A stretch of DNA of 27,276 bases from a virus, in IMG/VR virus record IMGVR_UViG_3300046167_000378, positions 1-27,276 of that record; one strand, 5' to 3'. A program made the translations under genes and the position numbers. This document shows positions 1-27,276 of this stretch, piece by piece (position 1 is the stretch's first letter; the number at the start of each line of letters is the position of its first letter). The notes under the pieces were generated by a model. The model had not been told where the DNA came from, ran no database searches, and saw nothing but the letters and a program-made list of their open reading frames with translations.

Positions 1-471
1 GATCAGCTCACCTTCAGCTTCATCATTTGCAGCTCGTTCTGACATCTTACCTGCCGAGGTCAGTACCTTTTGCAGCTCAGTTTCCAGACTCCACCCAGCA
101 AAGGGCTTGATAGGCTTAAGGCTAGACCACACTAGGTCTTTAGCAGTCTCAAAGCTTTCACCTGCCAACTTGCGGATAGTAGTACGATCAGGTGCCTCTG
201 TGAACCCGTCTTTAGTGGCCTTAAAGCCCATAAGAGAGAACCATTCGGCAATAGCAGCAGTGTTAGCACCTTTAGCAGCCTCGACAACTCGGTTAGCACG
301 TGCTACAGCGGTAGGTCGATCACCACTCTGGTATGCACAGAATACAACAGAGACTAACGCGATTTGAGTTAGCTTCTCGGCTTTCTGCCAGCTATCGGCC
401 ATGTTCTCAATACACTTGTCAGCGTTGTTGAGAGTCTTAGGGTTCCATCGGATTTTAAGTTCATTTGGCAT
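1..471 (-). CDS. Phage protein of unknown function, C-terminus beyond left edge
   Basis: An open frame of 157 codons runs from an ATG at 471 to the first base of the window without a stop, so the gene is partial. The start is supported by GGAG about 9 bases upstream on the minus strand (TGGAGTTACAAATTATG). The protein opens MPNELKIRWNP and is a mostly helical, soluble-looking sequence with no membrane segment or signal peptide. The order of features (an alanine-rich helix, then FCAYQSGDRPTAVARANR, then an EWFSLMGF block and a KPIKPFAGW block) recalls an uncharacterised protein family found among early genes of T7-like phages. That resemblance is from memory and weak. It points away from the structural genes and so probably belongs to an early or middle transcription block. 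No function is assigned. Confidence 0.75.
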   Translation of the reverse strand, partial: MPNELKIRWNPKTLNNADKCIENMADSWQKAEKLTQIALVSVVFCAYQSGDRPTAVARANRVVEAAKGANTAAIAEWFSLMGFKATKDGFTEAPDRTTIRKLAGESFETAKDLVWSSLKPIKPFAGWSLETELQKVLTSAGKMSERAANDEAEGELI

Positions 472-521
472 AATTTGTAACTCCACTTGGTTTTAGTACG
501 ATTAATTGACATTGTTGATAA

Positions 522-538
522 GTCTGATACATCCAGAC
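522..538. repeat. Inverted repeat GTCTG-N7-CAGAC
   Basis: GTCTG at 522-526 and CAGAC at 534-538 form a perfect 5-bp inverted repeat. It sits in the leader region upstream of the left minus-strand gene. The same half-sites, also preceded by ATAA and followed by an AT-containing flank, occur at 2351-2365. A shared operator or RNA hairpin is possible but the element is short. Confidence 0.35.
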
Positions 539-661
539 CTATCAATCATACCCATTCTACACCGTCAACTTGTGCTCTTTCATCAAGCTGGCACGAATCC
601 TAGTCCACTTACTTCCGCTTCCTAGCGTTACACGAAACCTCACTCGACTACTTCACAAGAC

Positions 662-690
662 GTTAACAGTCTTACCATACTGCTGTTAAC
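662..690. promoter_or_regulatory. Operator-like inverted repeat GTTAACAG-N13-CTGTTAAC
   Basis: GTTAACAG (662-669) and CTGTTAAC (683-690) are perfect 8-bp inverted half-sites, with a 13-base spacer and therefore about two helical turns centre to centre. It lies between the left minus-strand gene and its putative upstream repeat array. The geometry fits a dimeric repressor site; as RNA it would form a moderate hairpin. The binding protein is unknown. Confidence 0.45.
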
Positions 691-750
691 TTCCGATGTA
701 GCGTTGTACCGGACTTGCCAATAGTCCACCGATTATAGACTTGTCTGTCT

Positions 751-781
751 TATATATTGCGGAGTGCCAATCCAGAAACTC
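751..781 (-). repeat. 30-bp element, copy 1 (possible phage promoter or regulator site)
   Basis: The plus strand reads TATATATTGCGGAGTG followed by CCAATCCAGAAACTC. It shares the blocks ATATT(A/G)CGGAGTG and (A/G)AAACTC with the copies at 815, 877 and 2108. It is drawn on the minus strand because in that direction each copy ends with a TAATAT/CAATAT hexamer resembling a -10 box and points at a minus-strand gene; the orientation is inferred. Confidence 0.6.
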
Positions 782-812
782 TCGCGGCTTTGTATCTCCT
801 TTGTTGTCTCTC

Positions 813-863
813 TCATATATTACGGAGTGCATTCCCAAAAACTCTGTGGTCTGTGGTCTGCAT
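813..863 (-). CDS. Possible 16-aa leader peptide inside the repeat array
   Basis: On the minus strand AAGGAG (874-869) is followed after 5 bases by ATG and 16 sense codons (MQTTDHRVFGNALRNI), then TGA. The start signal is good but the frame is very short and passes through a repeat element. The next repeat unit has the matching AAGGAG block (801-796), but the aligned triplet is AAG instead of ATG. It may be only a by-product of the repeats, or a leader for the downstream minus-strand gene. Confidence 0.2.
   Translation of the reverse strand: MQTTDHRVFGNALRNI
815..844 (-). repeat. 30-bp element, copy 2
   Basis: The plus strand reads ATATATTACGGAGTG then CATTCCCAAAAACTC. Its invariant CGGAGTG begins 63 bases after that of copy 1 and 62 bases before that of copy 3, about six helical turns apart. 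On the minus strand the element is followed by a purine-rich AAGGAG block (801-796). Confidence 0.6.
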
Positions 864-876
864 TGTTTCTCCTTCT

Positions 877-906
877 GTATATTACGGAGTGGGTATCCAA
901 AAACTC
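877..906 (-). repeat. 30-bp element, copy 3
   Basis: The plus strand reads GTATATTACGGAGTG then GGTATCCAAAAACTC. On the minus strand it is followed at once by AAGGAG (874-869) and ATG (863-861), opening a 16-codon frame that ends at 813 inside copy 2. Together with copies 1 and 2 it forms a tandem array of 62-63 bp units. Confidence 0.6.
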
Positions 907-911
907 CAAAT

Positions 912-1042
912 GATAATGCTTCTCATTCGCATGAGAGATGCTTAATGCGAATGATTCTCATTTACATCTGGCCACCAACCACCCAAATACGAATGATTCC
1001 CATTCGCAATGAGAGATGCTTAATGATTATCATTCTCATTTA
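912..1042. promoter_or_regulatory. Cluster of Fur-box-like motifs in two imperfect direct repeats
   Basis: Two imperfect copies of a 45-48 bp sequence lie at 920-964 and 995-1042; both contain GAGAGATGCTTAATG and TTCTCATTTA. Compared by eye with the 19-base Fur consensus GATAATGATAATCATTATC, the minus strand of 1019-1037 matches at 16 of 19 positions and the plus strand at 912-930 matches at 14 of 19; weaker matches lie between. A further like motif overlaps the start of the minus-strand gene at 1975-1993. Binding by host Fur is inference from motif similarity alone. Confidence 0.45.
924..953. repeat. Inverted repeat CATTCGCAT-N12-ATGCGAATG
   Basis: CATTCGCAT (924-932) and ATGCGAATG (945-953) form a perfect 9-bp inverted repeat with a 12-base spacer. 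It is embedded in the first of the two direct repeats. In the second copy only the left arm CATTCGC is kept, and the right arm is replaced by the best Fur-like core. Confidence 0.5.
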
Positions 1043-1095
1043 GGGGATGACAGGCAGGGGTGGTGTTTGTCTCCACCTAATTTAAAGGTGCGAAT

Positions 1096-1119
1096 GGCGC
1101 GAGGTTTTACCCCCGCGCT
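1096..1119 (-). terminator. Possible terminator hairpin after the 1132-1974 gene
   Basis: GCGCG (1097-1101) pairs with CGCGC (1114-1118), extended by GG/CC across one mismatch, around a TTTTAC loop. It begins 13 bases past the stop codon of the minus-strand gene, the right position for a terminator. There is no T-run immediately after the stem in the minus direction, so intrinsic termination is doubtful. Confidence 0.3.
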
Positions 1120-1131
1120 ATGTCATGCCTG

Positions 1132-1974
1132 TTACTTCGCGATACGGTTACGGGCTGGGATAGACTGAGTCAATCGAACAGCTATCTCGTAACGGTCATC
1201 GTCATTGATGGAGTGATCAGCTTGCTTACTAATCCAATTAACCTTGGGCAGTGTTGGCATAGCCGCCAACTTAACTGGGCCGACAAAGGTGTAAGTAGAC
1301 TTGGCTTGCTGGCTCAGGTCAATTGAGTGACGAGTGATACGAGGGCATTGATTCATTGGGACAATCTTATGCTTCACTCTGATTTGTGGCTCTGAGTCTG
1401 ATTGTTCCAGACTTACTTGCTCAGTGTAGCGGGCATTAACTTTAGCCAGTGTCGTAGGACGCAGTGACTTAGGTATCCTGCCCTTGTCGTCTTTCAGGAA
1501 CGCAAGCGCATGCCCTTTACCCACTACTGTAGAACCATAGTTGGCCATGCCTTTGTAGGTGATAACGTCATGACTGTAGGCCACCTGATTCACGCTATCG
1601 TAGCCGTGGACGGTAGTTGTTACTGGGTCAAGGTACTCACCTTTCAATCGAGCTTCACGCACTCTGAATTTCTCTGCATCAAACCTAGTACCTTCTTTAA
1701 CAAAGCGTCCAAACTCCTTTGATTCAGTAAGCGGCTTCTCCCAGTGTGCATCGTGCAAACAGTTTTGATACGAGCGCAGATCAATATCTCCCATATCAGT
1801 TCCTTCAATCCACTCTGCAATATCATCCGTCATGGGAGTGAAATAGCCCTCTTGAATGCCATAGTCCACTTCCGGACAAGGCGTTTTCTTTTTCAGGTCA
1901 GCTGCATGCTGCTCCATCCATTGCTTAGCTTCTAGTTCTTTAGCGGCTTTGAATGCTTCGAATTGCTTGTTCAT
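1132..1974 (-). CDS. Phage protein of unknown function, 280 aa
   Basis: A 280-codon frame starts at ATG 1974 (MNKQFEAFKAAKELEAKQWMEQ) and stops at TAA 1134-1132. An in-frame TTG at 1989 would add MRIII, but the ATG with its stronger N-terminal helix is preferred; neither has a good ribosome binding site (only GAGAA). The N-terminal ~40 residues are a charged helix. The middle is acidic and aromatic (EGYFTPMTDDIAEWIEG), and residues from about 110 onward look beta-rich with many Thr, Val and Lys. No membrane span, signal peptide or recognised catalytic motif was seen. It stands alone between two long repeat-rich gaps, and a Fur-box-like sequence overlaps its start codon. I do not recognise the family. 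Confidence 0.75.
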   Translation of the reverse strand: MNKQFEAFKAAKELEAKQWMEQHAADLKKKTPCPEVDYGIQEGYFTPMTDDIAEWIEGTDMGDIDLRSYQNCLHDAHWEKPLTESKEFGRFVKEGTRFDAEKFRVREARLKGEYLDPVTTTVHGYDSVNQVAYSHDVITYKGMANYGSTVVGKGHALAFLKDDKGRIPKSLRPTTLAKVNARYTEQVSLEQSDSEPQIRVKHKIVPMNQCPRITRHSIDLSQQAKSTYTFVGPVKLAAMPTLPKVNWISKQADHSINDDDRYEIAVRLTQSIPARNRIAK

Positions 1975-1993
1975 GATAATGATTCTCAATACC
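1975..1993. promoter_or_regulatory. Fur-box-like sequence at the start of the 1132-1974 gene
   Basis: GATAATGATTCTCAATACC matches the 19-base Fur consensus at 15 positions by eye. It abuts the ATG at 1974 on the minus strand, so a bound protein would block the translation-start region or act as a roadblock. It resembles the cluster at 912-1042 (shared AATGATTCTCA). Confidence 0.4.
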
Positions 1994-2018
1994 GTTTACA
2001 GGGTCGGATTCCCGTTGC

Positions 2019-2037
2019 CAAATGGCATAGCCATTTG
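2019..2037. promoter_or_regulatory. Operator-like palindrome CAAATGGC-ATA-GCCATTTG
   Basis: Perfect 8-bp half-sites (2019-2026 and 2030-2037) surround a 3-base centre. It lies 45 bases upstream of the start of the 1132-1974 gene, where a repressor would cover a promoter or early transcribed leader. A half-site-like AATGGCATTT recurs at 2061-2070. The binding protein is unknown. Confidence 0.5.
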
Positions 2038-2107
2038 AACCCAATAAGGGTATGGCAGTCAATGGCATTTCCGGTCAATCGCAGGGATATTGTAACTATT
2101 ACCCTTA

Positions 2108-2136
2108 TCTATTACGGAGTGGATACCCAGAAACTC
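2108..2136 (-). repeat. 30-bp element, copy 4
   Basis: The plus strand reads TCTATTACGGAGTGG then ATACCCAGAAACTC, matching the three tandem copies at 751-906. This solitary copy is 134 bases upstream of the other minus-strand gene. The association of the element with both leftward genes supports a promoter or activator role read on the minus strand. Confidence 0.6.
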
Positions 2137-2171
2137 AGATCGTGGGGGGTTGGATGTGGTTCCCAATCACA

Positions 2172-2247
2172 CATGCCCTCCGGTTTGAATCAGACAGTAC
2201 TGTTTCAATCAGGCTGTACTGTTTTAAACAAGCTTGACTGTTTTCTC
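2172..2247. repeat. Iteron-like array of 19-bp direct repeats
   Basis: Three adjacent 19-base units share (T/G)ACTGTTT at exactly 19-base intervals: 2191-2209, 2210-2228 and 2229-2247. Each starts with CA and has the form CAGRCNGTACTGTTTYAAT with variation. A degenerate fourth unit (2172-2190, ending TTTGAAT) precedes them. Direct repeats of this length and spacing are typical of binding arrays for replication initiators or repressors. No initiator gene is visible here, so the role is open. Confidence 0.6.
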
Positions 2248-2273
2248 GCACGGGGGCGGGGGGCTGCACACAT

Positions 2274-2295
2274 TGGCACGTCGCGGGGGGTGCCA
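2274..2295. repeat. Hairpin TGGCAC-N10-GTGCCA with a G-rich loop
   Basis: TGGCAC (2274-2279) and GTGCCA (2290-2295) form a perfect 6-bp stem around GTCGCGGGGG. It has no T-tail on either strand, so it is not an intrinsic terminator. It sits in the G-run segment. Confidence 0.35.
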
Positions 2296-2350
2296 CTAAC
2301 GCTTGAGAAAAGGCCAAATAAACCAGTTTAATATGCTATACCACAAATAA

Positions 2351-2365
2351 GTCTGAAAACCAGAC
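2351..2365. repeat. Inverted repeat GTCTG-N5-CAGAC
   Basis: GTCTG (2351-2355) and CAGAC (2361-2365) repeat the half-sites seen at 522-538, in the same ATAAGTCTG context. The two copies lie near the outer ends of the regulatory region. It is short, and significance is uncertain. Confidence 0.3.
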
Positions 2366-2507
2366 ATACAGCGAGCTTGCGAGCTACCAACCCAGCTTAA
2401 TTGTGAGACATATAACGGGGGGGAGACAATAAGCTGCTCAACGCAGTTGCCATGCCGGAGGCATAACAGGAAAATAGTAAATAATTAGTAAAAATAGACG
2501 AAAAGTA

Positions 2508-2536
2508 TTGACTTTCTTTTAAAAATATGGTACAAT
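2508..2536 (+). promoter_or_regulatory. Sigma70-type promoter for the rightward genes
   Basis: TTGACT (2508-2513) and TACAAT (2531-2536) are separated by exactly 17 bases, matching the bacterial consensus at five of six positions each. The surrounding DNA is very AT-rich, with A-tracts upstream that could act as an UP element. Initiation would fall near 2543, giving a leader of about 160 bases before the first packaging gene. This implies that host RNA polymerase can read the rightward operon. Confidence 0.75.
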
Positions 2537-2568
2537 AATACATAAAGAAAGAAAAGGAGAGAAACAAA

Positions 2569-2622
2569 GTGATTAACTTTGTCTGCTTCACGAGTTTTCT
2601 TTCATTAAGTTTAGGTTTTTAG
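2569..2622 (+). CDS. Possible 17-aa leader peptide
   Basis: GTG at 2569 follows AAGGAG (2554-2559) at 9 bases and opens 17 codons (MINFVCFTSFLSLSLGF) ending in TAG. The peptide is hydrophobic and rich in Phe, Ser and Leu. The start codon lies inside a perfect 7-bp stem (ACAAAGT 2564-2570 with ACTTTGT 2576-2582), so translation could be structure-dependent. Its place in the leader of the rightward transcript suggests a regulatory mini-ORF, but chance cannot be excluded. Confidence 0.3.
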   Translation: MINFVCFTSFLSLSLGF

Positions 2623-2643
2623 TATACTGTTTAATGTATACTA
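2620..2643. promoter_or_regulatory. Operator-like inverted repeat TAGTATAC-N8-GTATACTA
   Basis: Perfect 8-bp half-sites at 2620-2627 and 2636-2643 have an 8-base spacer. It lies downstream of the promoter at 2508 and upstream of the first packaging gene. It could be a repressor roadblock on late transcription or a weak hairpin in the leader RNA; no T-tail follows. Confidence 0.45.
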
Positions 2644-2687
2644 TCCATCCATCCAGTAGCAAAGCTATCAGTCTAAATAATGTACCT

Positions 2688-2700
2688 TAAGGAGGTGATC
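2688..2700 (+). promoter_or_regulatory. Full-length Shine-Dalgarno sequence TAAGGAGGTGATC
   Basis: All 13 bases are complementary to the usual 3' end of bacterial 16S rRNA (GAUCACCUCCUUA). The core GGAGG is six bases before the GTG start at 2702. Such an extended match is rare and fixes the start of the first late gene. Confidence 0.85.
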
Positions 2701-2701
2701 T

Positions 2702-3052
2702 GTGTCTACACCGAAGTCTGGGAACCCTGTAGGGAGGCCAAAGGCTAAGAAATTACCTCGCGGTCGCCCTAAAGGACAGGAAACCATCATGCGAGAATAC
2801 CGTATGAGGATGCTCCAGTCTCCCAAATCGTCTAAGGTGTTGCAAGCTGTTCTGGACACTGCATGTGACCCGGAACATAAGAACTGGGCAGCAGCTTCTA
2901 AGCTAGTAGTGGAGAGGTTGATGCCCTTACAGGCGTTTAACGAGGTTAAAGCAGAGAATAACAAGATAGAGATTAACATTACAGGTCTAGCCGCTTCCGT
3001 CTCAACAGAAGATACAGTGGAGGCTGAGTTTACGGAGGTAGAAGATGCGTGA
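2702..3052 (+). CDS. terS: Terminase small subunit candidate with AT-hook motifs
   Basis: This 116-aa protein starts at GTG 2702, behind a full-length Shine-Dalgarno sequence. Residues 9-25 contain PVGRPK and RGRPKG, two AT-hook-like DNA-binding cores in a basic N-terminus. A helical middle (about 30-80, including NWAAASKLVVERLMP) resembles the multimerisation region of small proteins encoded before the large terminase in many podophages; the last 30 residues are acidic. Family knowledge: small terminases recognise phage DNA and hand it to the large subunit. Position as first gene of the late operon, two genes before the large terminase, supports this. The stop overlaps the next start by 8 bases. 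The call rests on position and composition rather than a firm domain match; another DNA-binding regulator is possible. Confidence 0.6.
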   Translation: MSTPKSGNPVGRPKAKKLPRGRPKGQETIMREYRMRMLQSPKSSKVLQAVLDTACDPEHKNWAAASKLVVERLMPLQAFNEVKAENNKIEINITGLAASVSTEDTVEAEFTEVEDA

Positions 3053-3617
3053 AGTAGTAGTAGAGGGGCGTAGGAAGGGCGTTAAGCAAGCTGACAGACC
3101 CCTAAATGAGGTTGAGAACTACCTGCTCGGGACTATGGACTTAACCCCTGAGGTTGTCAAGGGTAACCTTAAGGACTTCTATCATCGTATGGGAGACATG
3201 GAGTCAGATAACAACCCACAGGCTAGTGCGAAAAGCAGTTCAGCCAAGGGCGTGTATCAGTATCTAAACGAGAACAAGAAGAACGGACTTGGATCAAGTT
3301 TCCAAGTTGCACTGAACAGAACAAAGCGAGCATATGAGAAGGCTGGCTTCGATGCACCTAGTTGGATCAAAGAGGCTCACAATCACGAAGACCCTCGTAA
3401 GCTAACACAGGAGCAATCGGATACGTTGATGCTCTCTGACCTGATGCTAGGGCCTAAGCCTGTTAGTGCTCCACTGGCACAGTACCTGATCAACGGTCAG
3501 GCACAGCCTAAGCACTTGCATGACGTGTACAAAGAGCACCACACAGACGTAACCAATACCGCTGAACAAGGCGATGTACTGGGTCGTATGAATGAGAGAC
3601 TAGGCATACCGCTATGA
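3045..3617 (+). CDS. Probable muralytic protein (SLT/lysozyme-like), 190 aa
   Basis: ATG 3045 is preceded by GGAGG. Residues about 48-75 read MGDMESDNNPQASAKS followed by SSAKGVYQYL. This fits the lytic transglycosylase pattern of a catalytic Glu in ES-x-NP-x-A followed by a Ser/Ala-Gly-x-Tyr-Gln block. A later LTQEQSDTLMLSDLMLG helix and a YKEHHTD motif are also like those in virion-associated lysozymes. There is no signal peptide or membrane span, so it would need a holin for lysis or be carried in the virion to pierce peptidoglycan at infection. It lies between the small and large terminase genes and overlaps the latter by 4 bases (ATGA). Phage T7 likewise places a lysis gene (18.5) between its terminase genes. 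Enzyme class is inferred from motifs; substrate is untested. Confidence 0.55.
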   Translation: MREVVVEGRRKGVKQADRPLNEVENYLLGTMDLTPEVVKGNLKDFYHRMGDMESDNNPQASAKSSSAKGVYQYLNENKKNGLGSSFQVALNRTKRAYEKAGFDAPSWIKEAHNHEDPRKLTQEQSDTLMLSDLMLGPKPVSAPLAQYLINGQAQPKHLHDVYKEHHTDVTNTAEQGDVLGRMNERLGIPL

Positions 3618-4873
3618 AGCTAGACCTCTCCCTGCTCCCGTGGCAGCTTGAAGTTATGGCTGAACCTGAGCGATTCAAGGTTATTGGTGCTGGACGTAGA
3701 ACAGGAAAGAGTCACCTAGCGGCTGTAACATTGGTTCTAGCAGCCCTAGATGATAAGCCGGGTAAGGTGTTCTATGTTGCCCCTACACAGGGGATGGCTA
3801 GGGACATTATGTGGGATAAACTGTACGAGATTGCTGGTGATATCATTGAAAGCCACAATATCAACAACCTCACACTCACGCTGACCAACGGAGCCACCAT
3901 ATACTTGAAGGGTGCAGATCGTCCAGATACTCTTCGAGGTGTCTCCCTTAAGCACCTTGTGTTGGACGAATACGCTTTCATGAAACCTGATGTCTTCGAC
4001 AGCATCCTTCGTCCAACCCTATCCGATAGGAAGGGTACATGTATCTTTATCGGGACACCCGAAGGAAGGAACCACTTCTACGACCTCTACGAGAGGGCTA
4101 AGAGTGGGACAGACGAAGGATGGGGTGCATGGCACTACACGTCTTACGATAACCCTACAATGGATAAGGAAGAGGTAGATCACGCTAGAGCTACCCTCCC
4201 TAACTGGGCCTTCCAGCAGGAATACATGGCCTCCTTCAGTGCTCAAGGTAGCGAACACTTTGACGTAGATCACTTCAACTACTACGACAAGTTAGACAAG
4301 ACCGTTCCCGGAGACTTCTTCATAGCAGTGGATTTGGCTGGCTTTGAGGAGAAGAAGGGCAGTAAGACTGCCAAACGAGACAACAGTGCTATAGCTTGCG
4401 TCTACGTCACAGATGACGGGGACTGGCATGTTGAGGATATCATCTACGGTAGGTGGACACTGGCAGAGACAGCAGAGAAGATATTCGCTGCTGTCGAGAA
4501 GTACAGGCCACAGAGCATAGGGATAGAGAAGGGGTTGGCACAACAGGCCGTTATGCAACCTCTACAAGACCTTATGCGCCGTACTAGCCGTGTATTCAGG
4601 ATTGAGATGCTGAGTCACGGTAATACGAAGAAGACAGACAGAATACTATGGGCCTTAGCAGGCAGATTTGAGAACGGGTTTATTAACCTCAAGCAGGATA
4701 AACGATGGAACCTAGCCTTCATAGATGAGGCCAGTAACTTTCCCTCTACTCTGGTACACGATGATTTGATTGACGCTCTTTCCTATGTTGATCAGATGGT
4801 AACCATCCCGTACAGGTCAGAGATGGATTTTGACACTGACTGGGAACCACTTGACGCAATTTCAGGATACTAG
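3614..4873 (+). CDS. terL: Terminase large subunit (packaging ATPase-nuclease)
   Basis: The 419-aa protein pumps DNA into the prohead and cuts the concatemer. The ATPase shows Walker A at residues 25-33 (GAGRRTGKS), Walker B with hydrophobics before D118-E119 (LVLDEYAFM) and a coupling motif IGTPEG near 146-151. The RNase H-like nuclease follows: D240 in FFIAVDLAGF, E305 in IGIEKG and a C-terminal LVHDDLIDALSY with acidic residues. The length is typical of compact podophage terminases. The start overlaps the stop of the muralytic gene (ATGA). The spacing to the portal is two bases, so portal and motor are probably translated together. All catalytic motifs appear intact. Confidence 0.95.
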   Translation: MKLDLSLLPWQLEVMAEPERFKVIGAGRRTGKSHLAAVTLVLAALDDKPGKVFYVAPTQGMARDIMWDKLYEIAGDIIESHNINNLTLTLTNGATIYLKGADRPDTLRGVSLKHLVLDEYAFMKPDVFDSILRPTLSDRKGTCIFIGTPEGRNHFYDLYERAKSGTDEGWGAWHYTSYDNPTMDKEEVDHARATLPNWAFQQEYMASFSAQGSEHFDVDHFNYYDKLDKTVPGDFFIAVDLAGFEEKKGSKTAKRDNSAIACVYVTDDGDWHVEDIIYGRWTLAETAEKIFAAVEKYRPQSIGIEKGLAQQAVMQPLQDLMRRTSRVFRIEMLSHGNTKKTDRILWALAGRFENGFINLKQDKRWNLAFIDEASNFPSTLVHDDLIDALSYVDQMVTIPYRSEMDFDTDWEPLDAISGY

Positions 4874-4875
4874 AC

Positions 4876-6888
4876 ATGAGCGAAGGCTTTAAGGAAGAGA
4901 TCGACCACGCAGGAATGGACTTGGATATTGCCGATTGGGTGATAGACCAAGCTAATGAGTGGCGTGACTATTACGATTCTAACTACGATGACAAGTTTCA
5001 GGAGTACTACCGTCTGTGGCGTTGCCAGTGGGCTGAGGAAGACAAGACTCGTGATTCCGAGCGTAGTCGCCTTATCGCACCCGCTACCCAGCAGGCTGTA
5101 GAATCTAACGTAGCCGAGATCGAAGAGGCTTCATTCGGTAAGACAGGTGTTCTCTTTGATGTTGAGAACCCCGGACTGGAGAATGACCCTCAGATCGAGG
5201 TACTACGTAACAACCTCACAGAAGACTTCGAGTTAGGTCGCATTCGTGCGGCTGTAGGTGAAGTACTGATTAACGCTGCTGTATACGGTACAGGCGTTGC
5301 TGAGATCAACATCGAAGAGCAGATGGTCTACACACCAGCTACCCAGCCTATGATGGACGGAGCACTGGAGGAAGTAGGTGTACAGGAGCAGTACCGTACA
5401 ATCGTAAAGATGAACCCTCTGCAACCACAGAACTTCCTTATCGACCCAACTGCTACGTGCATAGAGGACGCTAAGGGCTGTGTTGTTGAGGAGTACGTTT
5501 CCCTGCACTCGGTTGAGATGCAGCAGGAGTCAGGCGTATATGACAGTACTGTGGTAGTAGGAACTGCCGCTGCTGATGACGATATCGAAGCAGACCGTGA
5601 GCTTACCACTGAAGCTACTGACCGTGTACGTTTGACTAAGTACTACGGCCTTGTACCTCGTGAAGCCCTTGAGAATCATGGTGTAGACGTAGAATCCGAA
5701 GATATGTATGTAGAGGCTATCGTGGTTATTGCCAACGAAGGCCAGCTACTTAAGGCTATTGAAAGTCCTTATATGTGTAAAGATCGCCCTATTGTGGCGT
5801 TCGCTTGGGACGTAGTTCCTAGTCGCTTCTGGGGGCGTGGGGTTTGTGAGAAGGGCTATATGAGCCAGAAAGCCCTAGATGCGGAGATGCGCGCACGTAT
5901 TGACGCTCTGGGCCTTACGACCCACCCCATGATGGGCGTAGATGCTACCCGCGTCCCCAGAGGAGCTAGTTTCGAGGTTCGCCCCGGTAAGATGTTTATG
6001 ACCAATGGCAATCCTCAGGAGATTCTTACTCCGTTCCACTTCGGACAGGTTGATCAGATCACCTTTGCTCAAGCAGGTGCATTACAGGAGATGGTACAGA
6101 GTGCCACAGGTGCTGTTGATTCAGCAGGTCTGGCTGGAGCCATGAACGGGGACGGTACAGCAGCAGGGGCCTCTATGTCCCTCGGTGCTATCATCAAGCG
6201 CCAGAAGCGTACTCTCGTTAATTTCCAAGAGAACTTTATGATGCCGTTTGTGCGTAAGGCAGCACAGCGTTACATGCAGTTCGATCCAGAGCGTTACCCT
6301 GTAGGGGCTTACAAGTTCCGAGTAATCAGTTCACTAGGCGTTATAGCCCGTGAGTACGAGGTAGGACAGCTTACACAGCTTATACAAAGTCTGCCTCCCG
6401 GAACCCCAGCACACACAGCTATCATGGCAGCTATCGTGGAGCACTTACAGGTAGCCAACCGAGAGCAAGTTGTTGAGGCGATTAACCAGCCTCCAGAGCA
6501 AGACCCCGAGGCAGCAAAGCTCGCCAAGCAGAAGCAGGAGATGGAGATACAAGTACTCCAGAGCCAGATATCTGTACTACAAGGTCAGGCTGCTGAAGCT
6601 AACGCTAGAGCACAGAAGTACATGGTTGAGGCTGAACTGGCTCCGAAAGAGACTATTATGAAGTACTCAGACATGAACAATGATGGTGAGATGGATAAGG
6701 ACTTCGAGCAGAAGATGCGATTGGCAGACCTTGATATCAGATACCGTCAGTTAGAACAACAAGAAAAGGACGAGCAGACATTCGAGAAAGAAACCGCCGA
6801 AGCAGAGCTTATACGTCAACTTACTGGACAGGGAGAGAGCAGTGGAAGACCTAACATTCCTAGCACTACTGAAGCGCCTACAGGATAG
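4876..6888 (+). CDS. Portal (head-tail connector) protein
   Basis: This 670-aa protein would form the dodecameric ring through which DNA enters and leaves. The N-terminal part (ADWVIDQANEWRDYYDSNYDD), the central RPIVAFAWDVVPSRFWGRGV block and the FQENFMMPFVRKAAQRYMQ helix are as in large P22-like podophage portals. About residues 540-650 form a long charged helix (LAKQKQEMEIQVLQSQISVL and on), fitting the extended C-terminal barrel of such portals. Within it, residues 599-610 (DMNNDGEMDKDF) resemble an EF-hand calcium loop, although the last ligand is out of place. The gene directly follows the large terminase and overlaps the next gene by 47 bases. Identity is strong; P22-like architecture is inferred from length. 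Confidence 0.88.
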   Translation: MSEGFKEEIDHAGMDLDIADWVIDQANEWRDYYDSNYDDKFQEYYRLWRCQWAEEDKTRDSERSRLIAPATQQAVESNVAEIEEASFGKTGVLFDVENPGLENDPQIEVLRNNLTEDFELGRIRAAVGEVLINAAVYGTGVAEINIEEQMVYTPATQPMMDGALEEVGVQEQYRTIVKMNPLQPQNFLIDPTATCIEDAKGCVVEEYVSLHSVEMQQESGVYDSTVVVGTAAADDDIEADRELTTEATDRVRLTKYYGLVPREALENHGVDVESEDMYVEAIVVIANEGQLLKAIESPYMCKDRPIVAFAWDVVPSRFWGRGVCEKGYMSQKALDAEMRARIDALGLTTHPMMGVDATRVPRGASFEVRPGKMFMTNGNPQEILTPFHFGQVDQITFAQAGALQEMVQSATGAVDSAGLAGAMNGDGTAAGASMSLGAIIKRQKRTLVNFQENFMMPFVRKAAQRYMQFDPERYPVGAYKFRVISSLGVIAREYEVGQLTQLIQSLPPGTPAHTAIMAAIVEHLQVANREQVVEAINQPPEQDPEAAKLAKQKQEMEIQVLQSQISVLQGQAAEANARAQKYMVEAELAPKETIMKYSDMNNDGEMDKDFEQKMRLADLDIRYRQLEQQEKDEQTFEKETAEAELIRQLTGQGESSGRPNIPSTTEAPTG

Positions 6889-7330
6889 AGTCGATTCAAT
6901 ATCCAAGAAGGACGGGCCTAAAGGCGAGCAAGGAGCAGCAGGTAAAGACGGTGTAAGCATAAAAGGCGAGAAGGGTGACACCGGAGAGATGGGTGTTGGT
7001 CAAGACGGTCGTGATGGAGACGAAGGCCCCGCAGGTAAGGACGGAGAAGACGGGGTTGGTATTACAGGGGTTACCCTTGGGATTGATGACTCGCTTATCT
7101 TCCAGCTATCTAACGGAGACGAAGCCAGTGTAGAGCTACCTCTTACAGAAGGCTCTGGTAATACCGTAATCAACAAGATTAGCGGTGGAGGCAGTGGTGG
7201 TGGCAGCGGTTCAGGTATCCAAGGGCCACAAGGCCCAGAAGGGCCAGCGGGTAAAATGGGTGATGTTGATGGCGGTCGAGCTGACAGCGTTTACACAGGT
7301 GATCAAGTTATATCAGGAGGGAGTGCATGA
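6842..7330 (+). CDS. Collagen-like virion protein, 162 aa
   Basis: GTG 6842, with GGGAG just upstream, opens inside the 3' end of the portal gene in another frame. After a short helix (EDLTFLALLKRLQDRVDSI) come Gly-X-Y triplets at about residues 25-70 (GPKGEQGAAGKDG and on). A small beta segment follows, then a Gly/Ser linker (SGGGSGGGSGSG) and a second GPQGPEGPAG stretch. The end, with MGDVDGGRADSVYTGDQVISGGSA split around DGG and SVY, resembles the C-terminal tail common in phage head-fibre and decoration proteins. Such triplet repeats form trimeric triple helices. Coupling to portal translation suggests a head or neck fibre, but the location on the virion is inferred. It overlaps the following gene by 4 bases. 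Confidence 0.7.
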   Translation: MEDLTFLALLKRLQDRVDSISKKDGPKGEQGAAGKDGVSIKGEKGDTGEMGVGQDGRDGDEGPAGKDGEDGVGITGVTLGIDDSLIFQLSNGDEASVELPLTEGSGNTVINKISGGGSGGGSGSGIQGPQGPEGPAGKMGDVDGGRADSVYTGDQVISGGSA

Positions 7331-9879
7331 GTTCTATTATCCAACAGCGCAGAGACTCAGCAACTCAATGGGCTTCCGTCAACCCTATCTTAGCGAATGG
7401 CGAAATTGGCGCGGAGATTGACACCCACAAGTGGAAGTTGGGTGATGGTTCTACTGCATGGAATTTACTGCCCTACTCTACAGGTGGTCAAGGTGAGCAA
7501 GGAATTCAAGGAATTCAGGGCGAGCAAGGCGAACAAGGTCTTCAAGGTGATCAGGGTATTCAGGGCATCCAAGGTGAAGCTGGCGCTGACGGTTCTGATT
7601 CAGTAGTTCCCGGCCCTGAAGGGCCACAAGGCAGTCAAGGAATACAAGGTGAAAAAGGAGAGACTGGAGATACAGGCCCTAGCGGATCGGATAGTACAGT
7701 TCCGGGGCCAAAAGGTGACACGGGTGATCAGGGGCCAGCAGGACAAGATGGTGAAGACGGATTGCCGGGACAAAACGGTTCCAATGGAGCACCGGGCCAA
7801 GATGGTGAAGACGGCCAAGACGGAGCTACGGGTGGAGATGGCCCTCAAGGTGAGCAAGGCATACAAGGTATACAGGGCATACAGGGTGAGGCTGGAGACA
7901 CAGGCCCTGCTGGGCCAACAGAAGTTTCCTCTGACGCTAACAACATAGCGGTACTAGGTGCTGACGGTAAAATCTTTGTACCTGAACATGTTGGAACTCC
8001 TAGCCTAGACCTTCAGTGGTTCTTCCAAGATAGCACTGCCGGAGAGCCAAACCCTAACTTCTTTAGGACAGACGAGCGAGAAATTAACGACATCACTACA
8101 CTTGATCTATCGTGGGTTTCGTTCCCTAACAGAGAGGTTGCTAACCTCCTTAGCCAGCTTAGGCAAGGCGACAAGATATACATACAGCAAAACAACGCTG
8201 AAGCTAACTACGGTAACTTTGACCTCACTGGTGACCCAGTAGACAACGGTACTTACTGGACTATCCCTGTCAACGCCTACGATGATGGAGCACGTTTCTC
8301 TATAGATTCTGATTGTGTATTCCTGTTCTGGCGTGGTGCTTCTGACAGTGGTGATGGCGGTGGTGGCTCTGATGAAAACGCATTGGCATTTGCCAAGGGT
8401 GCAGGTCTAGCTGTAGAACAAGGCTTACTGGCGGCAGACGGACAACCCGCTAAGACGGTACTAGCCGTTGGCGCTACTAACACAGGTAAGGTGCAGGGCT
8501 GTAGCTTAGGCGATGGTAACGTGGTCGAGGTCTACGCCAGTGGTGCTGACTACAACAGTGCTACCGTGCTGTACCGCGAGTTCATGGGCGCGGGTGAGCC
8601 TATCTGCTTTACGGGTCTGAGTACCGGAGCAATCATAACGTCCACTCAAGGCTTCTATGGCATGAGCGAGCAGGTAAACGGTAGCTACGAAAGCCCTATG
8701 CCGCTGCTAAGTTTAGGCTTGGCGTTCACAAGTACGTTTGTTTACTGTTTCCGAAACTCACAAAACTTCCCCGGCTTGGGTGACAGCACAGGGCAGATCA
8801 CGATTATTAATGGTTCGCTTCCCTCTACAGTGACACTCACTAGAAACGGCAACGAAGTTAGTGGTCAAGCCCCTAGAGACTTAGCCCCCTTTGAGGCTTG
8901 CTACTTTTACAGTGACGCTGTAGGCGAGTATTTAATTGAAGCTACAAGCCCTGTCATGGCGTGTGTTCAGGCATACATGGGGTCTAACCCACCTTTAGAA
9001 GTAGGTGATTCGCCTGATAATGCTCAACGATTCTATGACGCACGACTCGTTATGCCTTTGACTAATGACGGTATGACATGGCCGCGATCTGGATTCGTGA
9101 GTGCACCATTTGCGGGTACGGAGTCTAAGTACTACGTGCGCGATGGTGTGACTGGAGACTTCCCAACGGTAAGCCCCGGCTCTCCCGTAGACTTCGATGC
9201 TAGTGGCAGTACAGGTGCAGCCGACCAAGACTACGAGCCAAGGGGTTGTACACGCCTAAGAGTAGCAGGTCTGGTATCAGCGTACTCTGGTGCTGACTCA
9301 GCGGGTCTAGAGGCATCGCCTATGATTCCTGTGAGTGCTATGTCTCAGGTTGTAGCACAGCCCTTTACTATTGCTGACAACGGTGACGGAGGTAACTCAG
9401 GTGTCGCCATTGGCAGTCCTTACGAGGGAACCGCTAAGGTCTACCAGTGGAACACAGCGACAGGCGTTGCTGAGTTGGCCTACACAGTACCGCTAGCTAG
9501 AGGCACCACAGGGCAGGGTATAGCCCCGGCAACACCGGAGGATCAATACATCCCGTGTGCTGGCATGGTGGCTAACGAGACATCACTGGGCGCTACTGAT
9601 CCATCAGTGATTGAGCTGGTAGGCACGTTAAACCCCGGCTATATCGTAGCTGATGTGCCTATTACGGTGGTTGCTCAGAACGGCGACCCCGGCACGATCC
9701 CACCAATACGTTCCCAGAATGGCACAACCACTTCAGGGATTGTATCGGATGATGACGAGACTCTGATGCTTGGTATGACACCAACTCAGAAGAAAGCTGA
9801 GATCACTGAAGACGCAGACGGTTTCACTCGTAAGAGGGTTATCGACAACACAGGCGGCATTACGTGGCCTTTAACATAA
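7327..9879 (+). CDS. Large collagen-like fibre with Mtd-like N-terminus (probable receptor-binding protein)
   Basis: The 850-aa product begins MSSIIQQRRDSATQWASVNP and then LANGEIGAEIDTHKWKLGDG, matching the short N-terminal fold found in Mtd-type and many other phage fibres (RRD...W...NP.L..GEIG.E.DT...K.GDG). Residues about 53-205 are Gly-X-Y triplets broken by two SDS(V/T)VPGP inserts, predicting a triple-helical shaft. Next is a fibre domain with LDLQWFFQD, GDKIYIQQNNA and NGTYWTIPVN. The last ~500 residues are beta-rich and Gly/Ser/Thr-rich and are probably the receptor-binding head; I do not recognise that part. There is no S74 chaperone, so trimer folding must rely on its own C-terminus or another factor. 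It lies between two other collagen-like genes. Confidence 0.75.
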   Translation: MSSIIQQRRDSATQWASVNPILANGEIGAEIDTHKWKLGDGSTAWNLLPYSTGGQGEQGIQGIQGEQGEQGLQGDQGIQGIQGEAGADGSDSVVPGPEGPQGSQGIQGEKGETGDTGPSGSDSTVPGPKGDTGDQGPAGQDGEDGLPGQNGSNGAPGQDGEDGQDGATGGDGPQGEQGIQGIQGIQGEAGDTGPAGPTEVSSDANNIAVLGADGKIFVPEHVGTPSLDLQWFFQDSTAGEPNPNFFRTDEREINDITTLDLSWVSFPNREVANLLSQLRQGDKIYIQQNNAEANYGNFDLTGDPVDNGTYWTIPVNAYDDGARFSIDSDCVFLFWRGASDSGDGGGGSDENALAFAKGAGLAVEQGLLAADGQPAKTVLAVGATNTGKVQGCSLGDGNVVEVYASGADYNSATVLYREFMGAGEPICFTGLSTGAIITSTQGFYGMSEQVNGSYESPMPLLSLGLAFTSTFVYCFRNSQNFPGLGDSTGQITIINGSLPSTVTLTRNGNEVSGQAPRDLAPFEACYFYSDAVGEYLIEATSPVMACVQAYMGSNPPLEVGDSPDNAQRFYDARLVMPLTNDGMTWPRSGFVSAPFAGTESKYYVRDGVTGDFPTVSPGSPVDFDASGSTGAADQDYEPRGCTRLRVAGLVSAYSGADSAGLEASPMIPVSAMSQVVAQPFTIADNGDGGNSGVAIGSPYEGTAKVYQWNTATGVAELAYTVPLARGTTGQGIAPATPEDQYIPCAGMVANETSLGATDPSVIELVGTLNPGYIVADVPITVVAQNGDPGTIPPIRSQNGTTTSGIVSDDDETLMLGMTPTQKKAEITEDADGFTRKRVIDNTGGITWPLT

Positions 9880-9892
9880 CGAAGGATAAACA

Positions 9893-10123
9893 ATGAAAGT
9901 ATTATTAGCAGTAGTATTGGTAATGACAGCAATGAATAGTATGGCAGATGATTACGTCACTGTCTATGTACCGGACGGTATGAAGGTTGTGTTAGTTCCT
10001 GAAGACACTCCTGAATTCTTGATTGCAGCCACTGTAGTTCAGACTGTTGAACCTACGGACAGCCCAAGTGAAGAGTGCGAAGATACCTTAACTCTCGGCC
10101 CCGGTGACCGTTGCAGCCAATAA
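9893..10123 (+). CDS. Small exported protein, 76 aa
   Basis: AAGGA lies seven bases before ATG 9893. The N-terminus MKVLLAVVLVMTAMNSMADD is a classic short signal peptide: one Lys, a hydrophobic core, and S-M-A at -3 to -1, giving predicted cleavage after residue 18. The mature ~58 residues are acidic, contain YVTVYVPDGMKVVLVPEDTP and end with two cysteines (EECEDTL...DRCSQ) that could form a disulfide in the periplasm. The cysteines are not in a lipobox. An exported soluble protein between two fibre genes is unusual. Possible roles are superinfection exclusion, periplasmic lysis function or fibre assembly, but none is supported by a motif. Confidence 0.65.
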   Translation: MKVLLAVVLVMTAMNSMADDYVTVYVPDGMKVVLVPEDTPEFLIAATVVQTVEPTDSPSEECEDTLTLGPGDRCSQ

Positions 10124-10133
10124 AAGGTGAACA

Positions 10134-11195
10134 ATGTCAACTATATCACAATTCACACCAGCTAAACTAAAGGCTTGGATAGAGCTGTACTCTGCTGGCG
10201 CAACTGGGCCAGAAGGCCCTGAGGGGCCTCAAGGCCCTGCTGGTTCTGATGGAGCTGATGGTGCCGATGGCGCTGACGGCGATCAAGGCCCAGCGGGAGC
10301 TGACGGCACTAACGGTACAGATGGCACTAACGGTACAGATGGCGCTGACGGCATTGATGGTCAAGATGGAGCACCCGGAGCTGACGGCGTTGACGGGGAA
10401 GACGGCGATACCATGTGGGATACCGTTACAGGTGGTATCAACTACGCTGGCGGGTTGGTTGGTATCGGTGTTACTACACCGGGGCAGAGTCTAGATGTTA
10501 ATGGCGGTATCGCTGTATCTGGAGGAATATTCCACGCTAGTGATATTTACCAGTATCGCTCTGGGGCAGATACCTTAACATGGAGGCTCGGTGACCCCTC
10601 TTACACTTATGTGTCACTGCAAAGGCAGGTTGACGGTTCACCGCTGTTGACCAATGCTTCAGGTGATTTGGCGCTAGGCTCAAGCGGCACCGAGAAGATG
10701 CGTATCGACAACAGCGGCAACGTCAAGATAAGCACTGGCAACTTAGAGCTATCAAATGGCGGTGGCTGGTATCAGTCCGATGCTAGTTGGGTTCGCTCTT
10801 TAAACGACAAGGCTGTATACAACGGTTCATCCAGTGCTAACGCATTCACAACCCCCGGTGACTTCACTGCTGGTTACTCAGATATGCGTCTCAAGACCCA
10901 TAGAGGGATGATTAAGGATGCGCTAGACAAGGTCTGTACGTTAGACGGCTTCTACTACGAGCGTAACGAGAGGGCCATAGAGCTAGGCTACACAGGAGGA
11001 GAACTCCGAGTAGGTCTGAGCGCACAGCAGGTTAAGGAAGTCCTACCAGAGATCATCAAGAGTGCTCCAGTCAACATTGACCACGGAACAGACTACATGA
11101 CTCTAGACTACGAAAGGGTTGTACCTTTGCTGGTAGAAGCTATTAAGGAATTGAAAGAGGAAGTGGAGGAGTTAAAGAATGGCACTACCAACTAG
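10134..11195 (+). CDS. Collagen-like fibre with C-terminal S74 chaperone (copy 1)
   Basis: After a short N-terminal anchor (STISQFTPAKLKAWIELYSAG), residues about 25-95 are Gly-X-Y triplets rich in GADGADG and GTDGTNG, followed by a beta-structured shaft and tip. The C-terminus is an intramolecular chaperone of the Peptidase_S74 family: YSDMRLK, with the S249-D250 catalytic pair, then VGLSAQQVKEVLPEI and LDYERVVPLLVEAIKEL. In this family the chaperone drives trimerisation and then cuts itself off before the Ser. The final ~30 residues form a charged coiled coil. AAGGTG precedes the ATG. The 3' end overlaps the next gene by 17 bases. A perfect 18-base tandem duplication (10305-10340) lies in the triplet region. 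Confidence 0.85.
   Translation: MSTISQFTPAKLKAWIELYSAGATGPEGPEGPQGPAGSDGADGADGADGDQGPAGADGTNGTDGTNGTDGADGIDGQDGAPGADGVDGEDGDTMWDTVTGGINYAGGLVGIGVTTPGQSLDVNGGIAVSGGIFHASDIYQYRSGADTLTWRLGDPSYTYVSLQRQVDGSPLLTNASGDLALGSSGTEKMRIDNSGNVKISTGNLELSNGGGWYQSDASWVRSLNDKAVYNGSSSANAFTTPGDFTAGYSDMRLKTHRGMIKDALDKVCTLDGFYYERNERAIELGYTGGELRVGLSAQQVKEVLPEIIKSAPVNIDHGTDYMTLDYERVVPLLVEAIKELKEEVEELKNGTTN
10305..10340 (+). repeat. Perfect 18-bp tandem duplication in the collagen region
   Basis: GGCACTAACGGTACAGAT occurs twice in direct succession (10305-10322 and 10323-10340). It keeps the reading frame and adds two Gly-X-Y triplets. Such repeats change length readily by slippage or recombination. Confidence 0.85.
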
Positions 11196-11790
11196 CGGGC
11201 AGATAACTCTGAAGCAGATAGACGCTGAGTTCGGTGGTAGTAACACGATAAAATCTAACGCTACGATAGCAAACATAAGCACTTCTAACGTAGGGTGTAA
11301 GAGCTTCTACGGACTCTCTTCGGCAATAGACCCTGTGTACATACAAGAAGTTCCTGCAACATCAATGACAGGCTGGGTTGCAAACAATGTAGTCAGTGGG
11401 TTTGTAGTTAGAGTTGACAGTGTTCCACCCCAAAAAATACCTATCGGAAGCGCATCTGCGGTTATTCTGAGAGAGATTACTTGTACGCCCGGAGTCACCT
11501 ATACCGTGAGTTGTAGGACAGATCACAGCGGTATCACTAATGGATGCAGACACCGCGTATATGATAAAGCATCTTACGATGCAAATACCGGAACCGCCAC
11601 TATATGCGGTGATTCCGGTACTTTCACAGACTCTTATAATAAATTTGTGTCTTTTACTTTTGTTGCAGTAAACGCATCTAACTACTTGTGGTTCAGGGCA
11701 ACAGGCGAACAGGCAGAAAGCTCTTTTGACCCAAACGCAAATACCGTATACGCATTTTCTAGAGTTAAAGAAGTAAGGGTAGAACTATGA
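11179..11790 (+). CDS. Short virion protein of the SG-x-IT / FYG type (copy 1)
   Basis: ATG 11179 lies within the end of the S74 fibre gene, behind GGAGG. The first 45 residues (ALPTSGQITLKQIDAEFGGS, then CKSFYGLS) carry the SG-x-IT...E-GGSN...FYG pattern found at the termini of many small phage tail-associated proteins. The remaining ~150 residues look like a beta-sandwich with paired cysteines (ITCTPGVTYTVSCRTD). A shorter relative follows the second S74 fibre at 16621, so the pair may be fibre tip or adaptor proteins. It overlaps the next gene by 4 bases. The function is inferred from position only. Confidence 0.65.
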   Translation: MALPTSGQITLKQIDAEFGGSNTIKSNATIANISTSNVGCKSFYGLSSAIDPVYIQEVPATSMTGWVANNVVSGFVVRVDSVPPQKIPIGSASAVILREITCTPGVTYTVSCRTDHSGITNGCRHRVYDKASYDANTGTATICGDSGTFTDSYNKFVSFTFVAVNASNYLWFRATGEQAESSFDPNANTVYAFSRVKEVRVEL

Positions 11791-12398
11791 ACTACACCTA
11801 TGAAATAGAAGATTTTCGCCCTGAAGACGGGTATTTGTTTGTCAAATATAGCTCAGAAGGAAAGCCAGATGTGTACTTAAACCTGAACCCTGAAGACTGG
11901 ACAGAAGAAGGGCTTAGAAAGCTCATCACAGGACAGGTAGACAGGGCGAAGCACAAGTGGCGAACCATCAACCTAGATTCACCAGATCAGATAGTCGGGG
12001 CGCAAGAGGTTATAGAGACAGAACCTGAAGCAGTGATCGTACCTGAAGTTACTGTAGACCCTATGGAAAGTATTACCGCTGATAGAAGAACTATGGAGTC
12101 TGGTGGGGTTCAGTGGGGTGACTACTACTTCGACACTAGCCCGGAGAGCCAAGCCAAGATATCGGCAGCAGTGACAGGCGCTAGTTTCAGAACACGACCT
12201 GTTAAGTGGAAATGTTCAAAGGTTACAGAAGAAGGTGAGATGGGTCTAGCCTACGTAGTCCTCACAAATGAAGAGTTAGAGGAAGTAGCTAAGGTTGTAC
12301 AAGACCATGTACAGAAGTGCTTCGATGTTGAGGCACTGTGCTACGAGGCGTTGATAGCAGGTACTCCTATCGACTTCAGGGACACATTCAATGCTTGA
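11787..12398 (+). CDS. DUF4376-like protein, fibre-associated
   Basis: The 203-aa product starts at an ATGA overlap with the preceding gene. The N-terminal ~60 residues (YEIEDFRPEDGYLFVKYSSE and on) form a small mixed fold followed by an acidic Pro/Val/Glu linker. From residue ~95 the pattern RRTMESGGVQWGDYYFDTSP, then SQAKISAA...W and a late LTNEELEEVAKVVQDHVQKC helix, matches DUF4376, a domain common in proteins encoded next to tail-fibre genes. The placement after a fibre and its small partner suggests a fibre assembly or tip function. The domain call is from remembered pattern and should be confirmed by a profile search. Confidence 0.6.
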   Translation: MNYTYEIEDFRPEDGYLFVKYSSEGKPDVYLNLNPEDWTEEGLRKLITGQVDRAKHKWRTINLDSPDQIVGAQEVIETEPEAVIVPEVTVDPMESITADRRTMESGGVQWGDYYFDTSPESQAKISAAVTGASFRTRPVKWKCSKVTEEGEMGLAYVVLTNEELEEVAKVVQDHVQKCFDVEALCYEALIAGTPIDFRDTFNA

Positions 12399-12822
12399 GC
12401 TAGTTACTGGTGAGATGCCTTCAGCAGCCAAGAAGATGATGTGGCAGGAACACAGACTGAAGTGGCGTAACGACACAGGGGCAGCACTACTAAGAGACGG
12501 TGTATGCTACGCTTGGGCTGGACTAGACAAGGTAGAAGAGGGTGTGTACTACGCACACATAACCAGAGACTTCAACAACGTCTTCTCGGATGTACCTGAA
12601 GAGAGGTGGAGCGAGATACAGGACTGGGGAACATACGAGATATTCAAGTGGATATTCGGTGACCTCGGTTGTAAGAAGATGATATCAGATCGCAGGGAGA
12701 ACAGCACTAAAGCTAATGAAGTAGTTGCCCGTATGCGTAACGGTGAATGGACAAAAGATCACTTAGAGTTCAAGGCAGAGGATATAGTCTTGAACCCTAC
12801 CGCGAAGCCTGACTTCGTATAA
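12391..12822 (+). CDS. Phage protein of unknown function, 143 aa
   Basis: The frame starts at ATG 12391, overlapping the previous gene by 8 bases; a second ATG at 12415 (MPSAAKKMMWQEH) behind GGTGAG is also possible. The product is rich in Trp and charged residues (WGTYEIFKWIFGDLGCKKM) and has no signal peptide or membrane segment. The core VCYAWAGLDKVEEGVYYAHI looks like a small alpha/beta fold. I do not recognise the family. It begins a run of four small genes before a terminator. Confidence 0.6.
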   Translation: MLELVTGEMPSAAKKMMWQEHRLKWRNDTGAALLRDGVCYAWAGLDKVEEGVYYAHITRDFNNVFSDVPEERWSEIQDWGTYEIFKWIFGDLGCKKMISDRRENSTKANEVVARMRNGEWTKDHLEFKAEDIVLNPTAKPDFV

Positions 12823-12839
12823 CCCAAGGAGAACCAGAG

Positions 12840-12977
12840 ATGGCCCTAGTAAAAGCAGACGCAGTTCAGAAGGAACTGTACAGTGCAGTAGAACAGATCA
12901 ACGTAATACTCAAAAATATTACAGACCGCCTAGACAAACTGGAAGAGAAGCCAGCGAGGAAAGCAAATGTCAAGTAA
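12840..12977 (+). CDS. Small coiled-coil protein, 45 aa
   Basis: AAGGAG (12826-12831) stands 8 bases before ATG 12840, a strong start signal. The 45-residue product (MALVKADAVQKELYSAVEQI then NVILKNITDRLDKLEEKPAR) is one amphipathic helix with heptad-like spacing of Leu, Val and Ile and a basic tail. Its 3' end overlaps the next gene by 11 bases. The size and helix suggest an oligomeric small virion or accessory protein; no function is assigned. Confidence 0.6.
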   Translation: MALVKADAVQKELYSAVEQINVILKNITDRLDKLEEKPARKANVK

Positions 12978-13206
12978 TGTCGATCATACTATGTACTATG
13001 AAGCATTGATTGACACCTTCGCTACAGTAGGTTGGAACGCTATCATGGATGATATGAAAGCAGGAGCCGACCAACTAACACTAGAGAACTGCAAAACAGC
13101 AGAAGAGTTCTGGTTAGCGAAAGGACAACTGGAAGCGTATCGAAAGATGCTCAACTATGAAGATTTCATTAGGCAAGGTTTTGAGAACTATGCTGAAAAT
13201 TTATGA
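12967..13206 (+). CDS. Small helical protein of unknown function, 79 aa
   Basis: ATG 12967 overlaps the preceding small gene; GAGG lies about 9 bases upstream. The product (MSSNVDHTMYYEALIDTFAT and on) is acidic and all-helical by appearance, with ENCKTAEEFWLAKGQLEAYRK in the middle. A length of 70-80 residues with a central 'EF.LAKGQLEAYR.ML' helix is common among uncharacterised genes near podophage capsid genes. That is a recollection rather than a search result. Confidence 0.6.
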   Translation: MSSNVDHTMYYEALIDTFATVGWNAIMDDMKAGADQLTLENCKTAEEFWLAKGQLEAYRKMLNYEDFIRQGFENYAENL

Positions 13207-13393
13207 CTACAAGTGTACGGCTACGGACAAGGTAGTAGAGAAGATGAGCCATAACGGTGAAGACCTCGGCTGCTCCTGTGGAAGTAAACTGAAGAAGATG
13301 ATTACCCCAATCTCGTTTAAGCTCGATAACTCATTTCCCGGTTATGCCGATAAGTGGGCTAGAGATCACGAGAGAGGGGCCAAGAGAGGATAA
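13190..13393 (+). CDS. Degenerate zinc-ribbon (FmdB-like) protein, 67 aa
   Basis: I chose ATG 13190 (MLKIYDYKC), which overlaps the previous gene by 17 bases, over an upstream ATG at 13157. The upstream choice would add 11 residues translated from the middle of the previous gene. The opening YDYKC, the central GCSCGSKLKKMI and the ISFKLDNSFPGYADKW ending match the layout of FmdB-type zinc-ribbon proteins encoded near phage head genes. The first CxxC is reduced to CTAT and the second pair is CxC, so a normal four-cysteine zinc site is not present. It is followed 0 bases later by a terminator. The role is unknown. Confidence 0.6.
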   Translation: MLKIYDYKCTATDKVVEKMSHNGEDLGCSCGSKLKKMITPISFKLDNSFPGYADKWARDHERGAKRG

Positions 13394-13417
13394 CAGGGCT
13401 AGCCCCCTGCCTTTTTA
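13394..13417 (+). terminator. Intrinsic terminator before the scaffold gene
   Basis: CAGGG (13394-13398) pairs with CCCTG (13405-13409) around a short loop and is followed by CCTTTTTATT. It begins right after the stop codon of the zinc-ribbon-like gene. The stem is short, so read-through is likely. Confidence 0.6.
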
Positions 13418-13425
13418 TTCCATAA

Positions 13426-13438
13426 TGGGTAGAACCCA
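13426..13438 (+). promoter_or_regulatory. Small hairpin next to the scaffold ribosome binding site
   Basis: TGGGT (13426-13430) and ACCCA (13434-13438) form a 5-bp stem with an AGA loop, directly followed by CGGAG, the ribosome binding site for the scaffold gene. It could stabilise a processed mRNA end. CATAAT (13421-13426) resembles a -10 box but has no matching -35. Confidence 0.3.
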
Positions 13439-13450
13439 CGGAGACTGTAA

Positions 13451-14269
13451 ATGGCTGCAACGATAGTAGACGAAGTTAATACTGAGGGAACTGAGGTAAC
13501 AGAAGGTATTCCAACCACCTACGATGATTTGGTATCAGAGGAGACACCTGAAGAGGTAGCTCCTGAACCAGAAGTCGAGGAAGAGGAAGATGATCTGCCT
13601 GAGAAGTACCAAGGTAAGACTAGAGCTGAAATTGCTCGCATGCACACTGAGGCCGAGAAAGCTATAGGACGACAGTCCAGCGAAGTTGGCGAACTCAGAG
13701 CTGCATTTGATGAGTTCGTTACCTCATCTATAAAAGAAAAGAACGCGGTAGTTGAAGAGCCTGAAGATGAGACTGACTTCTTCATTGATCCTAAAGCTGC
13801 TGTACAACGCGCAATCGACAACCATCCGAAGCTACGTCAAGCTGAGGCGGTTACGGCTGAAATGCAGAAAAGGGAAAGCCTTGCTACACTGAAGGCACAA
13901 TTCCCAGACATGCAGAAGACCTTGCAAGACCCTCTCTTTGTTGAATGGGTTAAGGCTTCACCAGTTCGTAGGCGACTATGGGACTCTGCCGATAAGAACT
14001 ATGATGCGGAAAGCGCCGCCGAGTTGTTTAACAACTGGGGTGAACGTGCTGAAGTAGTATCTAGGGCTAAGGAAGTAGAGAAGCAACATCAGGCCAATGA
14101 GGTGCGTAAAGCATCCACTGGAACTGCCCGTGGTAACCCTGACGCAAAGCGTGTAAAGAAAACATACCGTCGTGCAGATATACGCAGACTTATGAATAGT
14201 GACCCAGCCCGTTATGAAGCTATGGAGGCAGAAATACTTCTAGCCTATAGTGAGGGAAGGGTCAAATAA
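13451..14269 (+). CDS. Capsid scaffolding protein
   Basis: The 272-aa product lies immediately before the major capsid gene. It has the usual composition of scaffolds: a very acidic disordered N-terminus (residues 1-48 with PEVEEEEDDLPEKYQGKT), a helical middle (ARMHTEAEKAIGRQSSEVGE) and a basic C-terminus (KRVKKTYRRADIRRLM) that would bind the coat protein. Scaffolds guide prohead assembly and then leave or are degraded. Family members in many podophages share the LPEKY.GK...I..MH.EAEK motif. CGGAG precedes the ATG, and the gene opens a block bounded by terminators. Confidence 0.85.
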   Translation: MAATIVDEVNTEGTEVTEGIPTTYDDLVSEETPEEVAPEPEVEEEEDDLPEKYQGKTRAEIARMHTEAEKAIGRQSSEVGELRAAFDEFVTSSIKEKNAVVEEPEDETDFFIDPKAAVQRAIDNHPKLRQAEAVTAEMQKRESLATLKAQFPDMQKTLQDPLFVEWVKASPVRRRLWDSADKNYDAESAAELFNNWGERAEVVSRAKEVEKQHQANEVRKASTGTARGNPDAKRVKKTYRRADIRRLMNSDPARYEAMEAEILLAYSEGRVK

Positions 14270-14290
14270 TCCCTATTAAGGAATAGAAAA

Positions 14291-15193
14291 ATGGCAGCAT
14301 TTAACAACGTACCATCGGTAACTAACACTACAGCAGCGGTATTTATCCCTGAGCTGTGGTCTGATGAAGTTATCGCAGCATACGAGAAGTCACTTGTAAT
14401 GGCTCCTCTCGTCCGTAACCTCAGCATGGAAGGAAAGAAGGGTGATACCATCCACATTCCTAAGCCTGTTCGTGGTTCAGCGTCAGAGAAAGTATCTGAA
14501 GCGCAAGTCACTCTGCAAGCTAACACTCACAATGAGTTGATAGTTTACATTGACAAGCACTTTGAGTACTCAAACCACATTGAAGATATTACTGTTACTC
14601 AGGCGCTTGCGTCTTTGCGTCAGTTCTATACTGGTGATGCTGGTTACGCTCTGGCTCTTCAGAAGGATCAAGACCTGTTTGAGCTTGGTAAGTGGATTGG
14701 TGACGGTACTGGTGCGAATAACGCAACTAGCAACTCCTTCACTGACACTGCTGGTACTCTGGCTCCTTACGTCACTGGTGTTGGCGGCGACTTCACTGAT
14801 GCAGGTTTCCGTAACCTGATTCAGAAGATGGACGATGCTGACGTACCTATGGACGGACGTAAGTTCGTAATCGCCCCTGCGGTTCGTAATGAAATCATGG
14901 GTATTGACCGTTACGTGTCTAGTGACTTCGTAAACGGACGTGGTGTTGTGAACGGTAAGATCGGTGAGCTTTACGGCATCGACATCTACGTTTCAACTAA
15001 CGTACCTACCGAGTCAGGCGCTCGTGGTAACTTCTTGTTCCACTCTGATACCTACCTCTGTGTAAACCAGAAAGGTGTTCGCTCTCAGACTCAGTACCAG
15101 CAGGAGTACTTGGCAACTCTGTACACTGCTGACACTCTGTACGGTACTTCAATCTACCGTCCTGAAAGCGGTTTCACTCTTTGGACTGAGTAA
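14291..15193 (+). CDS. Major capsid protein
   Basis: The 300-aa product has the features of an HK97-fold coat protein: an N-terminal FIPELWSDEVIAAYEKSLVM segment, then GDTIHIPKPVRG for the E-loop start. An internal ITVTQALASLRQF helix follows, with P-domain-like sequence and a late RSQTQYQQEYLATLYTADTL strand-helix. AAGGAA lies upstream of ATG 14291. Codons are strongly biased toward GGT, CGT and AAC compared with neighbours, as expected of a highly expressed gene. It follows the scaffold and precedes a strong terminator. No programmed frameshift extension was seen. Confidence 0.88.
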   Translation: MAAFNNVPSVTNTTAAVFIPELWSDEVIAAYEKSLVMAPLVRNLSMEGKKGDTIHIPKPVRGSASEKVSEAQVTLQANTHNELIVYIDKHFEYSNHIEDITVTQALASLRQFYTGDAGYALALQKDQDLFELGKWIGDGTGANNATSNSFTDTAGTLAPYVTGVGGDFTDAGFRNLIQKMDDADVPMDGRKFVIAPAVRNEIMGIDRYVSSDFVNGRGVVNGKIGELYGIDIYVSTNVPTESGARGNFLFHSDTYLCVNQKGVRSQTQYQQEYLATLYTADTLYGTSIYRPESGFTLWTE

Positions 15194-15207
15194 GTCCTAA
15201 CTAAGCT

Positions 15208-15229
15208 GAGCAGCCCTTCGGGGCTGTTC
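15208..15229 (+). terminator. Terminator with UUCG tetraloop after the capsid gene
   Basis: GAGCAGCCC (15208-15216) pairs with GGGCTGTTC (15221-15229) in a nine-pair stem with one G-T pair, closed by a CTTCGG tetraloop. The tail ACTTTATCC is only moderately T-rich. Stop codon to hairpin is 14 bases. It would limit read-through from the abundant capsid message or protect its 3' end. Confidence 0.75.
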
Positions 15230-15304
15230 ACTTTATCCTAGTGTGCATTGTGTATGTACAGCAGTATAAGGTGAACACACAAACAACCAATACAGGGAAA
15301 TAGA

Positions 15305-16621
15305 ATGTCAATAACCTACAACATAACCACGAACTTTGGAGCTAAAGACAGTCTGCCTTCTAATGACCCTAACAAGGTTATCCGAGGAAGCGACCATACA
15401 GTTGAGTTCCAAGCCATCCAGACTGCATTTCAGCAAGCTGTCTCGTCAGCTAATCCTACATTCACAGGCGTTGCAACTTCACCTAGCTTTGTTGGTGCTT
15501 TGACAGGTGACGTAGTTGGTAACGTAACAGGAGATATTTCTGGTAATGCCAGCACTTCTGATCAGTGGTCTACCGCCCGTACAATTACCTTCACAGGTGA
15601 TGCTACAGGTACAGTAGACATTGACGGGTCAGGTAATGTGTCCTGCGCTTTGACATCACAAGGTTCTACTTACACCCACCCTAGCTATGCAACAGCTAAC
15701 ATTAACACCTCTGGTGCTGAAGTAATTGACGTAATCAACACAACAGATGAAGGCCATATCAGCAGCATGTCCAAAAGGACTATGACTCTGGCTGACCTCG
15801 GTTACACTGGTGACCCAGCAGGTAATAACTACGTACACCCTACACACCCCGGTGACGACATAAACCTAGACACAGGCGCTCTAACAGGCGCTACTGTGAT
15901 CTCTGATCTGGACTTCAACGTAACTACGGATACCTTGGGTCACGTAACAGACGCTAACGCTACAGTTGCTACCCGTAGCCTTACACTTGCTAACCTTGGC
16001 TACACCGGGGCGACCAATGCCAATAACTATGTTCACCCTACTTCTTCAGGTAACAAGCACGTACCTTCTGGTGGATCAGCAGACCAGTACCTTAAGTACT
16101 CAGCTAGTGGTACAGCGGTATGGGCAGACCTTCCCGCAGGTAGTTCTTATACTCACCCAACCTACAGCGCCGCTAACGTCAACACGTCAGGTGCTACCGT
16201 AGTAGACCAGATTCAAACCAACGATACTGGTCATGTTACGTTTATGAACACACGCACACTGACCGCAGGTAACCTCGGGGCCTTGAAGGACACCACAGAT
16301 ACCTTCACTGGTACACTCTCTGTTACAGGGTCGGTAGTAGCCACAGGTAACATCACTGCCTACTCGGATGCTAGATTGAAGACTGACGTAGGGGCCTGTA
16401 TGGGGCTGTCTGCGGTAGAAGCCATGAACGGCTACAACTACACTATGAACGAAGAGATATGCGCTGGAGTGATCGCACAGGAGCTAGAAGAGGTAGCCCC
16501 AGAGCTTGTGATCGACAACGTAGACGGATTCAAATCTGTAAACTACATGGGCCTTACTGCGTACTTGATTGAGGCTGTGAAGGACTTATCAGCTAAGGTG
16601 AAAGAACTGGAGGCTAAGTAA
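15305..16621 (+). CDS. Tail fibre with YxHPT repeats and S74 chaperone (copy 2)
   Basis: The 438-aa product opens with SITYNITTNFGAKDSLPSND, a fibre anchor type, then Thr/Gly/Asp-rich short repeats (GDVVGNVTGDISGNAS). Four imperfect repeats headed by Y(T/V)HP(T/S) lie at about residues 121-330, some with GH(I/V) and RT(L/M)TL near their ends, a layout seen in trimeric fibre shafts. The C-terminus is a Peptidase_S74 chaperone: YSDARLK with S354-D355, AGVIAQELEEVAPELV and MGLTAYLIEAVKDL. It differs from the first S74 fibre (10134-11195) in lacking collagen triplets. The stop overlaps the next start (TAATG). Confidence 0.82.
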   Translation: MSITYNITTNFGAKDSLPSNDPNKVIRGSDHTVEFQAIQTAFQQAVSSANPTFTGVATSPSFVGALTGDVVGNVTGDISGNASTSDQWSTARTITFTGDATGTVDIDGSGNVSCALTSQGSTYTHPSYATANINTSGAEVIDVINTTDEGHISSMSKRTMTLADLGYTGDPAGNNYVHPTHPGDDINLDTGALTGATVISDLDFNVTTDTLGHVTDANATVATRSLTLANLGYTGATNANNYVHPTSSGNKHVPSGGSADQYLKYSASGTAVWADLPAGSSYTHPTYSAANVNTSGATVVDQIQTNDTGHVTFMNTRTLTAGNLGALKDTTDTFTGTLSVTGSVVATGNITAYSDARLKTDVGACMGLSAVEAMNGYNYTMNEEICAGVIAQELEEVAPELVIDNVDGFKSVNYMGLTAYLIEAVKDLSAKVKELEAK

Positions 16622-17064
16622 TGACAATACAATCTAGTGGCATCATTACGATGGAAGACCTTCAGGACGAGTACGGGGGTGGCAACCCTGTCGGTCTAGT
16701 GGAGTATTATAGAAACGGGTCATACGTGCCTAGCACGGTCTATACAAATTATAACTTCGCTTACGATGTCTACAGTTCTTCGAATCAGACTTATTGGTAT
16801 ACAGATTCGACCACGGAAACATCAGGTATTTATGTTGGCGGTACTCTAATAAGGAGTGGTGCTAGCTACTATAGCACGACTTATACAAGGAACATGGGAG
16901 GTGGTACTAGGACGTATAATAAGTCATCATTTAAGGGATCGTATTTCCAGTTCAATTACTATGCCTATAACAGGTATGACACTATAGCAGAGAGTGTAAA
17001 TCAGAACGTACCTACTTCGGGTGCTATTAGCTTATCAGACTTCTACGGCGGGAGAAAGACATAA
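16621..17064 (+). CDS. Short virion protein of the SG-x-IT / FYG type (copy 2)
   Basis: This 147-aa product starts at a TAATG overlap behind GGAGG. The N-terminus (IQSSGIITMEDLQDEYGGGN) and the C-terminus (VPTSGAISLSDFYGG) both carry the motif seen at the start of the 11179-11790 protein. The middle is remarkably rich in Tyr, Ser and Thr (YSSSNQTYWYTDSTTE) and is likely a beta domain. Like copy 1 it directly follows an S74 fibre gene, so the two fibre-partner pairs look like one duplicated cassette. It overlaps the next gene by one base. Confidence 0.65.
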   Translation: MTIQSSGIITMEDLQDEYGGGNPVGLVEYYRNGSYVPSTVYTNYNFAYDVYSSSNQTYWYTDSTTETSGIYVGGTLIRSGASYYSTTYTRNMGGGTRTYNKSSFKGSYFQFNYYAYNRYDTIAESVNQNVPTSGAISLSDFYGGRKT

Positions 17065-18464
17065 TGGCAATGTTTGACGGGTTTTCAGATGAGGACTTCA
17101 AGAAAGCAATCGAAGCCAACCCTGAAGCATGGGGTAAGCCCCTAACAAGTGGCCTTAACAACGGTTCTCCAGCAGGTAATCCGGGCTTTAGTAGTGTAGG
17201 CGGCAGCGGTGGAGGTCTTGTATGGACTGGTGATCAACCTTTCACTCAGGCAGATAAGGATCAGTTCGCTAACTGGTCTAACGCCCAGACTGGCGGGGAT
17301 ATGACAGGAGAATTTGAAACACAGACGCTCCAAGATCATTACAAAAGAGAGATGGAACGCTACGGGCCGGGGATGAAATACTCCGATTCCTTTATGAAGG
17401 TTGTTGACGGCACTGACAGCTATTTAGGTCAGAGCTATCAGGCTGCTAGAGGATTAGATAACGCTGTAGATTTGGATTTCGGGGTAGGCATGAGCACGAA
17501 GAAGGCTCAGGAACAACAGATTCTACAGAACGCAAAGGCAGAGGCAAACGCAACCGTACCCGTAGGGGAAAGCAATCTAAACCCAACAGCTAATCAAGGC
17601 ATGCTTACGCAGCCAGTTACGGAGCTTAACCAAAACTTCCTCGCTGACTACTATAACACTGGTGCTGGGCAGGGTATGTTTAAGGGCGATGCAGCGGCAA
17701 ACCTAGCAGCTAACACTACAGTCAGTTCAGGTGTCTCCAATGTAACTGGTGGTGACGTATCAAATGAAAACTGGGATAGTGCTATGTCTGAACTTCAGAC
17801 TTTAGAGCAGGAAGCCCTAGACCAGATTAACTACAACAGGGATAACCAAGACCACGGATACCGTAGCGATGCTATGGCAGATGGGCAGTATAACCAAAAG
17901 GCTTTGGCGATTCTAGAGAAGTATGGAATCCCTGTACGGCAAGACGGTGCTTACCTAGACCTTGGCCCTACACTAGGTGCTGTAACAGACCGTGTGGTTA
18001 GTGGGGGTGGTCAAGGACTTGGGACGTACTCTAGAGGTACAGGCGCTTCAGCTACTGACGCTCTGCTTGGAAACCCTCTCTTTACGGCGATGGTTAGTGC
18101 GGTAACTGCTGGAGTCGGAGGCCCAGTACTGGCTGGGCTAGCAGGTGCCGCTCTGGACGGTGGTGTGGGTGAGGGAGGTATGACTAGCGGTAACCTGATA
18201 AAACTTGCTTACGATATGGCTAAACATGAAGACCCAAAAGACATCAGAGACGGTAACAGGGAGCCTGAGGGAGAACTAACGGCTCCGGGGTACGAAGATC
18301 AAATTGGCCCTTGGATAGGCAACACAGCAGTTAAGTCAAGAGATGGCTGGCACTGGGAGAAGGACGGGAAAGGTAGCTGGAAAGCTGTCAAGGATGAGGT
18401 TGATGTAGTAGAAGAAGACGGTGGTGGTGGCTGGTTCAACATCTACCAACCCTACACCAGATAG
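17064..18464 (+). CDS. Virion protein of unknown function, 466 aa
   Basis: The frame starts at a TAATG overlap. The first 130 residues are polar (MAMFDGFSDEDFKKAIEANP) and the middle has Asn/Gly-rich stretches. Residues about 330-375 form a Gly/Ala hydrophobic patch (LFTAMVSAVTAGVGGPVLAG) that could cross or insert into a membrane. The C-terminus is charged (WHWEKDGKGSWKAVKDEVDV) and then stops after a Gly-Gly-Gly-Gly-Trp segment. The location between fibre and adaptor genes suggests a tail or ejected protein. Its end overlaps the next ORF by 44 bases in the +1 frame, without a good start for that ORF, so the true product may be longer. The family is not recognised. Confidence 0.65.
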   Translation: MAMFDGFSDEDFKKAIEANPEAWGKPLTSGLNNGSPAGNPGFSSVGGSGGGLVWTGDQPFTQADKDQFANWSNAQTGGDMTGEFETQTLQDHYKREMERYGPGMKYSDSFMKVVDGTDSYLGQSYQAARGLDNAVDLDFGVGMSTKKAQEQQILQNAKAEANATVPVGESNLNPTANQGMLTQPVTELNQNFLADYYNTGAGQGMFKGDAAANLAANTTVSSGVSNVTGGDVSNENWDSAMSELQTLEQEALDQINYNRDNQDHGYRSDAMADGQYNQKALAILEKYGIPVRQDGAYLDLGPTLGAVTDRVVSGGGQGLGTYSRGTGASATDALLGNPLFTAMVSAVTAGVGGPVLAGLAGAALDGGVGEGGMTSGNLIKLAYDMAKHEDPKDIRDGNREPEGELTAPGYEDQIGPWIGNTAVKSRDGWHWEKDGKGSWKAVKDEVDVVEEDGGGGWFNIYQPYTR

Positions 18465-19062
18465 TCCAGCCCCTAACCCAGCAGGTAGTTCAGGTGGTGA
18501 AGACCTTGATGAAGACTTCGTCTGGAGTGACGTAGAGCAGGATGAGGATGCTATCTTCGGTGATGACTTTGAAGCACCCCCTGAGATAGGCGAGGACACA
18601 GATACGGAGCTAGGCCCTGACGACCCTGCGTGGTGGAAGGATATACTAGCGGGTATTGTTATTCCTAACGATGACCCATTTGAAGACACAACTGACGACA
18701 GCTCAGAGGGTTTAGAAGGTGATGAGGATGTCGTTGAAAGCGAAGTTACTGGAGATAACCCTGATGGGACTACTAGCCCTGACGGGACTACTACTGATGT
18801 TCCCACTGATAATCCTGACAATACTGGGACGATTCCTAACACGGGAACAGGAACGACTGGCCCCGGAAACGGCCCCGGTAATGGCCCCGGCGAAGGTGGT
18901 GGTGAAGTAGGCGGTGAGCTAGGCCAGTCCTTTGCATCTGGCGGGGGTGGTACTGAAGCTGAGTGGACTGAACTGTTCCCTTACACCAAGATCACAGCCT
19001 TGCAGAAGAAGAAGCTACTGCCAATGGTTAGGTACATTAAACAAGCAAGAGGAATGGTATGA
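18421..19062 (+). CDS. Acidic virion ORF, 213 aa, possibly a frameshift extension of the previous gene
   Basis: The only possible starts are three consecutive GTG codons (18421-18429), with no convincing Shine-Dalgarno (only GAAGAAGAC). No ATG occurs before the last few residues. An in-frame TAG at 18409-18411 closes the frame upstream. The product is extremely acidic over residues ~25-105 (GGEDLDEDFVWSDVEQDEDA). A Gly/Pro/Asn-rich linker follows, and then a basic C-terminus (LFPYTKITALQKKKLLPMV). It ends in an ATGA overlap with the adaptor gene. It is either an independent gene started at GTG by coupling, or the +1-frame continuation of the 17064 gene. Confidence 0.55.
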   Translation: MVVAGSTSTNPTPDSPAPNPAGSSGGEDLDEDFVWSDVEQDEDAIFGDDFEAPPEIGEDTDTELGPDDPAWWKDILAGIVIPNDDPFEDTTDDSSEGLEGDEDVVESEVTGDNPDGTTSPDGTTTDVPTDNPDNTGTIPNTGTGTTGPGNGPGNGPGEGGGEVGGELGQSFASGGGGTEAEWTELFPYTKITALQKKKLLPMVRYIKQARGMV

Positions 19063-19709
19063 CATACCTAGAAGTAATAAACGAAGTGCTGACCCGCCTA
19101 CGTCAAGACCCTATCGTGGGTATCATTGGCGAGGAAGACGAGTCTGCCAAGATGGTAATCAAGCTAGTGAATGATGCCAAGACCAAGGTGGAGAATGCCC
19201 ATAACTGGAGTGTTCTCCGTAAGGAATGGGAAATCACTACTGTCGATAGCCAGAAGAGGTATGACCTTCCTGACTCGCATAACTACATCAAGGTGGAGTC
19301 AATGTCTAACGAAGACGCAGGATACTGGCTTGACCAGACCAGCACTAAACAGATGAAGCAGAAGCACTGGGGAGCGCAATCCACTGGTTCAGTTCAGTTC
19401 TTCACTGTATCCGGTGCTGCCTCTAACGGTAACGCTACTGTCGATGTATGGCCTCTCCCTGAGGCAGGTGTCAGCTTGTCCGTTGAGGGGTTCCAGAATC
19501 AAGATACTCTTACAACCGATGACGATATCTTGCTAGTCCCTGCCCTGCCTGTTATCTACGAAGCCTTAGCTATGGCAGCTAGAGAACGTGGTGAAGTAGG
19601 CGGTCAGACTTCTCTTGAGATATTTGGAGTAGCCAAGCAATACCTGATGGACGCAGTAGCCTTAGATGGTGCGCTGTCTCCTCTGGACAACATCTGGTAC
19701 TCAGTCTAA
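19059..19709 (+). CDS. Head-tail adaptor / tail tubular protein A-like
   Basis: The 216-aa product begins TYLEVINEVLTRLRQDPIVG, has the helical NDAKTKVENAHNWSVLRKEW block and continues with TTVDSQKRYDLPDSHNYIKV. This is the pattern of podophage adaptors related to T7 gp11 and P22 gp4, which form a twelve-fold ring under the portal. The C-terminal helix PALPVIYEALAMAARERGEV is also typical, and the length (about 200) fits. It precedes the nozzle protein, in the order expected of this family. The start overlaps the previous stop (ATGA). Confidence 0.8.
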   Translation: MTYLEVINEVLTRLRQDPIVGIIGEEDESAKMVIKLVNDAKTKVENAHNWSVLRKEWEITTVDSQKRYDLPDSHNYIKVESMSNEDAGYWLDQTSTKQMKQKHWGAQSTGSVQFFTVSGAASNGNATVDVWPLPEAGVSLSVEGFQNQDTLTTDDDILLVPALPVIYEALAMAARERGEVGGQTSLEIFGVAKQYLMDAVALDGALSPLDNIWYSV

Positions 19710-21379
19710 TGGCACAGGCTCAAGCAAACATAAACTTTCCTGCTGTTGGTTCCAATGGTATCAACACAGAAGACTCTCCAATCTCGCAAGATCATTCTTT
19801 TGTAGCGGTAGCTGACAATGCCGTTATTGATAAGTTTGGACGAATTGGTGCGCGTAAGGCATTTGCTGAAGACACAATCACCTTCCCCTCTGAACCCTCT
19901 ATCCCCGGTGCAGTGACGTATAGTCTTTGTATTGATTGTGTTGAAGGTGGAATTATTGGTGGTGTGACTAAAGTTTTAGCTACAGGACACTACACAGGTT
20001 ATGACGCTAACGGAGGGATTGTAGGTTATAACTATAATATCTTTGAGCGATCAGGTTCTGTGTTATCTATAGCAGGAGGTACGCCGACTATAACTGATTA
20101 TACTACCCTACCTTCCGCTCAGATTGTAGCTACAGATGATAGATTCTATATCTTCTCTGAAGGCAACGAGGTTCTAGTATGGAACGGCTCAGTAGTCACC
20201 AACATATCTGATGACCCTAACTACATCGGTATCGACAACGGTGCAGGTAGCGAGGAACCTACGTTCACTAGAGGTATGGCCGCGTATGGACGTATATGGG
20301 CCACAGGGCATGAAGGCGACAGTAACACCGTGTACTACTCAGACCTCCTCGTAGGGGCTTCTTGGTACACTACAGGCGGCACAGACCCTCTCTCTACTGC
20401 TGGTAAGATCAACGTACTGGAGAACTGGCCTAACGGTAGAGATGAGATAGTAGGGCTAGCAGCTCACAACAACATGCTGATCGTATTTGGGCGTGAAGCT
20501 ATACTGGTGTACAACGCTGGATATGGCGATCCTGCTGACCCTGCTAGTGGCTTTACGCTACAGGATACTATCTCCAACGTAGGCTGTGTATCTAGGGATG
20601 CTATCGTAAACATCGGTACTGATATCCTTTTCGTAGATGACTCAGGTGTTCGATCACTGGCTCGTACCATTCAGGAACGCTCCTCTCCTATGGGTAACCT
20701 CACCATTAAGGTTCGTGGAGACATAACTAGCCTTATAGCTCAAGTAGACGGCTCTACAGTTAAGATGGTATATGACGGTTCTAATAACTTCGCTCTGGTA
20801 CTCTTCGAGACTGAGCAGTTAGTGTATTGCCTAGACCTTAAGCTGTATAACTCAGGTGGAGTGGCCCGTGTTACTCGTTGGACAGACTGCAACTTCAGAA
20901 GCATGGAGTTTGTCGAGGAGGGGAACTCGCCAGCCTTACTGCTTGGAGGTTCGGATAATACAGGAGTGTTAAGATACGATGGATACACGCAGCACGATAA
21001 CGAACCTTACCTTTTCAAGTACTACAGTAACCCAATGGACTTCGGGGAGCCAGCTAAGACTAAGATTGTCAAGCAGGTAGACTATACAATTATCAGTGGT
21101 CAGTTCGATGCAGCAGGTCTAGCAAAGTACGGGTACGATAATATCGGTGAGTACAAGACTAAGCGACTAGCTCTCCTAGCTTACCCAGCTTCGTACTACA
21201 ACATACAAACATGGGGTACAGGCGGTTACGGTACTTCAGACGAACGGATAAAAAGATACAGAGTCAACACAGGTGGCTCAGGTGAATCACTGGTCATAGG
21301 CTTAGAAACCGAGGTGAAAGGCAACACTGTTTCACTTCAGGAAGTCAACGTACAGACACTCATAGGAAGGATCAATTAA
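19709..21379 (+). CDS. Tail nozzle / DNA-stabilisation protein (P22 gp10-like)
   Basis: The 556-aa product starts AQAQANINFPAVGSNGINTE and contains NAVIDKFGRIGARKAF, a signature of the P22 gp10-like packaged-DNA stabilisation and T7 gp12-like nozzle proteins. Most of the chain is beta-strand with repeated VYYSDLL, ILVYNAGYGDP and VRSLAR elements, as expected of a beta-propeller-based hexameric ring that closes the tail. It directly follows the adaptor gene with a TAATG overlap. Identity is good; the exact subfamily is inferred. Confidence 0.78.
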   Translation: MAQAQANINFPAVGSNGINTEDSPISQDHSFVAVADNAVIDKFGRIGARKAFAEDTITFPSEPSIPGAVTYSLCIDCVEGGIIGGVTKVLATGHYTGYDANGGIVGYNYNIFERSGSVLSIAGGTPTITDYTTLPSAQIVATDDRFYIFSEGNEVLVWNGSVVTNISDDPNYIGIDNGAGSEEPTFTRGMAAYGRIWATGHEGDSNTVYYSDLLVGASWYTTGGTDPLSTAGKINVLENWPNGRDEIVGLAAHNNMLIVFGREAILVYNAGYGDPADPASGFTLQDTISNVGCVSRDAIVNIGTDILFVDDSGVRSLARTIQERSSPMGNLTIKVRGDITSLIAQVDGSTVKMVYDGSNNFALVLFETEQLVYCLDLKLYNSGGVARVTRWTDCNFRSMEFVEEGNSPALLLGGSDNTGVLRYDGYTQHDNEPYLFKYYSNPMDFGEPAKTKIVKQVDYTIISGQFDAAGLAKYGYDNIGEYKTKRLALLAYPASYYNIQTWGTGGYGTSDERIKRYRVNTGGSGESLVIGLETEVKGNTVSLQEVNVQTLIGRIN

Positions 21380-22692
21380 TGTCAACTCAACCAATTAACA
21401 CACCCCCAGTAGTAGACCCGAATGCCCCCGGTTTACTTGAGGGGCTTCTACCCACAGCTATAACAGGTGCAGCCGGGGCAGCTATGGCTTCCGATATTAG
21501 CAGCACTGGAGCTAACTTGAATGACGAGCTTCAGATCATGGCTGATGGAGCTAGGGATGAAACAGGCTTTAAAGGGTACTCTGTAAAAACAGGACTCAGT
21601 GGCACCCCAGCCACCATTGGTACAGACGGTAGCCTTACCTCTGCTGTAGGCCCTGATGCGGCTTTACGAGCTGCGGGTACGGGAGCTATCGCTGGTGGTC
21701 AAGCTGGTATGCAGGACGCTATGGCTGGACTGTCTGGTGCTGCTACTAACGCTAACGCGGGTAGGTTTGACACCGCAATGGGCAACGCTGCGGCGATGAA
21801 CGCTTACTCATCTAATAACGCTAACTTCGATGGCGCTGGTGGTATGATGCAGGGCGCTATGCAAGGGCTGGCAGGTCAGCAAGCTGGAGCCTTAGGCGCT
21901 TCACAGCAGGCCATGAACAACAGTATGCAGGATAACGCAGCCCGAGAGCAAGAGATATATAACCGTATGATGGCTGCCCAACAGCCGGGTATGGATAGAG
22001 CAAGGGCTGGAATGGAAGCTCGTGCTCAAGCACAGGGCCGAGGCGGTATTTCAGGCTCCCAGTACGGTGGTTCGGGTGAGCAGTTTGCTCAGTCAAGGGC
22101 TGAAGCAGAAGCTAGAAACTCAGCCATGCTAAGTGCTATGGGCCAGAGCCAGAGTGAAATGATGAACCAAGGCAACCTAGCCAACATGTACGGTCAGATG
22201 GGCCAGAGTGCTGCTGGTATGCAGGGTAACCTCGGCAACATGTACGGTAATCTAGGTGCTCAGAATGCACAGATCGGCCAAGGGGCTACTGCACTGGCTT
22301 ACCAAGGTGCTAACCAGCTCCAGAACGCAGGTATCCAGAACGCTCAACTTGGACAGAGTGCCTACGGTCAAATGGGAAGCATTGGCTCTGGTATGATGAA
22401 TGCTGGTACTAACGCCTACAACGCACAGTACGGTGATATGAACGCAGAGCTAGGCTACTTAGGTGCTGGTGCAACTAACTCCGATATGGCTCAAACTGGA
22501 CAGATCACTGGAGCTAACCTCGGTTCGCAGCTTGACCTTGGTGGAGCACAGATAGAAATGAACGCCAACAAAGCAGCCTCTGAACTGTACGGTAACATGT
22601 TCGGAGCTATGGCCGCCCCACTAGGGAATCTAGGGGCTGACATGGATGACGCAGGTGGTTTCATGAAATGGCTCGAAGGGTTAGGAGGATAA
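21379..22692 (+). CDS. Gly/Ala/Met/Gln-rich internal virion (ejection) protein
   Basis: The 437-aa product starts at a TAATG overlap. After a Pro-rich lead and a Gly/Ala hydrophobic patch (LPTAITGAAGAAMASD), residues ~95-430 are low-complexity and dominated by Gly, Ala, Met, Asn and Gln. The middle contains QQPGMDRARAGMEARAQAQG and ISGSQYGGSGEQFAQS, a pattern seen in proteins encoded just before the long ejection proteins of podophages. Repeated NLGNMYG and GQ(M/S)... motifs (residues ~265-300) suggest helical repeats. It is likely expelled with DNA to build a conduit. Function is inferred from composition and order. Confidence 0.6.
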   Translation: MSTQPINTPPVVDPNAPGLLEGLLPTAITGAAGAAMASDISSTGANLNDELQIMADGARDETGFKGYSVKTGLSGTPATIGTDGSLTSAVGPDAALRAAGTGAIAGGQAGMQDAMAGLSGAATNANAGRFDTAMGNAAAMNAYSSNNANFDGAGGMMQGAMQGLAGQQAGALGASQQAMNNSMQDNAAREQEIYNRMMAAQQPGMDRARAGMEARAQAQGRGGISGSQYGGSGEQFAQSRAEAEARNSAMLSAMGQSQSEMMNQGNLANMYGQMGQSAAGMQGNLGNMYGNLGAQNAQIGQGATALAYQGANQLQNAGIQNAQLGQSAYGQMGSIGSGMMNAGTNAYNAQYGDMNAELGYLGAGATNSDMAQTGQITGANLGSQLDLGGAQIEMNANKAASELYGNMFGAMAAPLGNLGADMDDAGGFMKWLEGLGG

Positions 22693-22693
22693 C

Positions 22694-24250
22694 ATGGCAG
22701 GATCAGCGATAAATTTAGGTGGTATGCTCTCTCAGATGGGTAATAGCATGGGTAGCATGGGGCAGACTGTAGGTCAGGGTATGTTCCAACCTATGCTTGA
22801 CAGACAGGTAATGGAAAAGAAGCAGGAGATGATTCTGGAATCTGAGGCTCGGGCAGAGCGCCGTCAGGTAGAAGGAGAGAAACGCCGTAATACGTTGGCT
22901 CTAGAGTCACAAGTGGCTGCCGAACAAAGAAGAGAGGCAACTGCTGAGAGAGCAAGACTAGAGCAACTAGGTCGAGATCAGGCGAAGGTAGGAGCAATGC
23001 AAGGGCCAAGCATGGCGGCGGCTACTGCTATTGATAACGATGACCCCGTTGCATTACGGGCTGCTATTGAGAGCATGACGGAGGTAGGGCTTCAGTACCC
23101 CTCTACAGGTGCCTCCGAAGAAGCAGCTAGGTTACAGGGGCTGTTAGGCGATGTTCGAGGCAAATCGGCCATGAACGAGCTGAAGAAGATTGACAGAGTA
23201 TTGAACAACAAAGAAGCTACTGCTGCACTCCCTGAGAGCGAAAAACTTGCTATGCAAGAGCGCAAGTCTGCTCTGCTGTCTGACGGTGAAGTTAATACCC
23301 TATACGGCACGTACAATGCTGCGCTAGACAAACAAACCGATGAGACTATTAAGCGAAAGATTGAGCTGCGTAAAAAGGAGGCAGAGGCGAGGGAGTTAGA
23401 GACTACCACAGCGGTCAATAACTATGCTACTGCCGTGATAGCAGGCAACGCTCCATTGGCTAATGTTCCAGCGGAATACAAAGCGGGGGTCACTAAAGCC
23501 GTAAAGATGCACAAAGAGAACGAGGTGGCAATGGCTGAGATAACCGACCACACTCAGCCTCTCAGTAAAGAGGTGGTTGATTGGGCAGCTAACGACCCTA
23601 ACGTAAGTAAGATCGTCTCATCCTTGGCTCAGTCGATTCAAGACGGTACAGTGCTTAATCCTATTAGCGCACGTAAACAGATAGCCAAGGCCTATGGAGA
23701 ACATAACTCCTACCAGAGAGACCTGAAGAGAAAATCCGCTGAGAACGCGTCCAAACTAGCTTCAGTGATTCGAGTTGAGGAGACTCTAAAGCACAGCGAA
23801 TCATGGGGATTAGGCGTTGACGTACTGGAGGAGTTACAAGAGGTTGATGTAGCGGATAGGAAGGACGATCCTCTGTGGAATATGATGGCTCAGATATCAG
23901 AGGCTAACCCTAACCTATCAGGCCGTAAGTTGGCAGAGAAGTTAATAGCAGCACGACCCAAAGACTCAGGTAAGTTCGAAGAGAAATCTATTGACCTTAG
24001 CGCAGGTGAGAAGATTGTTAGTGCTAGTATGCAATTACCAAAAGTACAGGCTTGGAGAGAGAAGAACCCTGAGGTGTATAACGCTTTGGAGGCAGAGATT
24101 GCCAAAGAGGCTTCTCAGTTCGTGCAACACAGGAAGGCAATGGAAGCCGGTAAACAGACAGGGCGTAATGACGAGGACTATTCTAAGCCATTCGCTGAAT
24201 CTAAAGCGTTGCGTAGGATATTACTGAGCTACAACTTAGACAAGGTATAA
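22694..24250 (+). CDS. Coiled-coil internal virion (ejection) protein
   Basis: GGAGG lies nine bases before ATG 22694. The 518-aa product has a Gly/Met-rich start (GGMLSQMGNSMGSMGQTVGQ). A long Glu/Arg/Gln coiled coil follows at about residues 28-105 (KKQEMILESEARAERRQVEG), and mostly helical charged sequence runs to the end. No enzyme motif was seen. The second position of three large C-terminal virion genes corresponds to P22 gp20/gp16 and T7 gp15 in gene order, which form the trans-envelope channel. The assignment rests on position and helical character. Confidence 0.6.
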   Translation: MAGSAINLGGMLSQMGNSMGSMGQTVGQGMFQPMLDRQVMEKKQEMILESEARAERRQVEGEKRRNTLALESQVAAEQRREATAERARLEQLGRDQAKVGAMQGPSMAAATAIDNDDPVALRAAIESMTEVGLQYPSTGASEEAARLQGLLGDVRGKSAMNELKKIDRVLNNKEATAALPESEKLAMQERKSALLSDGEVNTLYGTYNAALDKQTDETIKRKIELRKKEAEARELETTTAVNNYATAVIAGNAPLANVPAEYKAGVTKAVKMHKENEVAMAEITDHTQPLSKEVVDWAANDPNVSKIVSSLAQSIQDGTVLNPISARKQIAKAYGEHNSYQRDLKRKSAENASKLASVIRVEETLKHSESWGLGVDVLEELQEVDVADRKDDPLWNMMAQISEANPNLSGRKLAEKLIAARPKDSGKFEEKSIDLSAGEKIVSASMQLPKVQAWREKNPEVYNALEAEIAKEASQFVQHRKAMEAGKQTGRNDEDYSKPFAESKALRRILLSYNLDKV

Positions 24251-24256
24251 TTAGTT

Positions 24257-27055
24257 ATGAGTTTGATGGATGATATGTTGGCTGGGCTGGCTGAGGCTGA
24301 GGGTGGGCAGGTAGAGGAGGCCTCTGAAGGGCCATCCCTTGCTGACCAAATCATAGCCAACATGGATGACAGTATACTGGAAAGGGCAGAGCCTTTTGCT
24401 GCCCGAGAAGGCCAGACTGCTAGAGGTCTAGGTAGGCTGGCGCTTAAAGGTGCTACGTTTGGTGTGTCTGACATAGTAGGCAAGTCTAACGATATAGAGA
24501 AATGGGCTAGAGGTCAAGCAGATACCCAGAGAGCGCAGACTGAGTACCCTGTAGGGAGTATAGCTGCTGAGATCGCAGGCAGTTTGCCTACCTCTCTGGG
24601 CCTAGGCGGTGCATTGGCTAAGGTTGGTGTTAAGAGTGCTGCTGCTGTAGGTGGTATAGAAGGTGCTGCCTACGGTTTGGGTACTGAAGGGGTTGAAGGA
24701 GGTTTGATAGGAGGGGTTGCTGGTTTTGCTGGAGGCAAGGCTATAGACGCACTCGTAGGTAAGATGGCCTCTGCTGCTTCTAAAGGGGAGAAATACACTC
24801 CTACTGCTGCTGAGAAGAAGATGGCTATGGATGGCAATGCTGATAACATCACCGATGAGGAGTTGTTTGAAGAACTAACTCAAGCCAACAAGCGTGAGAT
24901 GATTAAGAACAACCGCCGCAGGTACGACGAGGCTGAGGAAATAGACGCTAGGATAGACAAGCATAAGGACTATGTAGGGCCTCCTACTTTCAAGGTTACA
25001 GATGATCTGACACCACCAACAGCTAACGATGGTTTCAGTATCGCAGATGCTTGGAAGTATGCTGAAGACGTGTACGGCATCACTAACAGGAACATTACTG
25101 ACATCATAAGAAAAGGTGGTGGTCTGAAGATATCTGATGATGTTACATCTGCCTACAAACCTACCGTTATGGAAGTGTTAGAGCTAGACAAGATGTTCAC
25201 TAAGTCTGGGTCTGTTGCTCCACCTCCCGGACAGATCATGCAGTGGTACGAGAAGACCTTCCTTCCTGTTGTCGATGTGGTACGCAAGTACTACGACCCT
25301 AAGGTAGCAGCACAGCTTGACAAGTCATACGATACAACCACACGCAGGAACGCTTTCTTCACAGATACTTTGATGAAGCCTATGGAGAATGTCTTCGAGT
25401 ATGTGAACAACAACGTAGCAGCTAAGAAGCTCTTGCTTGATTTGCACGAAACTGGAGATGTAGGGTTTAGAGAGTTCCGTCTGGCTATCGCTAAAGACTT
25501 AGGCAAGAAAGACCTTAGGGCTTTTGATAAGTTCTGGAAGTACACGTCAGAGAGGAACGAGCAAGCTCGTAAGAGTCTGTTCATAGATGATGGTGCTGGC
25601 TGGGATGAGCTGTACATTCACACGCAGAAGCGCAGCCAACAAGCGAAGGGAGAAGGTAATCCTTTTGAGACAGACATGTGGCGACCTAAGTACGACAAGG
25701 TAGACTCTCTGCGTACTCGTACACGTGAGCTAACAAAAGACATGACAGACGAAGAGATACTCGACTATGAGAACCCTTTGCTGTCACACTCCAAGTACGT
25801 CACAGACCAAGAGAACATGTTGCAGATGACAGAGAACTTCGGTCTACGCCCTAGTATAGCTACTGGAGGCACAGAGAACGATCTGTACCAAGCAATTGCC
25901 AAGCGTCTACGAAACGATGGCTGGGGGAAGAAGGAAGCAAACGAAGCTGCTGGCTTGATGCTCACTACTTACCAAGGCAGTAAGAAGGCACCACCACCTG
26001 CTGTACGTGCGTTTATGAACCTATCCTATGCTGGTACGCTGGCTCAGTTCCGTAGTGCTGTACTGAACACACACGACATCGCGGTTAGTATGGTAAACAA
26101 CGGTGTACGACCTACCATGAAGGCTATCTTAAGTAATATGGACGGTGAGTTTGGTAAACGTGTACGCGACATGCTTGGTGATCAGAACTTCGGTGAGTTC
26201 ATAAGGGACTACGATAGGTTCACTAACGGTGAGACATGGCTTGATAAGACAGGCATGTACACACGTAAGTTTAGTGACGGTGCTATGCTTGTCTCTGGTT
26301 TCAGGGCTATGGATGAACTGGGTAAGGGAGTTGTACTGAGGGCTTCAGTGGAGAACTACAGAGCACTTGCCAAGGCAGGGAAGTTTCTAGAGGAGACTCA
26401 AGACTTCTTGCTAGACCCCGGCATGGCTACTAAAGTAAACCGTTACCTTAAGTCTGGTGTCCCTGTTAAAGAGATGCCGCTAGATGTTGCTGAGGTGATT
26501 GAAGACCTTGCTTTCGCAAAGCTAGGAGAGCAGCAGTTGATTAACGCAGCAGGTCGCCCACTGGGATACCTCTCGAACCCTTTGTTCCGTCCAGCTTACG
26601 CTATGACAGGTTTTGCTATCAAGCAGCAGGCTATGCTTCGTAAGAACGTACTGGATAAGATCAAGGCTGGGAAGCCAACAGAAGCAGCAGCATACGCAGC
26701 TAAGTATGTGGCCTATGCAGGTATGGGTTATGGTTTCATTAACGAAACACGTAACGCTATCTTCAAGGGAGATGACTTTGAGCCAGCAGATATCTTACTG
26801 GGAACGCTAGATCAGGTAGCAGCAGCAATATCTCTGAACAGGCTAGGCGATGAATACTCGCGTCAAATGTTCGAAGCTAACCCTGTTGAATTCCTTATGA
26901 CTTCATTCCTCCCTCCGGGCGGTATGGTTGAAGGTATGGGTCGTGCTTTGACAGGTGACATAGGTAAGTTCATAGAACGTGTACCAGCAGTAGGCGGGCC
27001 ACTCAAGGCCGCAGGATGGACAGACATAAAGATAGGTGATGACGATGACGACTAA
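24257..27055 (+). CDS. Large internal virion (ejection) protein, 932 aa
   Basis: ATG 24257 follows the previous gene by six bases, with a weak binding site (AAGG). Residues ~95-180 are a Gly/Ala zipper region (IAAEIAGSLPTSLGLGGALA and VGGIEGAAYGLG) suited to membrane insertion, after a short acidic N-terminus. The rest is mainly helical (DRFTNGETWLDKTGMYTRKF), with no lysozyme motif; the muralytic activity may instead sit in the 3045-3617 protein. It ends in an Asp run (IGDDDDD). As the longest and last of three, it fits the T7 gp16-like or P22-like ejectosome component that crosses the inner membrane. The identity is inferred from size, order and hydrophobic patch. Confidence 0.65.
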   Translation: MSLMDDMLAGLAEAEGGQVEEASEGPSLADQIIANMDDSILERAEPFAAREGQTARGLGRLALKGATFGVSDIVGKSNDIEKWARGQADTQRAQTEYPVGSIAAEIAGSLPTSLGLGGALAKVGVKSAAAVGGIEGAAYGLGTEGVEGGLIGGVAGFAGGKAIDALVGKMASAASKGEKYTPTAAEKKMAMDGNADNITDEELFEELTQANKREMIKNNRRRYDEAEEIDARIDKHKDYVGPPTFKVTDDLTPPTANDGFSIADAWKYAEDVYGITNRNITDIIRKGGGLKISDDVTSAYKPTVMEVLELDKMFTKSGSVAPPPGQIMQWYEKTFLPVVDVVRKYYDPKVAAQLDKSYDTTTRRNAFFTDTLMKPMENVFEYVNNNVAAKKLLLDLHETGDVGFREFRLAIAKDLGKKDLRAFDKFWKYTSERNEQARKSLFIDDGAGWDELYIHTQKRSQQAKGEGNPFETDMWRPKYDKVDSLRTRTRELTKDMTDEEILDYENPLLSHSKYVTDQENMLQMTENFGLRPSIATGGTENDLYQAIAKRLRNDGWGKKEANEAAGLMLTTYQGSKKAPPPAVRAFMNLSYAGTLAQFRSAVLNTHDIAVSMVNNGVRPTMKAILSNMDGEFGKRVRDMLGDQNFGEFIRDYDRFTNGETWLDKTGMYTRKFSDGAMLVSGFRAMDELGKGVVLRASVENYRALAKAGKFLEETQDFLLDPGMATKVNRYLKSGVPVKEMPLDVAEVIEDLAFAKLGEQQLINAAGRPLGYLSNPLFRPAYAMTGFAIKQQAMLRKNVLDKIKAGKPTEAAAYAAKYVAYAGMGYGFINETRNAIFKGDDFEPADILLGTLDQVAAAISLNRLGDEYSRQMFEANPVEFLMTSFLPPGGMVEGMGRALTGDIGKFIERVPAVGGPLKAAGWTDIKIGDDDDD

Positions 27056-27276
27056 GAAGAGAGCACCCTTAACAGCTAAAGGTAAAGCAACTAAGGCAAG
27101 GCTGCAAAAGAAATACAATGCAACACCTAAGGCTAAGAAGAAAAGAGCCGAGGACAACAAAGCCCGTAAAGCCCTTGGACTAAAGAAAGGGGACACACGA
27201 GACGCATCACGAACTACAGGGGGTGGATTCAAGGCAGAGTCTCGCTCATCTAATCGTAGTCGTGGTGGGGAAAGTA
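27039..27276 (+). CDS. Small lysine-rich phage protein, cut by the right edge
   Basis: ATG 27039 (or in-frame ATG 27045) lies inside the end of the 932-aa gene in another frame, with AGGTG just upstream. Seventy-nine codons are open to the window edge. The product is very basic (TTKKRAPLTAKGKATKARLQ). It follows the YN-(A/S)-(T/S)P...KKRRAE.NKAR....G.KKGD pattern of a small protein common near the end of podophage late operons. In that family a D-H pair usually follows KKGDG; here it reads KKGDTRDASRTTGGG, so the metal-binding-like residues appear to be lost. The role is unknown. Confidence 0.65.
   Translation, partial: MTMTTKKRAPLTAKGKATKARLQKKYNATPKAKKKRAEDNKARKALGLKKGDTRDASRTTGGGFKAESRSSNRSRGGES

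Follow-up and report, generated by a model that had tools for sequence, protein, structure and literature searches.

A four-copy repeat upstream of leftward phage genes as a possible early transcription element

Transcription control is unknown for most uncultured phages. An unfinished virus record offers a clean case in a four-copy noncoding element without relatives, and it raises the question of what such an element does: does it start or activate transcription of the genes beside it, does it serve another function of a control region, or is it a repeat without function? We addressed this question in the window, by which we mean the whole stretch of DNA analysed, 27,276 bases of a record from which most of the early gene block is absent.

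The repeat and its genomic setting

Two leftward genes occupy the left end of the window. The first (1–471, minus strand; 157 codons) runs off the contig and belongs to phrog_1448, a family of unknown function, with relatives at 27–37% identity in phages of Gammaproteobacteria. The second (1132–1974, minus strand; 280 codons from an ATG at 1974) falls into no family and has weak relatives at the same place in two related records, L001 and G009. When the two genes were searched against viral contigs no relatives were found, and the L001 gene recovered only itself. Rightward genes start at 2702, where the gene is by its position a probable small terminase, and include the large terminase (3614–4873), portal, capsid and tail proteins. 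These packaging and structural genes are preceded by a strong predicted sigma-70 promoter (TTGACT-17-TACAAT; 2508–2536, plus strand), which is conserved in L001 and exemplifies the ordinary promoter of this phage, unlike the element considered here. In their other gene block, longer relatives encode DNA polymerase A, a helicase-primase and a ribonucleotide reductase. The leftward block is therefore probably early, and gene order suggests that the two leftward genes form part of such a block in a podovirus-like phage.

The element has the consensus TATTRCGGAGTG-N5-CCNRAAACTC as written on the plus strand, and its four copies share one orientation. On the minus strand it reads GAGTTT-N16-YAATA(T/G). 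Copy 1 (755–781, minus strand; GAGTTTCTGGATTGGCACTCCGCAATA) is nearest the left gene, which starts about 280 bases downstream, copy 2 (818–844, minus strand) lies 63 bases from copy 1, and copy 3 (880–906, minus strand) lies 62 bases from copy 2 and is followed on the minus strand by AGAAGGAG-AAACA-ATG. Copy 4 (2110–2136, minus strand) stands alone, with the ATG at 1974 about 136 bases downstream of it. The start-to-start distances are thus 63, 62 and 1230 bases. After copy 3 the minus strand also offers a good ribosome site and a 16-codon frame, which may be fortuitous.

The repeat is real. The pattern TATTRCGGAGTGNNNNNCCNRAAACTC has exactly four matches in the 27,276-base window, each with 0 mismatches; no further copy appears in the window at up to 3 mismatches, and 100 dinucleotide shuffles gave 0 matches. 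A weight matrix built from the four copies scores them at 48–51 bits and the next-best window site at −2, about 50 bits lower, so there are no degenerate extra copies in the window. These searches bear out the four copies and the 63/62 phasing described in an earlier sequence-only reading, but not the length of 30 bp given there: the element spans 27–28 bp, of which 22 positions are essentially fixed across the copies and 5 bases form a variable centre. Its conserved block is asymmetric, as expected for a directional element. Copy 1 closes with the −10-like CAATAT, copies 2 and 3 with TAATAT and copy 4 with TAATAG, so the TAATAT/CAATAT ending once assigned to all copies holds for copies 1–3 and fails for the solitary one. 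All four copies are intergenic and upstream of the window's two leftward gene starts, three before the left gene and one before the 1132–1974 gene, in agreement with the position and direction first described.

Promoter comparisons and the sister phage

No known family tested explains the repeat. Against a sigma-70 matrix whose scores serve as a relative yardstick only, the four copies score 2.2–4.9, where the background has its median at 3.4 and its 99th percentile at 9.4. A scan of the window for sigma-70 sites found none at the four copies, which have no −35/−10 pair at 15–19 spacing that rises above local background. Because their scores lie at background, the copies are not recognisable sigma-70 promoters, and since no copy rises above that background the −10-like TAATAT cannot alone carry a promoter claim. 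The element does resemble the sigma-70 early promoters of phages in pointing leftward, lying before early genes and having a −10-like hexamer with a 16-base gap to a conserved block; it differs from them in that its GAGTTT shares one position with TTGACA and in the long conserved stretches within the spacer. It is likewise similar to T7-type promoters in being repeated, intergenic and about 23–28 bp long, but the central positions, those most constrained in a T7-type promoter, are the five bases that vary freely here, which fits the earlier statement that the copies do not match T7, T3 or SP6 promoters. No single-subunit (T7-type) RNA polymerase was found in 20 records, in a search whose controls were equally silent and with the early region of this phage absent; relatives show polymerase A, helicase-primase and ribonucleotide reductase, but no RNA polymerase.

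Two conserved blocks separated by a fixed 16-base gap are also reminiscent of promoters read by phage-encoded or ECF-type sigma factors, but we know of no consensus of such promoters that matches the element. Among the records searched, a sigma-like protein that matches both region 2 and region 4 occurs only in a distant relative, G023 (TerL 48%), and none was found in the incomplete window or in nearer relatives. The G023 protein is small (L137 1456–1971) and lies just downstream of DNA polymerase. Readings as sigma-54, flagellar-sigma or MerR-type spacer-dyad promoters were dropped after comparison by eye. A CRISPR array was also rejected: there are three tandem units, the repeat has a variable centre, and no cas gene is present among the window genes examined.

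The sequence-only reading had looked to relatives for further copies of the motif, and here it went unsupported. Related large terminases are encoded on 281 candidate stretches in viral contigs, five of them 97–99% identical, yet the element is missing from all 27 related records that we searched for it. Exact and loosened patterns run over IMG/VR, a search from which very near records may be left out, returned chance single hits only, mostly within genes, and the array gave chance matches only against phage and plasmid records. The nearest sister, L001 (TerL 99%), aligns with the window across 1960–2700 with a gap of about 22 bases exactly at copy 4. Outside this gap it retains a Fur-box-like palindrome at the start codon and a leader hairpin. 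(L001 1–40 resembles an Illumina adapter, ACACTCTTTCCCTACA, and the first bases of that record are probably an artefact.)

What L001 has in place of copy 4 is a leftward sigma-70-like site, TTCAAA-17-TATCAT, whose score of 10.5 exceeds the 99th percentile of background. In the leftward intergenic region of L001 three sites score at least 10, where 0.48 are expected and 1.3% of shuffles reach three; the window's two leftward intergenic regions hold zero. This pattern suggests that promoter modules have been swapped between the two phages, and there is moderate evidence, drawn from this comparison of sequences, that the element stands in for sigma-70 promoters. Promoter replacement between such close relatives is directly testable.

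Repeats and palindromes around the element and in related phages

Other members of the group carry repeats of their own. In G009 (TerL 67%), a palindrome, TGAGAAC-N-GTTCTCA, followed by ACGCCATAG, stands before most leftward genes, close to their start codons (L016 2649–5341; G009 22882–30492). In the early region of G004 (L100 158–13487) the palindrome TCTATAACTAATTATAGA recurs about ten times at dispersed positions, some just before ribosome sites and some within genes, and a perfect 16-bp palindrome, TTGCGTGTACACGCAA, occurs at four early-region places in L070 134–2760. Phage-specific repeated control sites thus seem usual in the early regions of this group, although the sequences themselves differ between the phages.

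Directly upstream of copy 3 are four Fur-box-like palindromes (909–927, 944–962, 986–1004 and 1022–1040). A further one, CATGATAATGATTCTCAAT (1972–1990), overlaps the start codon at 1974, and its 15-base core is identical in L001. The palindromes are 19 bp long and close to GATAATGATAATCATTATC, with 12–16 of 19 positions matched, and the four matches compare with 0.06 expected. A weak leftward sigma-70-like site, CTGTCA-16-GATAAT (1053–1026), has a −10 that box 4 overlaps. No Fur gene was found in the phage group, in a search whose controls were positive. The palindromes could be operators, decoys for host Fur or sites of DNA entry. Noncoding DNA of Phapecoctavirus, T5-like (Demerecviridae) and Roseobacter phages contains arrays like this one, in several cases with boxes phased at 29 or 35 bases, and the presence of such arrays in unrelated phages raises the question of whether many phages bind or titrate the host iron regulator. 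In several T5-like phages the Fur-like array is found within the terminal repeat or close to it, accompanied by DnaA boxes and a further direct repeat; in L131, L135 and L136, several same-orientation copies of the direct repeat TGTCGGATTTGCACAT adjoin the Fur-like array and DnaA boxes.

On the other side of copy 4 from the 1132–1974 gene, the window has a triple 19-bp iteron-like repeat, GTTTCAATCAGGCTGTACT (2183–2238), which is partly kept in L001 (about 500–545) and is a possible origin.

Possible roles of the element

We tentatively favour the reading, with a probability of roughly 0.43, that the element is a phage-specific early transcription element, either a promoter or an activator site, that requires a non-sigma-70 factor. 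From the sequence we infer that it drives transcription, in which direction, and through what kind of factor. As a promoter it would consist of a −35-like GAGTTT, 16 bases and a −10-like YAATAT; as an activator site it would hold a protein that recruits RNA polymerase to a weak −10. The element is unlike a sigma-70 promoter and would therefore have to rely on something besides the host housekeeping sigma, either a phage factor or an alternative host sigma. With three copies spaced at six helical turns before one gene and a single copy before the other, there might be multiple or cooperative starts, and the adjacent Fur-box-like palindromes would form a separate operator layer.

The new promoter type or activator sites proposed in the sequence-only reading are in keeping with the position and direction of the copies, but the sigma-70 scores at background and the lack of the element in all relatives searched speak against them. 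Indirect support comes from the sister's sigma-70-like leftward site where the element is missing, and also from the different repeated element that G009 carries before most of its leftward genes, which indicates that dispersed phage-specific control elements are normal in the group. Against a role in transcription count the absence of the element from every relative searched, the sister included, which leaves no cross-phage conservation, and the spacing between copies and start codons, which at 136 and about 280 bases is long compared with that in G009. A sigma-like protein in the distant relative G023 alone also counts against it, and any stretch of the genome coding for a partner factor would lie outside this record. 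Copies 1–3 may moreover be duplications of one another and so not independent. A more elaborate version strikes us as improbable: the element would form its own promoter class, recognised by a sigma-like or activator protein that the phage encodes in its unsequenced early region, and its union with the Fur-box array would make the early genes responsive to host iron status.

The main rival is a repeated protein-binding site in a non-transcriptional control region, serving replication origin, DNA entry or packaging; we consider it rather unlikely. The element shares its place between the early and late gene blocks with iterons and Fur-like palindromes, and the 1.7 kb around it also holds the triple iteron and hairpins. 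In the corresponding intergenic region, where early genes adjoin late ones, G009 and G012 have tandem DnaA-box-like 11-mers, CCTGTGGATAA/CTGTGGGTATC (L016 6481–6560; L021 2381–2447). The T5 injection stop signal is described as containing multiple repeats, palindromes and DnaA boxes (PMC13250531). It is this description, together with the terminal-repeat noncoding region of T5-like phages, where such a palindrome array is paired with the non-palindromic repeat TGTCGGATTTGCACAT and DnaA boxes, that gives a non-transcriptional role its place as main rival. The likeness to the T5-like region lies in a Fur-like palindrome array adjoining non-palindromic direct repeats in long noncoding DNA; the repeat sequence differs, however, the phage is podovirus-like, and there is no evidence for two-step DNA entry. 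A control region of this kind also fits poorly with an array placed between two leftward genes and not in the divergent region, with both copy groups lying upstream of leftward genes, and with a sister that is without copy 4 but retains its surroundings.

The roughly 22-base block missing from the sister at copy 4, like the tandem arrangement of the other three copies, would also be expected of a functionless repeat spread by duplication or insertion, whether as a small mobile element or as a product of recombination. We nonetheless think this improbable, because the array units have diverged in the sequence between them but hardly at all in the 27-base core, and because there are no terminal inverted repeats, no copies within genes and none elsewhere in the viral contigs searched. 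Least probable of all, in our estimate, is a role at the RNA level, in which the element would work within the leader of a longer leftward transcript, for instance as a site of antitermination or RNA binding. The weak sigma-70-like site upstream of the array (1053–1026) could supply such a transcript, and a small GAGU/ACUC hairpin is possible in copies 1 and 3, but minus-strand folding z-scores range from −2.0 to +1.0 between copies, the inner pairs are not kept, and nothing in Rfam matches.

An Rfam search was empty and a tRNA search found none. Between copy 4 and the 1132–1974 gene lies the leader hairpin mentioned above (2019–2037, minus strand), with an 8-pair stem and a 3-base loop; its stem is kept in L001 (about 360–380) through a paired, compensating change. 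Farther right, near the small terminase gene, window positions of about 2285–2310 hold a G-run followed by TGCCACT and a CTTG-AAA-like sequence. This stretch is conserved in L001, L008, L009 and L012 and is a possible packaging or end site.

Follow-up and report, generated by a model that had tools for sequence, protein, structure and literature searches.

A long phage gene preceding an SU10-like adaptor gene is probably one reading frame that a net single-base indel breaks within a stretch of glycine codons

Programmed +1 frameshifting in Listeria phage PSA takes place at CCC-U with a pseudoknot or a stop lying immediately 3′ of the site, and in phage Mu a −2 shift also leads into the +1 frame (PMC5009743). 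The PSA genes expressed in this way are those of the capsid and the tail shaft. The window analysed here is the whole of a virus contig of 27,276 bases with terminase, portal and capsid genes (phage packaging and head), and it resembles PSA in having, in a phage structural-gene region, a CCC followed by U near the junction of two frames. It differs from the PSA sites (PMC5009743) in that no signal of this kind was found, by a fold model without pseudoknots, and in that the relatives are unshifted. A second point of comparison is the tail gene set of SU10 (Kuravirus). The gene directly downstream of the interrupted one (19059–19709, plus strand, overlapping it by 4 bases) encodes a 216-aa product that matched the adaptor family of that phage (PF24175, SU10_adaptor, E 7e-16), whereas the interrupted gene itself matched nothing in 50,697 phage records, Pfam or PHROGs.

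The locus is formed by two ORFs of the plus strand, one of 466 aa with an ATG start (17064–18464) and one of 213 aa with a GTG start (18421–19062), the latter in the +1 frame relative to the former and overlapping it by 44 bases. Within the overlap there are GTG codons at 18421, 18424 and 18427, and a CCC at 18450–18452 is followed by T at 18453. All these elements were found where the initial annotation had placed them. That annotation had proposed a ribosomal +1 slip at CCC-T directly before the stop, giving a fused product of 640 residues. Both of these details had to be corrected: the CCC is separated from the TAG by the three sense codons TAC ACC AGA, and the ORF positions add up to about 665 residues, of which frame 0 contributes 456 and frame +1 contributes 209. 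We favour, with a probability of about 0.9, the reading that a net gain or loss of one base in the Gly-codon run at about 18429–18435 disrupts a single gene of about 665 codons (17064–19062). The 466-aa and 213-aa ORFs are two halves of that gene: both are homologous to single continuous genes, and the change of frame could be located; the indel would send frame 0 into the peptide WFNIYQPYTR and a stop.

Both halves matched the same IMG/VR records. In L001 one continuous ORF of 782 aa (5001–7349) spans them both, and a 788-codon open frame occupies the same place in the contigs of L001, L002 and L003; these are 71% identical to the 466-aa ORF over its residues 1–224 and, for the downstream part, reach 77% in the best segment. 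The more distant L011 and L012 carry a single ORF of 763 aa, which has the C-terminal box in common with the 213-aa ORF, and L005 has one frame, open to the 5′ edge, with the block SRDGWHWEKD..WKAVKDE..DGGGGG. Thus, of the earlier interpretation, the proposal that a single protein is encoded across both ORFs was borne out by relatives with a single continuous gene (L001, L002, L003, L011 and L012), which the initial annotation had suggested looking for, and the slip at CCC-T was not. The 782-aa and 763-aa homologues (IMGVR_UViG_3300007637_000015 and IMGVR_UViG_3300008050_000124) share with the window the C-terminal box and the position before the adaptor gene; the former also has the N-terminal block and the acidic linker, and the likeness of the latter lies mainly in the C-terminal region. 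They differ from the window in having one reading frame and a different middle part. Judged by its homology to the C-terminal part of these longer proteins, the 213-aa ORF is real coding sequence and not a chance frame.

The N-terminal part of the interrupted gene (17064–18431, plus strand, frame 0) was delimited by homology to L001/L002/L003, L004 and L005. It comprises, in order, a conserved N-terminal block, a variable middle, a Gly/Ala hydrophobic stretch, the block SRDGWHWEKDG..WKAVKDE and the beginning of an acidic linker. The C-terminal part (18433–19062, plus strand, frame +1), delimited by homology and by codon-position bias, contains an S/T/P/N linker, an acidic low-complexity tether and the conserved C-terminal box (FASGGGGTEAEWTELFPYTKITALQKKKLLPMVRYIKQARGMV; 18931–19059, plus strand), which was defined from alignment A5 and 17 IMG/VR records. 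Around the junction, frame 0 reads ...VVEEDGGGG followed by WFNIYQPYTR and a stop, and frame +1 reads GSTSTNPTPDSPAPNPAGSSGGEDL...; the counterparts are EEDDGGGGSTTDSS...GSSGGEDL in L001 and VVEEESGGGSTAPNPMP...GSSGGENL in L004. The DNA alignment to L001 showed a net one-base offset in the Gly run. Considering how L001 and L004 read across the junction, in protein and in DNA, the switch from frame 0 to frame +1 therefore lies at about 18429–18435 (plus strand), so that the CCC-T at 18450 is already past it, within the frame-0 tail (18432–18464, plus strand; CCC-T at 18450–18453) that has no counterpart in the relatives.

This position bears directly on the slip at CCC-T, in which the peptidyl-tRNA-Pro would re-pair from CCC to CCT and translation would go on into the acidic frame. 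CCC-U is indeed a +1 site in Listeria phages (PMC5009743), and at this site the frames overlap, with a coding downstream frame, as a +1 frameshift would require. However, the proposed site (18450) and the homology switch (about 18429–18435) do not coincide, and a slip there would place WFNIYQP where the relatives have an aromatic-free S/T/P/N linker. Shift site and frame change are not conserved in the relatives either, all 10 complete box-bearing genes being single-frame. Nor did the junction show a stimulatory element, whether downstream structure, an A-site stop or slow codon, or an upstream Shine-Dalgarno (SD). The A-site codons are ordinary among the genes counted (202 uses of TAC for the CCC-T site, 96 of TGG), and CCCT occurs in the zero frame 10 times in those genes. 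The downstream RNA (18432–18551) gave no stable fold in a model that leaves pseudoknots outside; shuffled versions averaged −30.5 kcal/mol and the sequence itself reached −24.7 kcal/mol (z +1.65), so that it folds worse than they do. A slip at CCC-T is scarcely credible, and it was rejected on the upstream position of the switch, the lack of conservation and the lack of stimulators.

Lineage-specific recoding at the Gly-codon run itself, by a +1 or a −2 shift that bypasses a genuine indel, would agree with the place where the frame switch was located and with the coding constraint that persists downstream on the branch of the window. We consider it very improbable. We know of no described shift motif that fits GGU-GGC-UGG; no stimulator was found, pseudoknots being outside the model; and a degenerate pattern of the junction retrieved 0 stretches from the other viral contigs of IMG/VR, a search set from which records very near the window may be absent.

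The three GTG codons raise another explanation, a natural split into two genes in which the 213-aa protein would be started at a GTG by translational coupling. They do overlap the upstream gene, and the downstream half has kept its constraint. The calculated anti-SD duplexes were nevertheless weak, at −1.0, −1.9 and −4.1 kcal/mol for 18421, 18424 and 18427 respectively (random positions of the same window: median −2.9, lower quartile −4.6 kcal/mol), and the statement of the initial annotation that the downstream frame has no Shine-Dalgarno holds in substance. These GTGs are simply Gly codons read out of frame, and the 10 complete box-bearing genes found elsewhere are again single-frame. On SD strength and single-frame relatives reinitiation at GTG was rejected, and we regard a natural split as hard to accept.

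Differences were compared by codon position in gap-free blocks only, the low-complexity part of 18661–19059 being unreliably aligned. Over 119 gap-free downstream codons, the window differed from L001 at 5, 6 and 23 first, second and third positions, and from L004 at 4, 2 and 16. Changes found only in the window were distributed 0/1/5, a small count (n = 6). Third positions predominate, as would fit a downstream part that was coding until very recently. On these alignments, such constraint agrees with a recent break, whether an error or a fresh mutation; recoding or reinitiation that kept the downstream half translated would leave an identical pattern.

One observation against the reading of a one-gene indel is that L004 (IMGVR_UViG_3300046167_000580), the closest relative of the window in several genes, is broken in the same gene, which may indicate a biological tendency to break. 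L004 is the sole broken one among the 17 box-bearing records and interrupts the box gene at other places than the window. Its frame breaks, within 5001–9702, cluster in two genes, the box gene and the counterpart of the 556-aa gene located after the adaptor gene, and direct alignment revealed indels. Most of the other genes compared are intact in L004, the homologues of the portal, capsid, 272-aa and 437-aa genes aligning in one frame. Since the damage extends to the neighbouring 556-aa homologue, we infer that L004 carries an error-rich patch and does not constitute evidence for a natural split.

In the window, the other genes that were compared by tblastn with the L001 and L003 contigs presented no clear frame change, and a single local event therefore suffices. 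A single indel in a 27-kb contig is unremarkable. Sequencing error had been listed among the alternatives in the initial annotation, and an error of sequencing or assembly is, in our judgement, the likelier origin of the indel; a true mutation in the sampled phage seems rather doubtful. It is highly unlikely that the indel is genuine and fixed in this lineage and that the +1 frame is regularly reached by ribosomes (or RNA polymerase) traversing the Gly run, with both a short and a long form as products. If this were true, a short hydrophobic form devoid of the docking box and a long form would come from a gene that is read straight through in the relatives. With the net one-base indel as the preferred explanation, a candidate programmed frameshift is removed and the two ORFs are to be treated as one gene.

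A by-product of the comparison, perhaps weightier, is that long modular proteins of this kind, composed of a hydrophobic Gly/Ala region, an acidic tether and a short box, recur across uncultured phage contigs. The C-terminal box alignment A5 found 17 IMG/VR records, several of them near-duplicates and thus representing fewer than 17 lineages. Ten carry a complete gene in a single frame, with open frames of 630–828 codons (L001, L002, L003, L011, L012, L117, L119, L120, L121 and L125); in six the frame is open to the contig edge with no stop (L023, L116, L118, L122, L123 and L124), and one is broken. The box pattern, W.ELF.Y....T..QKK.L.P.., is present in the 213-aa ORF of the window in the same alignment, and the window gene immediately precedes the adaptor gene and overlaps it slightly, as in the family; it departs from the family in being split and not in one continuous frame. 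Placed by homology, the window gene is read as a damaged member of this box-bearing family.

A count by position covered the best 80 adaptor-gene loci plus the earlier loci, with 29 of 87 dropped for having less than 2 kb before the adaptor gene, L021 omitted as lying on the same contig as L001, and near-duplicate contigs counted separately. In 48 of the 58 loci, a single frame of 500 or more codons runs up to the start of the adaptor gene. The other 10 were the window and L004, two loci with two serial genes (L063 and L087), and L027, L066, L069, L075, L089 and L095, which had other genes at that place. The serial genes (L063, 1379–4239; L087, 2882–5004) seemingly end in similar short C-terminal peptides, and a duplication is possible. 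Most pre-adaptor proteins had a hydrophobic stretch, often Gly/Ala-rich, and a net negative charge in their last 200 residues. Single-linkage blastp joined 63 of 70 rows, the window halves being separate rows, in one cluster, a linkage that low-complexity sequence may have aided.

The intact protein represents a recurrent family that seems to lack annotation and whose genes immediately precede that of the adaptor. Searches of the GenBank phages (50,697 records) by tblastn with each window half, the 782-aa homologue, the adaptors of the window and of two other loci, and the end of the L117 gene gave no match, and the family members tested likewise had none in those records. The L001 protein matched neither Pfam nor PHROGs, L011 had no match in PHROGs, and the only Pfam match of the L117 protein was to collagen repeats. 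Other pre-adaptor proteins had PHROG matches to collagen-like fibres and tape measure proteins, which seem to reflect low complexity and were set aside. A profile search of genome contigs with the adaptor alignment found no relative.

The predicted structure of the intact L001 homologue had a mean pLDDT of 39.9, with 640 of its 782 residues below 50, values that disorder could explain, as could a poor alignment. Among the few parts predicted above disorder were two C-terminal helices in the box (748–754 and 762–780; blocks of pLDDT 61–76). One may picture a protein with a hydrophobic Gly/Ala region whose helical C-terminal box, at the end of a long, flexible and acidic tether, might dock on the adaptor or the tail. 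Our tentative guess, prompted by the predicted structure, by the hydrophobic stretch and by the way the gene overlaps that of the adaptor, is that the intact product might be virion-associated, tethered to adaptor or tail by its C-terminus and perhaps ejected or membrane-active. A protein deprived of its tether and box would probably be non-functional, although we hold this with low confidence.

Elsewhere in the window, the 850-aa product of 7327–9879 carries collagen repeats together with an N-terminal Mtd domain (PF18454). Two genes (10134–11195 and 15305–16621) both end in a Peptidase_S74 (endosialidase chaperone) domain, the first of them also with collagen repeats, which makes several fibre-like proteins in the same genome.
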